DNA of 57,875 nt from a virus: IMG/VR virus record IMGVR_UViG_3300008459_000051, positions 1 to 57,875 of that record, one strand, 5' to 3'. Made by a program: the position numbers and the translations under genes. Shown piece after piece: positions 1-57,875 of this stretch (the stretch's first letter is position 1; the number at the start of each line of letters is the position of its first letter). Below the pieces are notes generated by a model, which worked only from the letters and a program-made list of their open reading frames with translations, did not search any database and had not been told where the DNA came from.

Positions 1-2
1 CT

Positions 3-137
3 GTCGCAAGGCGGCAGGTACTAGGCGTCGTCAGCATAGGGCTGGCGATACGAGCGGGGCGGGCCAGCATGACAACCTTTAGATGCGGTTTGGACTGGGG
101 TGTCGCGAAGAGTGTTGGCCCGCCCTTCTCGGTATAA
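3..137 (+). CDS. Possible 3' end of a gene cut by the window start
   Basis: The frame beginning at base 3 has no stop until TAA at 135-137, which lies 12 bases before the next gene's ATG. The other two forward frames are closed. This fits the tail of an upstream gene whose start lies outside the window. Placed after the last bases of the window, this frame continues the open frame that begins at 57674. An internal ATG at 69 could instead give a 22-residue peptide. Nothing in the translation is recognisable, and chance openness over 45 codons cannot be excluded. Confidence 0.3.
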   Translation, partial: VARRQVLGVVSIGLAIRAGRASMTTFRCGLDWGVAKSVGPPFSV

Positions 138-149
138 AGGAGCAGATCA

Positions 150-425
150 ATGAGCGGGTACATCGTGGACCGGGTACAGGTACGAGATCCTGAGAACCAT
201 ACATGGCTGGGCATCGAGTCGGATCACTCCGACATGGATGGAGATGCCGCCTATGAAGTCAGCATGGGTGACATGGACGGCAGCATTCCCTATCTGATGC
301 ACCTTCGCCCCTCTCAGCTGGCCGACCTTGGCATCAAGCTGCTGGAGCTGGTGCATGGAGCTGGCAATATCCGCGTGACCGTGCAGCGTGCCGGCCTTCC
401 TGTGACGGAGACCATCAAGCTATGA
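150..425 (+). CDS. Hypothetical early protein, 91 aa
   Basis: The ATG is preceded by AAGGAG about eight bases upstream, so the start is well supported. The protein is acidic with many Asp/Met/Gly residues in its first half (IESDHSDMDGD, SMGDMDGS) and a Leu-rich middle (LADLGIKLLELVHGAG). No known domain, signal peptide or membrane segment is seen. Its TGA overlaps the ATG of the next small gene (ATGA at 422-425), so the two are probably translationally coupled in an early plus-strand operon. Function unknown. Confidence 0.75.
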   Translation: MSGYIVDRVQVRDPENHTWLGIESDHSDMDGDAAYEVSMGDMDGSIPYLMHLRPSQLADLGIKLLELVHGAGNIRVTVQRAGLPVTETIKL

Positions 426-541
426 CCTCGATTCAGGCGGCGTTCAACATCCCGCGAGACATCATGCTGATGCTGGTGGGGTTCGTGATAGGCTACGGAG
501 CAGCTGCTCTGACCTACACCATCAACCACATGGACGACTGA
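422..541 (+). CDS. Small single-span membrane protein, 39 aa
   Basis: This short frame starts with the ATG that overlaps the preceding stop and ends with a TGA that overlaps the next gene's ATG (TGATG at 539-543). Coupling on both sides strongly suggests real translation. The product has a short N-terminal head and one hydrophobic stretch (MLMLVGFVIGYGAAALTY) followed by a His/Asp-containing tail, so it is probably an inner-membrane peptide. Tiny early membrane proteins in phages often act on the host envelope or in exclusion, but nothing here specifies the role. Confidence 0.65.
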   Translation: MTSIQAAFNIPRDIMLMLVGFVIGYGAAALTYTINHMDD

Positions 542-732
542 TGGCCACGCGCAAGAAGCCTTGTCAGATACCTGAGTGCGAACTTCTGACAGGAGGCCAC
601 TCGGGCTATTGCGTGGAACACCATGCAGCAGCCAAGAAGTGTGTCCTTGAGGGCTGCGAGAACTCGGTGGCTGGGTGGTCCCGCTCTGGATGCTGCTCTG
701 AGCATCGAGCGTTTGGGCGCACTCACCGCTAA
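541..732 (+). CDS. Small Cys/His-rich zinc-finger-like protein, 63 aa
   Basis: The protein contains two similar Cys/His clusters: C-x4-C with a later C-x3-H-H (residues about 8-29), then C-x4-C and C-C-x2-H (about 34-57). This looks like a duplicated zinc-binding knuckle. The N-terminus is basic (MATRKKP) and the C-terminus is Arg/His-rich, which fits nucleic-acid binding. The ATG overlaps the upstream TGA, so it is translationally coupled as the third gene of the first early operon. A terminator hairpin follows 46 bases after the stop. No specific family is recognised. Confidence 0.7.
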   Translation: MATRKKPCQIPECELLTGGHSGYCVEHHAAAKKCVLEGCENSVAGWSRSGCCSEHRAFGRTHR

Positions 733-777
733 TCCTTCGGGCGGCACCCGACTTCCGCTAGGGGCTGCACCGAATCT

Positions 778-815
778 GATGCCCTCCCGGCCAATCCGTG
801 GAGGGCATCTCTTTT
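778..815 (+). terminator. Rho-independent terminator after first early operon
   Basis: A perfect 10-bp stem (GATGCCCTCC at 778-787 with GGAGGGCATC at 800-809) encloses a 12-base loop and is followed by TCTTTT. It ends the operon of the genes at 150-732. It stands directly before the ATG at 825, so the next gene needs read-through or its own promoter; no clear promoter is visible. Confidence 0.75.
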
Positions 816-824
816 GGGACTCAC

Positions 825-1001
825 ATGAACAACTGCTCTCTTTGCGACTGCCCGCTACTTACGCTCAAGGACGAGAAGCCTCGGCTGCGCTGCGCCCGAT
901 GTGCGCCAGCCTATTGGGAGATGTCTCCTCCGAGGGCCAAGAAGCTGGCTGATGCGTGGCTCGAAAGAACCAGGGAAAACTGCCGAGCTGGCACTAGATA
1001 G
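825..1001 (+). CDS. Small zinc-ribbon-like protein, 58 aa
   Basis: The protein begins MNNCSLCDCP and carries C-x2-C-x-C near the N-terminus and C-x2-C (CARCAPAYWE) about 20 residues later, a classic small zinc ribbon. The rest is a basic helix (PPRAKKLADAWLERTREN). The ATG is chosen because an upstream GTG would place the start inside the terminator stem. The ribosome-binding site is weak (GGGA). It is probably a nucleic-acid-binding or transcription-related small early protein, but no precise family is recognised. Confidence 0.55.
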   Translation: MNNCSLCDCPLLTLKDEKPRLRCARCAPAYWEMSPPRAKKLADAWLERTRENCRAGTR

Positions 1002-1016
1002 CAGGCAGGAGGTTGC

Positions 1017-1241
1017 ATGTACGCACCGAGCAAAGAGGCTATCCGCAAGGCAGAGCAAGAGCGTCATGAGGCTCTGTATAAGGTCGGCACTTGGCACCGC
1101 GTTGATCGTGGAGCCGTGGTCAAGGTGGAATCCATCACCGGCGGCGGCTGCTGGATGAGCTATCCCTACGGCGGGCGGACTTGGTATTCATTTGAGATCT
1201 TGGACATCCTCACCATCAAGGAGGCAGCCCGTGCAAAGTGA
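1017..1241 (+). CDS. Hypothetical early protein, 74 aa
   Basis: A strong AGGAGG lies just upstream of the ATG. The first 25 residues are a charged helix (KEAIRKAEQERHEALY). The remainder looks like a small beta-barrel (VDRGAVVKVESITGGGCW, then YPYGGRTWYSFEIL) ending in a short helix. The shape resembles small SH3-like or KOW-like folds, but this is impression only. The 3' end overlaps the GTG start of the following gene. Confidence 0.7.
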   Translation: MYAPSKEAIRKAEQERHEALYKVGTWHRVDRGAVVKVESITGGGCWMSYPYGGRTWYSFEILDILTIKEAARAK

Positions 1242-1491
1242 GTCGCGTGCGTTAGGTTGTGGGGCTGGAGGATCTATGCAGCGAACGATTGCACACCCTT
1301 GGATCTGGCACTGCCCAACCGCGCCTGAGCCTCAATATGCCGTCATGCGCTGGAAGGGCGGCAGCCTTTATGCTGGCCCGGTTGAGTCAGCGATAGCCTT
1401 TCCCCCTGAGCTTGTGGATGGCTCCTCCATGCTGGTCTGCTCGCGGGCTGAAGCCATGCGCCATGCCATGATGAGCAAGGTTTCATCGTAA
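1231..1491 (+). CDS. Hypothetical early protein, 86 aa
   Basis: The chosen start is a GTG at 1231 with AAGGAGG six bases upstream, overlapping the end of the previous gene. An ATG at 1276 with GGAGG four to five bases upstream would give a 71-residue product instead. The body is compact and aromatic (HPWIWHCP, YAVMRWKGGSLYAGPV) and ends in a Met-rich helix. It resembles no family I can name. It lies just upstream of the helicase gene. Confidence 0.6.
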   Translation: MQSESRALGCGAGGSMQRTIAHPWIWHCPTAPEPQYAVMRWKGGSLYAGPVESAIAFPPELVDGSSMLVCSRAEAMRHAMMSKVSS

Positions 1492-1542
1492 TCAATAAAA
1501 CACTCTGCGTAATAGCGCATGCCAACTGCAATTGGAGGTCAA

Positions 1543-2946
1543 GTGTCGACATACGAAGAATTTGTTTCCCAAAAACTGTTAGTCGTACCGGCAGCAGGTT
1601 TAGAGCGTGTTCCCAAGCTGGCAAAGCACCTGTTTCCTTTTCAGAGAGACATTGTGCGTTGGGCACTCAAGCGTGGCAGAGCTGCTATCTTTGCCGATTG
1701 CGGCATGGGCAAAAGCGCAATGCAACTTGAATGGGCTCACCAGCTCCATAAGCACACGGGCGGCGATGTTCTCATCCTGGCGCCTTTGGCGGTTGCTACT
1801 CAGACTGTGCGCGAAGGCATCAAGTTTGGCGTGCCGTGTAAGTATGCGCGGCATGGTCAAGATGTCGGCAAAGGCATCACTGTTGCGAACTACGAGATGC
1901 TGCATGCCTTTGACGCATCTCGTTTTGTTGGCGTAGTGCTTGACGAGTCCAGCATCATCAAGGCGTATGATGGTAAGACGCGCACGCAGATAATTGAAGC
2001 ATTTAAGCATACTCCGTATCGGTTGGCATGTACCGCTACGCCTGCCCCGAACGATCATGTGGAACTTGGAAATCACACAGAGTTTTTGGGCGTCATGTCG
2101 CGCACCGAGATGCTGGCTACGTTTTTTTGCCATGACGGAGGAGATACACAATCATGGAGGCTGAAGGGCCATGCCGAGGAAGAGTTCTGGCGATGGGTGT
2201 GCTCTTGGGCTGCGATGATCCGAAAGCCGTCCGATCTTGGCTACTCCGACGACTCGTTTACGCTTCCGCCGCTTGTCATGCATCAGCACGTTGTCAAGGT
2301 TGACCAGGCAGGTGCAAGAGCTGCGGGCCTGCTGTTTGTTACTGACGCCAAAACGCTTCAGGAGCAACGTGCCGCACGACGAGCTAGCCTCACGGATCGC
2401 GTATCCAAGTGCGCCAGTCTTATCAACAACAGCGACGACCAGTGGCTTGTGTGGTGCGAGCTGAACGATGAAGGAGATGCGCTTACCTACGCAATCAACG
2501 GCGCAACACAGATCAAGGGCTCCGACACACCAGAAGAAAAAGAAGCCCGCATGTTGGCGTTTTCAGATGGAGGCATTCGGGTGCTTGTTACCAAGCCGTC
2601 CATAGCTGGATTCGGCATAAACTGGCAGCACTGTGCAAACGTGGCTTTTGTGGGCGTTTCCCATTCCTACGAGCAGACTTATCAAGCCATCCGTCGATGC
2701 TGGCGGTTTGGCCAGCCCAGATCGGTCAATGTGCATGTCATCAGCGCGGAGACAGAAGGCGCAGTAACAACCAACCTGCAACGCAAGGAGCGAGATGCAC
2801 AGCGTATGGCTGATGCGATGGCAGAGCACATGCGCGACATTCAACAAGAGCAGATTACTGGAACCGCACGACAGTCGCTTGCCTATGAACCTCAGACGCA
2901 GATGATCGTCCCTCAATGGTGTGCCTCGCACACGTCGGAGTACTAA
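1543..2946 (+). CDS. SNF2-like DEAD/DEAH helicase, 467 aa
   Basis: This is a superfamily 2 ATPase. After a Q-motif-like LFPFQRDIVRWAL it has Walker A ADCGMGKS (about 51-58), motif II LDESS (about 133-137), motif III CTATPAPND (about 163-171) and a C-terminal motif VI, QAIRRCWRFGQ, of the Q-x-x-x-R-x-x-R-x-G-Q type found in SNF2 proteins (about 381-391). The GTG start at 1543 with TTGGAGG five bases upstream is preferred over an ATG 24 bases earlier because phage relatives typically begin MS-x-Y-x-x-F just before the first conserved block. Two bases separate its stop from the methyltransferase start, so helicase and methyltransferase form a cassette. Probable role: DNA translocation or remodelling in phage replication or modification. 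Confidence 0.9.
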   Translation: MSTYEEFVSQKLLVVPAAGLERVPKLAKHLFPFQRDIVRWALKRGRAAIFADCGMGKSAMQLEWAHQLHKHTGGDVLILAPLAVATQTVREGIKFGVPCKYARHGQDVGKGITVANYEMLHAFDASRFVGVVLDESSIIKAYDGKTRTQIIEAFKHTPYRLACTATPAPNDHVELGNHTEFLGVMSRTEMLATFFCHDGGDTQSWRLKGHAEEEFWRWVCSWAAMIRKPSDLGYSDDSFTLPPLVMHQHVVKVDQAGARAAGLLFVTDAKTLQEQRAARRASLTDRVSKCASLINNSDDQWLVWCELNDEGDALTYAINGATQIKGSDTPEEKEARMLAFSDGGIRVLVTKPSIAGFGINWQHCANVAFVGVSHSYEQTYQAIRRCWRFGQPRSVNVHVISAETEGAVTTNLQRKERDAQRMADAMAEHMRDIQQEQITGTARQSLAYEPQTQMIVPQWCASHTSEY

Positions 2947-2947
2947 G

Positions 2948-3883
2948 ATGAAGGTTATCAACCAGCACGTCACTGACAACTTTGCGGTGTACCATGCGGA
3001 TTGTGTTGACGTGATCCGCACGATGCCGGACAACTCGCTTGACTTCTCAGTGTTCTCTCCTCCGTTTGCCAGCCTGTATACCTATAGCAACAGCCCGCGT
3101 GACATGGGGAACGTCCGCGACCATGCGGAGTTCTACGCGCACTTCAAGTTTTTGATTGGCGAGCTGTTGCGTGCGACGGTTCCTGGGCGGTTGGTATCGT
3201 TCCACTGCATGAACTTGCCGACAAGCAAGGCCCGCGATGGGTTTATTGGCATCACCGACTTTCGCGGCGAGCTGATCCGCATGTTCGTTGATGCAGGCTG
3301 GATCTTCCACTCCGAGGTCTGCATCTGGAAAGATCCTGTGACTGCCATGCAGCGGACAAAGGCGCTGGGCTTGCTGCACAAGCAGATCAAGAAGGATTCT
3401 TGCATGTCGCGGCAGGGCATCCCAGACTATCTTGTCACCATGCGTAAGCCCGGCGACAACCCCAAGCCTGTGACTAACACCAACGAGACATTCCCGGTGC
3501 AGCTGTGGCAGAAGTACGCTAGTCCCGTTTGGATGGACATTAATCCGTCTGACACGCTTCAGTATCGCAGTGCGCGAGAGGACAAGGATGAGCGGCATAT
3601 CTGTCCGTTGCAGCTAGAGGTCATTCGTCGTGCGCTCAAGCTCTGGTCGCGCCCTGGAGATACTGTGTTCTCTCCGTTCACAGGCATCGGGTCAGAGGGC
3701 TATGTGGCACTGCAAGAAGGCCGCAAGTTTGTCGGCGCCGAGCTAAAGGCGTCGTATTTTAAGCAGGCGTGTGCAAACTTGAGTAATGCGGTCTCACAAA
3801 AGGCGGGCATGCTGCCGATGTTTGCGGGCATGGAAAACACACCATCATCGACGGAAGATTTTGATGTTGAGTCCGATGAATGA
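2948..3883 (+). CDS. Beta-class DNA amino-methyltransferase (N4-C or N6-A), 311 aa
   Basis: The enzyme should transfer a methyl group from S-adenosylmethionine to an exocyclic amino group in phage DNA. The catalytic motif IV SPPF (37-40) comes before the cofactor motif FTGIGSEG (about 244-251), the motif order of beta-class enzymes (N6_N4_Mtase family). SPPF is more typical of N4-cytosine enzymes, but N6-adenine activity cannot be excluded. The central part (about 90-220) should carry target recognition. No partner endonuclease gene is adjacent, so self-protection of phage DNA is likely. The gene is coupled to the helicase upstream and overlaps the resolvase gene downstream by four bases. Confidence 0.9.
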   Translation: MKVINQHVTDNFAVYHADCVDVIRTMPDNSLDFSVFSPPFASLYTYSNSPRDMGNVRDHAEFYAHFKFLIGELLRATVPGRLVSFHCMNLPTSKARDGFIGITDFRGELIRMFVDAGWIFHSEVCIWKDPVTAMQRTKALGLLHKQIKKDSCMSRQGIPDYLVTMRKPGDNPKPVTNTNETFPVQLWQKYASPVWMDINPSDTLQYRSAREDKDERHICPLQLEVIRRALKLWSRPGDTVFSPFTGIGSEGYVALQEGRKFVGAELKASYFKQACANLSNAVSQKAGMLPMFAGMENTPSSTEDFDVESDE

Positions 3884-4554
3884 CCTCCCATCGCAAGAAG
3901 AATCGACTCGGAGCGTATGCAGGGCTGGATCTTTCGTTAGCAGGCACGGGCGGGGTCATGTTGGACGGGCGCGGAGAGCTTGTCTCTGTGCTGGCCTTCT
4001 GCACTTCCAAGCGGGAGGTCGAGAAGGCCCAGGAGCCCCACCAGCTGGTGCTGTCGCCCCCAGTCAAGCAGGGGGATCCAAAGTCCATGTGGAAGCGCAC
4101 AGTCTTTGTGGCTGCCACCATTCGCGCATGGATGCAGGCCCATGCGGAGCCTGGATGCCTTGTCGGCATTGAGGATCACGCCTTCGGAGCCAGGGGGACC
4201 AGCATTTATCAGCTGGGCCACCTGCACGGCATGGTTCGACGGGATCTACAGGAGGCTGACAAGCACTGGCTCCTGATTGCTCCCACGGAGCTCAAGTCTG
4301 CTGTCACCGGCAAGGGCAATGCGGACAAGAACGCCATGATGAAGGTGCCGACCCCTAAGCTGGACCAGAAGGCGTTTGGTGCCTCGACCCGCAACAACGT
4401 GGTGGACGCTTACTGGCTGGCAAGGTGCGCTCACGCATGGGGAGAGCTTCACAGGGGCGGCATTCGCATGGGCGATCTGCCCGAGTCTATGAGCAAGGTC
4501 ATGCAACCCCACGCTAAGAAGCCAGGGCTGCTCAAGAGGGAGGTGCTGCCGTGA
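3880..4554 (+). CDS. RuvC-like Holliday-junction resolvase / RNase H-fold nuclease, 224 aa
   Basis: The N-terminus has the RNase H-fold strand GLDLSLAGTG with the first catalytic Asp (D17). It is followed by GIEDHAF (E98), a Lys-rich TELKSAVTGKGNADKNAM segment (about 136-153) and NNVVDAYWLA with a conserved Asp (D176). This set matches the RuvC family of resolvases used by phages to cut branched DNA before packaging and during recombination. The ATG overlaps the methyltransferase stop, and the stop overlaps the GTG of the next gene, so it sits in one tightly coupled operon. Confidence 0.85.
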   Translation: MTSHRKKNRLGAYAGLDLSLAGTGGVMLDGRGELVSVLAFCTSKREVEKAQEPHQLVLSPPVKQGDPKSMWKRTVFVAATIRAWMQAHAEPGCLVGIEDHAFGARGTSIYQLGHLHGMVRRDLQEADKHWLLIAPTELKSAVTGKGNADKNAMMKVPTPKLDQKAFGASTRNNVVDAYWLARCAHAWGELHRGGIRMGDLPESMSKVMQPHAKKPGLLKREVLP

Positions 4555-4934
4555 TCGATGAAACCTCAGTAACAGTTCAACTGGATAACGCCCGGACAGC
4601 CTATCGCCATCTTGTGCGGATGGTGTGTGCTGCTGGGGCCGGCGACCGTATCACCTTGACGGGGCAAGATGATGGGCCGTTGGGATGGGTAGGTTTGGTA
4701 ACTGCCGTGGAGTATGCGCTCTCCAAGCATGCAGCAGAGGCAAAACACTGGAAGGATGAAGCCGCCAATCTCAAAGAAGATCTCCGCAAGGCCAAGACTG
4801 CGGCGTATGAGTTGCAATCCCGCAACAATAAGCTGCGCGACAACGCATCTTTGGATGAGGTGTTGGATAGCATCATTAGCAAGAAGGTGCGCCAAGCCTT
4901 TGCGGCTGCTGCCGAGGATCCCAATGCCGATTGA
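4551..4934 (+). CDS. Coiled-coil hypothetical protein, 127 aa
   Basis: The GTG start overlaps the resolvase TGA (GTGA). Residues about 40-100 form a charged coiled coil (HAAEAKHWKDEAANLKEDL, AYELQSRNNKLRDNAS). The first 35 residues look globular and the C-terminus is Ala/Glu/Asp-rich. Its position between resolvase and cytosine methyltransferase suggests a replication or modification accessory role, possibly oligomerising. No family is recognised. Confidence 0.7.
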   Translation: MIDETSVTVQLDNARTAYRHLVRMVCAAGAGDRITLTGQDDGPLGWVGLVTAVEYALSKHAAEAKHWKDEAANLKEDLRKAKTAAYELQSRNNKLRDNASLDEVLDSIISKKVRQAFAAAAEDPNAD

Positions 4935-4949
4935 TGCAGAGGTGCTGCC

Positions 4950-5977
4950 TTGACCTTGACCATAGGAAGCCTCTTCGCCGGCATTGGCGGGTTTGACCTT
5001 GGCTTTGAGATGGCAGGGTTTAAAACTGTCTGGCAGTGCGAGATCGACAAGGCAGCGCAGGGAGTGCTACGTCGGCACTTCCCTGAGGCCAAGCTGCATA
5101 GCGATGTGCGCGAGGTTGGGGCGCATAACCTAGAGCCGGTGGACGTGGTGACCTTTGGGAGTCCTTGCGTCGACTTGAGCCTGGCGGGCCAGCGTGCAGG
5201 ATTGGCTGGTGAGAGGAGTGGTTTGTTCCATGAAGCAACTAGGATTATTCGGGAGCTCCGTGAACGCTACGGAAAGCCTGACTTCGCCATCTGGGAAAAC
5301 GTCACGGGGGCGTTCAGCAGCAACCAAGGCGAGGACTTCGCTACAGTCATCAGGACGCTGGCTGACATCGGGGCGCTGGACATCGGATGGCGAGTTCTGG
5401 ACAGCAGCGGCTTCAACGTACCCCAACGACGCCAGCGAGTGTTCGTTGTTGCAGATTTTACAGGACGCCGTGCCAGTGAAGTTCTGGCTCTCACCGAAGG
5501 CATGTGCGGGCATTCTGCGAAGGGCCGACAAGCGGGGAAAACCAATAGTGCAGCCACTTCGGCAGGCGCTGGAAACGAACGCCTCCTTACCGGAGCCGTT
5601 ACCTCTAAGTGGTACAAGGGGGGGGGCCGAGTGGCGATGAGTGCTACAACTTGGTGCCAGCGTATGTGCCACAACAATCAGCCTGCTTGCAGACCACCTG
5701 CAATGACTATTCCCGAGCCGATGGATTCTGTGCCCTAGTTTTTGCAGGCTCCCGACTCATGGTGCGCCGCCTGACGCTGATTGAGACATCCCGCCTGCAA
5801 GCGTTCCCTGATGAGTGGAACACGCATGGGGTGAATGAGACGGGGGAGCTGTTTCCTCAATCAGACTCAGCCCGTTACCGCCAGCTTGGCAATGCCGTAA
5901 CAGTCAACGTAGCCGAATGGATAGCCAGGCGGCTTGCTGCTACCATGCAGCCTTCAAAGGAGACACCCAATGGCTGA
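4950..5977 (+). CDS. C5-cytosine DNA methyltransferase, frame shifted at a G9 run
   Basis: This is a Dcm-type enzyme that methylates C5 of cytosine. The first frame (4950-5738) carries motif I GSLFAGIGGFDLGF (6-19), catalytic motif IV GSPC (C73), motif VI ENV (116-118) and motif VIII QRRQR (159-163). Motifs IX and X (RLTLIETSRLQAFPDEW and QLGNAVTVNVAEW) lie in the -1 frame, which ends at 5977. The switch fits exactly at nine Gs (5618-5626): one extra G, or a -1 slip on G-GGG-GGC, gives KGGGPSGDEC and a 342-residue complete enzyme. Without the shift, the first frame ends early and lacks motifs IX-X. The TTG start has GAGGTG six bases upstream. A separate gene is nested in the third frame. Confidence 0.85.
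5230..5640 (+). CDS. Nested third-frame phage protein, 136 aa (LSPKACAGILRRA family)
   Basis: This frame lies entirely inside the cytosine methyltransferase gene. It begins MKQLGLFGSSVNATESLTS, contains PSGKTSRGRS, a Trp/Gly-rich centre (GRWLTSGRWTSDGEFWTAA), then YPNDASECSLLQIL and FWLSPKACAGILRRADKRGK. I recognise the order LFGSS..., SPSGKTS, ...CSL..IL, ...LSPKACAGILRRA.KRGK as a recurring phage protein of unknown function, often found with Dcm-type genes. That is recall, not a search. The ATG at 5230 matches the usual family start, although AGGAG is rather far upstream (11 bases). It ends 14 bases after the G9 run. Its function is unknown; the C-terminal segment looks like a basic helix-turn-helix. 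Confidence 0.65.
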   Translation: MKQLGLFGSSVNATESLTSPSGKTSRGRSAATKARTSLQSSGRWLTSGRWTSDGEFWTAAASTYPNDASECSLLQILQDAVPVKFWLSPKACAGILRRADKRGKPIVQPLRQALETNASLPEPLPLSGTRGGAEWR

Positions 5978-6284
5978 GAACCCCAAGCCCCCTGCCACTG
6001 TCCGCAACATCGCCAAGAATGCACTAGAGCGCCGAGCCGAGCATGGACGTGGAGGCACCGAGGTGGGTGTAGCTCGCGCCCGTGACCTTGCAGCAGGCAA
6101 GGGCATTCCCCTTGAGACCCTCAAGAGGATGAAGAGCTTCTTCGCCCGCCATTCCGTTGATCCCAAGGAGGACAAGACCTCCGCAGCCTCCATCGCATGG
6201 GGGCTCTGGGGTGGAACAGCTGGCCAGAAGTGGGCCAACGCTCAGGTCAACAAGATTGAGCGGGCCAAAGACAAGAAGAAGTAA
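5970..6284 (+). CDS. Conserved phage hypothetical protein, 104 aa
   Basis: An AAAGGAGA sits before the ATG at 5970, which overlaps the end of the methyltransferase -1 frame. The sequence has the pattern RGGTEVGVARARDLAAGK, LETLKRMKSFFARH and IAWGLWGGTAGQKWA. I recognise it as a small domain common in phage proteins, sometimes fused to head proteins and sometimes alone. Its function is not established to my knowledge. The C-terminus is strongly basic (KIERAKDKKK). It is the last protein gene before tRNA-Thr, whose 5' end is nine bases after the stop. Confidence 0.8.
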   Translation: MAENPKPPATVRNIAKNALERRAEHGRGGTEVGVARARDLAAGKGIPLETLKRMKSFFARHSVDPKEDKTSAASIAWGLWGGTAGQKWANAQVNKIERAKDKKK

Positions 6285-6292
6285 CTATCTCG

Positions 6293-6368
6293 GCCCACAT
6301 AGCTCAGTTGGTAGAGCCGCTGCCTTGTAAACAGCAGGTCGCCCGTTCGATTCGGGCTGTGGGCTCCA
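6293..6368 (+). tRNA. tRNA-Thr (anticodon TGT)
   Basis: The cloverleaf has acceptor stem GCCCACA (6293-6299) paired with TGTGGGC (6358-6364), discriminator T and an encoded CCA (6366-6368). It also has a standard D-arm (GCTC...GAGC), anticodon loop CTTGTAA with anticodon TGT (6326-6328), and a T-arm containing GTTCGATTC. The top pair of the anticodon stem is a C-A mismatch. It reads ACA codons (and probably other ACN by wobble). Its position directly after a protein gene suggests processing from the early transcript. Confidence 0.93.
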
Positions 6369-6398
6369 GACAACACCTCGGTGAGTAGCCAAGGCCCG

Positions 6399-6438
6399 AC
6401 GCCCTTCAGGTTCCTACTTGGAGGGCGTTTCCTCTTTT
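6399..6438 (+). terminator. Terminator at the convergence point
   Basis: The stem ACGCCCT (6399-6405) with AGGGCGT (6422-6428) is followed by TTTCCTCTTTT. It ends the plus-strand early transcript after tRNA-Thr. The stop codon of the leftward phosphoesterase gene lies inside the loop, so the two transcription units overlap at their ends. In the minus direction the stem lacks a T tract. Confidence 0.65.
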
Positions 6439-7343
6439 CGAGCCCCATAGAACTTGCCGTTCCAGACTGCCTGCCCATGCTGGAAGGTGATGGGATAGAT
6501 GTGCGGCCTGCCGGCCTCAGTCAGATAAACCACAGCGATCTGATGCACCCACCCCGCCTGCGCTCCATGCAGCCAGCCGGGGGAGAGCGTGCGCCCACAT
6601 CCCATGCCTACTGCCGTCGCATAGCCCCCCACCGTGGGCCTCGTATAGACCTGCGGCTTGTGGGTGTGCCCGTAGATCACCGTGCGCCCTGGACGGCCAT
6701 AGACATCCGCCATCTTGCCCCCATGGTACTTGCTGGGGCGCTCGCGGAGATCCTGATGCCCATGCGTCAGGTCCAGATCCCCCCGATGGATCGGCTGCTT
6801 GTGCTCAGGCACCCACTCCGCATCCACCGCCTTCATGTCCAGCCCTGTCTCGTAGGAGAGGCTGTCCTTGAGCGACGGCGCCTTGGCCATGATGAACCGA
6901 GTCAGCCGGCTCTCATGGTTGCCTTCCAAGTAGGTGATCTTGCAATCGTCCCCGACCAGCTCACGGAGCTCCTTCAGGGCCATCTTGCCGGCCTCAAAGT
7001 CCTCCGTTAGCTTCTCAAGATCACCGCCACCGTGCTGGGAGACTGATGCCATCTCAAGGAAGTCACCGAGCAGCACCAGCTCCGTCGGCTGGATGGCGGG
7101 GATCATCTCCTTGATGGTGGACCACACTGCTCGATCATGCTCTGGGAAGTGCATGTCCGAGAGGACCAACAGGCACTTGATGAACCCGTTGCGCCGATGG
7201 GCCTTGTCTACAACCCTCGACCGAGCACGAATGCAGGGGCGGCACGAATTACGGAAGCCGTCTGGCATCCTCTTGTCTGTCTTGAAGTTGACAGCATCAA
7301 GAGGTTTGGACTGTCCGCACTTTTTACAAGTCTTTTGCTCCAT
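6414..7343 (-). CDS. Metallophosphoesterase with N-terminal zinc ribbon, 309 aa
   Basis: The catalytic core has the calcineurin-like set SDMHF (D63, H65), GDFLE (D94), GNHESR (141-146), THGH (193-196) and YGHTHKP (224-230), which binds two metals and hydrolyses phosphoesters. Before it is a four-Cys zinc ribbon (C6, C9, C34, C37). The ATG at 7343 overlaps the upstream gene's TGA (TGATG), so an upstream GTG option is rejected. It is the last gene of the late operon, behind spanin-like genes. The substrate is unknown; nucleic-acid or nucleotide phosphoesters are plausible. Confidence 0.85.
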   Translation of the reverse strand: MEQKTCKKCGQSKPLDAVNFKTDKRMPDGFRNSCRPCIRARSRVVDKAHRRNGFIKCLLVLSDMHFPEHDRAVWSTIKEMIPAIQPTELVLLGDFLEMASVSQHGGGDLEKLTEDFEAGKMALKELRELVGDDCKITYLEGNHESRLTRFIMAKAPSLKDSLSYETGLDMKAVDAEWVPEHKQPIHRGDLDLTHGHQDLRERPSKYHGGKMADVYGRPGRTVIYGHTHKPQVYTRPTVGGYATAVGMGCGRTLSPGWLHGAQAGWVHQIAVVYLTEAGRPHIYPITFQHGQAVWNGKFYGARKEETPSK

Positions 7344-7804
7344 CACGGGAGCACCAGTACCACACCTACGCCTACACTTGCAGCACCAATCGAACCAACA
7401 CCCCAACGCACAGGTTCAGGAAGCGGCAGAACCAGTGCTGTTGCCAGCGCCAAGGTGCCGAGCACCCCGCCGACATAGCCAAGCACAGGCCAGAACGGAT
7501 CTCTAGGAGGATGTGGCACCAGCACCGGACAAGCCAAGGGCCACTTGCCCATCTCACTGCGGCACACACCCAAGTCCGTCTGAGCTTGCTTGAGTTGGAG
7601 CTTGAGGATCTCCCTCTCGCCCTCGCACTTGACCAGCTCAGTCACCAGCAGGTCGATGTCCTCTGCTGGGCAGTTCATTCGATCCGCAGGGATCGGATAG
7701 CAGCCCTGCCTAGGGAGTGGGGGCTGAAGGGCTGCCCGAGCAGGAAGCGGAAGAAGGGCCGCGCAGGCGGCAGATAGTGCGATTCGCTTTAGTTGCGGGA
7801 TCAC
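7343..7804 (-). CDS. Signal-peptide membrane protein overlapping the i-spanin, 153 aa
   Basis: The GTG start has GAGGAG seven bases upstream and lies inside the preceding Rz-like gene, overlapping it by 95 bases in another frame, as Rz1 genes do with Rz. The N-terminus is a signal peptide (basic PQLKR, then a hydrophobic stretch ending PARAA). A Cys in LSAAC could serve as a weak lipobox. Next come Cys-containing spacers, a coiled coil (about 50-85) and two hydrophobic segments near the C-terminus (LGYVGGVLGTLALATALVL and VGSIGAASVGVGVVLVLP). It is probably a lysis-associated partner (o-spanin-like), but it is much longer than typical Rz1 and the lipobox is doubtful. Confidence 0.6.
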   Translation of the reverse strand: MIPQLKRIALSAACAALLPLPARAALQPPLPRQGCYPIPADRMNCPAEDIDLLVTELVKCEGEREILKLQLKQAQTDLGVCRSEMGKWPLACPVLVPHPPRDPFWPVLGYVGGVLGTLALATALVLPLPEPVRWGVGSIGAASVGVGVVLVLP

Positions 7805-8039
7805 CTGTCATCTCCTCGACCATGCGGTGCTCGATGAGAGCGATCTCTTGTTCCATCGCGCTCCGGTGCTGTGCGGCTGACTCTTTCAACCGGGCCAACT
7901 CCACTTCCAACTGGGCGCGGAGTTCTCGGCGCGCTTCTTCCACTACTCGCCGCTTGGCCCAACCCCAAGCTCCAAGGGTAAGCCACACCAGCAGTAATAC
8001 GCACACCAGCACCCATCCCAACTGCTTCAGCTTTTCCAT
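7710..8039 (-). CDS. Rz-like inner-membrane spanin, 109 aa
   Basis: The protein has one N-terminal transmembrane segment (LGWVLVCVLLLVWLTLGAW) followed by a long charged coiled coil (RRVVEEARRELRAQLEVEL to about residue 80) and a Pro/Ser-rich tail. This is the plan of class II i-spanins that span the periplasm and help fuse inner and outer membranes at lysis of Gram-negative cells. The ATG overlaps the stop of the preceding small membrane protein (ATGA). The next gene begins inside its 3' end, the usual spanin pair arrangement. Confidence 0.7.
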   Translation of the reverse strand: MEKLKQLGWVLVCVLLLVWLTLGAWGWAKRRVVEEARRELRAQLEVELARLKESAAQHRSAMEQEIALIEHRMVEEMTGDPATKANRTICRLRGPSSASCSGSPSAPTP

Positions 8040-8275
8040 CAGCCCGCTGCCGGCTTCTCTTCTGCCTTCACTTCCTTCAGCAGTCGAGCCAGCTGGATCG
8101 CCTTGTCCAGGTTGATCGCGCCGACGTTCAGCACCGAGGCGGTGCCTGCCAGCATGGGCGACACAGCAACGCCCTCTGCCTGACGGCTGCGGATGATGTG
8201 GTTGGCAAACGAGGCCAGAGCCGACAGCACAGGAATCAGCCCGCCAAGGATCTGAAGCACATGGTCAAAGGTCAT
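8039..8275 (-). CDS. Small membrane protein, holin candidate, 78 aa
   Basis: The ATG at 8275 with AGGAA five bases upstream is preferred over an upstream GTG. The sequence MTFDHVLQILGGLIPVLSAL starts with an amphipathic-to-hydrophobic segment, followed by a second mildly hydrophobic region (VSPMLAGTASVLNVGAINL) and a charged tail (KEVKAEEKPAAG). It lies immediately upstream of the i-spanin and overlaps its start. The context supports a lysis-related role such as holin or antiholin, but the hydrophobic segments are short and the call is tentative. Confidence 0.5.
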   Translation of the reverse strand: MTFDHVLQILGGLIPVLSALASFANHIIRSRQAEGVAVSPMLAGTASVLNVGAINLDKAIQLARLLKEVKAEEKPAAG

Positions 8276-8317
8276 AGCGTTCCTCACAGTAAACTCGCCC
8301 AAGTACACAGTTGCCAC

Positions 8318-8599
8318 TTACGACTCCGCAAGCACCTGAACCTGCACGGCAGAGCCCGCAGTTCGCAGCCAGATCTTGGTAATGAACTGCCACTGCCAAT
8401 CCTGAACGCTGGAAGGGCTCAGGACGTTATCTAGAGCAGCTCCCGCATCCGAAACCCCGTCGAACGAGATGTAGGCCACATCGGCTTCATCCATGTTGCA
8501 GAAGCGGATGCGCTTGGCCTGCGGGAAGGGCAGAACGATGTCAGGGGCGGTGCTGTAGCTCGTCGCTGAGACGGTCAGCACCTGCGAATAGGTTGCCAT
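8318..8599 (-). CDS. Hypothetical small structural-type protein, 93 aa
   Basis: The start overlaps the preceding stop (TAATG at 8597-8601). The protein is beta-rich with no membrane segment: YSQVLTVSATSYSTAPDI, IRFCNMDEADVAYISFDG, then a Ser/Ala stretch and a closing pair of strands (QFITKIWLRTAGSAVQVQVL). The pattern resembles small beta-sandwich proteins that decorate phage heads or tails. It lies within the lysis gene cluster. No family is recognised. Confidence 0.6.
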   Translation of the reverse strand: MATYSQVLTVSATSYSTAPDIVLPFPQAKRIRFCNMDEADVAYISFDGVSDAGAALDNVLSPSSVQDWQWQFITKIWLRTAGSAVQVQVLAES

Positions 8600-8943
8600 T
8601 AGGTATGCTCCTTGTGGTCACGCTGCTCCAGCAGGGTGACACGGACATTGATCGCCTGCATGTCCGCATCGAACTTGTCCAGCCGGCGCTCAATCTTGTT
8701 GCTCATCGTATCGATTCGGGAACTCAACACCCCGATCTTCTCTACTATCCCGTCCAACTTGGCGTCGAGGTGATCGCGACTCATCTTCATCACAGCCTCT
8801 CGACCCGCCTCGCTCTTCAGTGCCGCCAGCGCAGTTTCCTCAACCCACTGGCGCCCTTTGATGAGCGCAGCTACCATCGAGATCAGCCAGGTGACGACCC
8901 CCACCACAGCCAGAAGTTGTGCGTCTGTTGTCACTGCCGGCAT
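8599..8943 (-). CDS. Membrane-anchored coiled-coil protein, lysis-associated, 114 aa
   Basis: The ATG at 8943 has GAGGGG eight bases upstream. Residues about 8-28 form a transmembrane segment (LLAVVGVVTWLISMVAALI), followed by a long helical coiled coil (LDGIVEKIGVLSSRIDTM, IERRLDKFDADMQAINVRV). This topology is seen in haemolysin XhlA-like and other holin-associated phage proteins. Its place beside spanin-like genes supports a lysis role, possibly holin or holin regulator. An alternative is a second spanin-like membrane tether. Confidence 0.55.
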   Translation of the reverse strand: MPAVTTDAQLLAVVGVVTWLISMVAALIKGRQWVEETALAALKSEAGREAVMKMSRDHLDAKLDGIVEKIGVLSSRIDTMSNKIERRLDKFDADMQAINVRVTLLEQRDHKEHT

Positions 8944-8996
8944 CGGTCTAACCCCTCGAAAACACACGTCCTGCTATTGGGTTTACCACGGTTCAA

Positions 8997-9392
8997 CTAA
9001 ACCAAAGGCATCAGCCGGAACGGTGATGCAGGGATCAAAACGTTCACATCTGAACCGTTTGTCAGCTTGATGTCGTAGACGTAACGGCCCCATGCCGAGT
9101 CGCGCATGGCGGTCGATGCCCAGGTAAACACTGCTGTCCCGGCCCCGAGCATGGGGGTCCATGTCCCGGAGAGCTGGGCCAGCGCAGGGAGATCCTCTGG
9201 CTTCTGCTTGATGGTCAGCGTGAGGGTGCCGACGGGGGTGACGGGAACACCGCTTCTGGTCACAGCCCGAAGGACCAGTTGGGCGGTAGTTCCCTTGGTG
9301 ATAGCCAACTCCACCCGAGGGTTCTCAGGCACGCTGGGATCAATGGGCTTGGTGCCGTCCTCTAGGACGCCGATCAGGTGGATGACTGCCAT
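8997..9392 (-). CDS. Beta-rich structural protein, probable baseplate or fibre accessory, 131 aa
   Basis: The ATG at 9392 has GAGG just upstream and lies three bases past the stop of the large fibre gene. The protein starts MAVIHLIGVLEDGTKPIDPS and continues as an Ig-like beta sandwich (VELAITKGTTAQLVLRAVT, then PVGTLTLTIKQ, AVFTWASTAM, RYVYDIKLTNG). Small Ig-like proteins downstream of fibres often cap or accompany them. Function is inferred from position and fold impression only. Confidence 0.55.
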   Translation of the reverse strand: MAVIHLIGVLEDGTKPIDPSVPENPRVELAITKGTTAQLVLRAVTRSGVPVTPVGTLTLTIKQKPEDLPALAQLSGTWTPMLGAGTAVFTWASTAMRDSAWGRYVYDIKLTNGSDVNVLIPASPFRLMPLV

Positions 9393-9394
9393 GT

Positions 9395-11800
9395 TTAGCC
9401 TCGGAATCCAACCTCTGTCCAATACAGGGCATTGGAAGAGTCCTTCATGTATTGAAGCTCCAGCACGCCGTACTGCGGAATTACGCGGGAGTTTGCACCC
9501 AGCTTGAGCTTGGTGCCAGCCACATGCGGATCTGAGTTGAACGTCACCGTCGCCGCATGGCCGTTCACGATGACAACTCGCGTCCCTTCTGGAACTCCGA
9601 CAGTCTCAATTGACGGCACCGACTGCTGATTTACGGCGCCAATCGCCGGGATCACTCGGATGTTAGGGGATGAAACCGGAATGGTTTCGCCCGTAATGGT
9701 TCCAGAAGTCGCAAAGCTGTAGGTCGAGGGCGACAGCACAAGCCGTGTTGTCACGGTGCCGTTATCGCCAATGACGACGCTACCCTTGACGGTCGTAACC
9801 TGGCTGGTCCCGCCGATGGTCGTTGCGCCGCGAATAACATTGACCGAAGTAGTCTCGCCAAGCGTTGTGTCGCCTTTGATGGTGTTTTCTTTGCCGGTTG
9901 AGCCAATGAACACATCGCTGGCCGCAGGCCCGTTCGTAACGCCGGAATAGCCAATGTAGACCTGTCCCGACGTGCCTGCGCCCGCACCACCGCCGATGTA
10001 CACATTGCCGTTTGCGCCTACGCTTGATCCACCCGCCAGCTTGACATGCTGCCCGACTGCCGCGCTGCCACCTGCGATCAACTCGATGTTGCTCTTCTTG
10101 TTCACATCAGAGTTGCCGCCGTACATCGTAATAACGCCACCGGCAGATGAAGATGTGCCCGTTCCCGCCGTAAGTACGATGTTGCCGCCCTGTCCATTGA
10201 GCGTGGTGTTGTTGCCTGCCGTGATGGTGACTGCGCCGCCATCTGCTCCCGCACTGTTCTGGGTCGAGTTGCCTGCCGTGATGCTGATGGCACCTGCTTG
10301 GCCAGCATTTCCGCCGTTACCGGCCAGCAGCGCAACGCTACCGCCAGACATGCCGGCAGTAGCGCCATTCTGCCCTTGCAGCGTGGCAGATCCAGCGGAG
10401 AGAGAAGCTATGGTGCCAATACCGCCACCAAGGAGCAGTTTGCCACCAGGAGCCAGCGCACCAGTGCCGCCTGTGATGACAACATCGCCACCCAGCGTGT
10501 TTGAGTTGGTGTTGAATCCACCCGTGATGTTAACAGCGCCGCCAGCTGTTCCAGCAGTCGAGGATTGAGAAGTTCCTCCCTCAAGATAAAGCGCGCCTCC
10601 TGCCAATGTTTGACTGCGGCCCGCTCGAAATATCGCGGACGCCCCAACTGTATTTGCGCTAGTGCCTACGAACAGATTGAGCTCGCCAGCCGTAAGCCCG
10701 TCACCACTATAAATCTGAACAGTGCCGCCATCGCCAGCAGAAGATGCCCCAGCAAAAAGCTCGACACCGCCGCCAATCCCGCTCGCAAACGTAGTGTTGC
10801 CAGCGGTCAGTTGGATGGTCGTGCCATTTGCGCTTGTGCTGCCATCGGCAGCGAAGTTTACGTTAGTAAAGCCGCCATAAGGTGCGAGCTTAATCTCATT
10901 GGCGCTATCTGCTGCCAGCCCCGACGGGTTGGGATAGGTGCTGCTCGGATAGCCAAGCACACCACCTGCCGGCCCCACAGGAGCGCCCGAGGCGCCGCCC
11001 AAGCCAGAGATCCACAGGTCGTAAGTAGTGCCCCCCATCGCATGGGCAATCGTCCCGATCTGCCTGCTGTTAGTGCCCGGTGTAAGAGACAGCGCACCCG
11101 TGTCATCCACATAGACAGGATCGCCATCTAACCCGCCAGCGGCCAAGGTGACGCCTGAGATCGGACCCAGCGACATCACCCGAACGAGGTCTCCCAGCGA
11201 GGCGTTGGCTGCGCCAGCTACCGTCTCCAAGTAGACGCCCAACGTCCCGTAGAGGTGGTTCATATTGTTGGCGTAGGCCACCTCAAAGGACGGCACCGTG
11301 CGCTGCTGTGCCGGCAGCACGCCGATCTCGGTGGCGTCGGAGATGTGAACCACCTGAAGCGGGGTCAGAGGCTCCCCTGCCTTGCCGACGAGGATGCCGT
11401 TGTCCGTGAAGCGGGTGACCCTCTGAAGGATCTCGGACACAGCTGCGTTCGACCAGCCATTGTTGGAGTCGACCTCGATGGTCTCCCCTGCTGCCGGAAT
11501 GCGCGAGCGGGTCTCAAGCTCCAGAACTGATGCCACCACCTGATCGGTGGCCTCTCCTGCAAGCCCCGTGTTCACCACCAAGCGGATCAGGTAGCTGCCC
11601 TCCTTGGTCGGAGTGAACGCTGCTGTCGAAGCGGTGGGAGTGGCGAGTACGACTGGCGTGCCGGCAGGCTGGGAGAGGATCGTCCACTGCCAAGTGGTTA
11701 CGCCCGTGTTGTCGTTGTTGGAGAGGCTGACAAACGTATTGAGCGGCAGATCAGTATTGCTGCCGGGAGTGCTGTTGATCTGGATCTGTGCAGTTGCCAT
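9395..11800 (-). CDS. Tail fibre/appendage with glycine-rich beta repeats, 801 aa
   Basis: The N-terminal 100 residues look like an Ig/PKD domain (VSLSNNDNTGVTTWQWTIL, EGSYLIRLVVNTG). Residues about 130-270 hold a small beta module (GLDGDPVYVDDTGALSL). From about 300 to 640 there are many copies of a repeat of the type GG-x-V-x-I-x-AG, such as GGAVTITAGNNTTLNGQGG, suited to a beta-helical or triple-stranded shaft. The C-terminal 100 residues are a distinct domain (IPVSSPNIRVIPAIGAVNQ). It is expected to extend from the baseplate and contact the host surface. It lies next to the baseplate genes. Confidence 0.75.
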   Translation of the reverse strand: MATAQIQINSTPGSNTDLPLNTFVSLSNNDNTGVTTWQWTILSQPAGTPVVLATPTASTAAFTPTKEGSYLIRLVVNTGLAGEATDQVVASVLELETRSRIPAAGETIEVDSNNGWSNAAVSEILQRVTRFTDNGILVGKAGEPLTPLQVVHISDATEIGVLPAQQRTVPSFEVAYANNMNHLYGTLGVYLETVAGAANASLGDLVRVMSLGPISGVTLAAGGLDGDPVYVDDTGALSLTPGTNSRQIGTIAHAMGGTTYDLWISGLGGASGAPVGPAGGVLGYPSSTYPNPSGLAADSANEIKLAPYGGFTNVNFAADGSTSANGTTIQLTAGNTTFASGIGGGVELFAGASSAGDGGTVQIYSGDGLTAGELNLFVGTSANTVGASAIFRAGRSQTLAGGALYLEGGTSQSSTAGTAGGAVNITGGFNTNSNTLGGDVVITGGTGALAPGGKLLLGGGIGTIASLSAGSATLQGQNGATAGMSGGSVALLAGNGGNAGQAGAISITAGNSTQNSAGADGGAVTITAGNNTTLNGQGGNIVLTAGTGTSSSAGGVITMYGGNSDVNKKSNIELIAGGSAAVGQHVKLAGGSSVGANGNVYIGGGAGAGTSGQVYIGYSGVTNGPAASDVFIGSTGKENTIKGDTTLGETTSVNVIRGATTIGGTSQVTTVKGSVVIGDNGTVTTRLVLSPSTYSFATSGTITGETIPVSSPNIRVIPAIGAVNQQSVPSIETVGVPEGTRVVIVNGHAATVTFNSDPHVAGTKLKLGANSRVIPQYGVLELQYMKDSSNALYWTEVGFRG

Positions 11801-11812
11801 GGAACTCTCCGG

Positions 11813-13093
11813 TTAGACCGCAACCTTGACAAGAAAGCTGACATCTGCCGTCTGAACGGCTGGTCCAGTAGAGGTGAATCGAGACGGATCCGTTGCATAG
11901 ATGACGACAGGATCCGGTCCAAGGGTGGAGTCAGAATAGGCGTAGCCCACGCTAAACTGGATCTGATGCACGGTCTGCCCGACTGCCGCGAGAATCTGAG
12001 GGGATGTCAAAGATGCGTTTGCAAGCAGCGACTTCCCAGCAGCAGTCAATGAGGCGTTGCGGGTTCGCAGCTGAGTGGCCACAAGCATCGGCGCGCCATA
12101 AGTAGTGTACGAACCACCTGACAAAACCGACAACGGAGCATAAGGCGTAAAGAACGCCGTTATGTCGGTAATCGTAGGCGGGCCGAGAATCGTCAGCAGG
12201 TACTGGTTCTGAAATCCGTTAGACGTATCTTTGGAGACCGTGCATCGGATGCCAGCCGGTGCCTTGATGCGAACATTGCTGAGTTGCTGAGTTGTGGAGC
12301 TATAAGAGTCCGCACCCCCGATTGTAAAGCTGCCAGTAATGTCAATCTGAGCTTGAGGTGTGAGGCGGGGGCGCCAATCCGCAATAAGCCCCGAGTTAAC
12401 AAACGTCGCATTGGGGCCAACATTGATCACAGCGATGGCCACATAGCCTGAGTCCGTGCTGGGGATTGGCGCATTCAAGAAGTCTGCATCTGTGCTGTAT
12501 GCAACCAGAACGCCGCTGCGATAGACAATGCTGGCCGTGGGCGCAGTGAGGCTGCCTGCCGGAATGTACTGGACCGCATCGTTGACTAGGTCAAACGTCA
12601 TGGTCTTGTTGATAGTCTGAGGCGTGAACACCCCCGAGGCCGTGCTGTAGACATCCGAAAGTGTGGCATCCGTCAGAGCCCGGTTGTAGCGGACTTCAAT
12701 CAGATCCCGGCGGCAGAAGCCTGTTAACGGCTGATTGGGCACCGTCACTACATGGCTGCCTGAGAGCAGCAGCGGCTTGTAGTAGGACAGGTCGTTCAGC
12801 CCAACAACGCCACCAACCGCAGAGGTTGTATCGTTCGTCGCCTGAAAGCCAATGCCTTGAGCAATCGTCACGTCCATGCTGGCAGGGCTGGTCGGCTCCA
12901 CCACAAAGCCGCGACCAACAAACCCCGTCTGAGCCGTGGCCGTAACGACATCTGCCCCATCCGACATGGCATAGGCGCGAAACAGGTAGTCGCGCAGGTC
13001 ACGATGCAACTCCGACTGAGCTGCGTTGATGTCGCTGGACTTGGGGCGCTCCAGCGGGTTGATGATCGTCGTATCGAAGGGCTGGTTAGCCAT
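11813..13093 (-). CDS. Baseplate/fibre-associated structural protein, 426 aa
   Basis: The protein starts MANQPFDTTIINPLERPKSS and has a helical N-terminal stretch (AAQSELHRDLRDYLFRAYAM). Beta-rich segments follow, including DLIEVRYNRALTDATLSDVY and YVAIAVINVGPNATFVNSG. The layout resembles phage proteins that link J-like baseplate wedges to fibres. It lies between the J-like genes and the 801-residue fibre. It has no recognisable enzyme motif, and exact family identity is uncertain. Confidence 0.65.
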   Translation of the reverse strand: MANQPFDTTIINPLERPKSSDINAAQSELHRDLRDYLFRAYAMSDGADVVTATAQTGFVGRGFVVEPTSPASMDVTIAQGIGFQATNDTTSAVGGVVGLNDLSYYKPLLLSGSHVVTVPNQPLTGFCRRDLIEVRYNRALTDATLSDVYSTASGVFTPQTINKTMTFDLVNDAVQYIPAGSLTAPTASIVYRSGVLVAYSTDADFLNAPIPSTDSGYVAIAVINVGPNATFVNSGLIADWRPRLTPQAQIDITGSFTIGGADSYSSTTQQLSNVRIKAPAGIRCTVSKDTSNGFQNQYLLTILGPPTITDITAFFTPYAPLSVLSGGSYTTYGAPMLVATQLRTRNASLTAAGKSLLANASLTSPQILAAVGQTVHQIQFSVGYAYSDSTLGPDPVVIYATDPSRFTSTGPAVQTADVSFLVKVAV

Positions 13094-13107
13094 ACAGGAA
13101 CGCTCCG

Positions 13108-14160
13108 TTAGTCGAGGATGTAGTTGATGGTGATGCCGGCAGGACGTGAACTCTCAAGGTTCTGCGCCATGCCAGCATAGGTGGGGAACAGAAGCGACAG
13201 GTTGGGCAAGCCGACATAGAACGCACCCCGATCTGAGACATCCCCATACCACCGATTGGCCAACTGGTCAGGGACGTAGGGCTGGTCCAGATCCCACACG
13301 AAGATGTTGCCGTTAAACGCAGGCACCACCACGTTCAGCGCAGCTTGGGTCAGCGTCAGATTGATCGGGAAGTCCCATGCCGTCATCAGACGGAGATCCC
13401 AGATCTCCCGGTAGATGTATTCCTGCCCTGCCGCATGGACCAAAGCCCCAATGGACTCATCAATGATCCGCCGCATGGCCGCAGGCGTAACCGTATCGGG
13501 CAGGGTCATCATGCGGCTGCGGTAGGCTGCATCTGTCTCCCCAACAGTGCGGGGCAGTCCTCGATCATAGCCAAGGCCATCCAGCATGGGCGCAGAGCCG
13601 CCGGTCATGGGCGTGGCTTGGCGCACCTTCAGGCTGGCGTCGAAATAGACAGGTGCTGAAACCAGCGGCGTGACCACCACAGAGACAGGACCAGGGACCA
13701 GCTCCCCTCCCGCCGAGGTGAACGGCCCCGGCTGGTCATACAGCCAGCCCCGAACCAGCGCCTGCACTCCCACCGAGTAGGGGCCAACATCCGTTCCAGA
13801 GGTAAACGAAACAGGTGCCAAGGTGGCGTAGAGATAGCCATCTGCCGTGCCAACAATGGTACCTGCCTCCACCGTAATGGCAGAGCCAAGAGTCGAGTCG
13901 CGGTACAGCTCGACGGTGCCGGTGGAGTAGCTGCCCCCAGTTGCGCTGCGGATGTACTGGCCCGTGCCGACATGGGCAATAGCCTGCGACACCCGCGCAG
14001 TCATCATCGCCACAGCTTGCAGGAACTCGTATCCCGGCCCCGGATCTTTGATCGGTGCCAGATAGTGCTGCGGCAGGATGCGATCAAAGAGCGCCAGCAT
14101 CTCCGCTTGAGAGAAGCTGGGCAGATCAGGCAGCGGCGATGATGCGGACGAGTAGCCCAT
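13108..14160 (-). CDS. Second J-like baseplate protein, 350 aa
   Basis: Residues about 50-130 contain a short version of the J-like N-terminal pattern (TGTVELYRDSTLGSAITVEA, GTIVGTADGYLYATL, PVSFTSGTDVGPY). Residues about 195-245 (LGYDRGLPRTVGETDAAYRS, PAAMRRIIDESIGA) resemble the middle domain of baseplate J/gp47 proteins. It starts three bases before the stop of the longer J-like gene. It is likely a wedge component, perhaps linking the wedge to fibres. Confidence 0.65.
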   Translation of the reverse strand: MGYSSASSPLPDLPSFSQAEMLALFDRILPQHYLAPIKDPGPGYEFLQAVAMMTARVSQAIAHVGTGQYIRSATGGSYSTGTVELYRDSTLGSAITVEAGTIVGTADGYLYATLAPVSFTSGTDVGPYSVGVQALVRGWLYDQPGPFTSAGGELVPGPVSVVVTPLVSAPVYFDASLKVRQATPMTGGSAPMLDGLGYDRGLPRTVGETDAAYRSRMMTLPDTVTPAAMRRIIDESIGALVHAAGQEYIYREIWDLRLMTAWDFPINLTLTQAALNVVVPAFNGNIFVWDLDQPYVPDQLANRWYGDVSDRGAFYVGLPNLSLLFPTYAGMAQNLESSRPAGITINYILD

Positions 14161-14163
14161 GCT

Positions 14164-15396
14164 TTAGCCCCACTGCACCGCGTCAGGGTTGGTGTAGTTG
14201 CCGATGGGCGTTCCGGGGTTGCTGCTGGACGCCTGCACGATGGCGAGGTTGGCGCGCAGCACTTCCAGAGGCGAAGTGACCACCGTGCCCGAGGGCGAAA
14301 CAATCGTCTGCCTGACGTTAGCAGCCTGATCCGCCGTCGAGGGAAGCACCAGCCCCGACACACCTTGCAGTGCTTGAAAGAGCGCCAGCGGCGTCAGGTC
14401 ATCCCCAGGGTTCAGGTTGTTGATGACGTTGACACAAGCTGCCCGAGCGTTGACGGCCACCTGGTCGATGTTCACGCCTGCGTTGAATGACAGGGAGAGC
14501 TGCACCGGCTGGAGGATCACCTTGGCGACCTGCACCTGCACGAAGATCCCCGCAGGGCGGTAATCCTCCAAGGCGTTAAACACAGTCTGCGCCAGCACTG
14601 CTGACTGCGCCTCATAGGCGGGAGGATTCACGCCCAGATCCGCTAGCGTGTCCGTGTACTGATCTGCGATGACCAGATAGACCAGCTTGTTGCCGCGCCC
14701 TTGGCTGTCGAGTGCTTCATAAGCAGAAGCGCGAACAACCCCCGGCACCGTCAAGGCGCCCTGCACCAAGGCAGCCAAGGTGCCGCGCCTTGCCGTCGTA
14801 AAGAAGGCCCGACCACGCTCGCGGAAGTCCGTGTCGCTCTCTCGATCAGATGCGCCAAAGGTGGCAATCGGATTGGTGGCTGACAGGTTGGCCGGCGCAC
14901 CGGGAATGGTGCTCTCGATGTTGGTGATCGTGCCGATGGCTGCCTGCTGATCCGCTCCAGCCAGAAGGCTCCTCACCCCAACAAAGACTGGACCCGTCCC
15001 GCCAGCAAGAAACGTCTCGTTCTGCACCGTGGCAAAGCGGGTGCCTGCCGAGGTGGAGAGGATGGTGCCAACCGGGATGGTGAACGGTGAAGGGTTGGTA
15101 GACGCCGTGGTGAACTGCACGCTGCCCGTAGCGGCTGCTGCCACCTTGCGGGTCAGGCCGTAACGATCAGCCAGCAGGCGGTCCAGAGCCTCTCCAGTGG
15201 CGCTGTCGAGGTAGAGCCCCGCAGTCACATTGGAGAGCTGGCCCATCACCTCATCAGCGGCTGCCGTGGCAGCTGCAACAAGGATGTTGGCGTCGGAGCC
15301 GTCACGATCAATGGCCCCACGGGTCAGCTGTGGATTGCGTGCCAGAGCCTCGTTGCGGGCCGTGCGAAACAGAGTCGAAAAGCTAGGAAAGTCCAC
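14164..15396 (-). CDS. Baseplate J-like wedge protein, 410 aa
   Basis: The pattern is characteristic of baseplate J proteins (Mu gp47/P2 J/T4 gp6-like): DRDGSDANILVAAATAAADE near the N-terminus and LYLDSATGEALDRLLADRYG at about 60-80. A beta domain with PVGTILSTSAGTRFATV follows, then SDTDFRERGRAFFTTARRGT and GALTVPGVVRASAYEALDSQ. A GTG start with GAGGTG upstream is used. It lies directly downstream of the gp25-like gene, the conserved order in contractile tails. It forms the inner wedge ring of the baseplate. Confidence 0.88.
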   Translation of the reverse strand: MDFPSFSTLFRTARNEALARNPQLTRGAIDRDGSDANILVAAATAAADEVMGQLSNVTAGLYLDSATGEALDRLLADRYGLTRKVAAAATGSVQFTTASTNPSPFTIPVGTILSTSAGTRFATVQNETFLAGGTGPVFVGVRSLLAGADQQAAIGTITNIESTIPGAPANLSATNPIATFGASDRESDTDFRERGRAFFTTARRGTLAALVQGALTVPGVVRASAYEALDSQGRGNKLVYLVIADQYTDTLADLGVNPPAYEAQSAVLAQTVFNALEDYRPAGIFVQVQVAKVILQPVQLSLSFNAGVNIDQVAVNARAACVNVINNLNPGDDLTPLALFQALQGVSGLVLPSTADQAANVRQTIVSPSGTVVTSPLEVLRANLAIVQASSSNPGTPIGNYTNPDAVQWG

Positions 15397-15404
15397 CGCT
15401 CACC

Positions 15405-16235
15405 TCACAGCTGGACGACGCCCGTAGGCACCGCCATCGCAACCGCAACCTGCTGTCCCGTGGTTCGCATCCGAACCTTCACGCCGATATTCAGCGTTCC
15501 AGCGGACGCAGCATACGACAAGCTGGCTTTAACTTCCGCGACTTCTGGCTCTTCTGCCACCTGCATCTCAATAGCCTTTGCCAGCTTGCGAAGATCCACC
15601 ACCGGCAGCGGCTCCTTCTCTCTCAGACCCACTCCGTACTTGGGCAGATGGAAGAAGTCGCCAGGCTTACTTACCACACGACGAATAATCAGCTTCTGGA
15701 GCAGCTCCGGTCCTGACTGCGTGACGTAATCGCCAGCAGAGGAGATCTGAAGCGTGCCGCCAACGTAGTCCTGAATGGCCGTCGGCTTGTTCGCCAGATC
15801 CGACAGGGCATAACCAGAAGCTGCCGTCCGAGTGTCATGCGTGGCGTCATTGGAGGCATAAGCCCCCTTGAACGTGGCGGACAGCGCAGGAAACGGCACG
15901 CTGTTGGAGTCCAGCAGGGTGCTGGTTGCCAACTGCATGTCCACCAGAGCCGATGCAAAACTCTGGAGGGTCAGGATGTTGTAGGTGAAGGCGTCGACCA
16001 TCTCGACCGCGATGGGCGTCAGCACCCGTCCCGTCGAGACAACCGTGATGCTCCACGTCGAGGGGTTCAGAGCATCCCCTGCGCCAGTGGATGCCAAGTG
16101 CAGCGGCTCCACAGACAGCACCACCTGCACCACGCGATCACTCACCGCAACGACGCGGGTGAACTCCATGGGAGGCGGCGGGGTTGCGTAGCCGTAAAGC
16201 CCTGTGCCGTAGGGCGCTATGCCGTAGCCACTCAC
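15405..16235 (-). CDS. Baseplate wedge protein with gp25-like C-terminus, 276 aa
   Basis: The GTG start overlaps the previous gene's TGA (GTGA). The N-terminus is Gly/Tyr-rich (MSGYGIAPYGTGLYGYATPP) followed by a beta domain. The C-terminal half has the gp25/GPW pattern: ELLQKLIIRRVVSKPGDFFH, KYGVGLREKEPLP, then KLAKAIEMQVAEEPEVAEV and beta strands. gp25-like proteins initiate sheath assembly at the baseplate. The extra N-terminal half makes it longer than typical gp25 (about 130 residues), so it is probably a fusion. Confidence 0.8.
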   Translation of the reverse strand: MSGYGIAPYGTGLYGYATPPPPMEFTRVVAVSDRVVQVVLSVEPLHLASTGAGDALNPSTWSITVVSTGRVLTPIAVEMVDAFTYNILTLQSFASALVDMQLATSTLLDSNSVPFPALSATFKGAYASNDATHDTRTAASGYALSDLANKPTAIQDYVGGTLQISSAGDYVTQSGPELLQKLIIRRVVSKPGDFFHLPKYGVGLREKEPLPVVDLRKLAKAIEMQVAEEPEVAEVKASLSYAASAGTLNIGVKVRMRTTGQQVAVAMAVPTGVVQL

Positions 16236-16933
16236 GATGCCACCACCTTGTCTGAAGCTGCGTCGATCTTGCCGGAAAGCTGGAGAGGGCCACCCAGCGC
16301 CGTCGCTGTTGTGCCGCCAACAAGCGTCAGCGCAACGCTTTGCGGGATGCCACCGGAAGGCGTGTAAGTGAATGTCACTAGCGGGCCAACGGCAGTGATT
16401 CCGAATGTCCCGTTCGCAGTGGTGTCATCCAGCCGAGCCACTCCCTTGGTGGCGCTCTCGCTCCCCAACTTCACCTTGCCGTCCTCGGCAGCGATCACCA
16501 CGTTGCCGGCCCCCTGCACGTTCAAGCGCAGGTTCTTGCCTGACTCAACGACAAGGGTCACGTCCTCGGGGTTATCTGCCACAGCCTGCGGAGGAGGATC
16601 TGCCGGCGACCACAGTCGCTGAGAGATCACCAGCCCCTGATCGGGATCACCTGAAGGGGCCAGCACCAGCACCTCATCATCAGCGTGCAGGGGCATGTAG
16701 AGGCCGAACCCGTTGCCAGCATAGGCAGCGCCCACCCGTGCCGTCTCTTGATCCCCAGAGGGCAGCAGCGTCACGTCCACCAGCACGTCCTGCTGTCCGT
16801 TTCGCATCTCCACATAGGGCTCGCTGGTCAGCACGCCATAGGAGATCCAGATGCGCGGATCAATCCCTGGGCGGCTGAGAGCGTTCGCCATGCGGGCCAT
16901 ATCGAACCCGGTTGTCACCCTTGAGCGCAGCAT
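16232..16933 (-). CDS. Baseplate spike / gpV-like protein, 233 aa
   Basis: The N-terminal half has an OB-fold-like region (IDPRIWISYGVLTSEPYVEM, VDVTLLPSGDQETARVG, GLYMPLHADDEVLVLAPSGD), matching phage baseplate assembly protein V. It also includes the typical PDQGLVISQRLWS segment. A short beta-prism repeat follows (SGKNLRLNVQGAGNVVIAAE), of the kind that forms the trimeric spike shaft. The C-terminal beta region may be the tip; no His-metal apex motif is obvious. It lies between hub and gp25-like genes. Confidence 0.78.
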   Translation of the reverse strand: MLRSRVTTGFDMARMANALSRPGIDPRIWISYGVLTSEPYVEMRNGQQDVLVDVTLLPSGDQETARVGAAYAGNGFGLYMPLHADDEVLVLAPSGDPDQGLVISQRLWSPADPPPQAVADNPEDVTLVVESGKNLRLNVQGAGNVVIAAEDGKVKLGSESATKGVARLDDTTANGTFGITAVGPLVTFTYTPSGGIPQSVALTLVGGTTATALGGPLQLSGKIDAASDKVVAS

Positions 16934-16935
16934 GG

Positions 16936-18822
16936 TTACTTCCTCGGCCTTGTGGAGGACACCACGTTCTTGATCCGCTGCTGCTGAGTTGCCAGCGGCG
17001 TCGGGCGGGTCACCCCGTTGCGGACCTCGACGTAGTTGTGGAAGTCAAACGCCACTGAGATGCCTGATCCAATGTCCCAATCCAGCTTCACGTTGTTCAC
17101 GCGAAACGTGTTCTGGATCTGAAGCAGATAGCCTCGACGGGTGGCCACCACGATGCGGGCCAAGTTCACATCTCCCATGCGCTGGGCAACTGCTTGGATC
17201 TCCTCTTCCAGAGACAGCTGATTCTGCTGCACCAAAGGAGCCACAGCAGGAGCACGAGCGGACAAGGGTCGCGCCTCAAACGCCAAGGTCATGCCGTCGC
17301 CAGGGCGAAGGCCCAGAAGGTCAGGATCTTCATTGCCAGCGCCAAAGGATGCCAGCGAACGGGTCTTGACCTTGCCCCCCATCTCGCCGCGCATGATCTC
17401 CTCGTACAGCTCCTCTGCAATAGCCTGAAGCTCCCGCTGATCCGTGATGCCCTTGACCTCAATAGTCAGCACCTCCTGATCGCCCTTCTTGCCCTTGGGC
17501 GGAAGGCCGGATCGAGCAGCCGCTTTGTTGTCCTTGGAGATCGCCTGAGTCAGATCAAAAGGCTCTGCCATTCCCGGCAGCTTGAAGTGCGGCTGGCGAT
17601 CCGTGGAGATTGCTTGCAGGAGGCGCCCAGAGCCTCGGGCGGTGCTGGAGGGGTTATAGGAGATCGCCCTCACCGCTCGCGGGGTGATGCCCGTGTACTT
17701 CCGCTCCAGCGTCATCTCTTCAATGCTGCGACCATAGACCAGCCTCCGAACGTTGATCGGCTTGGCCTCTCCAATGTCCCGAGGGCCATCATTAAACGGC
17801 GACGGGATGTACTGACTGTTCGACTCTGAGGGCAGGCGCTGCTGATCGTAAAGGGTGCGCGCAGGGCGAATATAGATACTGGGCATCAGTTGCGCGAGAG
17901 GCGGCGGACCTTTTCCGCTACCGCCCGTACCAGCCCGACGATCCGGCATGATCGCAAAGTAGGGAACCGCATGGACCAGATAGCAGTAGCGGGTCACAAG
18001 ATCCCAGAAGTTCAGCTTGCTGATGTCAGCACCAGGAGATGCCTTCACATTCTTGCCATTCGCCCCTCGACGCACCCGAGGGCGCTTCAAGACCAACTCA
18101 TCCAAGTTGTCGAGGCTGGGAATCACGCCATTCGGCCACTCGTAGTCCGCAGCGGGATAGGCTTGAATGCCTCCACGCCAAGGCAAGCAATCAATGATCT
18201 GCTGCACCACCTCATGGATAGGGCGCTTGAGATCTATGCCAGCCACCAGCTCCGGGGTGATCGGGGTGTTCAGGAACAGGCCGGTCATGTCGCGGCCTTC
18301 TATGGTCACCTCGCTGCCCCGTGCCGTGTGCGAAACATGCCAGCTATCCACCATGCCCTGAAGGACAAGGTTGCCCGGCTTTCGCAGGTTCCGTGTGAGC
18401 ATGCTGGTGCGCTCACCATTCGGGGGCTTGACCTGCGTGACTCCATCAGCCCAAGTGTTGGCCTCGATGGAGTCCATGTAGATCTCGACGCCCACCGAAC
18501 GGACAATGCGCGGATCTATCGGCAGATCCTTGTAGTCGAAGGTCAAGTTGAACTTGCCCGCCTGTCGATAAGCAGGGATCTCCACACTGGCCTTCTTCGG
18601 CACCCGTCCCGTGTAACCAACCCCGCTCTCGGTCTGCATGCCGCCAAGGATCTGCGCCACTGGCGAGGGGAGCGCCCCTACGAAGGTCTGATCGACTAGC
18701 GTGTTGACGTTGAAGTCCTGAATCCCCTGCTGCGTGAGAGTCAACGTCTCATCGAACCTGATGCGAAGGTTCACCACGCAGGAGGGGTAGTAGGTAGCTC
18801 CAAGCGGCACGCCAGTCGCCAT
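16936..18822 (-). CDS. Baseplate hub protein (gpD/gp27-like), 628 aa
   Basis: The N-terminal part contains phage hub-type beta domains, including VEIPAYRQAGKFNLTFDYKD and a segment starting GNLVLQGMVDSWHVSHTARG followed by VTIEGRDMTGLFLNTPI. The middle has IDLKRPIHEVVQQIIDCLP, the helical turn often seen in late-control D-like hub proteins. The C-terminal part has LRPGDGMTLAFEAR and a VATRRGYLLQIQNTFRVNNV segment. The ATG overlaps the previous stop (ATGA). The hub connects tail tube and spike. Confidence 0.75.
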   Translation of the reverse strand: MATGVPLGATYYPSCVVNLRIRFDETLTLTQQGIQDFNVNTLVDQTFVGALPSPVAQILGGMQTESGVGYTGRVPKKASVEIPAYRQAGKFNLTFDYKDLPIDPRIVRSVGVEIYMDSIEANTWADGVTQVKPPNGERTSMLTRNLRKPGNLVLQGMVDSWHVSHTARGSEVTIEGRDMTGLFLNTPITPELVAGIDLKRPIHEVVQQIIDCLPWRGGIQAYPAADYEWPNGVIPSLDNLDELVLKRPRVRRGANGKNVKASPGADISKLNFWDLVTRYCYLVHAVPYFAIMPDRRAGTGGSGKGPPPLAQLMPSIYIRPARTLYDQQRLPSESNSQYIPSPFNDGPRDIGEAKPINVRRLVYGRSIEEMTLERKYTGITPRAVRAISYNPSSTARGSGRLLQAISTDRQPHFKLPGMAEPFDLTQAISKDNKAAARSGLPPKGKKGDQEVLTIEVKGITDQRELQAIAEELYEEIMRGEMGGKVKTRSLASFGAGNEDPDLLGLRPGDGMTLAFEARPLSARAPAVAPLVQQNQLSLEEEIQAVAQRMGDVNLARIVVATRRGYLLQIQNTFRVNNVKLDWDIGSGISVAFDFHNYVEVRNGVTRPTPLATQQQRIKNVVSSTRPRK

Positions 18823-20009
18823 CAGTAGCTCCTGCTGGAAGCAAAGCCTGCCGGCCCGCCGTTGTTGCCCTGCTTAGGCACCCACACAAGATCACCAGCA
18901 TTCAGCTTGGAGGAAGCGAACCCGTTGAACTGCATGAGCTGCTGCCAGTTGTCCGGGGTGCCGTAGTAGCGGGTCGAGACATCGCGCAGGTCCATGTTCT
19001 GCGATGCCACAAAGGACGCCGAAAGCTCCTGCTGAAGCTGCTGCTCCAAGGCGTAGCGGGTCAAGGCGTTGTTGTAGCGCACGCTCTGGACTGCGTTGTT
19101 GAAGGACCGCTGCACGCTGTTGCCGGCGATCTGGATGCCCATGGGCGCATCATCCTGCATGCCCCACGCCCCGAACTCCACGCAGTCCGCCAAGGAGCGA
19201 TCTACAGCCGTGCCAAGAGTCTGAGAGGCAGAGACAACCAACCCACTGGCCGAGGCCGCTATTCGCCGCGCAGCGTCAAAGGGAGCCTGCGCGTAGGTCG
19301 CCACAGAGGATGTCGCGTTGTAGATGACTTCGGCAGCGCGAGTAGTTCCTTCATCAAACGCAGTTACGGACTGCAATAAGGTATTGCTAAACGTCAAACT
19401 CGCTTCTTGGAGCAGCTCAAACGCGGTGGCTGTGGCTGTGGAAACATTCTGAGCTTGTTGCAGCGCCTGCACCGCCTGATCTGCCAAGTTGGGGGCGTTC
19501 TGCTGGGCCGTAGGAACCACAGCCTCATTCTGAGAGAGGACCGAGAAGTCCATCTCCCATTCGCAGTCATGCACGTTGTTCCAGTGCTGCGTAAAGCTGG
19601 TGATGTGCCCAACCCGCTGCAACCCAGCCCAAGAGAGGGTGATCCTCCTGCCCATTCGGCGCATGTCGTCGACACGCTGCACAAGATCAGATACCGAGGC
19701 GATTGCCGCCGATGTGGTCAAGGTGCTCTGTATGGCTGCTCGCAACTGAGTAACTTCGGCCCCAATAAAGCGGGCCGCACCAGTGCCCTGAATGAACCGA
19801 TCCTTCCAGTAGCCACGAAGGGTAATCACACCCTCCTCTGGCCCAAGCATCTGAACCGTGGCCTCGGGATTGCCTGGATACCAAGTGAACTCGGCCCGCT
19901 GCTTTCCTGAGATGGTCAAGGGGCGATAAGGCAGCGCCCTCTCGCGCAACTCCAAGGTTACGCCCCCCTCTTCGATCAGCGAGAATGTAGATGCCTCTGA
20001 TTCAGCCAT
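18822..20009 (-). CDS. Tail/baseplate protein with C-terminal LysM-like domain, 395 aa
   Basis: The first 110 residues are beta-rich (GVTLELRERALPYRPLTISG, EGVITLRGYWKDRF). Helical segments follow (VQALQQAQNVSTATATAFEL). The last 60 residues read as a tail LysM-like module: NMDLRDVSTRYYGTPDNWQQ, then FASSKLNAGDLVWVP. This pattern is found in DNA-circulation/gp53-like baseplate proteins that lie between tape measure and hub genes. It is likely part of the inner baseplate that binds the tape measure. Confidence 0.7.
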   Translation of the reverse strand: MAESEASTFSLIEEGGVTLELRERALPYRPLTISGKQRAEFTWYPGNPEATVQMLGPEEGVITLRGYWKDRFIQGTGAARFIGAEVTQLRAAIQSTLTTSAAIASVSDLVQRVDDMRRMGRRITLSWAGLQRVGHITSFTQHWNNVHDCEWEMDFSVLSQNEAVVPTAQQNAPNLADQAVQALQQAQNVSTATATAFELLQEASLTFSNTLLQSVTAFDEGTTRAAEVIYNATSSVATYAQAPFDAARRIAASASGLVVSASQTLGTAVDRSLADCVEFGAWGMQDDAPMGIQIAGNSVQRSFNNAVQSVRYNNALTRYALEQQLQQELSASFVASQNMDLRDVSTRYYGTPDNWQQLMQFNGFASSKLNAGDLVWVPKQGNNGGPAGFASSRSY

Positions 20010-20021
20010 GACACTCTTTCG

Positions 20022-21863
20022 CTAGGGGGCAAACGTCGGAGTCATCTGCGACTGCATCTTCATCTCGCCCACACGGGCCAGATCCGTTGCGAACGCCACT
20101 GCTATCCGGTCAGGATCAAACCCTTCCGCAAAGGCTTGGTTGATGTCGAACCGGCTGTAGCGGAAGTCTTGGTAAACACTGCTGCGGTCTTTAGGCGCAC
20201 CCTCTCGCTTAGGAAGGCCACCTTCCGCCAAGATCTCTGGCTTGGTTTGTTTGCGCCACATCTCGCGAGCAAACGCGCCCTGTTCCATCAACCAGTTGAG
20301 TGGGCTGAACCCAAGCAGATCCTTACCTGCGCCCATCATAGATTTAGAAAATTGCTCTAGCCCAGGTATGGACGCCATCTTGGTGCCCACCCAGTTCATA
20401 AACTGCTGAGACTTTTCAAACAGCAGCTTAAACGCAATGACCACGCCGACAACAAGATTGCCTGCGCCTTCAGAGATCGCGTCCATGGCGTTCTTTATCA
20501 TTGGCATATCTAGGATCTTGGTCAGCTCGGTTGCCGCTATCTTCTGCGATTCAAAGAACTTGGCACCCTCCACGACAAACATCATGTCCCAAGCAGACTT
20601 GAGCGTGCCGAAAACAGAAACAGCATCACGCGCAGTTGCCGGGAGTGCGGCGCCGGCTTTGTTAACAGCCTCCATAGCAAGCCGCAGCCTGTCTGCCGAA
20701 GTTAACAACTTAGGGTCGCTCCACTGTCGCGACGTATAACCAGTAAACTGCTCCAAGAACTTATACATTGACGTAGTGGTACGAACATGCCCCTCAAGCA
20801 TCTCGACCATCTGTGTTGCCGCTACTCCTGGCGCTTTCCCTAGGTTGATGGCCAATGCAGAATACTTTGAGATGAAGTCAACAAACTGCTTCATGTCCTT
20901 CTGTCCGCCTGACAAGGCAGAAGGAAGTGTGCGCGAAAACACATCGATGTAGTCCTTGGCTTCACCCGGCAGTTTGGCGGCCAGTTCCACCATCTGTCCC
21001 ATCAACTTGCGGGAAAGATCTTCGGCTTTTGAATAGCTAGATTCAACGCCGCGAGTGAAAATAGAGCCGGCAATAGCTGCGGTTTGCTGCTCATACTGAG
21101 CGCCAAGGTCTGCAACCTTGCTGAAGAACCCAGTGGCCGCATTACGCGCCATGTCTAGGCCAGCCGTTACCAGATTGGCTGTGACTCCAGCGCCGACCAA
21201 AGTTCCAAAAATGCCGCTTTTTTTAGATTCGCGCTGTTCCTTCTCTTGTGCATTCTGCTTTTCTCGCTCAACACGACGAGTCTCCCGAATGGCGGCATCT
21301 GCCAACCGATGCTCAAGCGCAGTACGTTGAAGGGCCAAGCGCTCGGCGTGCATCCGCTCTCTTGCCATTGACGCTTCCTTGAAGCGTTCAGCGCGGGCGG
21401 TTTCACGAACAGCTGCGTCGGCTGCTCGGATTTGGGCGTTCTTATGCTTCTGCTCTGCAAGAATGGCAGAAGCGGAGGCCTTCTGAGCTGCTACAAGCTC
21501 TTCTTGGCGTGCCTTTTGTTGTGCTAACGCGGACTTCTCAGCGCCCTTAACAACCTCAAGCTGCGCTCGGTTTGCTGATCTTTGCTGCTCTAATGCGGAA
21601 GCATCAGCAGCCCGTTGCGTCTGAAGTAAAGAGCGCTCAACAGCTTTCTGAGCAGAGACGGCGGATTGTGCGCTCTCACTTGCAGCAGCCCCAATGCCGC
21701 CGCCGCCTCTGCCGCCTGCCGCTTTTCGCAATTTCTCAAGAGCCTGAGCTGCGTCGTGGGCATTAACTTCAATGCTGACAAGCTGCTCATTGACCTTTGA
21801 CAACCCAGGACTGAGGTTGTCCTTTAGCTCAAGGAACGTAGAAATTGTGACTTGATCGGCCAT
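20022..21863 (-). CDS. Tape measure protein, 613 aa
   Basis: The first 210 residues are a very long charged coiled coil (VERSLLQTQRAADASALEQQ through REKQNAQEKEQRESKKSG). Hydrophobic segments follow (GTLVGAGVTANLVTAGL near 220-240; SEGAGNLVVGVVIAFKLLF near 455-475). The C-terminus is polar. The position immediately after the G/GT chaperone genes is diagnostic for tape measure. At about 1.5 angstrom per residue the helix would set a tail near 90 nm (inference). It is released into the host membrane at infection. Confidence 0.88.
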   Translation of the reverse strand: MADQVTISTFLELKDNLSPGLSKVNEQLVSIEVNAHDAAQALEKLRKAAGGRGGGGIGAAASESAQSAVSAQKAVERSLLQTQRAADASALEQQRSANRAQLEVVKGAEKSALAQQKARQEELVAAQKASASAILAEQKHKNAQIRAADAAVRETARAERFKEASMARERMHAERLALQRTALEHRLADAAIRETRRVEREKQNAQEKEQRESKKSGIFGTLVGAGVTANLVTAGLDMARNAATGFFSKVADLGAQYEQQTAAIAGSIFTRGVESSYSKAEDLSRKLMGQMVELAAKLPGEAKDYIDVFSRTLPSALSGGQKDMKQFVDFISKYSALAINLGKAPGVAATQMVEMLEGHVRTTTSMYKFLEQFTGYTSRQWSDPKLLTSADRLRLAMEAVNKAGAALPATARDAVSVFGTLKSAWDMMFVVEGAKFFESQKIAATELTKILDMPMIKNAMDAISEGAGNLVVGVVIAFKLLFEKSQQFMNWVGTKMASIPGLEQFSKSMMGAGKDLLGFSPLNWLMEQGAFAREMWRKQTKPEILAEGGLPKREGAPKDRSSVYQDFRYSRFDINQAFAEGFDPDRIAVAFATDLARVGEMKMQSQMTPTFAP

Positions 21864-21874
21864 GTCTTGGTTCC

Positions 21875-22150
21875 TTAGCCCATGTCATGGGAAAACTTAC
21901 CTGCGTCGTTTTCCTCACTGACAATCTTTGCCACACTTCGGGCCAGCCGATCTAGCTCCCTTAAAGTCAGCCGCTTCAATTCACTGATCGGCTGGTTGCC
22001 ATAGCGGCCAACGTAGGCGATCTGATTCCAGATGCGGGACTCAACAGCCTCTGAGCGCTCATAGGCAGTCCCGATGTCACTCACACGAACTCCTAGAGTG
22101 TATCGGGACTGCCGTTTTGAGTTGCTTAGACGCTGGACGTGCGCGAGGCG
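21875..22150 (-). CDS. Tail assembly chaperone T domain, made as a G-T frameshift fusion
   Basis: This frame is open from the slippery site at 22150-22156 to the stop at 21875. A -1 slip in the upstream gene would append 91 residues to the first 115 of the G protein, giving a G-T fusion of about 206 residues. The region after the slip reads RLAHVQRLSNSKRQSRYTLG and continues into SDIGTAYERSEAVESRIWN. A GTG at 22084 could allow a separate 69-residue product. As in lambda and many long-tailed phages, the T domain probably recruits tail tube subunits to the tape measure. Confidence 0.75.
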   Translation of the reverse strand, partial: RLAHVQRLSNSKRQSRYTLGVRVSDIGTAYERSEAVESRIWNQIAYVGRYGNQPISELKRLTLRELDRLARSVAKIVSEENDAGKFSHDMG

Positions 22151-22494
22151 AAAAAATCCTCCACCTCGTCATCGTTTGCCAGGTTCAGCTTCACCCAAGC
22201 AGATGCCACAAGCGTGCGGACCTTGGGGTGCATTGAGGTCCAAGCAGCATCAACAGAGCCATCGCCAATGCGAACGGTCTCCCCGTTGATCTCCACGATA
22301 GACTGCTTGGCCATCTCCTGAGCCCGCTTGTCCGGTGCGCCCTTGCACCGAGCCTCTGCCTTCAGCTCCTCTTCAGCCGTGATCTCCACCATTCCGATGG
22401 AGCGAACCTCGCCAGGGACGCTGGCAGGCACGTTGAAGCGATGCACCACACGATCCTGCTGACCCAGACCCAACTTCTGCTCAAATGCGTTCAT
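22126..22494 (-). CDS. Tail assembly chaperone (G-like), 122 aa
   Basis: A small helical/beta protein (ITAEEELKAEARCKGAPDK, VDAAWTSMHPKVRTLVASAW) that sits between tail tube and tape measure, the invariable place of the first tail chaperone. Near the 3' end is T-TTT-TTC (minus strand, 22156-22150) in the reading phase needed for -1 slippage. The downstream frame is open from there. The unshifted product ends RTSSV seven codons after the slip site. It likely coats the tape measure protein during tail assembly. Confidence 0.8.
   Translation of the reverse strand: MNAFEQKLGLGQQDRVVHRFNVPASVPGEVRSIGMVEITAEEELKAEARCKGAPDKRAQEMAKQSIVEINGETVRIGDGSVDAAWTSMHPKVRTLVASAWVKLNLANDDEVEDFFASRTSSV
22150..22156 (-). 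promoter_or_regulatory. -1 ribosomal frameshift site, T TTT TTC
   Basis: Reading the G gene in phase, codons GAT TTT TTC give the heptamer T-TTT-TTC, a canonical X-XXY-YYZ slip sequence. The -1 frame after it has no stop until 21875. This supports programmed expression of a G-T fusion. No stable stimulatory structure was worked out. Confidence 0.75.
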
Positions 22495-22533
22495 GTTTGT
22501 TCCCCTGCGGATTGAGGATGGTTGACTTGCCTA

Positions 22534-22965
22534 CTAGCCAATGCGCTTGAAGTCCGAGCAGCTGCCCGAGATCTTGAAGGATGCGTAGTCAGAGCGGCTG
22601 CCGACGTTGAACGGCAGGTCCGCAAAGAACACATCCTTCAGCACGATGCGCGGGCGCTGCCCATTCGGGTACTGAAGCGTGGCTATGATGTTGATGACCG
22701 TTCCCGGCGTGCGGCGCTGGGCTCGATCCTTCACGGCCTCAAGGAATGCGAACACTCCCTCATCCTCGGTGTGAACTTCCAGCTCAACACCGCAGCCCTT
22801 GAAAATCTCGTCGAAACGGTTAGTGGTCTCGCCCAGATAGCCCTCTTCCACCTTGTCGAAGTTGGGCGTGATGCTGAAGTTCTTGACATCGGTCAGCGAG
22901 ATTTGCTGAGCGCCGTTAACCAGCACTGCCACAAAAATCTCCTGCCCCTTTAAACGCTGCGCCAT
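22534..22965 (-). CDS. Tail tube protein, 143 aa
   Basis: The sequence has the features of myovirus tube proteins (gp19/XkdM-like). An N-terminal strand block (IFVAVLVNGAQQISLTDVKN) is followed by FDKVEEGYLGETTNRFDEIF, the recurrent E-x-x-Y-L-G-E-T motif. A central helix (EGVFAFLEAVKDRAQRR) and C-terminal strands (VFFADLPFNVGSRSDYASF) follow. The size is typical. It is the first gene after a strong terminator and 16 kb downstream of the sheath gene, an unusual separation. Confidence 0.88.
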   Translation of the reverse strand: MAQRLKGQEIFVAVLVNGAQQISLTDVKNFSITPNFDKVEEGYLGETTNRFDEIFKGCGVELEVHTEDEGVFAFLEAVKDRAQRRTPGTVINIIATLQYPNGQRPRIVLKDVFFADLPFNVGSRSDYASFKISGSCSDFKRIG

Positions 22966-22976
22966 GACGAATCTCC

Positions 22977-23017
22977 ATAAAGCAAAAGCGCGCAGAGCCT
23001 CTCGGCATCCTGCGCGC
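22977..23017 (-). terminator. Rho-independent terminator upstream of the tail tube gene
   Basis: On the minus strand an 8-bp perfect stem GCGCGCAG (23017-23010) with CTGCGCGC (22995-22988) is followed at once by TTTTGCTTT. It lies only about 20 bases before the tube start codon. It should limit read-through from the fibre/lysin genes and implies either anti-termination or a separate promoter for the tube-tape measure-baseplate genes. No convincing promoter was found. Confidence 0.7.
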
Positions 23018-23019
23018 CC

Positions 23020-23239
23020 TATCCGTTCGCCCCGTGCGAACGTGTAGCGTGCGCCCTATTCGGGCATGGGGGCAAAGTACCCTTAGATAGCCCTCGGGTC
23101 AAGGGAGACAAGCGCACCGGAGGGCCGGCACGGGCAGGAAGGGGGTGCTGGAGGGAAGGGATGCACCAGCCCGCACTAGGCGAGAGGGGAGCGGCTTGGC
23201 TCGGGTGCGCTTGTCTATCTCCAGTCTAGTGCAACTCGC
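23020..23239. other. Intergenic region with a 12-bp inverted repeat
   Basis: No supported gene is present in these 220 bases. It contains a perfect 12-bp inverted repeat, GACAAGCGCACC (23107-23118) and GGTGCGCTTGTC (23204-23215), separated by 85 purine-rich bases on the plus strand. A smaller hairpin (CGTTCG...CGAACG) lies nearer the tube gene. The minus strand also shows a near-repeat ATAGGGCGC at two positions about 35 bases apart. It may hold a late control site or a small structured RNA. Confidence 0.5.
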
Positions 23240-23431
23240 TTACTTTTTCCCCTTCTTTGCCTTCCCGTACTTCCTCATGGTCTTCTCGTCTTGGCGCTTG
23301 TACTCAGGCAGCTTCTTGAGCTTGCTCTTCGGAGTCTCTGCCACGAACTTCTCGGCAGTACCTTCCGGCACCTCTCCGCGCTTCTGGGCTGCGAAGAGAA
23401 ATCTCATCTGAGCCTTCGACTTTAACGGCAC
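23240..23431 (-). CDS. Small basic phage protein, 63 aa
   Basis: The GTG start has AGGAG seven bases upstream and lies just after the previous stop. The opening PLKSKAQMRFLFAAQ followed by AEKFVAETPKSKLKKLP is a pattern I recognise from many small phage proteins of unknown function (P-x-S-x-x-Q-x-R-x-x-F-A...ETP). The C-terminus is very Lys-rich (KYGKAKKGKK), suggesting nucleic-acid binding or a packaged internal protein. It sits at the end of the small gene cluster after tRNA-Ala. Confidence 0.75.
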   Translation of the reverse strand: MPLKSKAQMRFLFAAQKRGEVPEGTAEKFVAETPKSKLKKLPEYKRQDEKTMRKYGKAKKGKK

Positions 23432-23440
23432 TTGGCGCTC

Positions 23441-23653
23441 CTACTGAATGGTGCTGGTCTCGTGGCCAAAGCACACGGCATCCAGCACAATGAAGCCATG
23501 CTCCCTCAAGAGCGGCGCATCGCATGATGCACACACCGGCTTGGGCTGGCAAAGGCAGTCACGCTCATCCACCTCATCCCAACGGTGCGTGTCCACGCCC
23601 CCGTTGTGAGCCCAGATGATCGTCTCGTTCTTATGGCAAGCAGCGCAACGCAT
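23441..23653 (-). CDS. Small zinc-finger-like protein, 70 aa
   Basis: The ATG has AGGA seven bases upstream. The protein has C-x2-C at residues 3-6 (CAAC), CLC near 34 and C-x2-C (CASC) near 41, with several His residues, so it probably binds zinc. No further family features are seen. It lies between tRNA-Ala and the small basic protein gene, in what looks like a cargo segment within the late region. Confidence 0.65.
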   Translation of the reverse strand: MRCAACHKNETIIWAHNGGVDTHRWDEVDERDCLCQPKPVCASCDAPLLREHGFIVLDAVCFGHETSTIQ

Positions 23654-23720
23654 GGGCGCATCCTAGTGCCAAAAAGATTAAGAGGCCACACGGGGTTAGC
23701 GTGTAGCCTCTTTACTCTAT

Positions 23721-23794
23721 TGGTGGAGCGAGCGGGATTTGAACCCGCAAAACCGCCGTGCAAGGGCAGCAGTTTACCGTTAGCTTATCGCCCC
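23721..23794 (-). tRNA. tRNA-Ala (anticodon TGC)
   Basis: On the minus strand the acceptor stem GGGGCGA pairs with TCGCTCC and includes a G3-U70 pair, the key identity element of alanine tRNAs. The anticodon arm is CTGCC-CTTGCAC-GGCGG with anticodon TGC (23762-23760). The T-arm is GCGGG-TTCAAAT-CCCGC, discriminator A, and CCA is encoded (23723-23721). The D-stem has one mismatch. It reads GCA codons and others by wobble. It is located among late genes, immediately after the endolysin gene. Confidence 0.93.
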
Positions 23795-23811
23795 AAGTTG
23801 TCCAAATGCTT

Positions 23812-24525
23812 CTACCCCACTCCCACTTCCGGCGCAATAGAAGAAGCGACGTAGGCCAAGGTGCGCTCTGTCTTAGGGTCCACCTCTCCCGTGGCCGGCA
23901 GCTTCCATGCTCTCTGGAAGGCCATGATGGACTGCTGGGAGCGGGGGCCGATCTTGCCATCTACCTCGCCTGAGTAGAGCTTCAGGAAGGCAAGGCACTC
24001 CTGGACTTCCTTCTCATCGAGCTTCAGCTCAGGGCCGTAGATGGCTTGGATGCGAGCATCTGCTGCTGCGCTGGTGTTGGTGCTCTTGGGGCTGTACTGA
24101 GCGATGAGTGCAGGCCCTTCTGAGCCAAGGTAGTTGTAGTGCCAGTCCTCGGAGCCCCGCTTGTTGTCCTTCCTGTGGCAGTACCAGCCGAACCCGCGCA
24201 TGAAGGCATCCATGGTGATCTTGTCACCTCGGAAGGCGGGGAGCATGGCATCCACAGCCGCATCTATGGCGATGCCGTAGTTATGGAGGCTGAATCCGGG
24301 CGGCTGGACACCACTCTTCTCTTGCATGGCCTGCAAGGACTGCTCGGCGGTGCGGAACATGTCGCTGACACGGATGCGCTGCCCAAGGGCAGTCTCGGCT
24401 GCATGGAAGGCTGCGGCTGCATCTGGGTGCAGGCGGGCCATTCGCATGGGAAGCATGTCCTTCTGAGCGCCATAGATGCCCAGAACTGAGGGCAGGGTGG
24501 TCAGCTTGAGTGTGAGGCGTGCCAT
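23812..24525 (-). CDS. Endolysin: M15 peptidase plus peptidoglycan-binding domain, 237 aa
   Basis: The catalytic domain has the M15 (VanY/D,D-carboxypeptidase-like) zinc site: SLHNYGIAIDAAVD (H81, D88) and EDWHYNY (H129), with an upstream RVSDMFRT segment. It should cut peptide cross-links of peptidoglycan. Residues about 170-237 are a peptidoglycan-binding repeat (YSGEVDGKIGPRSQQSIMAF). No signal peptide is seen, so export would need a holin. The ATG at 24525 has GGAGG six bases upstream. Terminator-like hairpins on both sides isolate it from the fibre genes. The holin and spanin candidates lie 16 kb away. Confidence 0.88.
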   Translation of the reverse strand: MARLTLKLTTLPSVLGIYGAQKDMLPMRMARLHPDAAAAFHAAETALGQRIRVSDMFRTAEQSLQAMQEKSGVQPPGFSLHNYGIAIDAAVDAMLPAFRGDKITMDAFMRGFGWYCHRKDNKRGSEDWHYNYLGSEGPALIAQYSPKSTNTSAAADARIQAIYGPELKLDEKEVQECLAFLKLYSGEVDGKIGPRSQQSIMAFQRAWKLPATGEVDPKTERTLAYVASSIAPEVGVG

Positions 24526-24545
24526 AAAGTCCTCCAAGAGCGATC

Positions 24546-24564
24546 CGCGCAACATTCTTGCGCG
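24546..24564 (-). promoter_or_regulatory. Hairpin in the endolysin leader
   Basis: A perfect 7-bp stem CGCGCAA/TTGCGCG with a five-base loop lies about ten bases before the endolysin ribosome-binding site (minus strand). It has no T tract, so it is not a simple terminator. It may modulate translation or stabilise the 5' end of a processed endolysin message. Confidence 0.4.
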
Positions 24565-24574
24565 AAGGGGAAGA

Positions 24575-24620
24575 TAAACCAAAAGAAGGAGGGCCACCCG
24601 GCGTCCCGAGTGACCCTCCC
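24575..24620 (-). terminator. Strong Rho-independent terminator after the coiled-coil fibre gene
   Basis: On the minus strand 14 consecutive pairs (two G-T) form between bases 24619-24606 and 24601-24588 with a four-base loop GACG, followed by TTCTTTTGG. It lies between the 630-residue fibre gene and the endolysin. Endolysin transcription therefore needs read-through, anti-termination or its own promoter. Confidence 0.8.
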
Positions 24621-24687
24621 TGCCTGCTCCTTCTAGCCGGTTCCGCTGCCGTCTAGGGTGTTCAGGCAACCCTTGCCGAAGGCAGAA

Positions 24688-26580
24688 CTACGCCTTCAGT
24701 GCTGCCGGCAGCATGTGGACCTTCAGCTTGCTGCCGTGCTTGAAGCCGACCGGAACGGCCCACTTGCCGCTCGGAACGTCTGCGTACTTGGCGAACACGC
24801 CAGCGGCGCTTCCCAGGTACACGCGCTCGTCATCAGCAAAGGCGTTCAGCGCGCCCGAGGCGACTGCCGAGAGGCCAGCCATCACGACGCGAGCATTGCT
24901 GCCGCTCTTGGCATCAACGCAGCCGAAGGCGCCAGCGGCGTCCCAGGTTGCGGCTGCGCCAGCGGAGTCAACGAAGCAGCCAACGGTCGCTGCCGAGGCC
25001 ATGGTCTCGGCCAGCGAGGAGTGCGCGTGCTTGGCACCTGCGTCCACGAACTCGCCACCAACGAGGTCGCCGTCAACCTTCAGGTTGCCGCTGCCGTCGA
25101 TGGAGAGGTCCGGGCCGGTGGTGCGGAAGCTCAGGCTGTCGCCGTCAACGAACACCGGCTTGGCTGCCACGACCTTCGCGGAGACTGCGGTGCCGATCTT
25201 CTGCACGCCTGCGCCGAACGAGAGGTTCTCAGCGCGGCTGAAGATCACGAACTCCAGAGCTGCCGAGCCAACCGCTGCGGTGCCTGCGTTCGCGCAAACG
25301 AACGAGGTGCCGGGGGCTGCGCCAGCTGCCGAGGTGCTCTCGACGTAGACGTAGGAGCCTGCTGCATCAGCAGCCGCTGCCATGTCCGCAGCGCGAGCGA
25401 ACGCGCCACCAGCCTGAACAACGTAGATACCGCAGTCAACGTGAGCCGCGCCGTAGACCAGGACGCGGGCGCCAGCTGCGAGACCCTGTGCTGCCGAGAA
25501 GGCAACTGCATCTGCCGGCAGGGTCTGTGCGCCCTGAACGCGGTCGAATGCGTAGTCAACCGAGGTCTTGAAGGACAGACCCTGAACGCGAGCGTCAGCG
25601 TAGTCCTTGGCCTCCTGAAGGTTGGCAGCCTCTGCTGCCGTTGCACGGGAGACCTCATCAGCGAGGTCAGCCGCGATTGCAGCCTCTGCTGCCTCTGCAC
25701 GGGTGATCTCTGCCGTCAGGTCGCTGGTCAGCTGCGACTCAGCGGACTGTGCGCGGCTCTGCTCGGCTGCGATTGCAGCGGCGTTTGCGGCCTCTGCTGC
25801 GCGTGCGGTTGCTGCCTCTGCTGCGAGGTTTGCAGTCAGGGTGGCCTCTGCGCCCTCGGCCCGTGCCTGCTCTGCGCTGATGGCTGCGTTCGCTGCGTTG
25901 ATCGCGGCGATGCGTGCAGCCTGCTCGGCACCTTCTGCTGCCGTGGCGCGTGCGATCTCTGCGTTGAGCGATGCCGTCAGGGCGTCGTCAGCAGCGATGC
26001 GTGCGGCCTCTTCAGCGGACAGGTCCGCCGTCAGGCTGTTGATTGCGCTCTGGAGCGCCGCGTTGCTGGCGTTCTGGAGTGCATCAATCGACGCCTGGAG
26101 GGCTGCGTCTGCGTTCTGGCGAGCAGTGGCCTCAGAGCCCTCTGCTGCGATTGCACGGGCGATCTCTGCATCGAGGTCGCTGCGGAGAGCCGCATCGCCT
26201 GCGATACGAGCTGCCTGCTCGGTCGAGATCGCGGCCTGACGGTCGCTGATCTCGGTGTCGATACGCCCACCGAGAGCCGTGTCGGCTGCGGTGCGTGCGT
26301 TGGTCTCTGCCGTCAGCGATGCGCTGATCGCTGCATCAGCCGCAACGCGAGCCGCAGTCTCAGCGGTCAGGCTGTCGCCCAGAGCCGCCTCGGCCTGCGT
26401 TGCGCGTGCTGCCTCTGCATTGATGAGGTCGGTCATGTCACCGACTGCACCATCCAGCTGCCCCTTGTTGACTGCGTCCAGCGTCTGAACGCCGTTCGCA
26501 ACCTGGATGGTGTCGTTCGCGGTCTGCTCGATCAGCTGACCGTCCGCATCCAGAAAGAGAAACTTCTTTGCGTTTGCCAC
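24688..26580 (-). CDS. Coiled-coil tail fibre, 630 aa
   Basis: A GTG start with AAGGAG six bases upstream is chosen; another GTG lies 21 bases earlier. The N-terminus (ANAKKFLFLDADGQLIEQTA, DAVNKGQLDGAVG) looks like a docking segment. Residues about 55-305 are a long Ala/Glu-rich heptad repeat of AEAARATQAEAAL type, predicting a parallel coiled-coil shaft. The C-terminal 300 residues are globular and beta-rich (VDYAFDRVQGAQTLPADAVA; FVDSAGAAATWDAAGAFG) and probably include the receptor-binding part. A strong terminator follows the gene. Confidence 0.75.
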   Translation of the reverse strand: MANAKKFLFLDADGQLIEQTANDTIQVANGVQTLDAVNKGQLDGAVGDMTDLINAEAARATQAEAALGDSLTAETAARVAADAAISASLTAETNARTAADTALGGRIDTEISDRQAAISTEQAARIAGDAALRSDLDAEIARAIAAEGSEATARQNADAALQASIDALQNASNAALQSAINSLTADLSAEEAARIAADDALTASLNAEIARATAAEGAEQAARIAAINAANAAISAEQARAEGAEATLTANLAAEAATARAAEAANAAAIAAEQSRAQSAESQLTSDLTAEITRAEAAEAAIAADLADEVSRATAAEAANLQEAKDYADARVQGLSFKTSVDYAFDRVQGAQTLPADAVAFSAAQGLAAGARVLVYGAAHVDCGIYVVQAGGAFARAADMAAAADAAGSYVYVESTSAAGAAPGTSFVCANAGTAAVGSAALEFVIFSRAENLSFGAGVQKIGTAVSAKVVAAKPVFVDGDSLSFRTTGPDLSIDGSGNLKVDGDLVGGEFVDAGAKHAHSSLAETMASAATVGCFVDSAGAAATWDAAGAFGCVDAKSGSNARVVMAGLSAVASGALNAFADDERVYLGSAAGVFAKYADVPSGKWAVPVGFKHGSKLKVHMLPAALKA

Positions 26581-26655
26581 TTGCCACTCCTTGCGGGGCA
26601 CCCCATGTGCCCCAGCTGGCTGGCCGAATGCCAGCCGGTCTTTTCTGCTTGCGGA

Positions 26656-26961
26656 TTAGCAGTCAGTTGCGCCCGAGAACTCGGGCAAAGTCTTGAGCCA
26701 TGCGTAGGCTGCGGGGTAGATGTCTCCCGTCAGCGAGGCCGTCTCGGTTCCATACTCAAAGAGCTTGACCGGCGCATCGCCGCGCTCCCGTGCAGCCGCG
26801 TCCTCGTACCACGCAACCAGCGGGTAGGTGGTCTGCGTGTCGACGCGAATGAACAGGATACGCGCATAGGCTTCCGGATAAACCACATCGGGAAGCGCCA
26901 CCTCGTCCGGGGATTCCGGGATGCGGTTGGGCGGAATGGTGAGCGAAACCTGAAGTGCCAT
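26656..26961 (-). CDS. Small structural protein, fibre accessory candidate, 101 aa
   Basis: The ATG at 26961 has GGAGG eight bases upstream and lies four bases after the stop of the giant repeat protein. The sequence has beta strands at both ends of a helical centre (YARILFIRVDTQTTYPLVAW; ETASLTGDIYPAAYAWLKTL). Between two fibre genes it could be an assembly chaperone or a fibre connector. No known family is recognised. Confidence 0.55.
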   Translation of the reverse strand: MALQVSLTIPPNRIPESPDEVALPDVVYPEAYARILFIRVDTQTTYPLVAWYEDAAARERGDAPVKLFEYGTETASLTGDIYPAAYAWLKTLPEFSGATDC

Positions 26962-26965
26962 GGGA

Positions 26966-29900
26966 TTAGCCTCCGATGCGGATGCGGCTGTTGGCCGCGA
27001 AGGTGAGAGAGGGATAGGTATGCCGCCCAAGCTGAGCCGAGCCGCCAGAACCCGCGCGCGTCTGGATCTTGGCTCCGGCGCTGACAGACACGCCGCCCGT
27101 GCCGGTCACCTTGGCGCCGGATGCCCAAGTTGCGATGGACAGAACAAGCGTGCCACCCGTAACCGTGGTGCCGCCCGTGTAGGAGTTGCTGGTGTTGGTA
27201 AGAACCCATCTACCAGCGTCAGCCTTATTGACCGTAATGGTGCCTGCGCCCGATCCGTTGGCAGCGATAAGGAAGCTAACCGTATTGTCCGCCGTCCCTA
27301 TACCGCCAAACTGGTAGGTGCGCGTCTGGCCTGCGTTAGTGTTAGCGCTAATAAAGGCAGTTGAATGAGTTACCGCTGCTGAGCCAGAAGACTCAAATCG
27401 CGCCACAAGACCCGTACCAGTTCCAGAGATGGTGATAACCCGAGAGACGTTCTTTGCAACTGATCCCGTAAACCGCAAACCACCTGCATTGGCTGCTGTG
27501 GCATTGCCTGCTACTGAACAAGTACCCGAACTCAAGGCACTAGTAGTGCGGTAGCCAAGAGTTCCTGCGCTAACCGTAAGTGCGCTCAAGGTCATGTCTT
27601 CTGCGGCTGAATACGCCAAGTCTGCGAAGCCCGCGCCATCCTTGGTGACTGCGTTAGATGCCCCTAGGTTCAAGCGTGGCGTAATGCCGATATCGCCCGA
27701 TCCGCCAAGCACAAGCGGAGCGCCAAAGATTGCAGTCGCAGAGGACAGCGTCAAGGTTCCGGCATCTGAGTTAATGCGCGGAGTGCCGGACAGCTGAATC
27801 GCGCCTGAGTAGGTGTTGTTGCCTGCGATGTTACGCAGGCCCCCCGTATTCGGAGCAGCCGTGGTGCCCGAGCTGGAAAGTGTCAGCGCCTTAGCCGGAA
27901 GCCCTGTGAGGTTGCCCGAGGTGCCGTCCAGTTCAAGCGCCGTGAGAGTCGGAACAGTGATGCCGAAGGAGGATCCCTGGCCGATGGAGTCGTTGTTGGT
28001 CAGCCGCAGGATGCTGTTTGCCGTCGAGATCGCGATGGCTGCGGCTGCACTGGTGAAGGTGTTGGTGCCCGACAGCGTGGCCCGTGCGCCACCGTTGACT
28101 GCGATAGTGCCTGCGTCAGAGATCGTACCGCTGTAGGTGCGCGCATCGTTGCGCCCAAAGGCCAAGGTTGCGCCAGAGGCAACGACTGCGTTGGATGCGT
28201 CGTTATTGCCGAGCGTACCGGTAGCACCAGCATTGCCGATACGCAGGGTGCCGTTGGAGATCGTGTAGGTACCCGTATTGGTATTAGTGCCGGTCAGAGC
28301 AAGAGTGCCCGACTCGATCTTTTCAATAGCGCCATCAGGGGTGTTGGCTGCCAACGCAACAGTGTACGTTGGCGCAACCGCGCCTGCGCCGCCTCCAGTA
28401 AAAGTCAATGTCGGAGGCGTCGTATACCCAACGCCAGGACACGTTACAATAATGTCAGTAATTGTACTGGTCGTGATGTCATAAACACAGCGCGCCGTAG
28501 CTCCGGAACCGCCACCTCCAGAGAAGTAAACTACAGGGGCTCCGATGTAGTTAGTGCCGCCGCCTGTAATTGCAACAGAACTCACGCCAGAACCGGTAGC
28601 CGCTTCAATAGCTGCGCCAAGAACTCCAGTTGCAACCGCGCCGCCAGAGATCCTATTTCCTGCGCCATACAACCGCACAGGAAAGTTCAACAAAAACGGG
28701 CTCGTAATTCCGAGCACGCCACCCTGCAAGTTAATAGCACGAGATGCGGCAGTCGTAGTAATCGTAGCGGAGCTAAAGTTGATTCGCCCTGCCGATAGAA
28801 TATTAATTGCGTGAGTTGCGTTTGTATTAATGGTAGGCAAAATTAGACTGCCGGCGTTGTAGGTGCTGCCGTCGACAGTTAGCACCGCAATAGAGGACGC
28901 GGTGGTAGTAGCGGAGGACCAGCCAAGCCGAAGCGCACCTGACGTTAAGGTACTACCGGTGCCAATAAAGTTTATGATTGTATTAGCACCGTTACCACGA
29001 GCTAGGAGAAGTGAGCCTAGTGCCATCGTAAGTGTGCTGGAATCGCCAAAATCTACAACACCTTGCCCGAAAAATGCCCAACCAGACTGCCCGTTACTAG
29101 CGGTACTGACGGTGCCCGCTGTGTTTTTGTGGTAGATGTACTGAGAGGCTGAAACTAGGCCTGTATACCCCCAACCCAAAGCCTGCAAGTTGCCCGAAGA
29201 TGTAATATCGCTGCCGTATATCGTGCCGCCAGTTTGATAAATAGCCGTGCTGGCAGCGGCATTGTCAGAAGCGTAAAAGTTTACATTTCCTACGGTTTGA
29301 ATAGTACCGGACGAAAGATACAGCTTTGTTGTTCCCGCAGCAGATCCAATACCAAGATTATTAGTGTTTCCTGTAATACTGCCGCCAAGCACGTTTACTG
29401 TGCCGAGCAGGGTTGAACTTGTACCGGATACTGTAGCCGTTGTGCTGACGGTGCTTCCAAGCGCAGAGGAGATCGTTGCAAAATTGCCCGACAAGGTTGC
29501 ATTGCCCGTAGCACTAACGCTCACAGTATTCGTGGCGCCAGCTGCGCCGGCAACTGTAGCAGTACCCGCCACGGTAATGGTTGACGCACCACCGACCGTA
29601 AAGTTGTTGCCTGTCGAACCGGCGCTGATCGTAACTGGTTTTCTGATGGCGCCTGCGCCGGTGAGCGTAGCGCCGCTCGCTACCGTAATAGCGCCGGTTG
29701 CGCCCGTCTGCGCTGCCGTGACGTTGAGCGTAGCACCCGCGTTTACAGCCCACGCGCCCGTGTTTGCACCGGCCCCAGAGAACGTCACCGTACCAGGCGC
29801 GCTAATCGTAATCGCGCCCGCCCCGCCGATAGCCGAGGAAACCGTTTGCCCTGCCGTGGGGAACACCACTGTTCCCGCTGAATGCGTCAGGGTCGAAACG

Positions 29901-30496
29901 GAGATGGTGCTGTTGGTCAGCGTCAGGGTACCGGTGCCGGTAACCTTGCTAAACGTACCCGCGCCCGTGATCGAACCGTCGATCTGATAGGCATTGGAGC
30001 GGTTCACTGAGGCGGTAGCGCCCGTACCCACAACGATGTTGTTGGCTGCTGCGCCAAAGTCACCAGTTGTGCCGTTAGCGCCTGAAGTCAGCGTGCCGCC
30101 AGTAACAGTGACCGTTCCGGTGACCGTATTGGTGCCAGTCAGCGTCAGCGCCTGAGCACCCAACTTTGTGAACCCGTTGGTTCCGGCCAAGGGTGCCGAG
30201 ATCGTAGATGCGGCGTTGTCGACAGTGAGCGTCGGGACGCTTGCCCCGTTATCCAATGTCAAAATTGCGCCACCAGAGGTGGCAAGGACCCAGCCAAAAA
30301 AAGAAGAAGTTGGATCTGCCAGCGTTACAGTGCCGACGGTCCGTGATGTAGTGTCCAGCGTTACCGTGCGCGCAGCTGTAATGTTGTTTGTAAAGTCAGC
30401 CGCGGCACTTGCGCCATCCGCGATAACGCTACTGGCCCAGTTGGTTGCCAGCGACCAGTTGCCATTTGCGTCTACTGCCCATGTACCAGAAGCCAT
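26966..30496 (-). CDS. Giant beta-helical appendage with autotransporter-type repeats, 1176 aa
   Basis: The N-terminus (MASGTWAVDANGNWSLATNW) and repeated units such as LTLTGTNTVTGTVTVTGGTL, NTNTGTYTISNGTLRIG and NSYTGGTTVTGGTLVLS match passenger-associated transport repeats. These build right-handed beta-helices in bacterial autotransporter adhesins. Other repeats (TNTFTSAAAAIAISTANS) fill the rest. No beta-barrel translocator domain is present, so it is not a complete autotransporter. Its place between fibre genes indicates a phage appendage or adhesin-like fibre; the passenger repeats may have been acquired from bacteria (inference). Confidence 0.75.
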   Translation of the reverse strand: MASGTWAVDANGNWSLATNWASSVIADGASAAADFTNNITAARTVTLDTTSRTVGTVTLADPTSSFFGWVLATSGGAILTLDNGASVPTLTVDNAASTISAPLAGTNGFTKLGAQALTLTGTNTVTGTVTVTGGTLTSGANGTTGDFGAAANNIVVGTGATASVNRSNAYQIDGSITGAGTFSKVTGTGTLTLTNSTISVSTLTHSAGTVVFPTAGQTVSSAIGGAGAITISAPGTVTFSGAGANTGAWAVNAGATLNVTAAQTGATGAITVASGATLTGAGAIRKPVTISAGSTGNNFTVGGASTITVAGTATVAGAAGATNTVSVSATGNATLSGNFATISSALGSTVSTTATVSGTSSTLLGTVNVLGGSITGNTNNLGIGSAAGTTKLYLSSGTIQTVGNVNFYASDNAAASTAIYQTGGTIYGSDITSSGNLQALGWGYTGLVSASQYIYHKNTAGTVSTASNGQSGWAFFGQGVVDFGDSSTLTMALGSLLLARGNGANTIINFIGTGSTLTSGALRLGWSSATTTASSIAVLTVDGSTYNAGSLILPTINTNATHAINILSAGRINFSSATITTTAASRAINLQGGVLGITSPFLLNFPVRLYGAGNRISGGAVATGVLGAAIEAATGSGVSSVAITGGGTNYIGAPVVYFSGGGGSGATARCVYDITTSTITDIIVTCPGVGYTTPPTLTFTGGGAGAVAPTYTVALAANTPDGAIEKIESGTLALTGTNTNTGTYTISNGTLRIGNAGATGTLGNNDASNAVVASGATLAFGRNDARTYSGTISDAGTIAVNGGARATLSGTNTFTSAAAAIAISTANSILRLTNNDSIGQGSSFGITVPTLTALELDGTSGNLTGLPAKALTLSSSGTTAAPNTGGLRNIAGNNTYSGAIQLSGTPRINSDAGTLTLSSATAIFGAPLVLGGSGDIGITPRLNLGASNAVTKDGAGFADLAYSAAEDMTLSALTVSAGTLGYRTTSALSSGTCSVAGNATAANAGGLRFTGSVAKNVSRVITISGTGTGLVARFESSGSAAVTHSTAFISANTNAGQTRTYQFGGIGTADNTVSFLIAANGSGAGTITVNKADAGRWVLTNTSNSYTGGTTVTGGTLVLSIATWASGAKVTGTGGVSVSAGAKIQTRAGSGGSAQLGRHTYPSLTFAANSRIRIGG

Positions 30497-30509
30497 CGCG
30501 GAGTCTCCC

Positions 30510-30782
30510 TTAGCTCAACGTCATGGTGATGGAGGTTCCCGTGTCAGCAAAGACAGCCGACGAGAACGCAGTCCCGGTCAGATCAGCTTGCAGATAGCTG
30601 AAGTTGCCCACCAATGACCCATAGGTAAAGATCGTGTAAACCCCAGCCCCCGTAAACACGGAGGGATCAACCTCGATGATGGTCGGGTTGCCCAGCGTCA
30701 GGGTGCCCGTCACAGCTTGGGTGCCAGTCCCTGCGGCAATAGCTGCCGCAGGGGCGTACCTCTGAACGAATACAAGCGGCAT
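30510..30782 (-). CDS. Small beta-rich protein paired with the giant repeat protein, 90 aa
   Basis: The ATG overlaps the preceding stop (TAATG at 30780-30784). The sequence (TQAVTGTLTLGNPTIIEVDP; GAGVYTIFTYGSLVGNFSYL; TGTAFSSAVFADTGTSITM) resembles the C-terminal segment after passenger repeats in autotransporter-type proteins, here as a separate protein. It may cap or extend the 1176-residue beta-helix encoded 13 bases downstream. Function inferred from sequence style and position. Confidence 0.6.
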   Translation of the reverse strand: MPLVFVQRYAPAAAIAAGTGTQAVTGTLTLGNPTIIEVDPSVFTGAGVYTIFTYGSLVGNFSYLQADLTGTAFSSAVFADTGTSITMTLS

Positions 30783-32038
30783 TACGCCTCCACGGCGGAA
30801 ATCGTGAAGTAGTTATCGGTGCCTGCGCCGGTCACAACTGCGCTGATGACCTGTCCAGCAGTCACGCTCTTCGGGTAGGTGATGTCAGCCCCGGCCACCT
30901 GGATCTTGACCGTGGCCCCGCCGCCCTGGTTCAGCGCCGTCAGGGTCAGCGCCTTGGGGGCGTAGAACTTCATGGTGGTGGCGTTGACAGCCAGCGATCC
31001 AGAAGCAAACGAGGCGATGTCGTATGCCTTGGTCGGCGTGTTGGTCAGATCCGTATAGCTGCCGCTGAAGGTCGAGAACGAAAGCAGCGGGAGGTCGCGC
31101 AGATCGTTGTACGAGCCCGAGCTGGCCACAGTCGCGAGCGAAGGCTTGCCGCTCAGGTCGGCATACGCTCCCGTGGTGGCAACCGCCGTCAGCGAGGGCT
31201 TGCCTGACAGGTCAGCGTAAGCGCCCGAAGTAGCCACAGCCGCCAGTGCGGGAGTGTTGGCAAGATCTGCGTACTCACCGCTGGAGGCGACCGTCGACAG
31301 CGAAGGCTTCCCACTGAGATCCGTATAGCTGCCCGAGGTAGCGACCGTTGCAAGAACCGGCTTACCGCTCAGGTCGGTGTAGCTTCCAGAAGTAGCGACC
31401 GTTGCCAGCCCATCCAGCTTGCTCTTGTCAGCAGCCGACATGAAACCAGCAGCCATCGTGGTTGCTGCGCTGTGCAGCGATCCGCCAGCTTGGCTACCGT
31501 GAGCGTGCTGATGGTCGACGCGGGCATAAGCAGACTGCACGCCTGCTGCTGCCGAGGAGCTGATGTCCGTAGCTGCGGTGTTGCCAGCAGCCGGGATAGA
31601 AGGCTTGCCGATCAGGTCGGCGTAGTCGCCCGAGGTCGCAATCGTGGCGAGGACCGGAACAACCGGAATCGAAGGCTTGCTGGTGAGGTCAGCGTAGCTG
31701 CCCGAGGTCGCCACCGTTGCAAAGGTCGGCTTGCCGGTCACAGAGGCCCAAGAGACAGGCCCGCCACCACCACCGCCACCGCCGAGGGCTGCTGCCACAT
31801 CCGCAACAAGCGCAACGCCTGCCGCGTTCATGTCCACAGAGCCGAGCGCCTCATCCGTCGAGATCGCAGCCACGGACCACTTGCCGTCCATGAGATCAAA
31901 GCCGCCAAGGGCAGCAACAACCACAGAGGACTCGTCCGCGACGATCCAGCCGTAACCAGGCTGCACGGCGCCGCCACCGTAGCCTGCCGGCAGGGTCTGT
32001 GCAGTTGCGCTGGTGTTCCAGATCAGTGTGCGTGCCAC
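30782..32038 (-). CDS. Fibre with about ten SGSYxDLSGKP repeats, 418 aa
   Basis: The N-terminus (MARTLIWNTSATAQTLPAGY) is a short domain also seen in the fibres at 33343 and 34332. Residues about 95-330 contain repeated units of the form ATVATSGSYTDLSGKPSL, about 18 residues each, a known tail-fibre repeat type. A poly-Gly linker lies near residue 90 and HQHAHGSQAGGSLHSAATT interrupts the array. The C-terminal 70 residues (LTALNQGGGATVKIQVAGAD) form a beta domain. It is probably a trimeric fibre attached through the shared N-terminal domain. Confidence 0.75.
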   Translation of the reverse strand: MARTLIWNTSATAQTLPAGYGGGAVQPGYGWIVADESSVVVAALGGFDLMDGKWSVAAISTDEALGSVDMNAAGVALVADVAAALGGGGGGGGPVSWASVTGKPTFATVATSGSYADLTSKPSIPVVPVLATIATSGDYADLIGKPSIPAAGNTAATDISSSAAAGVQSAYARVDHQHAHGSQAGGSLHSAATTMAAGFMSAADKSKLDGLATVATSGSYTDLSGKPVLATVATSGSYTDLSGKPSLSTVASSGEYADLANTPALAAVATSGAYADLSGKPSLTAVATTGAYADLSGKPSLATVASSGSYNDLRDLPLLSFSTFSGSYTDLTNTPTKAYDIASFASGSLAVNATTMKFYAPKALTLTALNQGGGATVKIQVAGADITYPKSVTAGQVISAVVTGAGTDNYFTISAVEA

Positions 32039-32041
32039 GGT

Positions 32042-32494
32042 CTACTCCTGAATGGCGATCTCGCCGGTATCTGGATCAATCGCCACGCCAGCCATCGAGC
32101 GGCCCAGCGTGCCTTCAATCCGCTTCTTTGCCAGAAGCGCCCGCGTCTCTGCCTTTTCGGCCAGAGATTGCGCGGTCGCCTGCTTCTTTTCCAAGGCCAG
32201 CACACGGCCCTTGGGGTCAATAGCCAGCAGGACATAGAGCTTGCTGATGCGGGCGACTTCTGCCTCGGCCTCTGCTGCCCTCTTCTCCTGCTGCGCCAGT
32301 CGCATCTCCCAAAGGTCGTGCAGCTTCACATGAGTCGGAGGCGCAGGAGCGTCAACGCCCTCAACAACAGGCGCAACCGTCACCGGCTCCGGTGCGGTCT
32401 TGCGAGTCCTGCGTGTCTTCGGCGCTGCGCCCACTGTCCGCCCTCCTTCGGCTTGCCGGGGGCGGATTCCCAGCGAGCCAGTCAAAGTTACCAC
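32042..32494 (-). CDS. Coiled-coil hypothetical protein among fibre genes, 150 aa
   Basis: The GTG start has only a weak ribosome-binding site. A Lys/Arg/Thr/Pro-rich N-terminus (KTRRTRKTAPEPVTVAPV) is followed by a coiled coil (EMRLAQQEKRAAEAEAEVAR; LALEKKQATAQSLAEKAETR) and a short beta tail (AGVAIDPDTGEIAIQE). It lies three bases before the repeat fibre gene. It could be a fibre assembly chaperone or a trimerising connector; this is inference from context. Confidence 0.6.
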   Translation of the reverse strand: MVTLTGSLGIRPRQAEGGRTVGAAPKTRRTRKTAPEPVTVAPVVEGVDAPAPPTHVKLHDLWEMRLAQQEKRAAEAEAEVARISKLYVLLAIDPKGRVLALEKKQATAQSLAEKAETRALLAKKRIEGTLGRSMAGVAIDPDTGEIAIQE

Positions 32495-32537
32495 GGCTTT
32501 TCTGTAGCGCCTAATCGACGCTCAAAAACACTAGAAT

Positions 32538-33329
32538 TTAAGCCCGTTTGACCATCTGCCCTGTGATCGACAGCGATATGTCCGAGCTATTCAAGGCGAC
32601 TCCCAGAATCTGAAAAGCTGCTGGGAGGGTTATGCCCGCAGGGTCGGTTACAGGCAAGCCAGCGTCACCAACAAACACGGGAGCGCCTGGAATCAAGCCG
32701 GTTGCAGCACTTGCCACGATACCGCCAGTGCGAACTCGCACGGTCCCGTTGTTGTAGGCCAGCACGATGCCGAGCGCAGGCATGCGAGAAGAGTCCTGCG
32801 GAGTGGCCTTCACAGCCTTTCCGTTGGGCAGGACATGCACAAGCATCCGAGGAGTCAGCACCTCATCCGTGGCAAAGGTCTGCTCTGTATCGGTAGCAGA
32901 AGCGCCACCGCCATCTCCGATAGAGAACACCTCGGCCTGCTGCGCGAGGTCGATGACCTCCTGCTCGATCAGGATGGTCTGCTGGGTAGGGTGCTTGACT
33001 GTGCCGGCCACATCTAGGGGCTGCGCCAAGTACCCTCTAGCTCCCATGCACTCTGACGGGGACACAGGAGCGGCTGCGCTGCTCCACTCCATCTCGACGG
33101 AGACTTGCCGGCTGGAGGCTGACAGCAGCCCCGTGACGATGTAGCGACTGACGGTCCCTGGGGCGCTAGGGCTTAGTCTATGGTCGAGGAAGATCACATC
33201 TCCCCGAGCCACCATCCAGCCGTCGTTGGCCTCCAATGGATCATCCACGCTGGCCGTGACCGTCCATTCCCCGCTTGCAACGGGGGTCACCGCTGTTGGC
33301 ACAAAACCGAGGATCACGGGCCGGTCCAT
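32538..33329 (-). CDS. Fibre-cluster structural protein, 263 aa
   Basis: The N-terminal 110 residues are beta-rich (SGEWTVTASVDDPLEANDGW; RYIVTGLLSASSRQVSVEM). The C-terminal 100 residues hold a small beta module, including LVHVLPNGKAVKATPQDSSR, VRVRTGGIVASAATGL, then PGAPVFVGDAGLPVTDP. It resembles a module in the 801-residue fibre and the 630-residue fibre. It has no coiled coil or repeat array. Probably a short appendage or adaptor. Confidence 0.6.
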   Translation of the reverse strand: MDRPVILGFVPTAVTPVASGEWTVTASVDDPLEANDGWMVARGDVIFLDHRLSPSAPGTVSRYIVTGLLSASSRQVSVEMEWSSAAAPVSPSECMGARGYLAQPLDVAGTVKHPTQQTILIEQEVIDLAQQAEVFSIGDGGGASATDTEQTFATDEVLTPRMLVHVLPNGKAVKATPQDSSRMPALGIVLAYNNGTVRVRTGGIVASAATGLIPGAPVFVGDAGLPVTDPAGITLPAAFQILGVALNSSDISLSITGQMVKRA

Positions 33330-33342
33330 CGACTGCTCCTGC

Positions 33343-34257
33343 CTAGAACTGCACCATCAGCGATTGCGCCTTGTTGAACCGGCGGTCACTTACTGAATTT
33401 GATTCTGCCGAGAAAAATCCGGTCGCCACGATGCGGATCTTCGGGTACGTCGCCGCCGGGTCCAGCTGCCCAACCACGCCGTAGGTCGTTGGAACGGCTC
33501 CAGCAGCATCTGCGACGGACACCGTGACCGTATCCGTAGGCGAGTTTGTAGGCGGAAACTGCAAGACGCTGGGCCGCACAAATTGGTGGGCATGTTTGGC
33601 CCCTTGTGGGTTATCCATCGTCAGGACAATCCGAGGCTGAGTTTCACGCTTGGTGTAGGTAAAGAGCGTGATGGACTGAACGGCTACACCCGCAGGGTTG
33701 GACAGATTCACTGCGAATGTCCCCAGCGAGCCCTCAACTGACGATGCTGCCTTGACAGCAGCGAGTTGGTCGATCTGAGCAACAGAGCCCGCATTGGCCT
33801 GCACCGTGACGTACCAGATCCCCGTTGAGACATCTCCAAGCTCAAAGTACCGCTCCCCTGTGTACCGCTTGGGGATGGCATCAATGAGTGCGCGAAGAGT
33901 CAGGTCCGTTACATCGACATAGCCCTTGGTAGCCGCATCCGTATCAACCGTCGGAGGGGCGATGCGGCGAATGCGAACGCCATTCACCTCAAGATCTGCG
34001 GTGGAGCGGGCTAGAGCCTGCCCGATCTTGCGCGCAGCGGCGGTCTTGGTGTTATTCCCAGGGCGTGCGCCATCTGAGACTTGGGTGACGGTAAAGATGT
34101 TGGTGAGCGGATTGACCTTTTGATTGTCAAAAAGCGCAGCCACTACATCGTTAGCCGACTCATCAATGACCACGCCTTCACCGGCAGACAATGTGCCGGT
34201 GTAAGGCAGTGGTAGTGTGGCTGGTGCCTGTGAGTTATTGCGAATGAGCGTCTTCAA
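33343..34257 (-). CDS. Short fibre/adaptor with shared N-terminal docking domain, 304 aa
   Basis: A TTG start with GAGG six bases upstream. The first 65 residues (MKTLIRNNSQAPATLPLPYT, EGVVIDESANDVVAALF) match the N-terminus of the 1617-residue fibre gene just upstream, in the same order of motifs. DAATKGYVDVTDL follows, a common fibre hinge. The rest is a jelly-roll-like domain (YFELGDVSTGIWYVTVQANA) suited to receptor binding or trimer capping. It likely competes with or joins the long fibre at the same attachment site. Confidence 0.7.
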   Translation of the reverse strand: MKTLIRNNSQAPATLPLPYTGTLSAGEGVVIDESANDVVAALFDNQKVNPLTNIFTVTQVSDGARPGNNTKTAAARKIGQALARSTADLEVNGVRIRRIAPPTVDTDAATKGYVDVTDLTLRALIDAIPKRYTGERYFELGDVSTGIWYVTVQANAGSVAQIDQLAAVKAASSVEGSLGTFAVNLSNPAGVAVQSITLFTYTKRETQPRIVLTMDNPQGAKHAHQFVRPSVLQFPPTNSPTDTVTVSVADAAGAVPTTYGVVGQLDPAATYPKIRIVATGFFSAESNSVSDRRFNKAQSLMVQF

Positions 34258-34331
34258 GCGCGCCTCTTAGTGCTAGGCACGCCACGGTGTGCGGACGCAC
34301 CGTGCCCAGCCGCTACATATTCTCACCCGCC

Positions 34332-37300
34332 TTATGCCACGGAGCCGCTAAGGGTCCAATAGATGTCGGCCAGAGTGGCATCCTGCGATGCCGGTGCAAC
34401 CACCGTCAGAATGTCCCCTATCGACACGCTGGCGTTTGCCACGGCGCTGATCGTCGCCACCGTACCGGATGCCGCGAAGGTTGCGGTCAGCACCTGACCG
34501 ACGTTGCGGTAGACCGTGAACACTGAGGAACCAGTTGCCGCCGTGTTCGCCGTGAAGACGTGAGCGGTGCTGGTCGCGGACAGAGTGAATGCCCGAGTCG
34601 CCTTGAAGTAGAACACCGTGGCGCCTGCATCCGGCTTTGCTGCCACCATGCCAGCCACATCGTAGGGGATGGCAGCGCGAGGAGAGCTGGCCCAAGTCGT
34701 TCCGTTGCTGGTCAGGATGTTGCCGGCGGTGCTGGGAGCAACCGTCTGAACTGCGCTGGTTGCGTTGCCGAGCAGAACTGCGTTTGCGGTCAGGCTGGTG
34801 GCGCCCGTGCCGCCGTTGCCAACCGCCACCGTGCCCGTCAGCGAGATATTGGGGCTGGCGCCCCCGGAAGATGCCAAGGGCGCAGATGCAGTCACCGCTT
34901 GAATAACACCGGAACCACCAACCGCGCGCTCGACCCAAAATCCGCCCGTGTACACAAGGTCAATCGACTGCCACTGGCTCAGGGGGCGCTGCGTGACACC
35001 GCCGAGCTGAACCTTAGAGCCAACCAGCGTGCCATCATCTTGCAGCGTAACAATGTTAGCTGATTCGTTGACGATGGTAAGGCGCGTGCCGTCCGACAGA
35101 CCGGCAATAGCAATGGTCGGCGTGGAAGTCAGAACAGTCGTGCCTGCCGGCGACGAAGTGATCCGAATAACCGGCGTCGTTGCCGTAAAGGCATACGAGA
35201 CACCGGTAACGGTAACTGCCGTAGCCGTGCCGACGTCGCGGCCCGCAATAGTCACATCGCTGCTGGCTGCGCCGATAGACGTTGACCAGGCAGGCGCGGA
35301 CGTGCCACCAGCACTACGAAGGATCTGGCCAGCGGTGCCGTTGGCAAGCAGCGCATAAGTGCCGCTGGAGGTGCCATAAAACACCTGCCCACCAGTGGGC
35401 GTCGTGCTGCTGCCCGTACCGCCATTTGCAATCGGCAGAATACCGCTGACGTAGTTGGAGCCGCCCGCCAGATTGACTGCGCCATAGGAAAGAGCGCCGG
35501 CGCCCGAAACGTACAGCGTGTTGCCCGTGGTCAGCGCGCCGCCAGCCGGAACCGTCGATCCGTTGATCTTGCTCACAGTGGGGTTGGGGAAGTTGCCGCT
35601 CAGGTCACCGCTGGCCGCTCCAGTAGGAACTGCCGTATTGGTGCCCCACTCAGGAGCGCCACTTGAGCCAACCTTCAGAACCTGATCAAGCGTGCCTGCT
35701 GCCGTGAAGACATACTTGCTGCCGTCTCCATAAGCCACGCCATTGGCCGTCGGAACCGCAGTCCCGTTGGTGCCGCCGTTGGCAATAGGCAGCAGCTGCG
35801 TCCAAACAGGCGCGCCCACTCCGCCGCTGGTCAGGATGTAGCCCGAGGTACCTGCTGCCGAGAAGGCATAAGCCGTTCCCGTGCCGTAGGCCACCGCGCC
35901 AGCCGTGGGGGTTGCCGTGGCATTGGTGCCGCCGTTAGCGATGGGCAGCGAGCCACTGACATCCGAGCCGAGTGCGACAGCCCCGAAGGTCGGAGCGCCC
36001 GAGGCGTTGCCGTGCAGCACCGTCGAGCTAGTGCCAAGCGATCCCAGCGTAGAGGGGGCGCTTCCAGCACCGCCTCCCAGCATCAGAGCATTAGCCGTCA
36101 GCGCCGCCGACGATGCCATGGTGCTGCTGCTGTTGAAGTAGGGCAGCCCGCCAGAGGTGCCGCTGCTCAGTCCAGTACCGCCGTTGCCAACAGGAAGCTG
36201 CCCGCTGACATCCGACCCAAGTGCAACCGCTCCGAAGGAGGGGGTCGCGCCACCATGCAGAACAGTTGAGGTGGTGCCGCCTGCCAGCTTGCTGACTGCG
36301 ATGGCTGCGTTGGAGGCCACATCGGCATTGACGATCAGCGAGGCAGGAGCCTGCACCACGCCATCAACAACCTTCACCAAGCCCGTGCCGCCAGGAGCGC
36401 CAAGCGTGGTGTGAACATGCGACGGAGTGTTGCCGTTGAAGTAACCGGTAACCGTGCGAGCGCCAGCCGTGGTCCGCGTGATCTCCAAGCGGATCACGAT
36501 ACGGTCAGTTGCAGTCAGCACGGCCTGCTGGATGTAGACAGATGCCGTGAACAGCGCAGGGAATGCGCTGGCGGTGCTGATGTCCACATCATCCGAAGGC
36601 GACGAGGAAAGCTCCGACAGCGTGGTGCCGTCCCACTTGAACACGCGAGCGCGGAAGTAGGTGCTGTTGGGACCGCTGCTCATCATGTAGGCAGCGATGT
36701 CCCAGTTTCCAGGCGGGATGGTCGTCGCGCCGGGAAGGTTCAGATCAGTGACGAACTCGGCCAGCGTGGCGTAGCTGCTCTGGGGTGCAGTCACTGCGCC
36801 CGTATTGACCTGAGCACCCGTGTTGTAGGCCAGATCAAGCTGCTTGCCGCCCACTGCCGGCAGAGGCGCCGCACCAGCAGTCGTGTAGTTCATGTAGTAG
36901 GTGAGGCCGCCGCCTCCACCGCCGCCTCCACCGCCAGAGCTGATCGTGGCAGGCGCCCATGCGGAACCGGACCAAGCGTAGACCTGTCCCGCCGTAGGAG
37001 CGGTGGAGTCGACTGCGCGGCCTTGGATCTTGGCAACCGTAGCTGCTGCCGTGGTGCCCGAGACATCCCCGCCCATCGTCTGCGCGGCCTGATTGCCTGC
37101 CGGCAGAGTCCCGGTCACACCCGAACCCGCGAGGCTGAGTGCGCCGAATGCAGGGGTTCCTGCGCCCGCAGAGATCAGGGGCTGGCCCGAAGTGCCAACT
37201 GTCGTGTACGCCTGCGTGGTGCCGTTACCGTAAGCCACAGAGCCGGCAGGAGGCGTCGTAGCGATGCCCGTGCCGCCCTTGCCCACCGGCAGCGTACCGG

Positions 37301-39185
37301 TGACCTGAGCGCCCGAAAGCGTGAGAGCCGCAGCCGTCACGTTCTTGGAGGCATCAAGCTGGAGAGGCAGCGATGCCGTCAGCATCGGCAGGTTCACCGT
37401 GCCAAGCGTCTCGGTCAGCGGAGACAGCGTGACGGTGCCTGCAATCTTGGAGTTGGTAGTCGCCTGGAAGCTCAGGAAGTCATACACCACTGCCGCAGGC
37501 GCGATTCCGTTGATAGCGTAAACCGCTGCGGAAGTGTCAACTACCGTGAAAGTCGTGTACGTCAAGAACGCTGCCGCTCCTGCCGTGTTGTTGACAGTAA
37601 CGCCATGCGAGGTGTCCAGCGCACCGCTGTAGTTGGTCGTAATGCCTGAGTTAGAGGCAATCAGCTTGACGCCAGCCGATGCGCCCGTCGCATAGATGCC
37701 CGACCCTGCCGTTCGCGTATCGACCAAGCAGCGATCAATCCAGAGAGTCGCATCGTTGGCGACCACAACACCGTTTCCGGCGCTGCCGAGCGTAACGCCG
37801 CTGTTGTGCAGGAGCTGCGTATTGCCAAATCGAGCATCACCTCGATCAAGCTGCACGATGGCAGGGCCAGTCGTCTCGGTCGCCATGGTGCAGTCATTGG
37901 CAATAAGGCGCGGGCGCTGGACGTTAGTAGCATCACATGCGAAGGCGTTAGCCGTAGCCGCTGCGTTTATCGTGTAGAGATAGCAGTCATTGAAGATCAG
38001 CGAGTACAGCCCTGAGCCGGTTGCCTTGACTGCCGGCGCAGTGCTGCTGCTCTGAATGAACATCCCAGCGATGCCGACAAGGTGCGTGTACTTGGAGACC
38101 GCCGTAAACGGATTGACCGTAATCGCCCCAATGATCTTGGTGGCGAACATTTCGGCGCGGTGCCCCTGGCCTTGAATCAGGGTGTTGTAGCGCGTGAGCG
38201 TGATGTTGCCCGTGAACGAACCGGGGCCAACATCAATCATCACCATCTCGCCGCCCGTGTAGGCAAGCGCAGCCGTGTCATGGGCCTTCTGGATGGTGGC
38301 GTAAGGAGCAGAGATCGAGCCGTTGCCCGTGGTGTCGTTACCGTCGACAGCCACATAGTAGGTCTGGGCAACCTGCGTTGCCGCATCAACGAAGGCAGTC
38401 AGCCCGTTGCTGGCGATGTCAGTCAGCGCACCCGAGAGCTTGCTGGTGGCGATAGCCGCCGTCGCAGAGACCTCGGTGTCGGTGATGGCCGAGGCCGCGA
38501 TGGTCGGGTTGGGGTAGGTTCCCGCGAGCGAACCACCAGCCGATCCCGAGGGAATGCTGGAGGCGTCATCCCACTCAGGAAGCCCACCAGCACCAACAGT
38601 CAGAACCTGGCCAGCCGTGCCAGCGGCAGTTTCGGCATAGGCAGCGCCCGTGTCGTAGATCACCGCGCCAGCCGTAGCGGGCGCAGGATTCAACCGAACA
38701 TCATTACCTTCCGTGACCTTGCCAGAAGCATCTCCAAAGTCAACGGACAGCGTGCCGCTCAGGGTGATCGGACCACCCGTCAGACCCGTTCCCGAGTTGA
38801 CCTGCGTGACCGTACCAGATCCACCACCGCCGCCACCGCCATGGGTGTCGACGTAATACTTGGTGGCCACATCCTGAAGATCAATCGGATCAGCGGCGTT
38901 GATGATCCGCTGGCCGTTCATGTCAAGAGGGCCGCTCAGGCTTGCCAGAGCCTCCGCAATGGCCGATGCCGCCTCCGCACGGTCATGGCCATCGCTGGGC
39001 TGGGAGTCAGGAACCTGCGTGACGTTCACAAATCCCGACAGCTCTGGGATGATGCCAAGTGCCGCGATCACAACATGCGGCGGATCGTTCAGAACGACCG
39101 CATCACCAGGAGCCACGATGCCCGTATACGGCGGGGGCAGCGTGATGGGCGACTGGCAGTTATTGCGAAACAGGGACTTGGCCAT
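34332..39185 (-). CDS. Giant tail fibre, 1617 aa
   Basis: The N-terminus (MAKSLFRNNCQSPITLPPPY) is the shared docking domain; ATKYYVDTHGGGGGGGSG is the fibre hinge followed by a Gly linker. Residues about 270-600 form a pectate-lyase-like beta-helix opening with DGNDTTGNGSISAPYATIQK. The remainder is an array of modules with LPIANGGTNATATPTAGAVA and APSFGAVALGSDVSGQLP type motifs and a Gly9 linker near residue 765. It should be a trimeric long fibre, possibly with glycan-degrading or binding capacity in the beta-helix; catalytic residues could not be assigned. Confidence 0.82.
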   Translation of the reverse strand: MAKSLFRNNCQSPITLPPPYTGIVAPGDAVVLNDPPHVVIAALGIIPELSGFVNVTQVPDSQPSDGHDRAEAASAIAEALASLSGPLDMNGQRIINAADPIDLQDVATKYYVDTHGGGGGGGSGTVTQVNSGTGLTGGPITLSGTLSVDFGDASGKVTEGNDVRLNPAPATAGAVIYDTGAAYAETAAGTAGQVLTVGAGGLPEWDDASSIPSGSAGGSLAGTYPNPTIAASAITDTEVSATAAIATSKLSGALTDIASNGLTAFVDAATQVAQTYYVAVDGNDTTGNGSISAPYATIQKAHDTAALAYTGGEMVMIDVGPGSFTGNITLTRYNTLIQGQGHRAEMFATKIIGAITVNPFTAVSKYTHLVGIAGMFIQSSSTAPAVKATGSGLYSLIFNDCYLYTINAAATANAFACDATNVQRPRLIANDCTMATETTGPAIVQLDRGDARFGNTQLLHNSGVTLGSAGNGVVVANDATLWIDRCLVDTRTAGSGIYATGASAGVKLIASNSGITTNYSGALDTSHGVTVNNTAGAAAFLTYTTFTVVDTSAAVYAINGIAPAAVVYDFLSFQATTNSKIAGTVTLSPLTETLGTVNLPMLTASLPLQLDASKNVTAAALTLSGAQVTGTLPVGKGGTGIATTPPAGSVAYGNGTTQAYTTVGTSGQPLISAGAGTPAFGALSLAGSGVTGTLPAGNQAAQTMGGDVSGTTAAATVAKIQGRAVDSTAPTAGQVYAWSGSAWAPATISSGGGGGGGGGGLTYYMNYTTAGAAPLPAVGGKQLDLAYNTGAQVNTGAVTAPQSSYATLAEFVTDLNLPGATTIPPGNWDIAAYMMSSGPNSTYFRARVFKWDGTTLSELSSSPSDDVDISTASAFPALFTASVYIQQAVLTATDRIVIRLEITRTTAGARTVTGYFNGNTPSHVHTTLGAPGGTGLVKVVDGVVQAPASLIVNADVASNAAIAVSKLAGGTTSTVLHGGATPSFGAVALGSDVSGQLPVGNGGTGLSSGTSGGLPYFNSSSTMASSAALTANALMLGGGAGSAPSTLGSLGTSSTVLHGNASGAPTFGAVALGSDVSGSLPIANGGTNATATPTAGAVAYGTGTAYAFSAAGTSGYILTSGGVGAPVWTQLLPIANGGTNGTAVPTANGVAYGDGSKYVFTAAGTLDQVLKVGSSGAPEWGTNTAVPTGAASGDLSGNFPNPTVSKINGSTVPAGGALTTGNTLYVSGAGALSYGAVNLAGGSNYVSGILPIANGGTGSSTTPTGGQVFYGTSSGTYALLANGTAGQILRSAGGTSAPAWSTSIGAASSDVTIAGRDVGTATAVTVTGVSYAFTATTPVIRITSSPAGTTVLTSTPTIAIAGLSDGTRLTIVNESANIVTLQDDGTLVGSKVQLGGVTQRPLSQWQSIDLVYTGGFWVERAVGGSGVIQAVTASAPLASSGGASPNISLTGTVAVGNGGTGATSLTANAVLLGNATSAVQTVAPSTAGNILTSNGTTWASSPRAAIPYDVAGMVAAKPDAGATVFYFKATRAFTLSATSTAHVFTANTAATGSSVFTVYRNVGQVLTATFAASGTVATISAVANASVSIGDILTVVAPASQDATLADIYWTLSGSVA

Positions 39186-39229
39186 CGTAGTGAGCCTCTA
39201 GAATCAGCGGAGGATTGATACAGTCGAGA

Positions 39230-41179
39230 TTAGGCAGCCGTCACAGTCACGGTCGGGCCAACCTCGGCCTGGAGGACGATGTCATCTGCCGTGGCGAGCA
39301 TGCGGACCTTGACGATGACCACATAGATACCCTGAGCGTTCAGTTCCGGGGTATTCCCGCTCCGGGTGTCGATGCTGTAATCCTCGATGCGCTGGGCCGA
39401 AGGGTTGGTCGAGGAAAGCAGCGTCTCAAGGTACGCCACCGTCTCCGCATCAATGGAGTCCTTCAGCTGGCTCGACAGGGGCAGCTTGCTGAACTTCTCG
39501 TAGATCGCTGCCAGAGAGTCCTGCACCTCATCAGCCATCCGGCGGCGGTTAATGTTCCGCTGACCAGTGGTGGTCGAGGAGGTGATGCCCGACTGGAACA
39601 CCTTGCCTGCGGTACGGTCAAAGCGGATTGCCGCCACGCCGTACTGCTTGAACAGGATGTAGTCGGTCATCGTGAAGGCAGGCAGGTTGCCACGCTGGAA
39701 GTCCAGCACTCGCGCAAGGCAGGACGGGACCGGATCAGCTGCCTGACCGGGGTTCCGCTCGGCAGCCAGGTTCGACAGGATCGACGCCATGAAGATGTCG
39801 GCGCGCTGATCGATGATGCCGTCGGTGGTGTACCCGCCAGTGGCCGTCTTGATGCTGATGTTCTGCGCCTCATTCAGCTGGGTGCGAACTGCCGGCCAGC
39901 AGTAGATCACGCGCTCGTCGCGGGTTGCGCCGACGCCGGGAGCCGCATCACCCAGAATGGTGGGCTCCGAAACGGTGGTGACTGCGGGAGCAATCACTGC
40001 CATGCGGCCCCGGCCCTGTGCGGAGGCCGACAGGACGTGCTGCTTGAGGTAGCCACGGATCGCGGTCGAGGTGCGGGCTGCAACCATCACCGAGACATCG
40101 CGCATCGGAGCCGCGTCAGCCAGCATGGCGTCAATCGCCGTGGCGTACAGCGTCTCAATGCTGCCCGAGGTGACTGCGTTGGGCGCCTGCACTGCGCTGT
40201 AGCTCAGGCCGCTGGTCGGGTTGAATGCCATGTGAAGCCCGCTCAGAGGGCTCCATGCGGTAGCGGTGCCTGCGGCAGCTGCAACCAGCGGGGCAAACGG
40301 GGCAGTGCCCGAGGCGATAGCCTGCACAAGGTTCCGAGCCGGGATCAGGTAGCCTGCATCCTGCGAGAACGTGTGCGCTGCGCCCGTGTCGAAGGCGGCT
40401 GCCGGATGAATGCGCCAAGGCAGGCTGGAGGTAGAGGTCCAAGAGAGCGCCGAGCCGTCCAGAGCCTCAACGTCAATTGAAGTGGGCGAGCTAACTGCCA
40501 CAATGCGATAGGTGCCGGGGCTGCCCGAGCCGCCGATGGTGCCGAGAACAAGGGCATCGCCAACCTGAACGCCGCGATTGACGAAGTCGCCCGTGGCGCT
40601 CGTAAAGGTGCCGGTCGTGGTGGCGTAAACGCCATGCGATCCGTCGGTTCCGAAGGCGATCTGGCCTGCTGCTGTGAAAGTGGCAGCAGCCGCCAGCTTC
40701 ACGCGATCCGTGCCGCTCTTGAACTCGGTGCCGGCTGCAACCGTAGCTGCCTGCATCGGAACGATGGGCATAGCTGCTGCGGTGTTGGTGGGCAGCTCAC
40801 GATAGAGCCGCACGCCCTTGGATGACGCGAGGTTGATCGGGCAGACAATAAGGCGGCTGAAGGGCTTGCCGGCAATCATGGCGTAGCCGTTGCCGTCATC
40901 GCCTCCGAAGTCGCCCAAAGTGGCGTCAAAGCTGCCGACCTTGTTCACCATGTCGGTCGAGGAGATGATCTCCACCGGCTGGCACTTGGTGGTCACGTTG
41001 CCTGAGCCGTCAACGGACACGGCATAGGTCATGTCCGAGAACTCACCCACAACGCCAACAACGCCCGTACTGACACCTTCAATGGGGCCGGGGGTCGGCA
41101 GGTCAACAATGACCACGCCTTCGATCTGCGAGATAACAGCCGCGCTGGGCTGGCTGGTGAAGCGGCGAACAAATGCCAT
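39230..41179 (-). CDS. Tail sheath protein, 649 aa
   Basis: The N-terminus (VVIVDLPTPGPIEGVSTG, VVGVVGEFSD) and the C-terminal block (DYILFKQYGVAAIRFDRTAG, RRMADEVQDSLAAIYEKFSK, then LETLLSSTNPSAQRIEDYSI and VKVRMLATADDIVLQAEVG) match phage contractile sheath proteins. The middle insertion domain is Ala-rich and beta-structured. Sheath subunits wrap the tail tube and contract on infection. This defines the phage as a myovirus. The gene follows the tail-terminator-like gene. Confidence 0.93.
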   Translation of the reverse strand: MAFVRRFTSQPSAAVISQIEGVVIVDLPTPGPIEGVSTGVVGVVGEFSDMTYAVSVDGSGNVTTKCQPVEIISSTDMVNKVGSFDATLGDFGGDDGNGYAMIAGKPFSRLIVCPINLASSKGVRLYRELPTNTAAAMPIVPMQAATVAAGTEFKSGTDRVKLAAAATFTAAGQIAFGTDGSHGVYATTTGTFTSATGDFVNRGVQVGDALVLGTIGGSGSPGTYRIVAVSSPTSIDVEALDGSALSWTSTSSLPWRIHPAAAFDTGAAHTFSQDAGYLIPARNLVQAIASGTAPFAPLVAAAAGTATAWSPLSGLHMAFNPTSGLSYSAVQAPNAVTSGSIETLYATAIDAMLADAAPMRDVSVMVAARTSTAIRGYLKQHVLSASAQGRGRMAVIAPAVTTVSEPTILGDAAPGVGATRDERVIYCWPAVRTQLNEAQNISIKTATGGYTTDGIIDQRADIFMASILSNLAAERNPGQAADPVPSCLARVLDFQRGNLPAFTMTDYILFKQYGVAAIRFDRTAGKVFQSGITSSTTTGQRNINRRRMADEVQDSLAAIYEKFSKLPLSSQLKDSIDAETVAYLETLLSSTNPSAQRIEDYSIDTRSGNTPELNAQGIYVVIVKVRMLATADDIVLQAEVGPTVTVTAA

Positions 41180-41191
41180 GGCGAAAGCCTC

Positions 41192-41911
41192 CTAGATGCT
41201 GGAAGGGATTACCACGTCTTGACCGATTGCGTCTAACCGGACGCGAGGGTAAGCCGTGGGGAACGAAAGAGTGCGGTAGGCCGTGATGGTTCCCCGCACA
41301 GTAAAGAGTGCGCGGCGGTACTTCGCCATCGCATCATCGCTGCTGTCAACATACTGGCTGCCCATCAACTCGTAGACTGCCGTAGCCGAGTGATAGAAGG
41401 GCAGAATCAGGCGCATCCCGTACATCCACTCGACGGGATTGAGCGCCTCCTCGACCATGGCCACGAGGTAGGAACGCTCCTTGGGGTCAGTGGCCCAGAC
41501 TTCCAGCGTCAGCTCCTGGCTGAACTCCGAGAAGGCCACCAGTCGCAAATCGTTGTCCAGCGTCTTGACGATAGACGGGACAAGGCTCCGGTCGTAGATG
41601 CCCGCATTCGCCCCAACGGCTGCGGCAGGGTAGGTGACCTGATTCTCAGGCTCTGCCCATGTCGTGTACGTCGTGAGCTGGAGCTTCCTGCCGCCGATCT
41701 CAATGCTCTGCTGGCCAATGTACTCAGCCAGCCCTCGAGCCATGGCGGTGTGCGTATCCGTCTCGCGGTAGCCCGTCAGCTGGTTGGCCGTATTCGGGTC
41801 ACGCACCAGCGTCGAGAGCGGGCGCGCCCCTGGCTTCAGCTGCACGCTATTGCGCGGAGGCTGAAGCGGGGCAGGAGCGGCAGCACCGCATGTCGGGCAG
41901 CATACGCTCAT
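41192..41911 (-). CDS. Neck/tail completion protein, tail terminator candidate, 239 aa
   Basis: The N-terminus MSVCCPTCG carries a possible zinc knuckle (CCPTCG). The core shows alternating strands and helices typical of tail-terminator/completion proteins (RGLAEYIGQQSIEIGGRKL; SEFSQELTLEVWATDPKERS; YLVAMVEEALNPVEWMYGM). It lies between the gp10-like gene and the sheath gene, where tail terminators are normally found. It overlaps the previous gene by four bases. Confidence 0.7.
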   Translation of the reverse strand: MSVCCPTCGAAAPAPLQPPRNSVQLKPGARPLSTLVRDPNTANQLTGYRETDTHTAMARGLAEYIGQQSIEIGGRKLQLTTYTTWAEPENQVTYPAAAVGANAGIYDRSLVPSIVKTLDNDLRLVAFSEFSQELTLEVWATDPKERSYLVAMVEEALNPVEWMYGMRLILPFYHSATAVYELMGSQYVDSSDDAMAKYRRALFTVRGTITAYRTLSFPTAYPRVRLDAIGQDVVIPSSI

Positions 41912-42441
41912 GGAATCGCCAGTTTCTGGGCAGCGCGGCTTAATGCCTTGCCCATGGAGCCTTCCATAGCGTCAAGGAAGTCTTGTGTCGTGTTTTTACC
42001 GTGCAGAACGCCACGGGGGCGAAGTCCGCGCTTGGCAATCGCTCTAGCTATTGGCCAGGCGATCTTGCGTGCAGCTGCATAGGGCAGATTGAGCTTCTTG
42101 ACTGCCCAAAGCGCAATCGCGTCAACCGGAGGTGCGCGTCCCGGCTTGCGTCCGTAGTCGATGTACGGCGCATAGGCTCTAGTGTTACCCACTAGCACGC
42201 CTTTATTGCCGTTCAGCGTAGCGCGCTTGACCTGCCAAGCCTTCAAGTAGTTGCCGTAGTTGACGGCGCCGATGCCCCCATTAGGGCTTGCCGGAGGCGC
42301 ATTCCTAGTAGAAGACGTGACTATGACTTTTGCCCGAGTAACTACCTCGGTCAACCCGATGGGGGTCTCACGCCGCGTCAACACACCGTACTTCCGAAAG
42401 ACGCCCGCCAGCTTGTTGAATGGCACCGTAAGAGTTGCCAT
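41908..42441 (-). CDS. Neck protein, HK97 gp10-like tail-completion candidate, 177 aa
   Basis: The middle of the protein has a Gly/Asn-rich loop (STRNAPPASPNGGIGAVNYG) followed by KAWQVKRATLNGNKGVLVG and YAPYIDYGRKPGRAPPVD, a pattern typical of gp10/minor tail completion proteins. The C-terminal helices are basic (IARAIAKRGLRPRGV). It is coupled to both neighbours by four- or one-base overlaps within the neck cluster. Function: head-tail joining. Confidence 0.72.
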   Translation of the reverse strand: MATLTVPFNKLAGVFRKYGVLTRRETPIGLTEVVTRAKVIVTSSTRNAPPASPNGGIGAVNYGNYLKAWQVKRATLNGNKGVLVGNTRAYAPYIDYGRKPGRAPPVDAIALWAVKKLNLPYAAARKIAWPIARAIAKRGLRPRGVLHGKNTTQDFLDAMEGSMGKALSRAAQKLAIP

Positions 42442-42989
42442 TAGGGCGGACTCCCATCGTTCCGGCGGTCGCTATGCGAACGCTGGAGCGTGACGCGCCA
42501 CTGAAACCCGCTGGCATTATAGGTCGGCACGCTGGATGCGTAGAAGCGGCGTCGGGGCGCTCCATCGCTGACTGTGCCGGGGGTCGGAAACACGACCTCA
42601 AAGTAATACTGAACGTCAGGGTCCAGCGGGTTGCCATCTGAGTCGTTGCCAGTCAGGAAGCCTTCGGCGTATCGACCTGAGATCTCCGTGACTTGGCAAG
42701 CACCGATCTCGTCCAATCCCACAGGCTGCACGATGCGAGTCACGCCATCCAGCCCAAGAATCAAAGGGGTCGGTAGGATCGGCTCGTCAAAGACGACAAA
42801 CTCCTGGCCAACTCCGCGCTCGCCTCCGGTCCACTTGGTTCGCACCATGTGGACCTCATACGGACGCAGGCCGAACCGAGTGGCAAGGTCCCGTAGGCCA
42901 TCCACAGTAGAGATCAGCCTGCGCGCAAGAGTGCGCGACAGGTCCAGCCCGTTCAGCGTCGTATACCGAGGCGGGCTGCATGCGCTCAT
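42441..42989 (-). CDS. Head-tail connector/neck structural protein, 182 aa
   Basis: A beta-rich protein with helical N-terminus (LARRLISTVDGLRDLATRFG, then LRPYEVHMVRTKWTGGERGV). The sequence FVVFDEPILPTPLILGLDGV and QYYFEVVFPTPGTVSDGAPR suggests a head-closure fold. It lies between the connector candidate upstream and the gp10-like gene. Such proteins close the portal and bind the tail terminator. No firm family name can be given. Confidence 0.62.
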   Translation of the reverse strand: MSACSPPRYTTLNGLDLSRTLARRLISTVDGLRDLATRFGLRPYEVHMVRTKWTGGERGVGQEFVVFDEPILPTPLILGLDGVTRIVQPVGLDEIGACQVTEISGRYAEGFLTGNDSDGNPLDPDVQYYFEVVFPTPGTVSDGAPRRRFYASSVPTYNASGFQWRVTLQRSHSDRRNDGSPP

Positions 42990-42993
42990 GCAG

Positions 42994-43401
42994 TTACTCC
43001 ATCACCGGGATGGACCCTGCGAAGGCAGTACCCTGCCGATGAAAGCGCAAGCTGTAGCCATAGAGCGGCACGCCAAGGAGGTCTGCCAGCCTGTTGGCCC
43101 AGCGGCGGTATTCCTCTTCCAGTGCTGCCGTCTCATCGGGCCGCATGGTCAGGTTGTCCACGCTCTTGGCAGCCATTCGGTCCTGAGCATCGACCAGTCG
43201 GCACTCAATGCCGTCCAAGATGCCCAAGATGGAGCGCAGCTTGTCCTCCGCAGCCGGGAGGATCAGGTTCATAGCCGACTCAAGCAGGAACAGCGTCTGG
43301 AGCGGCTTGACCATGCCGTAGGACAAAGCAGCCGCACTCTGAACCGATGGGTACCCGGTGTGGTATCGCGTGCGCTGTTTTTCCTCGATGGTCAATGCCA
43401 C
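42994..43401 (-). CDS. Helical head-tail adaptor candidate, 135 aa
   Basis: A GTG start with AGAGGTG upstream is used. The protein is nearly all helical (LTIEEKQRTRYHTGYPSVQS; MVKPLQTLFLLESAMNLILP; EEEYRRWANRLADLLGV) with a short beta tail. Size, helicity and position after capsid genes fit the adaptor that docks onto the portal (gp6/gp15-like). The YHTGYPSVQS phrase recurs in such proteins in my memory, but this is not checked. Confidence 0.65.
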   Translation of the reverse strand: MALTIEEKQRTRYHTGYPSVQSAAALSYGMVKPLQTLFLLESAMNLILPAAEDKLRSILGILDGIECRLVDAQDRMAAKSVDNLTMRPDETAALEEEYRRWANRLADLLGVPLYGYSLRFHRQGTAFAGSIPVME

Positions 43402-43414
43402 GGCACACCTCTGC

Positions 43415-43720
43415 TTAGATCAGGGGCTCCAAGTACACGCCCTGCTCCAGAATACGCCGAACGCCCTCATGGCCATAGGAGCCGATGGAGACGATGGTGC
43501 CAGCCGGCAGCGTGGTGATCTGCCCAAACAGGCTCACGCGGCAGTCCTCAACCACGACCCACTTGGACGGGAGCACAACAGCGGCCTCTTCTTGCTCTTC
43601 CACGCTGCTAGGAAGCACCTCGGCCTCAACCAGCTGCGCCTCTTCGGGAGCGGCGAACTCTTCCACAGCCTCAATGGCTGCGGGGGCGTCCTGCTCAACC
43701 TCTTTGCGCTTGCGTGCCAT
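43415..43720 (-). CDS. Acidic head protein/decoration candidate, 101 aa
   Basis: AAGGA precedes the ATG. The N-terminal half is a basic start (MARKRKEVEQD) followed by a very acidic Ala/Glu/Val stretch (AAIEAVEEFAAPEEAQLVEA). The C-terminal half is a small beta domain (WVVVEDCRVSLFGQITTLPA, then TIVSIGSYGHEG). This is the first protein gene after the structured spacer downstream of the capsid gene. Its role is probably in the head or neck. Confidence 0.65.
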   Translation of the reverse strand: MARKRKEVEQDAPAAIEAVEEFAAPEEAQLVEAEVLPSSVEEQEEAAVVLPSKWVVVEDCRVSLFGQITTLPAGTIVSIGSYGHEGVRRILEQGVYLEPLI

Positions 43721-43737
43721 GCTAAATCCTTAGCCCC

Positions 43738-44148
43738 TCTCAGGGGAAAAGCGGCGCGGGGCTGGTCATACAAGGGCGCTCAATTAACCAGGGTAGCTGA
43801 CCCCGTGACAGTAGTAGAGCTCCCAACAGACCAGCCCCGCAGACAAAGCTGATAGGACGGACGACGAGCCATAAAGGCGAGCGAGTCCTATCACCGCAGG
43901 GTGGGGCGATCCATGACGCAACAGCGTCAGGAGTTGCCCCGAAAGCCAGGCAGCAAAGGCCCGGCACAAACCGGCTGCATACAAAGGCCCACCACAGGTG
44001 AGCAGCAAGCCGGCATTCGGCCAAGGTGGCTCCCGAAGGAGCCGCACATAAACCCACATCGCGGGTGGCCGAAGCTGTGTTCCTATGAACCTGAGAGGCG
44101 CCCGCTTGTGGTTCAGGCAGGGCGCCTCTCAGTCTATCCGATCAAGGG
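43738..44148 (-). ncRNA. Candidate large structured RNA downstream of the capsid gene
   Basis: No credible gene fills this roughly 410-base gap in an otherwise tightly packed operon. It can fold into many perfect helices: an 11-bp stem 44093-44103/44120-44130 whose loop (44110-44115) pairs with 44086-44091 (H-type pseudoknot); 44016-44023/44066-44073; 44028-44033/44038-44043 (UUCG loop on minus); 44053-44057/44061-44065; 43971-43978 with 44002-44005 and 44010-44013; 43945-43951/43959-43965; 43903-43907/43936-43940 around 43915-43919/43924-43928; 43850-43858/43885-43893; and 12 bp 43756-43767/43829-43840. Two helices have G-U pairs on minus that would be A-C mismatches on plus, so the minus strand, co-directional with the operon, is favoured. 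Function unknown. Confidence 0.6.
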
Positions 44149-44149
44149 G

Positions 44150-45559
44150 CTACTCGCCGCCCATCACAACCACGAACCGCTTAAAGCGTGCAGCGTCACC
44201 CGTGGTGGCGTCCGTGCGAACCGGCCAGTCACCGATGAACTTCCAGCTGGTCGAAACCAGATCCTGGAGGCGGTTCAGGGGCGAACGGAGGATCAGCTGG
44301 ATGCGGTCGGTGAAGACCTCAATGCTGTTGTTCGTCACGCGGGGCTCGCCAACCTTGCCGGTGATGCCAGCGTCGGTCATCAGGCCCGACAGATCCTGGT
44401 GGTACTCGTAGATACCGCCCTGACCGGTGAACAGTGCGCGGTGAACCTTGACGCCGGCAGTGGTGCCGTCGTTGTAGAGCTCGCCTGCGAACGGATCGTC
44501 CTGCGTGAAGGTGGCCGTGTCGCCGCCCTCGACGGTCTCGGGAACCGGGCACTCCGAGTTACGGAAGAACACGGTGTTGAGCAGCTCGCCCAGCGCAAAC
44601 TGACGGTACATGTAGTAGTCAGGCAGCGAGGTGAGCAGCTGGCGCCATTCCTGATCCGCGAACACCTGAGCCTGCGAGGTCGGGTCAAGGTGGCAGTGGA
44701 AGCGACCGTCAGCGTGTTCCGGCACGTTCTGCTGCCAGAAGCGAGCAACGGCAGCGCGAATGTCCGACAGCTTCAGGATGTCGTTGGAGCCGATGTCGTC
44801 AACGCTGTTGCCGCCACCGACGCGCACGACGTAGGAGCGGTCTGCGCTGTAGACGTAGCCACGATCCAGCACGGTCACTGCGCCACCCGTCAGGGTGATG
44901 GTGCCGGGGCCGGTCTCGTCGCCAGCAACGTCAGGCGAGAAACCGACAACCGAACGCACAACCGGAGCTGCGAGGCCGCTGTCGTAGATGGTCACGAGCA
45001 GGGGGTTGTTGGTCGAGACGTAGTCGAAACGAACCGGCGAGCCAGTTGCGAGATCCGGGCGGCGTGCGCGGGTGAAGCCGTTGAGGCGCTTCACGCGCAG
45101 GGTGGTCACGGCAGCCTGGTTGCCATCGGCAACGGTCCAGCCCGACTCAGCCGCGTTGTACATGCGGTCACGAACGATACGGTTCATGGCCTGACCGGCG
45201 CTCATACCCAGCTGGTGGGCGTTACGCAGGAACAGGTTGGCAATAGCCGTGATGCTCGTCGGCATGTGGGTGTCGATGCTGTCAGCGTACTGCTGAAGCG
45301 TCGCGGTCCACTGCTCGGCAGCGTAGGTCGAAGGAGCCGGATCAGATCCCGGCTGGAGCGGGCGCATCTTCGGGCGAACAAGGCCCGTGCCCGTGAAGAC
45401 CATGCTGTCACCGATGTTGGCAGGCCACACCTGGGGGGTCGCCTCGCCACGGAACAGCAGCCGGGGGAACAGAGCGTCGTGGAACGCACGCTCAAGGATG
45501 TTTTCCTGCACAAGCGCCCGGATCTCGGGCGTCTGGAGGATCGTGGAAAAATCTGCCAT
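44150..45559 (-). CDS. Major capsid protein, 469 aa
   Basis: GGAGATGACTG precedes the ATG. The N-terminal helix (TPEIRALVQENILERAFHDA) and the segment FPRLLFRGEATPQVWPANIG are typical of HK97-fold capsid proteins of myoviruses. The core has MNRIVRDRMYNAAESGW, SPVRFDYVSTNNPLLVTIYD and a C-terminal segment with FTDRIQLILRSPLNRLQDLV. The scaffold-like gene lies directly upstream. No prohead protease gene was recognised nearby. It assembles the icosahedral shell. Immediately downstream is the structured spacer. Confidence 0.88.
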   Translation of the reverse strand: MADFSTILQTPEIRALVQENILERAFHDALFPRLLFRGEATPQVWPANIGDSMVFTGTGLVRPKMRPLQPGSDPAPSTYAAEQWTATLQQYADSIDTHMPTSITAIANLFLRNAHQLGMSAGQAMNRIVRDRMYNAAESGWTVADGNQAAVTTLRVKRLNGFTRARRPDLATGSPVRFDYVSTNNPLLVTIYDSGLAAPVVRSVVGFSPDVAGDETGPGTITLTGGAVTVLDRGYVYSADRSYVVRVGGGNSVDDIGSNDILKLSDIRAAVARFWQQNVPEHADGRFHCHLDPTSQAQVFADQEWRQLLTSLPDYYMYRQFALGELLNTVFFRNSECPVPETVEGGDTATFTQDDPFAGELYNDGTTAGVKVHRALFTGQGGIYEYHQDLSGLMTDAGITGKVGEPRVTNNSIEVFTDRIQLILRSPLNRLQDLVSTSWKFIGDWPVRTDATTGDAARFKRFVVVMGGE

Positions 45560-45613
45560 CAGTCATCTCCGTTCAAGTTGGGCGCATCATGCAGCCAACC
45601 GCGTTTTCAGTCA

Positions 45614-46468
45614 CTAGATGGTCGGGGCGAATCCCCGCGACCGCATCAACTTCTGGAACTCTTCCTGGCTCATGCTGCGAGCATCCATTCGACCCGCTGC
45701 GCCCTGAGCCGCCTGCACGCTGCCAGCCTTGGGAGCGGATGGGGCCGCGCCAACGCCAGTACCAGTGGTGGCAGGCACCACAAGCTCACCGAAGAGGTAC
45801 GGGTGCGACTGCCGAAGACCACCAAAGAACTTGGTCTCGTCAAACGACGCCAGTGCCTTCTCGTCCTTGCCTTCAAGTTCCCGCTGGATCAGCCGCAGGG
45901 CGTAGTCCACGTCCTTGACACCATTGGAGACTGCCGTTTCGCGCAGTGCGAACTCAGCTTCCTTGGCCTCAAGAGTACGCTGGAGCTTACGGCGCTGTGC
46001 CTGTTCAGCTGCGAACTGCTTTGCCAGCTTCTCCCGCTCACGCTGGAGTCGCTGCATCTGCTTGGCTGCATCGTTCTGAGCCTGCGGCTGTGCAGCGGTT
46101 TGCACCTCTTCATCCGCATAGAACTCAGGCTCTGCTGCCTTCTGCACCGGAGCTGCCTTGGCCGGCGCAGGCTTGGCCGTGTTGGCCTTAGCTGCCGCCA
46201 TGGCTGCGATGGCGTCATCAATGCTCGAAAAACCAGCGGCCTTGAACTTGGCCTCCAGCTCCGTCACTGCTTCACGCTTACCGCGCTGCCGCTGCTCTTC
46301 CTTCAGCTTGCCAATGGCGTGCTGGGGAAGGATGACGTTCTTGCCGCCCGCAATAGTGGGCAGTCCCGGTTCTGCTGCTGCCTCGATGGCTGGAGCCTCG
46401 ACGACAGGAGTCACTTCCGCCACGGGGGCGTCAGTAACCGGATTCAACTGATTGTTCTCTTCCTGCAT
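45614..46468 (-). CDS. Scaffolding protein, 284 aa
   Basis: The protein is Ala/Glu/Gln-rich and largely alpha-helical. It has an acidic Pro/Val-rich N-terminus (VAEVTPVVEAPAIEAAAEPG), long coiled coil (KQMQRLQREREKLAKQFAAE, QRRKLQRTLEAKEAEFALR) and a C-terminal tail (SQEEFQKLMRSRGFAPTI). This composition and location directly before the capsid gene are typical of phage scaffolds that guide procapsid assembly and then exit. GAGAGAAGGAGAG lies before the ATG. Confidence 0.8.
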   Translation of the reverse strand: MQEENNQLNPVTDAPVAEVTPVVEAPAIEAAAEPGLPTIAGGKNVILPQHAIGKLKEEQRQRGKREAVTELEAKFKAAGFSSIDDAIAAMAAAKANTAKPAPAKAAPVQKAAEPEFYADEEVQTAAQPQAQNDAAKQMQRLQREREKLAKQFAAEQAQRRKLQRTLEAKEAEFALRETAVSNGVKDVDYALRLIQRELEGKDEKALASFDETKFFGGLRQSHPYLFGELVVPATTGTGVGAAPSAPKAGSVQAAQGAAGRMDARSMSQEEFQKLMRSRGFAPTI

Positions 46469-46620
46469 ACCGCTCTCCTTCTCTCGCCTTTCCGACTATT
46501 CACCGCCGTCGTAAGCGTGGTGACGGTCGAAGTGCGAGCTTCTGCTGGGAATGACTAAACGGGCCGTGTCCCGCTAGTCGGTGAACTGCAAAACGCACAC
46601 GGGCGGAAACGAGGTAGTGC

Positions 46621-46986
46621 TTAGATGGACGGCCAAGCAGTCGCCATGTCCACTGCCGGGCGCGGCATGTAGGACACGACTGCGCCGGTCACGTTGCCCT
46701 CAAAGGTCAGGGTCGCGCCGTCAGCCGACAGGGTGGCGACGGTAGCAGAAGCCGAACCACCTGCGTCGGTGATCATGCGGGGGCCAGAAGCCGCAGCGCC
46801 TGCGGTCACGCGAGCGCCAAAGACTGCCAGTGCCGGCGGGTCCAGAACGATGGTGGTAGCCGCAGTCTGCGCCACGGTGACCGTCTTGGGGTCCAGCATG
46901 GTGCCCAGGTCGATCTTGGCGAGCACGTCAGCAAGCGTGTTGGGGTTAGCGCGGTTAAGCGCGCTCTTCAGAGTCTCAGCTGCCAT
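46621..46986 (-). CDS. Head decoration/structural protein candidate, 121 aa
   Basis: The protein opens with a helix (ETLKSALNRANPNTLADVLA) and continues as a beta-rich domain (KTVTVAQTAATTIVLDPPAL, then AVFGARVTAGAAASGPRMI, DGATLTFEGNVTGAVVSY). Small beta proteins of this size beside scaffold genes often serve as head decoration. It is separated from the scaffold gene by about 150 bases that contain no gene. The function is inferred from fold style and location. Confidence 0.65.
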   Translation of the reverse strand: MAAETLKSALNRANPNTLADVLAKIDLGTMLDPKTVTVAQTAATTIVLDPPALAVFGARVTAGAAASGPRMITDAGGSASATVATLSADGATLTFEGNVTGAVVSYMPRPAVDMATAWPSI

Positions 46987-47006
46987 TGTTATTGCTCCAA
47001 AAAGTC

Positions 47007-47387
47007 CTAAGCCTTCTGGCCAAGGAAGTATTTGACCACAGTCTGCACAGCGGGAACCCGCTCCACTTCAATGGCCGTGATGTCTACGCTGGAGGAGACC
47101 AGCGCAAGGAAAGAGTCCACCGGGACTGCCTGAGTGGCGCCGTCGGCAGACGTGATGGTGACAGTGATCTTCCCGCCCACCGACTTGACGATCAGCGCAT
47201 TGACGCCAGTCAGCCCACCGAAAGGCAGGCTGATCGGGCCATCGCTGTTCAGCGTGAGCTGCGATGCCAGCTCAGTAGCCAGCATCAGCTTCTCATCAAG
47301 AGGAGCGGTGATCAGCGGATCAGCAGAAGGCGACCCCGAGGACGGAGTCGCCGTGTAGCTGCCCGATATGGCAAACAGATCTGACAC
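47007..47387 (-). CDS. Head-region structural protein, 126 aa
   Basis: The GTG start follows the preceding TAA without a gap. The protein has a low-complexity Ser/Pro N-terminus (ISGSYTATPSSGSPSADPL), a helix (EKLMLATELASQLTL), then strands (ALIVKSVGGKITVTITSADG). Probably another decoration or minor head protein. The last 25 residues (VDITAIEVERVPAVQTVVKY) are also strand-rich. No family is recognised. Confidence 0.6.
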   Translation of the reverse strand: MSDLFAISGSYTATPSSGSPSADPLITAPLDEKLMLATELASQLTLNSDGPISLPFGGLTGVNALIVKSVGGKITVTITSADGATQAVPVDSFLALVSSSVDITAIEVERVPAVQTVVKYFLGQKA

Positions 47388-47588
47388 TTACCGTCCGCCT
47401 GCCGAGTTGCTCTTGATGACGAAGGGAGCCGGAGCCGGAGCCATCGGCAGCTGTGCCGTGGGGAGCTTGGCCTCAGTCGCAATCGAGGGCATCTGGTCAG
47501 CGTACTTGCCGGCGCGGGCGTCATAGACGTTGACCGCTTCCGGGGCGCCAGCAGAGGTGCCGGCTGCGATTTCGGTATTCATACCCAT
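47388..47588 (-). CDS. Tiny head-region protein D, shared family, 66 aa
   Basis: AGGAG lies seven bases before the ATG. Residues 4-29 match the next gene upstream in transcription (47599-47778): both have NTEIAA, then APEAVNVYDA and AGKY. The C-terminus reads APAPAPFVIKSNSAGGR, so it has the PF-x-x-K tail of the four-gene set with a 9-residue extension. The centre is Pro/Ala-rich and probably flexible. Role unknown; see the finding on this gene set. Confidence 0.7.
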   Translation of the reverse strand: MGMNTEIAAGTSAGAPEAVNVYDARAGKYADQMPSIATEAKLPTAQLPMAPAPAPFVIKSNSAGGR

Positions 47589-47598
47589 AGTGAAACTC

Positions 47599-47778
47599 CT
47601 ACTTGCCGGCCTTCAGGTTGGCGAAGGGCGAAGGGGTGCCAGGGAGCGCCATGGTGGGCGCGCCGATGGTCTGATGACACGTTGCGTCGTAATACTTTCC
47701 TGCCTTGGCGTCATAGACGTTGACTGCCTCGGGAGCAGCCGGGGAGACGCTGGCAGCAATCTCGGTGTTCTGGGCCAT
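47599..47778 (-). CDS. Tiny head-region protein C, shared family, 59 aa
   Basis: An AGGAGG lies six bases before the ATG. The protein reads MAQNTEIAASVSPAAPEAVN, then VYDAKAGKYYDATCHQTIG and ends TPSPFANLKAGK. Its N-terminal half is clearly homologous to the following gene and its end matches the protein encoded just upstream (TPFANLKK). It has one Cys. It appears intrinsically disordered and has no known domain. A likely duplicate within the array. Confidence 0.7.
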   Translation of the reverse strand: MAQNTEIAASVSPAAPEAVNVYDAKAGKYYDATCHQTIGAPTMALPGTPSPFANLKAGK

Positions 47779-47788
47779 GATGGGCCTC

Positions 47789-48028
47789 CTACTTCTTCAG
47801 ATTGGCAAACGGGGTCGAGGTGTTGAGCGGCCCGCCCGAGGTCGAGATCTGGGGCGGCAGCTCCTGGTAATGCCCCGAGGTGGTCACGCCCGAAACCATG
47901 GGCACGCCAGCTGCGGAGTCATAGCCAACAACGCCAGCAAAGCCTTCACGGCTTGCGCCCTTCTCAAGAGCGATCTTGCGGCTGGAGCGCAGGGTGCCGG
48001 GTGAGGGCGGGGGAGTGTATGCAGCCAT
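47789..48028 (-). CDS. Tiny head-region protein B, shared family, 79 aa
   Basis: The ATG at 48028 gives MAAYTPPPSPGTLRSSRKIA, with VVGYDSAAGVPMVSGVTTSG in the middle and the tail STPFANLKK. The YDSAAG phrase parallels YDA-x-AGK of the two downstream genes. Upstream in-frame starts are rejected because they overlap the preceding gene extensively. The sequence is Pro/Ser/Gly-rich and probably flexible. Confidence 0.68.
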   Translation of the reverse strand: MAAYTPPPSPGTLRSSRKIALEKGASREGFAGVVGYDSAAGVPMVSGVTTSGHYQELPPQISTSGGPLNTSTPFANLKK

Positions 48029-48036
48029 GTGGGCCT

Positions 48037-48261
48037 CTACTTCTTCAGGACGAAGGGAGCGCCGGGGCTGGTGAGAGCCTTGGGCGCAAAGTCCTTGATG
48101 TTGGTCATGCTCAGATCGCCGGCCTGCGAACGCTCCGGGGATTCCGGCGGAAGCGCGTACCACTTGGCCGATCCGTGAAAGTCAGCCTCGCGGTGCATAA
48201 CACCGGGCCGAACTTCAATCGGCTTGTCGAGCGGGTATGTCATTGCAACGGTGCGCGCCAT
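48037..48261 (-). CDS. Tiny head-region protein A, shared family, 74 aa
   Basis: GGAGGAACC precedes the ATG. The protein (MARTVAMTYPLDKPIEVRPG, then YALPPESPERSQAGDLSMTN) is unlike the others in its first two thirds but ends SPGAPFVLKK. This is the PF-x-x-K tail common to the four genes 47388-48261. First gene of the array, downstream of the acidic head protein. Function unknown. Confidence 0.68.
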   Translation of the reverse strand: MARTVAMTYPLDKPIEVRPGVMHREADFHGSAKWYALPPESPERSQAGDLSMTNIKDFAPKALTSPGAPFVLKK

Positions 48262-48304
48262 GGTTCCTCCACCATCCCTGTACTAGGGGATTCCGTCAAG
48301 TATG

Positions 48305-48748
48305 CTAGGACAGACGAGCCGCCCAGTACAGGAACGGGACCACGCTGGCGTCGTTCTCAATGGCGCCAGACTCTTCCAGCTCCTCCACCAGATCGTGCAG
48401 CTGGTCAGGGTCCATCTCGGCCATGTGCGACTTGATGCCGTCGACAAGCTCCTGCGGCATCTCAGCCAGCGCAGCTTGAATTTCCTGCTTGGCATCTTCC
48501 GGCAGCTCTTGGTCGATCACAGACAGGAAGACCTTGCTTGCGGCCTCTTGGAGAGCCCCAGCGTTCTCAAAGAGCATCTTCAGGAAGCCTTCATAGTCGC
48601 CAGTGGCGCCGGCCTCCTCCATCTCCTCGCCCGCCTCCTCCAGATAGTCGTCCCCGCCTTCGGTTTCGTCATCCGGCGAGGCGATGTCGTTGTCTTCCTC
48701 AGTCTGAGCCATGTAGGACTTGAGGATCTGCGGGTTCAGTCGCGCCAT
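48305..48748 (-). CDS. Acidic head-region protein, 147 aa
   Basis: The ATG at 48748 with GGAG eight bases upstream is chosen over an earlier start. The sequence is very acidic (QTEEDNDIASPDDETEGGDD, YLEEAGEEMEEAGATGDYEG) and helical later (LVDGIKSHMAEMDPDQLHDL). Position between the MuF-like gene and the tiny-protein array suggests a head assembly factor, perhaps a portal-, protease- or scaffold-related acidic protein. No family is recognised. Confidence 0.65.
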   Translation of the reverse strand: MARLNPQILKSYMAQTEEDNDIASPDDETEGGDDYLEEAGEEMEEAGATGDYEGFLKMLFENAGALQEAASKVFLSVIDQELPEDAKQEIQAALAEMPQELVDGIKSHMAEMDPDQLHDLVEELEESGAIENDASVVPFLYWAARLS

Positions 48749-48797
48749 GTCTAAGTCTCCGATACGGTCAACAGGCGGCACAATACGCCGGAATGGC

Positions 48798-49784
48798 TTA
48801 TTCTGTCACGTCCCCAACTGTTTGAACTCCGTGAGGCCGGCTGGCTGTAATCGGCACACGGGCAGAACCGTTCCATTCCCAGCCTGGAATGCCCCACTGT
48901 GGGCGCCAAGGCATGGTCACGCTGCGGTCATTAGGCCGATTGGGGCTCTGAGTCCATGTCTGCCCCCACCATGAGGGGTGGCACCTCGGATCGGGCGGCA
49001 TCGTGAACACGTTTTGGGGCTTGGCCACCTGACCGTGCAGCACGATGGAGTCTTTGCCCACTCGGCTGTCGAGCGGCTGGCCTGTCATGTCATCGACAAG
49101 CTCAGTCCAGCGTTTGTAAAGATCCGTTACACCATCGGATGCCATGTCGACTGCATCCGTGTGTCCGAAGTTGAAGGCAGCAGCCAAAGAGGTGCGAACG
49201 GCCCGTGCGCTCCTCCACCAATCGGACTCGATCACGTCCTGAACTCTGGTGATCGCTTCTACGGGCTCTTCCTTGGCCGCTACGGCCACCGTGAGGGCTT
49301 CCTCGATACGAGCCACCAAGTTGGTGCCCGAACGCGCCATGGCCCGCCTATTGGCCTCGCGCAGGGCATCCGTCCGCTTGTCGATCAAACCGTTGAAGGT
49401 GGCGACCTCAAGGAGCGGCAAGGTGATGCTCCCCCCAACGAACCGACGCTCTGACTTGGTGATGGTCCGATCAACCTGGCGAATGCCCTCGGCCTGAGCC
49501 TCTCGGCTGATCGGCTCAAGGTTGGCGGCAAGGTCGGCTGCGAGCTTGGCTTGAGCCTCCCGAACCTTCGTCATCAGCTGGCGCAACTGAAAAATGTTTA
49601 GCGGCTCAACCTTCCGCTCGGCGCGCACCATCTGGAACAGCGTAGCCACCAGCTGGTCCTGACCTTGGTCGTAGAGGCGCTTCAGAACCGCGACGCCTCG
49701 TTTGTCCAAAAGCCGGTCCAGAGCAGCGCGGTGCAGCTTCGTCTCAATCAGGAACTCTTTAGCTGCATCTACCTTGGGCGCCAT
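48798..49784 (-). CDS. MuF-like minor head protein, 328 aa
   Basis: The first 130 residues are helical (KVREAQAKLAADLAANLEPI). The C-terminal half has NFGHTDAVDMASDGVTDLYK, RWTELVDDMTGQPLDSRVGK and DPRCHPSWWGQ, the order W...D..T...D-x-R-x-G...HP of phage head morphogenesis (gp7/MuF) domains. The protein probably enters the procapsid with the portal and may be ejected. It follows the structured repeat spacer. Unlike typical MuF order, HNH and HAD genes lie between it and the portal. Confidence 0.75.
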   Translation of the reverse strand: MAPKVDAAKEFLIETKLHRAALDRLLDKRGVAVLKRLYDQGQDQLVATLFQMVRAERKVEPLNIFQLRQLMTKVREAQAKLAADLAANLEPISREAQAEGIRQVDRTITKSERRFVGGSITLPLLEVATFNGLIDKRTDALREANRRAMARSGTNLVARIEEALTVAVAAKEEPVEAITRVQDVIESDWWRSARAVRTSLAAAFNFGHTDAVDMASDGVTDLYKRWTELVDDMTGQPLDSRVGKDSIVLHGQVAKPQNVFTMPPDPRCHPSWWGQTWTQSPNRPNDRSVTMPWRPQWGIPGWEWNGSARVPITASRPHGVQTVGDVTE

Positions 49785-49800
49785 AAACGGCTCCTGAGCG

Positions 49801-50356
49801 CGTTAGAGGTGTCGGGATGGGTACAGACTGCGGCGAGGTGGCGGTCGGCGCTTGGCGGGCCGTTTACGGCCAAGCAAACGCCATTCGCCAAGCGCCCGCG
49901 CTTTAGGCTGGAGTGGATGGGGCGCAACCTCTTCCTGTCCAGACCAACTCAGTCCCCGCTTTCGCTTTAGGCTGGAGTGGATGGACCCTAGAGACCCTCC
50001 CCTTCAGCCTTCTTTACCAACTGAACGCAACCGCGATAGCGGTTGCATCTTTGAGGAGAGAGCGTAGCTCTCTCTGAGAAGATATCTTCTGGGTACTTAT
50101 AGGTGATGCCACTTGATTATTGCTCCACCCAGCCTCTTCTCTAGACTTCTTGTGCGGCTTCGTCAAGAAGCCGCAATACGAGGAGAGAGCGTAGCTCTCT
50201 CTGAGTATTTCTTCTGGGTACTTATAGGTGATGCCACTTGATTTTCCGCCCCTGTTTTTAAGGGGTTTTCGCATCACTGCCCTGACCTCAACTCCAGACC
50301 ACCTTGATGCTCTACCAGTCCAGCCAAAGCCGCACTACCTGTCCGGCGCAACTTGA
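49801..50356 (-). repeat. Non-coding spacer with nested hairpins and two repeat pairs
   Basis: No credible gene fills this 556-base gap. It contains a 22-base direct repeat (49899-49920 and 49963-49984) and a 64-66-base direct repeat (50053-50118 and 50180-50243) that is identical in its first 26 and last 33 bases. Each long copy is preceded by a different perfect 8-bp hairpin (50027-50046; 50154-50174), so the unit is hairpin plus repeat with a 127-base period. Each copy itself holds a palindrome (AGAGAGC...GCTCTCT). A further nested hairpin lies at 49849-49894 around 49858-49871. Possible roles: RNA processing, termination or a structured RNA. Confidence 0.65.
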
Positions 50357-50740
50357 TTATTCTGGAGCCTCTGTCCCCTCCTGCCGAGCCTGCTCATGGA
50401 TGGAGTCATGGCAGCGATGGCAGATGGTGGCGAGGTTCTTAGGGTCCGTTCGACCAGCTACCTGATGCAGCTTGCGGAGGTAGGGGGAGGCCAAGATGTC
50501 AGCCTTGTGGTGGATGGTCAGATCCTGAGTGCCCCCGCACTTGTGGCAGTGCCAGCCATCTCGGCGGAACACGCCCAGCACGATGGAGGGAGGCAGCCCG
50601 CCCTTGCCCTGTGAGTGCAGGGTGGCGCCATGCTCCTTGGCCTCGATCTGGATGCGATCAAGTGCCTTGGCATCGCTGCTGGGCATCGGCTTCTCTGGCT
50701 TGCGCCGGAAGCTCATGTAGCGGGCTGCCTGCTCTCCCAT
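50357..50740 (-). CDS. HNH endonuclease, 127 aa
   Basis: The HNH core is complete: CHKCGGTQDLTIHHKADILA, then RTDPKNLATICHRCHDSIHE, with two C-x2-C pairs that hold a structural zinc and the His-His and Asn-His residues of the active site. A basic N-terminus (FRRKPEKPMPSSDAKALDR) precedes it. Small HNH proteins next to terminase and portal genes are often needed for DNA packaging and terminase cleavage. A mobile homing role is less likely, because it is in an ordered head-gene operon. Confidence 0.85.
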   Translation of the reverse strand: MGEQAARYMSFRRKPEKPMPSSDAKALDRIQIEAKEHGATLHSQGKGGLPPSIVLGVFRRDGWHCHKCGGTQDLTIHHKADILASPYLRKLHQVAGRTDPKNLATICHRCHDSIHEQARQEGTEAPE

Positions 50741-50743
50741 GAC

Positions 50744-51205
50744 CTAATCTCCGTACCCGACGCTGATCTTGTCCTTCTTGCCGTCATCAATCTCGACCAC
50801 AGCCCAGCTCGGAGCGCCCTTGGCGGCTGCCAGTCGAGCCTCCACCCGGCAGTTCTCGCAGTAAACGACATCGCTGGCCTTGATGTAGTCCTTGCCCTCG
50901 GTGTCGCCGCTGTGCTCCTTGAACCGCACGGTCGGCAGCTTGCCCGACTCATCCGGGTTGGCTGCCATCACCATCGCCACGAAGTTGGGAGCCCGCTTCA
51001 GCAGCTCATCCAAGGGCATGAACACCTTGATGCGCCCCGCGCCAGGAGCTCCACACTGGCAGCGGCGTCCAATCCCCCACTTGCGATGGGCCTCCTCGGG
51101 TGTCATCTTCCCGCCCATGAACTTCTGGCGGTGGATCACCTTGTCCTTGGCCGGCGGCGCTGGAGCCGTATCGTAAGGGGACAGGATCAGCTTGGACTCA
51201 CTCAT
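50744..51205 (-). CDS. Hypothetical zinc-binding protein, 153 aa
   Basis: The protein contains CQCG (about residue 49) and CENC (about 115), a four-Cys zinc ribbon split by about 65 residues. There is a Pro/Ala-rich N-terminus (ILSPYDTAPAPPAKDKV) and a strand-rich C-terminus (WAVVEIDDGKKDKISVGYGD). Its ATG overlaps the HAD-gene stop by one base. It lies between HAD and HNH genes in the head operon. Function unknown. Confidence 0.65.
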   Translation of the reverse strand: MSESKLILSPYDTAPAPPAKDKVIHRQKFMGGKMTPEEAHRKWGIGRRCQCGAPGAGRIKVFMPLDELLKRAPNFVAMVMAANPDESGKLPTVRFKEHSGDTEGKDYIKASDVVYCENCRVEARLAAAKGAPSWAVVEIDDGKKDKISVGYGD

Positions 51206-51666
51206 CAGCTCTCCGAAGGTGCCTGCGGAGGGGCACCGTAAATGGTCATCAGGTCGGTCCAGCCATGGGCGCCAAACCCGAACTCTACCGAGCGGTCATC
51301 TATGAACAGGTCTGCCATGGGCTTTCCCTGCATCCCGTCATCGACGGCATCGAACACGCCGGGCAGCTCGGTAGCACAAAAGTTCAGCATCTGGTGGTAC
51401 CGAGCCCAATGAAGCTCTCGACCATGAGCCCATGCCGCCTCATGGGGCCGGCGCACTCCAGCCCGCACCAGAGGATCCCACTCAGGCGTGAACAGTAACG
51501 CTCTGTTCGCCCTAGCACTGTAAAGAAGTATTACATGCCCTGCCTGCTTCAGGCTTTCCAGCCCTTCCTTGGCGTGGGGCATGAACTGCAAGGGAGTGGT
51601 GGTGTCTGCGAAGGGTCGATCCTTCCGCACCACCACCCCGTCAAAGTCAACTGCTATGAACATCAT
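51205..51666 (-). CDS. HAD-superfamily hydrolase, 153 aa
   Basis: The N-terminus carries the HAD motif I FIAVDFDGVVV (D7, D9), motif II-like ILLYSAR and motif IV-like FIDDRSVEF. These catalyse phosphoryl transfer through an aspartyl-phosphate. The domain is minimal, without a cap, and resembles the short HAD phosphatases found in phages. It overlaps the portal gene end by four bases. The substrate is unknown; a role in DNA end or nucleotide metabolism is plausible but unproven. Confidence 0.82.
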   Translation of the reverse strand: MMFIAVDFDGVVVRKDRPFADTTTPLQFMPHAKEGLESLKQAGHVILLYSARANRALLFTPEWDPLVRAGVRRPHEAAWAHGRELHWARYHQMLNFCATELPGVFDAVDDGMQGKPMADLFIDDRSVEFGFGAHGWTDLMTIYGAPPQAPSES

Positions 51667-53318
51667 CCCTCCGACTTCGAGGGCGCCTTGGGAATGTTCA
51701 TGGTAGGCGAGTTTGGCTGCATCAGATTCAGCGTCATCGCGTCCTGCTGATCCAGCTGGGCCTGCTGCTCCGACTTGATCGTTTCAGCCATGGTCGTGGC
51801 ATCTTCGACAAGGAAGAACGGTGCCGAGAAGGCCACCGCGTGTTCCTGGTCCAGCACCCCGCCCGACTTGGCCATGACCGCTGCCTGAGTAGCCTGGATA
51901 GCCTCCTCCAGCGTCGGCTGGAAGTACGGCCCCCAGTTCAGGTTCAGCTGCCCACCATCACCCAAGCGCCGTGCCGCCTGCTCAACCACACCTTCAGCAC
52001 TTCTTCGCACCTTGGCCGGCATCTTGACGACCTGCCGCAGAATGGCGCCCTCGACAGCCTTCGGTGTCTCAAGGATACGAATGGCCGCAACCATCATCTC
52101 CAGCAGGGGCTTCACCAGCCGCTCGCCGTACTGCTCGCGCAGGATGTCCGCCTTGGCCAGCATGGAGGAGTAGAGGCGCTCCACCTCAGTTGCCGTCCGC
52201 CCATGCACGTTCGCATGGTCCAGAACGCACTGGGCGACCTCCAGAGCCATCTTCCGAAGCTCCTGCGCCATGTCCAGCGCCTGCTTCAGACCAGCCCCGC
52301 TGATCTCCATGTAGTCAGCAGAAGAGCCCTGCGGCAGCTTCAGAGCGTTCCGATTGCCCTTCTTGACGCTGTCCAGCTCTGCATCCGTGATGATCTTCAG
52401 GGTCGGGTCGCAGGAAGCAATGATCCCGATGTTCGCCTGAGAGAGCAGCGCGTCGATCTGATCGCAGATGTCATCAACGCCCAAGCAGTCAGGATCGCCG
52501 TCGATGTCGTCCTGCACCGGCATGTTCTGAGCCCACACCACAGGGCAGAACCCAAACCCGTGCTCGACCTCCCGCTCAACCTGCCACTCAGGCTCCTCAT
52601 CAGAGACAGGGCAGGCCACGAACAGCACATCCCGCTCGCGGTCAATCACTCGGCGGTACCAATAGGGGCGCTGAATCCATGCCCCCGTCTCCGGGTCACG
52701 CTCATCCACCGGAAACATGTACCGCTTCTCGATAGAGGCCAGCTTCAGCGCATGCCGATCCTCAAAGGTCGGAATGCACCAGCGGGGATCATGCACCTCA
52801 ACCACCGGCTTGCCATCCACGAACTGGAAGCCCACAGCCACGGTTCCCATGGACCCGCCATAGGTCCGCGCCATGATCATCGAGGGCCACAGCCGGCTCA
52901 CTTCAGCCAAGGTCCGAACGTAGTCCTCAGTTGCCGGATCTCCCTCCACCCGAAGGATCGGGTGCTTCCGGTCGCTGAACAGCAGCCCCGTAAAGCGGTC
53001 CACAATCACCTTGCGGAGATGGTAGGGAGTGCTGGGCCTTCGGAACTTCACAGGAAAGGTCGCACCTGCATCGTAGTAGCCAGGGGGCAGGAAGCCCGCC
53101 GAGGCAATCGCCTCCGCGTCAATCCCTTCCGCTCGCTCTGTTCCGTCCCAGTCGATCTTGCGGGCGCTGTACTGAGAGCCCCGATAGATCGACCAGAGCC
53201 GGTTCAGCTCCTGCTGCCGAGGACTCATCCCCAGCCGCGCCACCTTGTCCATCATGCCGCCAGCCAGCCCCGCCTGGAGCTGCCTCGCCTTAGCCATGTC
53301 GGGTCGAATGTTAGACAC
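51663..53318 (-). CDS. Portal protein, 551 aa
   Basis: The gene lies directly after the terminase region and has the size and content of a portal: ELNRLWSIYRGSQYSARKID, VIVDRFTGLLFSDRKHP, then LLSQANIGIIASCDPTLKI and helices with MALEVAQCVLDHANVHGRTA, VERLYSSMLAKADILREQ. The GTG at 53318 with GAGGAG seven bases upstream overlaps the preceding gene's stop. The protein forms the dodecameric ring through which DNA enters the capsid. The C-terminal region is Gln/Pro-rich. Confidence 0.85.
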   Translation of the reverse strand: MSNIRPDMAKARQLQAGLAGGMMDKVARLGMSPRQQELNRLWSIYRGSQYSARKIDWDGTERAEGIDAEAIASAGFLPPGYYDAGATFPVKFRRPSTPYHLRKVIVDRFTGLLFSDRKHPILRVEGDPATEDYVRTLAEVSRLWPSMIMARTYGGSMGTVAVGFQFVDGKPVVEVHDPRWCIPTFEDRHALKLASIEKRYMFPVDERDPETGAWIQRPYWYRRVIDRERDVLFVACPVSDEEPEWQVEREVEHGFGFCPVVWAQNMPVQDDIDGDPDCLGVDDICDQIDALLSQANIGIIASCDPTLKIITDAELDSVKKGNRNALKLPQGSSADYMEISGAGLKQALDMAQELRKMALEVAQCVLDHANVHGRTATEVERLYSSMLAKADILREQYGERLVKPLLEMMVAAIRILETPKAVEGAILRQVVKMPAKVRRSAEGVVEQAARRLGDGGQLNLNWGPYFQPTLEEAIQATQAAVMAKSGGVLDQEHAVAFSAPFFLVEDATTMAETIKSEQQAQLDQQDAMTLNLMQPNSPTMNIPKAPSKSEG

Positions 53319-53568
53319 TGAACGGCTCCTCAAGTGACATCAGCACCAGCGCCTGCTCCAAAGCAGCAATCGCCAACTGCACAGCCTTACGCGCTTCCGG
53401 CAATGCCGGCGGTCGACAGAGCACCAGCCCAGCCACAGCCCCTCGACAAGCCACTTCAGCACTCTCAATGCTGGCAGCAGCAAGACGAATTGGGTCAGCC
53501 TTGTAGGGCTCTTTGGCCTTTTGCGCCTGATCGTGGTCAATGGCTTCTTGCAATGTTGCTTCATCCAT
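53311..53568 (-). CDS. Small helical protein between terminase and portal, 85 aa
   Basis: The ATG at 53568 gives MDEATLQEAIDHDQAQKAKE; upstream in-frame alternatives overlap the previous gene. The protein is helical (IRLAAASIESAEVACRGAVA; ARKAVQLAIAALEQALVLM) with two Cys residues. The 3' end overlaps the portal GTG. Position suggests a packaging accessory or a small terminase partner. No family is recognised. Confidence 0.65.
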   Translation of the reverse strand: MDEATLQEAIDHDQAQKAKEPYKADPIRLAAASIESAEVACRGAVAGLVLCRPPALPEARKAVQLAIAALEQALVLMSLEEPFSV

Positions 53569-53578
53569 GGCGCGCACC

Positions 53579-53839
53579 TTACCCTCTCCTGCCGTTTCCT
53601 GCGATGGAATGAGACATTCCACCCAAGGCAGAGCGGCTGGACCCAGGGGCCGCCACCATGGCCGCGCAAGGATCGCACAGCCCAACCCGCTGTTCCTTCT
53701 TCTGGCCTCGATCTCCGTACCCTACCGTGGCAACACCCCAACGCCGCGCCTCGCGGCTGGAGCATCTGTCACAGGCATAACGGAACGGGCCTTCCTCGGT
53801 AGGCGCGGTCAGATACACTTCCTTCGACGGACGGGGCAT
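53579..53839 (-). CDS. Small zinc-ribbon protein, 86 aa
   Basis: The ATG has GGAAG upstream and lies 14 bases after the terminase stop. The protein has C-x2-C in YACDRCSSRE and C-x2-C in GLCDPCAAMV, a typical four-Cys zinc ribbon. A basic linker connects them (DRGQKKEQR). The C-terminus is Ser/Gly-rich. Packaging-module zinc proteins of this kind occur in phages, but its role is unknown. Confidence 0.65.
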   Translation of the reverse strand: MPRPSKEVYLTAPTEEGPFRYACDRCSSREARRWGVATVGYGDRGQKKEQRVGLCDPCAAMVAAPGSSRSALGGMSHSIAGNGRRG

Positions 53840-53853
53840 TGATCTTCCTATCT

Positions 53854-55353
53854 CTATCGCCGCATTGTCGGGATGTACCCGGTCTCTGCGCGAATGTTTC
53901 CTTGGCGTGCGGCCTCTCTTGCCATCCAGAGAGACATCAACCGGTCGCCTGTGTGCGACTTGGGGTTGTAGTACAGCATTTCATTGATAAGCGCCTCCAC
54001 CTCATGGTGGGTTCGCCCATCCCTATTGGGAATGATCCACTTGCCCGTTGCCATCTCAGCAGCCAGAGACTCGACGCCGAACTCGGGGTGCACCTTGTTT
54101 CGCCCCGTCGTAAACGGGCGAACTGGCACTGACTGCGCCCTCTCCCGCATGAACTGCAAGATGAAGTCCTGGGCGGCGTTGTTCTCCACGAAGAAGATGC
54201 CCTGATACCGATGGTACAGCTGCTGGATGCGCTCAATGATCTGAGGGCCAGCCAGCTTGGCACTCTCAATGTTGATCAGCTCTCGATCCCCATTGGGGTG
54301 GACCATGATGGTCGTGAAGGCAGTCAAGTCAGCCGAGGCGTGCTGCTGCACAGCCAAGTCGACTCCGGTGTAGATCGAGCAGCCAGGAGGAGGAGCCACC
54401 AAGGCATGATGGAGCTGCCTTCCGTTTCCTCTCTGCAAGGCCAGATCAATCCACTCCCTCTTGAACCGGGCCTCCGCGTCATCCCTTGCCTTGCACAACA
54501 TCTGCCGAGCGAACTCGACCGGTCCAAGCTCCTCCCTCTTCTGAGAGATGCGCTCCAAGGACCAGCGACCGGGCCATGAGGTCTGCCCACTCTCGTTCAG
54601 GACAGGGAACCTCACCGTGTGCCAGTAGCTGTTCCTCTCCAGCCGGTGCAGGAAGTCATCTCGGTGATAGGCGTTTCCCACGCAGATCACCCGCGAGTGC
54701 TCCGTCAAGCGGCCAAACAGGGTGCTATGCACCCAGTCCCACAGGTCATCTCTCAGCCCAGGGGTTCTTGCGTTCTCGTAGTCCAGAAGGTCGTCCAAGA
54801 TCAGCAAGTCAATACGCGCACCGACGATGGAGCCATGGACGCCCGTTGCCTGAACCGAGGGGTCTTTCGGATTCCCCTTCCGCTTCACAGTCAGCTGCGT
54901 GTTGGTCCATGGCCCCGTGTGCGCCTGCTTGAGCTCAGGAAAGACCTCCTTCAGCTCATCGCTCTTCTCTAGGTAGCCGGCAATCGACCTCACGATCTTC
55001 GTCGCCTGCCCCACGGTGTTCGACACGATCACACATCGAGTGTTGGGGTTGCGCCCAAGCTCAAACAAAACACGCCCAATTGAGAGGTTAGCCGTTTTGG
55101 CACTCTCTACATGAGCGATGATATTTAACCGGGGGTGTAGGTCCACCAGCTTATGCCACTCACGATGCATGGGCGCCATTCGTACTGGATCACCTGTATG
55201 CTCATCCTTCAGCACATAGGCATTGAACGCAGCCCCATTGGTCCGCGCCAACTCAGCTAGCCGCTTCTTGGCCAATGTCGCCGCAACGGACCCCTCCAAC
55301 GACAGGAACCCCGGCTTTGGCACCTTGGTCAGTACAGCAGCTGCACCTTTCAT
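53854..55353 (-). CDS. terL: Terminase large subunit, 499 aa
   Basis: The packaging motor ATPase has a non-standard P-loop HVESAKT (81-87), keeping the Lys-Thr but without the usual Gly, and Walker B LLILDDLL (183-190). The nuclease domain has SIYTGVDLAV (D332), FFVENNAAQ (E390) and TGDRLMSLWMARE (D470), the three acidic residues of the RNase H-like active site. The length is typical. It overlaps the small-subunit gene by four bases. It cuts concatemeric DNA and pumps it into the head through the portal. Confidence 0.9.
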   Translation of the reverse strand: MKGAAAVLTKVPKPGFLSLEGSVAATLAKKRLAELARTNGAAFNAYVLKDEHTGDPVRMAPMHREWHKLVDLHPRLNIIAHVESAKTANLSIGRVLFELGRNPNTRCVIVSNTVGQATKIVRSIAGYLEKSDELKEVFPELKQAHTGPWTNTQLTVKRKGNPKDPSVQATGVHGSIVGARIDLLILDDLLDYENARTPGLRDDLWDWVHSTLFGRLTEHSRVICVGNAYHRDDFLHRLERNSYWHTVRFPVLNESGQTSWPGRWSLERISQKREELGPVEFARQMLCKARDDAEARFKREWIDLALQRGNGRQLHHALVAPPPGCSIYTGVDLAVQQHASADLTAFTTIMVHPNGDRELINIESAKLAGPQIIERIQQLYHRYQGIFFVENNAAQDFILQFMRERAQSVPVRPFTTGRNKVHPEFGVESLAAEMATGKWIIPNRDGRTHHEVEALINEMLYYNPKSHTGDRLMSLWMAREAARQGNIRAETGYIPTMRR

Positions 55354-56084
55354 TCAGTCTCCTCTCCCCCACCCTTGAGCACACTCAACTGGGGGCCAGC
55401 TTCCAATGTCGCAGCAGCTTCCTGCGCCGCCTCTGCCAACTCAGCCGCCAACCGCGCAGCCTCTGCCGCATCCACCGGCTCCACAGCACTCGCCTGCACA
55501 TTGATCACTGCCTGCTGCAAGTCCGCACTCCGCGCCCTCTGCACCTCTGTCACCTTCGCACCCTGCTGCGTAGCGGCATAGGTCGTCAAGGCTATCTGCT
55601 TCCCCAACAAAGACAACCGCTCCAATGTCTTCAGCGCCTCCGATGAACTCATCTCATCCACCCCCTCCACAACCTTCGCCACCAAGGCCGGCGCCAAGTC
55701 CATCAACCCCCTCACCACCTTCTGCAACTGATGGCACTCAGCCAATGCCGAGGTCGCTGTCACAGATGCCGCCCTCAAATACTGACTCGTCCTCTCGTAC
55801 TCATCCAACGCTTCCTTCCTCACATCCCCACGAAGCGCCGCCGCAAATGCCTCCGTCTCCGTCCGAATAGCAAGCTCCCTCGTCCTCCTAAGAGCCTGCT
55901 CCTCCTGCATCTCACTCTCTATCAACGCCTGAATCGCCTTCCGCTTCAACCGAGGCCACCCCTCCCTCCACGCCTTCCTCGACGTGCTCATGTCCACGCC
56001 CACCGTCCTCGACGCATGACGCAGATTCCCGGGCTTCTCTCGGAACGCTTCCACCAGCTTCCAATACCTACCTTCATCCAACAT
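55350..56084 (-). CDS. Probable terminase small subunit, 244 aa
   Basis: The N-terminal 55 residues form a helix-turn-helix-like region (YWKLVEAFREKPGNLRHASR, TVGVDMSTSRKAWREGWPRL), followed by long helices and a heptad-like coiled coil, then an Ala/Glu-rich segment. This is the pattern of small terminase proteins that bind the packaging site and assemble rings. AAGGTG precedes the ATG. It is the first late gene of the leftward operon. The G/C-run region 150 bases upstream of its start could be the DNA target (inference). Confidence 0.75.
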   Translation of the reverse strand: MLDEGRYWKLVEAFREKPGNLRHASRTVGVDMSTSRKAWREGWPRLKRKAIQALIESEMQEEQALRRTRELAIRTETEAFAAALRGDVRKEALDEYERTSQYLRAASVTATSALAECHQLQKVVRGLMDLAPALVAKVVEGVDEMSSSEALKTLERLSLLGKQIALTTYAATQQGAKVTEVQRARSADLQQAVINVQASAVEPVDAAEAARLAAELAEAAQEAAATLEAGPQLSVLKGGGEETE

Positions 56085-56225
56085 GTTTTCACCTTACCCA
56101 CAAAAAGGCCCATTGTCACACAGCAGCACCTTTTCAACAGTACCCGTTTTCCCCCACTTAACCCACACTTTCCTTTTTACAACACCTGTTTTACCCCAAA
56201 ATTTTAAAAAATTTTCCCGGTATTG

Positions 56226-56279
56226 AAGGGGTGGGGGGGACTGGAGGCACCCCCCCCCTCGTTTGGGGGGTAGGGGGGG
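56226..56279. other. G-run/C-run element upstream of terminase, quadruplex-capable
   Basis: On the plus strand GGGG-T-GGGGGGG is followed by a run of at least eight Cs, the loop TCGTTT, then GGGGGG-TA-GGGGGGG. The C run can pair with the following G run to form a hairpin. Alternatively four G tracts of four or more could form a quadruplex. It is about 150 bases upstream of the terminase small subunit gene and next to AT-rich DNA, which suggests a packaging or replication start site. Confidence 0.5.
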
Positions 56280-56624
56280 TACTTTACATAATGCACATTA
56301 TCGGAAGCGCTCCTGCCGGTGGACTACAGACCGACACCTATATACTGTCGCACTGGCGACCGGGCAGGACCGACCACTAGCAGGCGAGGGCTGCTGGTTG
56401 ACTAGGCGCGCCCGGGTGCGCCCGGGTGCATCACCGGCCCCGTTCAAACCCTCCCGACCGCTGTGGGAATAGGTTGGAGTCTGAAGGGAAAACTTACTGG
56501 GGAATGAGGCGCAACCAGCCTAAAATAAGGCAAATCGGCCTAGGAGGGAAAAACGCGCGGGAGGTATCTGTTCCTTGGCCCTAGGCTTCCAGCTCTTCGG
56601 CGCTGGTAGTATCTACTGGCGTTC

Positions 56625-56905
56625 GCAGGGTCTCTCTGGTCTCTCTGGCCGGTCTCTCTCTGTCCCTTGCTGGCATCCCTTCGGAGTGTCGTCCCTTCCC
56701 TTGCCTTCGGTCTCTCTCTGTCCCTTGCTGGCGCTTACCAGGTACAACCATCTAGTCGGCGCGGCTAACGCCTTGCCTATCTCTCTCCGGTCACTAGCTG
56801 GCTCTAGCCTCTAGCTCTTCGGTCTCCATTCCCTTCCCTTGCTTGTCTCTCTCTCTCTCTGTCTTCGGTCTCTGTCTCTCTGTCTGTCTCTCCGGTTGCT
56901 CTACT
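56625..56905 (+). repeat. Pyrimidine-rich tract with direct repeats
   Basis: The plus strand is dominated by CTCTCT and CCCTTCCC stretches. A 22-base unit GTCTCTCTCTGTCCCTTGCT occurs twice (beginning about 56652 and 56709), and shorter GTCTCTCT pieces recur up to 56895. Translation in any frame gives low-complexity Ser/Leu/Pro with no gene-like features. Strand-asymmetric CT-rich DNA could form unusual structures or be a protein-binding region. Confidence 0.55.
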
Positions 56906-56980
56906 AGGTGCGACAGCTATTCGAGCGGAGTCTATGCGTCGGGGCGGGAAGGCGAGGAGGGCAAGGGGCGGCTTGCGCCC

Positions 56981-57235
56981 TCACTCGCGAGACCGCTGCC
57001 CTACTAGAGCTAGTGGCTTGACCGCTTGTTCTGGCCTTGCCTCCACCGCCTGTAGTGGTGCGGCTCTTTTTGGTGGGGCTGCAAGGGGTGCGGCTTCCAG
57101 GCGCTTGACCTCTATGGGTTGCGGTGCGCTGGCTTGTTTTGCCCCTCTAGCTACTAGGGGTTGTGGTTGCTCTTCGCGGCGAGGGGTCGCGGCCCTTCGG
57201 ACCCTAGTGCGGCGCAAGTCTTTTTTCCCTTTCAC
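56981..57235 (-). CDS. Questionable Arg/Ala/Pro-rich ORF, 84 aa
   Basis: A frame on the minus strand starts with GTG at 57235 and gives a basic Ala/Pro/Arg-rich peptide (MKGKKDLRRTRVRRAATPRR at the N-terminus). There is no ribosome-binding site and the region is GC-rich and repeat-like. It might be a real small basic DNA-binding protein oriented with the late genes, but chance openness in high-GC DNA is more likely. Confidence 0.25.
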   Translation of the reverse strand: MKGKKDLRRTRVRRAATPRREEQPQPLVARGAKQASAPQPIEVKRLEAAPLAAPPKRAAPLQAVEARPEQAVKPLALVGQRSRE

Positions 57236-57242
57236 GAAAGCC

Positions 57243-57248
57243 TATAAA
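57243..57248 (+). promoter_or_regulatory. Weak early promoter -10 candidate
   Basis: TATAAA lies 24 bases before the ATG at 57273, in an otherwise GC-rich area, at the start of the rightward early genes. The matching -35 region, within the T/C-rich stretch around 57220, is poor. A second match, TTGACA with 17-base spacing to TAGAGT, begins at 57294 but lies inside the gene. Confidence 0.25.
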
Positions 57249-57272
57249 ACAAGGCACTTCGCAACAATCGAC

Positions 57273-57524
57273 ATGGCGACCATACAGGAGATGTTGACAA
57301 GTGACGATGTGGGTTGTAGAGTACGAAACATCAACAACGCGCCCTACGGCGCAAAGGAGAGACCCGTGTACCGAGCCACCTACCAGGGAGAGACCATCAA
57401 GATTCAGGCCCCCAGCATTATGGCCGCCTTTGATGTGGCGGTTCGTCAGTTCGGCGTGACTAAGGAGAATCGGCACCACGTGAGCGTCCTGCCGATCGAC
57501 AGTGCTGACCGCGTTATCCGCTAA
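57273..57524 (+). CDS. Small early protein, 83 aa
   Basis: The protein opens MATIQEMLTSDDVGCRVRNI, then NNAPYGAKERPVYRATYQGE, TIKIQAPSIMAAFDVAVRQF. It looks like a compact alpha/beta domain of the type seen in small phage early proteins. A longer in-frame start upstream would add a low-complexity GC-rich tail and is rejected. No ribosome-binding site is obvious at the chosen ATG. It is the first of three small rightward genes. Confidence 0.65.
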   Translation: MATIQEMLTSDDVGCRVRNINNAPYGAKERPVYRATYQGETIKIQAPSIMAAFDVAVRQFGVTKENRHHVSVLPIDSADRVIR

Positions 57525-57556
57525 CCCCTAACCCCGCACACTCTAGGAGAGACACC

Positions 57557-57637
57557 ATGATCGATCGCACCGAAATCGCTGGTTTCCTGTTTTGTGTCGC
57601 CACCGTTGTCGGCTTGTTCGTTCTCGCCACGCGATAA
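57557..57637 (+). CDS. Tiny membrane protein, 26 aa
   Basis: AGGAGA lies seven bases before the ATG, spacing ideal for translation. The peptide MIDRTEIAGFLFCVATVVGL continues FVLATR, one hydrophobic segment with a short charged head. It is flanked by two early genes with similar spacing. Such tiny membrane peptides are common in phage early regions and often annotated late or missed. Function unknown. Confidence 0.6.
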   Translation: MIDRTEIAGFLFCVATVVGLFVLATR

Positions 57638-57673
57638 CCCCTTCCGCGCCCTATGGCGCAACGGAGCAAGCCC

Positions 57674-57875
57674 ATGCGAAAGATGGTTGTTTTGTTTGAT
57701 GGTTCGTTTGAGTCGGTCTTTGAAGACGAAAACAAGGTTATGGCGATCACTGAAAGCGACTATGACGACCTGGTAGACGGCAACATCAAAATTGCGGATT
57801 TGCCGCACGCTCGGACGGTGGGGCTTGCTGAAATGATCGAATGTTGGAACGCCCACAACCCAGACCGCCGCCTAG
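57674..57875 (+). CDS. Early protein, truncated by the window end
   Basis: The ATG gives MRKMVVLFDGSFESVFEDEN, followed by KVMAITESDYDDLVDGNIKI and ADLPHARTVGLAEMIECWNA. The frame is still open at the last base. It would continue directly in the frame that ends at base 137 if the two window ends were joined. The protein is acidic in the middle with an N-terminal strand. No family is recognised. Confidence 0.65.
   Translation, partial: MRKMVVLFDGSFESVFEDENKVMAITESDYDDLVDGNIKIADLPHARTVGLAEMIECWNAHNPDRRL

Follow-up and report, generated by a model that had tools for sequence, protein, structure and literature searches.

A putative large structured RNA between the capsid and neck genes of a family of uncultured contractile-tailed phages

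The capsid-g101 junction

The window analysed here is the whole 57,875-nucleotide stretch of IMG/VR virus record IMGVR_UViG_3300008459_000051 (positions 1 to 57,875). Its minus strand carries a tightly spaced series of genes in the order scaffold, major capsid, g101, g135, g182, g177, g239, and tail sheath. The major capsid gene (44150..45559, minus strand) encodes a 469-aa protein that matches the PHROG major head protein (4.3e-13) and is 30% identical to the capsid protein of Streptomyces phage Kromp; the gene downstream of it, g101 (43415..43720, minus strand), encodes 101 aa and is conserved in the family. With the capsid ORF ending at 44150 and the g101 ORF beginning with an ATG at 43720, the 429 nt that separate them (43721-44149, minus strand) are the sole wide break in the scaffold-to-sheath gene series.

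The initial annotation had described this gap between the capsid and neck genes as lacking a credible gene, and both its position and its coding status proved to be right. The gap contains ORFs of 105 and 91 aa, but both acquire 1-nt indels and stops in relatives, in which spacer substitutions are spread evenly across codon positions; on these grounds they are not regarded as genes, and a coding reading of the spacer was rejected. No promoter-like site was found near the RNA in the window. On the plus strand, an 885-aa open frame (43901-46558) runs antisense to the capsid and scaffold genes and to a portion of the RNA; it probably arises from GC-rich codon use.

The minus strand of the spacer has a minimum free energy of -214.7 kcal/mol, compared with -171.2 +/- 6.0 kcal/mol for dinucleotide shuffles (z -7.3), and the plus strand reaches z -8.8. 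Capsid-coding stretches of equal length from twenty relatives, used as a control, mostly gave z values above -3.

Architecture of the RNA in the window

The predicted RNA (43721..44149, minus strand, as are all parts named below) extends from the capsid stop to the g101 start codon and holds no conserved ORF. Its 5' hairpin, P1 (44091..44132), recognized in the alignment and in folds, stands right behind the capsid stop, and the sequence of its stem varies freely among relatives while the pairing is kept. It is followed by P2 (44016..44073), a three-way element found in folds of the window and of two near relatives (L007 and L073), which includes P2a (44053-44065) and the cUUCGg-capped hairpin P2b (44028-44043); by P3 (43971..44013), a stem around an invariant CACCTGTGGTGG hairpin, the outer stem of which covaries; and by P4 (43945..43965), a hairpin (GCCGGGC...GCCTGGC) seen in folds and compensated in relatives. 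P5 (43903..43940), located with the covariance model R1, is a family-wide signature with the canonical form GC-AAA-CCC-hairpin-U-GG-AACC-GC, and is diverged in the clade of the window. P6 (43851..43892) is a 42-nt hairpin (GATAGGACTCGCTCGCC..GTCCTATC) that is nearly invariant and confined to the near clade defined below.

The P7 module (43756..43840) consists of a 12-bp outer stem (43756-43767 with 43829-43840), an inner stem (43817-43824 with 43774-43781), and the hairpin P7c (43789-43805), in the loop of which CAG (43797-43799) pairs with CTG (43809-43811) to form a conserved H-type pseudoknot (43797..43811). A 3' tail (43718..43755) contains a U run, a small hairpin, and a Shine-Dalgarno-like AAGGA before the g101 ATG.

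Both the 12-bp stem and the cUUCGg hairpin of the initial annotation are thus present, as P7 (a conserved module) and P2b, respectively. The 11-bp stem with a 6-bp pseudoknot that it had also described is P1: the loop TGAACC can pair with GGTTCA just 3' of it (44079-44115), and this is kept in the near-identical L002, in which one pair has become G-U, but it has no counterpart in L004, L005, L007, or L073. The conserved H-type pseudoknot is a different one, inside P7.

Covariation and strand in the near clade

Searching IMG/VR with the capsid yielded 80 loci. Those whose capsid reaches 85% identity or more to that of the window form one clade on the capsid tree, here called the near clade. Full spacers come from L002, L004, L005, L007, and L073 (L087 repeats L073), and those of L003 and L006 are broken off by the contig end. 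The near-clade spacers are mutually 71-82% identical, with L002 being virtually identical to the window, and their last 340 nt can be aligned. The consensus fold has 96 predicted pairs, 27 of which show a double compensatory change, and P3, P4, P5, P6, and P7 reappear in single-sequence folds of near-clade members.

That G-U pairs on one strand stand where the other would have A-C mismatches had been taken as a sign of transcription in the late-gene direction. Near-clade comparison bears this out, with 27 G-U cells against 4 A-C cells on the late-gene strand and a consensus energy of -133.8 on the minus strand, better than the -125.0 on the other; the corresponding counts in the distant P5 set (8 G-U against 14 A-C) are uninformative for strand.

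An additional 5' module of about 100 nt with a GNRA-capped hairpin (GGCTAGGTGCGAAAGCACTCCTC) is found in L003:5408-5605, L004:5408-5600, and L005:2898-3090, and is missing from the window, L007, and L073. Because it occurs in L004, L005, and the partial L003, the 5' part of the RNA is modular. Patterns based on P6 and on CACCTGTGGTGG found no true match outside the near clade (nhmmer run on the relatives' loci).

The P5 module in distant relatives

In relatives down to approximately 43% capsid identity, a structured non-coding spacer of 300-670 nt occupies the same place, and at capsid identities of 55-79% the capsid-g101 junction mostly holds 300-670 nt without a conserved gene. These distant spacers, bounded by automatic gene starts, have z values of -4 to -11 in most cases and of about -1 in a few; a long spacer need not always mean an RNA, since some of them (for example, L037, L047, and L062) fold hardly better than chance and lack a clear P5 or P7. 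The sequences are barely alignable but share a GCAAACCC-hairpin-TGGAACCGC motif; this motif and cUUCGg (55 occurrences against 10 expected) are the most strongly enriched words. Two modules are common to the distant relatives and the clade of the window, namely P5, with its covarying stems, and P7.

Covariation in P5 was measured on 29 different sequences with the window clade left out; the search pattern partly fixes the letters of the motif and leaves the flanking stems free. Paired cells amount to 90.4%, compared with 67.3% after shuffling (none of 500 shuffles was as high), both sides have changed in 10 of 14 pairs, and the covariation score is 0.532 against 0.124, the outer and inner stems both covarying strongly. 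Run over the whole window, R1 gives a single match, which falls exactly on P5 (43894-43949, minus strand; 12.5 bits, E 0.45), and the diverged P5 of the window is joined to the family through L073 (E 1e-8) and L007 (E 8e-7), two members of its clade with clear R1 matches.

The P7 module and its conserved pseudoknot

The terminal element of most RNA-bearing members is a stem of 10-18 bp around an inner stem plus a small hairpin, the loop of which pairs with a triplet just upstream in an H-type pseudoknot. The pairing triplets switch among members (CCC/GGG, CTG/CAG, CCG/CGG, CGG/CCG, and CGC/GCG), both within the near clade, with CTG/CAG in the window and L004 and CCG/CGG in L005, L007, and L073, and between L076 and L077, which are about 92% identical and have CGG/CCG swapped to CCG/CGG. 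Since the MAFFT alignment misplaced the P7 helices, the module was assessed by hand-parsed helices with permutation and, hand parsing being biased toward pairing, also by an automatic descriptor.

All three pseudoknot pairs are present in 24 of 24 hand-parsed sequences, with six different pair sets; this amounts to 72 of 72 pairs, against a mean of 56 and a maximum of 66 in 2000 shuffles of the loops. Similarly, the inner stem is paired in 88 of 88 cases, against 41 after shuffling (maximum 56). The descriptor recovered P7 in 18 of 39 spacers, with a mean of 1.2 and a maximum of 4 in shuffled spacers, 3 on the reverse complement, and none in 38 capsid coding sequences. The window escapes it, its P7 inner stem being broken after the first four pairs. 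Further plausible cases came up in L012, L040, and L051. The distance from P7 to the U run is 7-11 nt in most RNA-bearing members; in L076-L080 a 12-bp stem leads straight into 8-9 U, and in the window no U run lies directly behind the stem. A kissing interaction between the AACC of P5 and a GGUU of P7 was considered and dropped because the GGUU side is not conserved.

Distribution, loss, and inserted genes

Scanning 2.9 million viral contigs (IMG/VR) for the P5 pattern, blind to gene context, returned 40 matches, which stand for approximately 29 distinct sequences because several contigs are near-duplicates. In 39 of them the match lies downstream of the capsid gene of this family, on the same strand and about 175-805 nt away; in the 40th the contig ends on the capsid side and g135 lies downstream. 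Among 84,980 genomes of bacteria and archaea the same pattern matched six times, and these look like chance matches since no capsid gene is nearby and several fit only the inner part of the model. No matching sequence was found in annotated phages and plasmids. The carriers, namely the window and dozens of its relatives, belong to one family of uncultured contractile-tailed phages, in which each whole record has one copy of the RNA; in three long contigs whose spacer is short, no copy lies elsewhere.

When presence, scored by a long spacer, is placed on a capsid tree of 80 proteins, the RNA is found in 48 loci and missing in 18, the presences being clustered and at least five changes being required. 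Ancestral presence followed by several losses is probable, although gains are also possible. The initial annotation had named related phages as the place to look for conserved helices and covariation, and both were found there; several lineages have lost the RNA, which accordingly is not essential to the phage family. Loci without it have a spacer of roughly 60-150 nt, mostly with one terminator-like hairpin. A loose test finds such a hairpin with a U-rich tail in 12 of 17 RNA-less lineages, about nine of which are convincing by eye, and this suggests that control of transcription is a common need at the junction. In Kromp and phiKX1, annotated phages with distant capsid homology, the gap at that junction is at most 58 nt.

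HNH endonuclease genes lie within the capsid-g101 locus in L067:3906-4526, L069:5462-6712, L075:5419-6168, and L013:5826-6218, and in L075 the HNH gene is adjoined by a dCTP deaminase-like gene (L075:6184-6705; Pfam DCD 1.5e-33). The HNH gene in L067 and both genes in L075 stand between the capsid gene and the P5 RNA, which is on the g101 side; hence, its place does not depend on the capsid stop codon, and the junction is a landing site for HNH-type genes, with the P5 RNA persisting beside the insertions. Elsewhere in the cluster, g121, a small gene upstream of the scaffold gene, is tandemly duplicated in L011, L013, L030, and L038.

Comparison with known RNAs

The RNA had been thought to belong to no known class, and an Rfam scan of the window and 15 relatives agrees, as no family matches. 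In particular, the GOLLD and ROOL covariance models give nothing above the gathering score in these sequences and nothing up to E 5 in the spacers of the window, L044, and L034; ARAGORN and Rfam detect no tRNA or tmRNA in the spacer, the tRNAs of the window (6293-6368 and 23721-23794) being about 20 kb or more from the RNA; and no group I or group II intron core is matched by Rfam in the window or the relatives. Known RNA families were therefore rejected as its identity, and no earlier description of this RNA was found in the open full-text literature. Mu-gpT-DE, a structured RNA motif that follows a phage head gene, gives no match at the Rfam thresholds in either the window or the 15 relatives.

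To our knowledge, only a handful of large structured phage RNAs have been described, and GOLLD, ROOL, and similar RNAs are without a settled function. The spacer RNA has the traits of such ornate phage RNAs (an extensive covarying fold, a pseudoknot, non-coding status, and carriage by a phage).

GOLLD is a large ornate phage RNA of unsettled function that rises during lysis and is dispensable (PMC12286853; PMC7567579). Its 3' part is conserved and its 5' part less so (PMC12286853; PMC7567579), as in the spacer RNA, but it lies near tRNA islands and is often longer than 800 nt, whereas the spacer RNA lies between capsid and neck genes. ROOL is a large phage RNA with pseudoknots that is very abundant, non-essential, and without a known protein partner (PMC12286853); it resembles the spacer RNA in size class and in having a pseudoknot and differs from it in gene context and in the lack of a model match. 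In phage ICP1, large ORF-less gaps give rise to the most abundant phage transcript, which is non-coding (PMC7567579). This likeness to the spacer RNA is one of description, and the ICP1 gap is at the lysis cluster.

Interpretation

The comparisons above indicate that the spacer is a real RNA structure, non-coding, folded on the late-gene strand, and kept by compensatory change, in agreement with the large structured RNA originally proposed from the single sequence (z -7.3; covariation in the near clade, P5, and P7). Judged from the same alignments and distribution, this RNA is modular, with a variable 5' part and a conserved 3' part that includes P5 and P7, and it is position-locked at the capsid-g101 junction and evolutionarily dispensable.

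Our preferred reading, to which we assign a probability of about 0.5, is that it represents a new class of large structured phage RNA, co-transcribed with the capsid gene and acting in trans as an independent folded RNA in the manner of GOLLD and ROOL. It would be transcribed within the scaffold-capsid late transcript, and that it rides on the capsid transcript is suggested by the lack of a promoter-like site nearby. Cleavage at the long terminal stems P1 and P7, together with a partial stop at the U run, would yield an abundant separate RNA that may work as a folded RNA or as an RNA-protein particle, with the P7 pseudoknot and the internal loop of P5, which is invariant, as candidate docking sites. 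An independent RNA or RNP is favoured by the size, the invariant internal loop, and the pseudoknot, as for GOLLD and ROOL, and a 400-670-nt fold with invariant internal loops would seem to exceed by far what an attenuator or an mRNA cap needs. Against a trans-acting RNA stand its constant adjacency to g101, which a free RNA would not need, and the lineages that lost it and mostly have a terminator-like hairpin in its stead, as well as the divergence of P5 in the window (12.5 bits, E 0.45).

The main rival, which we consider possible though doubtful, is a cis element of the late operon, with the RNA closing the capsid mRNA and forming the leader of the neck-gene message. Such an element would slow or stop the polymerase and block 3' nucleases, keeping capsid levels high and neck proteins low, and P7 with the U run beside the g101 ribosome site may tune g101 translation. 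The place of the RNA is fixed between the capsid and the low-copy neck genes in all members, a strong P1 hairpin immediately follows the capsid stop, a U run lies 3' of P7 (in L076-L080 the stem runs directly into it), and terminator-like hairpins with U-rich tails replace the RNA in most relatives without it. Yet a simple hairpin is enough in those lineages, and 400-670 nt with an invariant P5 loop and a conserved pseudoknot is excessive for this role; the distance between P7 and the U run in most members is ill suited to intrinsic termination; the g101 Shine-Dalgarno showed no conserved base pairing; and L067 and L075 carry genes between the capsid gene and the RNA.

The head genes on either side raise another thought. 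The packaging RNA (pRNA) of phage phi29, with a core of about 120 nt, acts at a phage structural stage, and the spacer RNA shares with it an association with head genes. An RNA that reaches the procapsid or portal as a part of the motor or of head assembly, like pRNA, would explain the strict adjacency to capsid and head-completion genes, and its expression would parallel that of the head proteins; but the spacer RNA is far larger, differs in fold, has no Rfam match, and is lost in several lineages that retain the same head genes, and the P5-P7 kissing interaction failed. We therefore regard this as unlikely. A broader variant, in which the capsid-operon RNA of this large family of tailed phages is unrelated to pRNA, GOLLD, or ROOL and either builds a cage of RNA only or itself takes part in assembling the head or packaging the DNA, is improbable rather than far-fetched. 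A selfish or intron-like RNA with HNH endonucleases as its mobility genes, to which the four HNH-bearing loci might point, is very unlikely: HNH genes occur in those four loci only, no group I or II intron is matched, the RNA interrupts no reading frame and sits between complete ORFs at all loci, no other locus was found, and presence is clustered on the capsid tree. Least credible is a packaging or recombination site at the DNA level, with palindromes that merely resemble RNA helices; the good folding on both strands would fit it, but the 27:4 excess of G-U over A-C on one strand of the near clade, the better consensus energy there, the RNA-type cUUCGg tetraloops, and the constant orientation to transcription speak against it.

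The spacer RNA is as elaborate as the GOLLD- and ROOL-type RNAs, has a clean covariance signal, and is widespread in one uncultured phage family. Its adjacency to the capsid gene, unlike the position of other large phage RNAs, gives a direct hint at function; its repeated loss provides natural knock-outs; and with P5 and P7 as signatures, finding and testing it should be easy.
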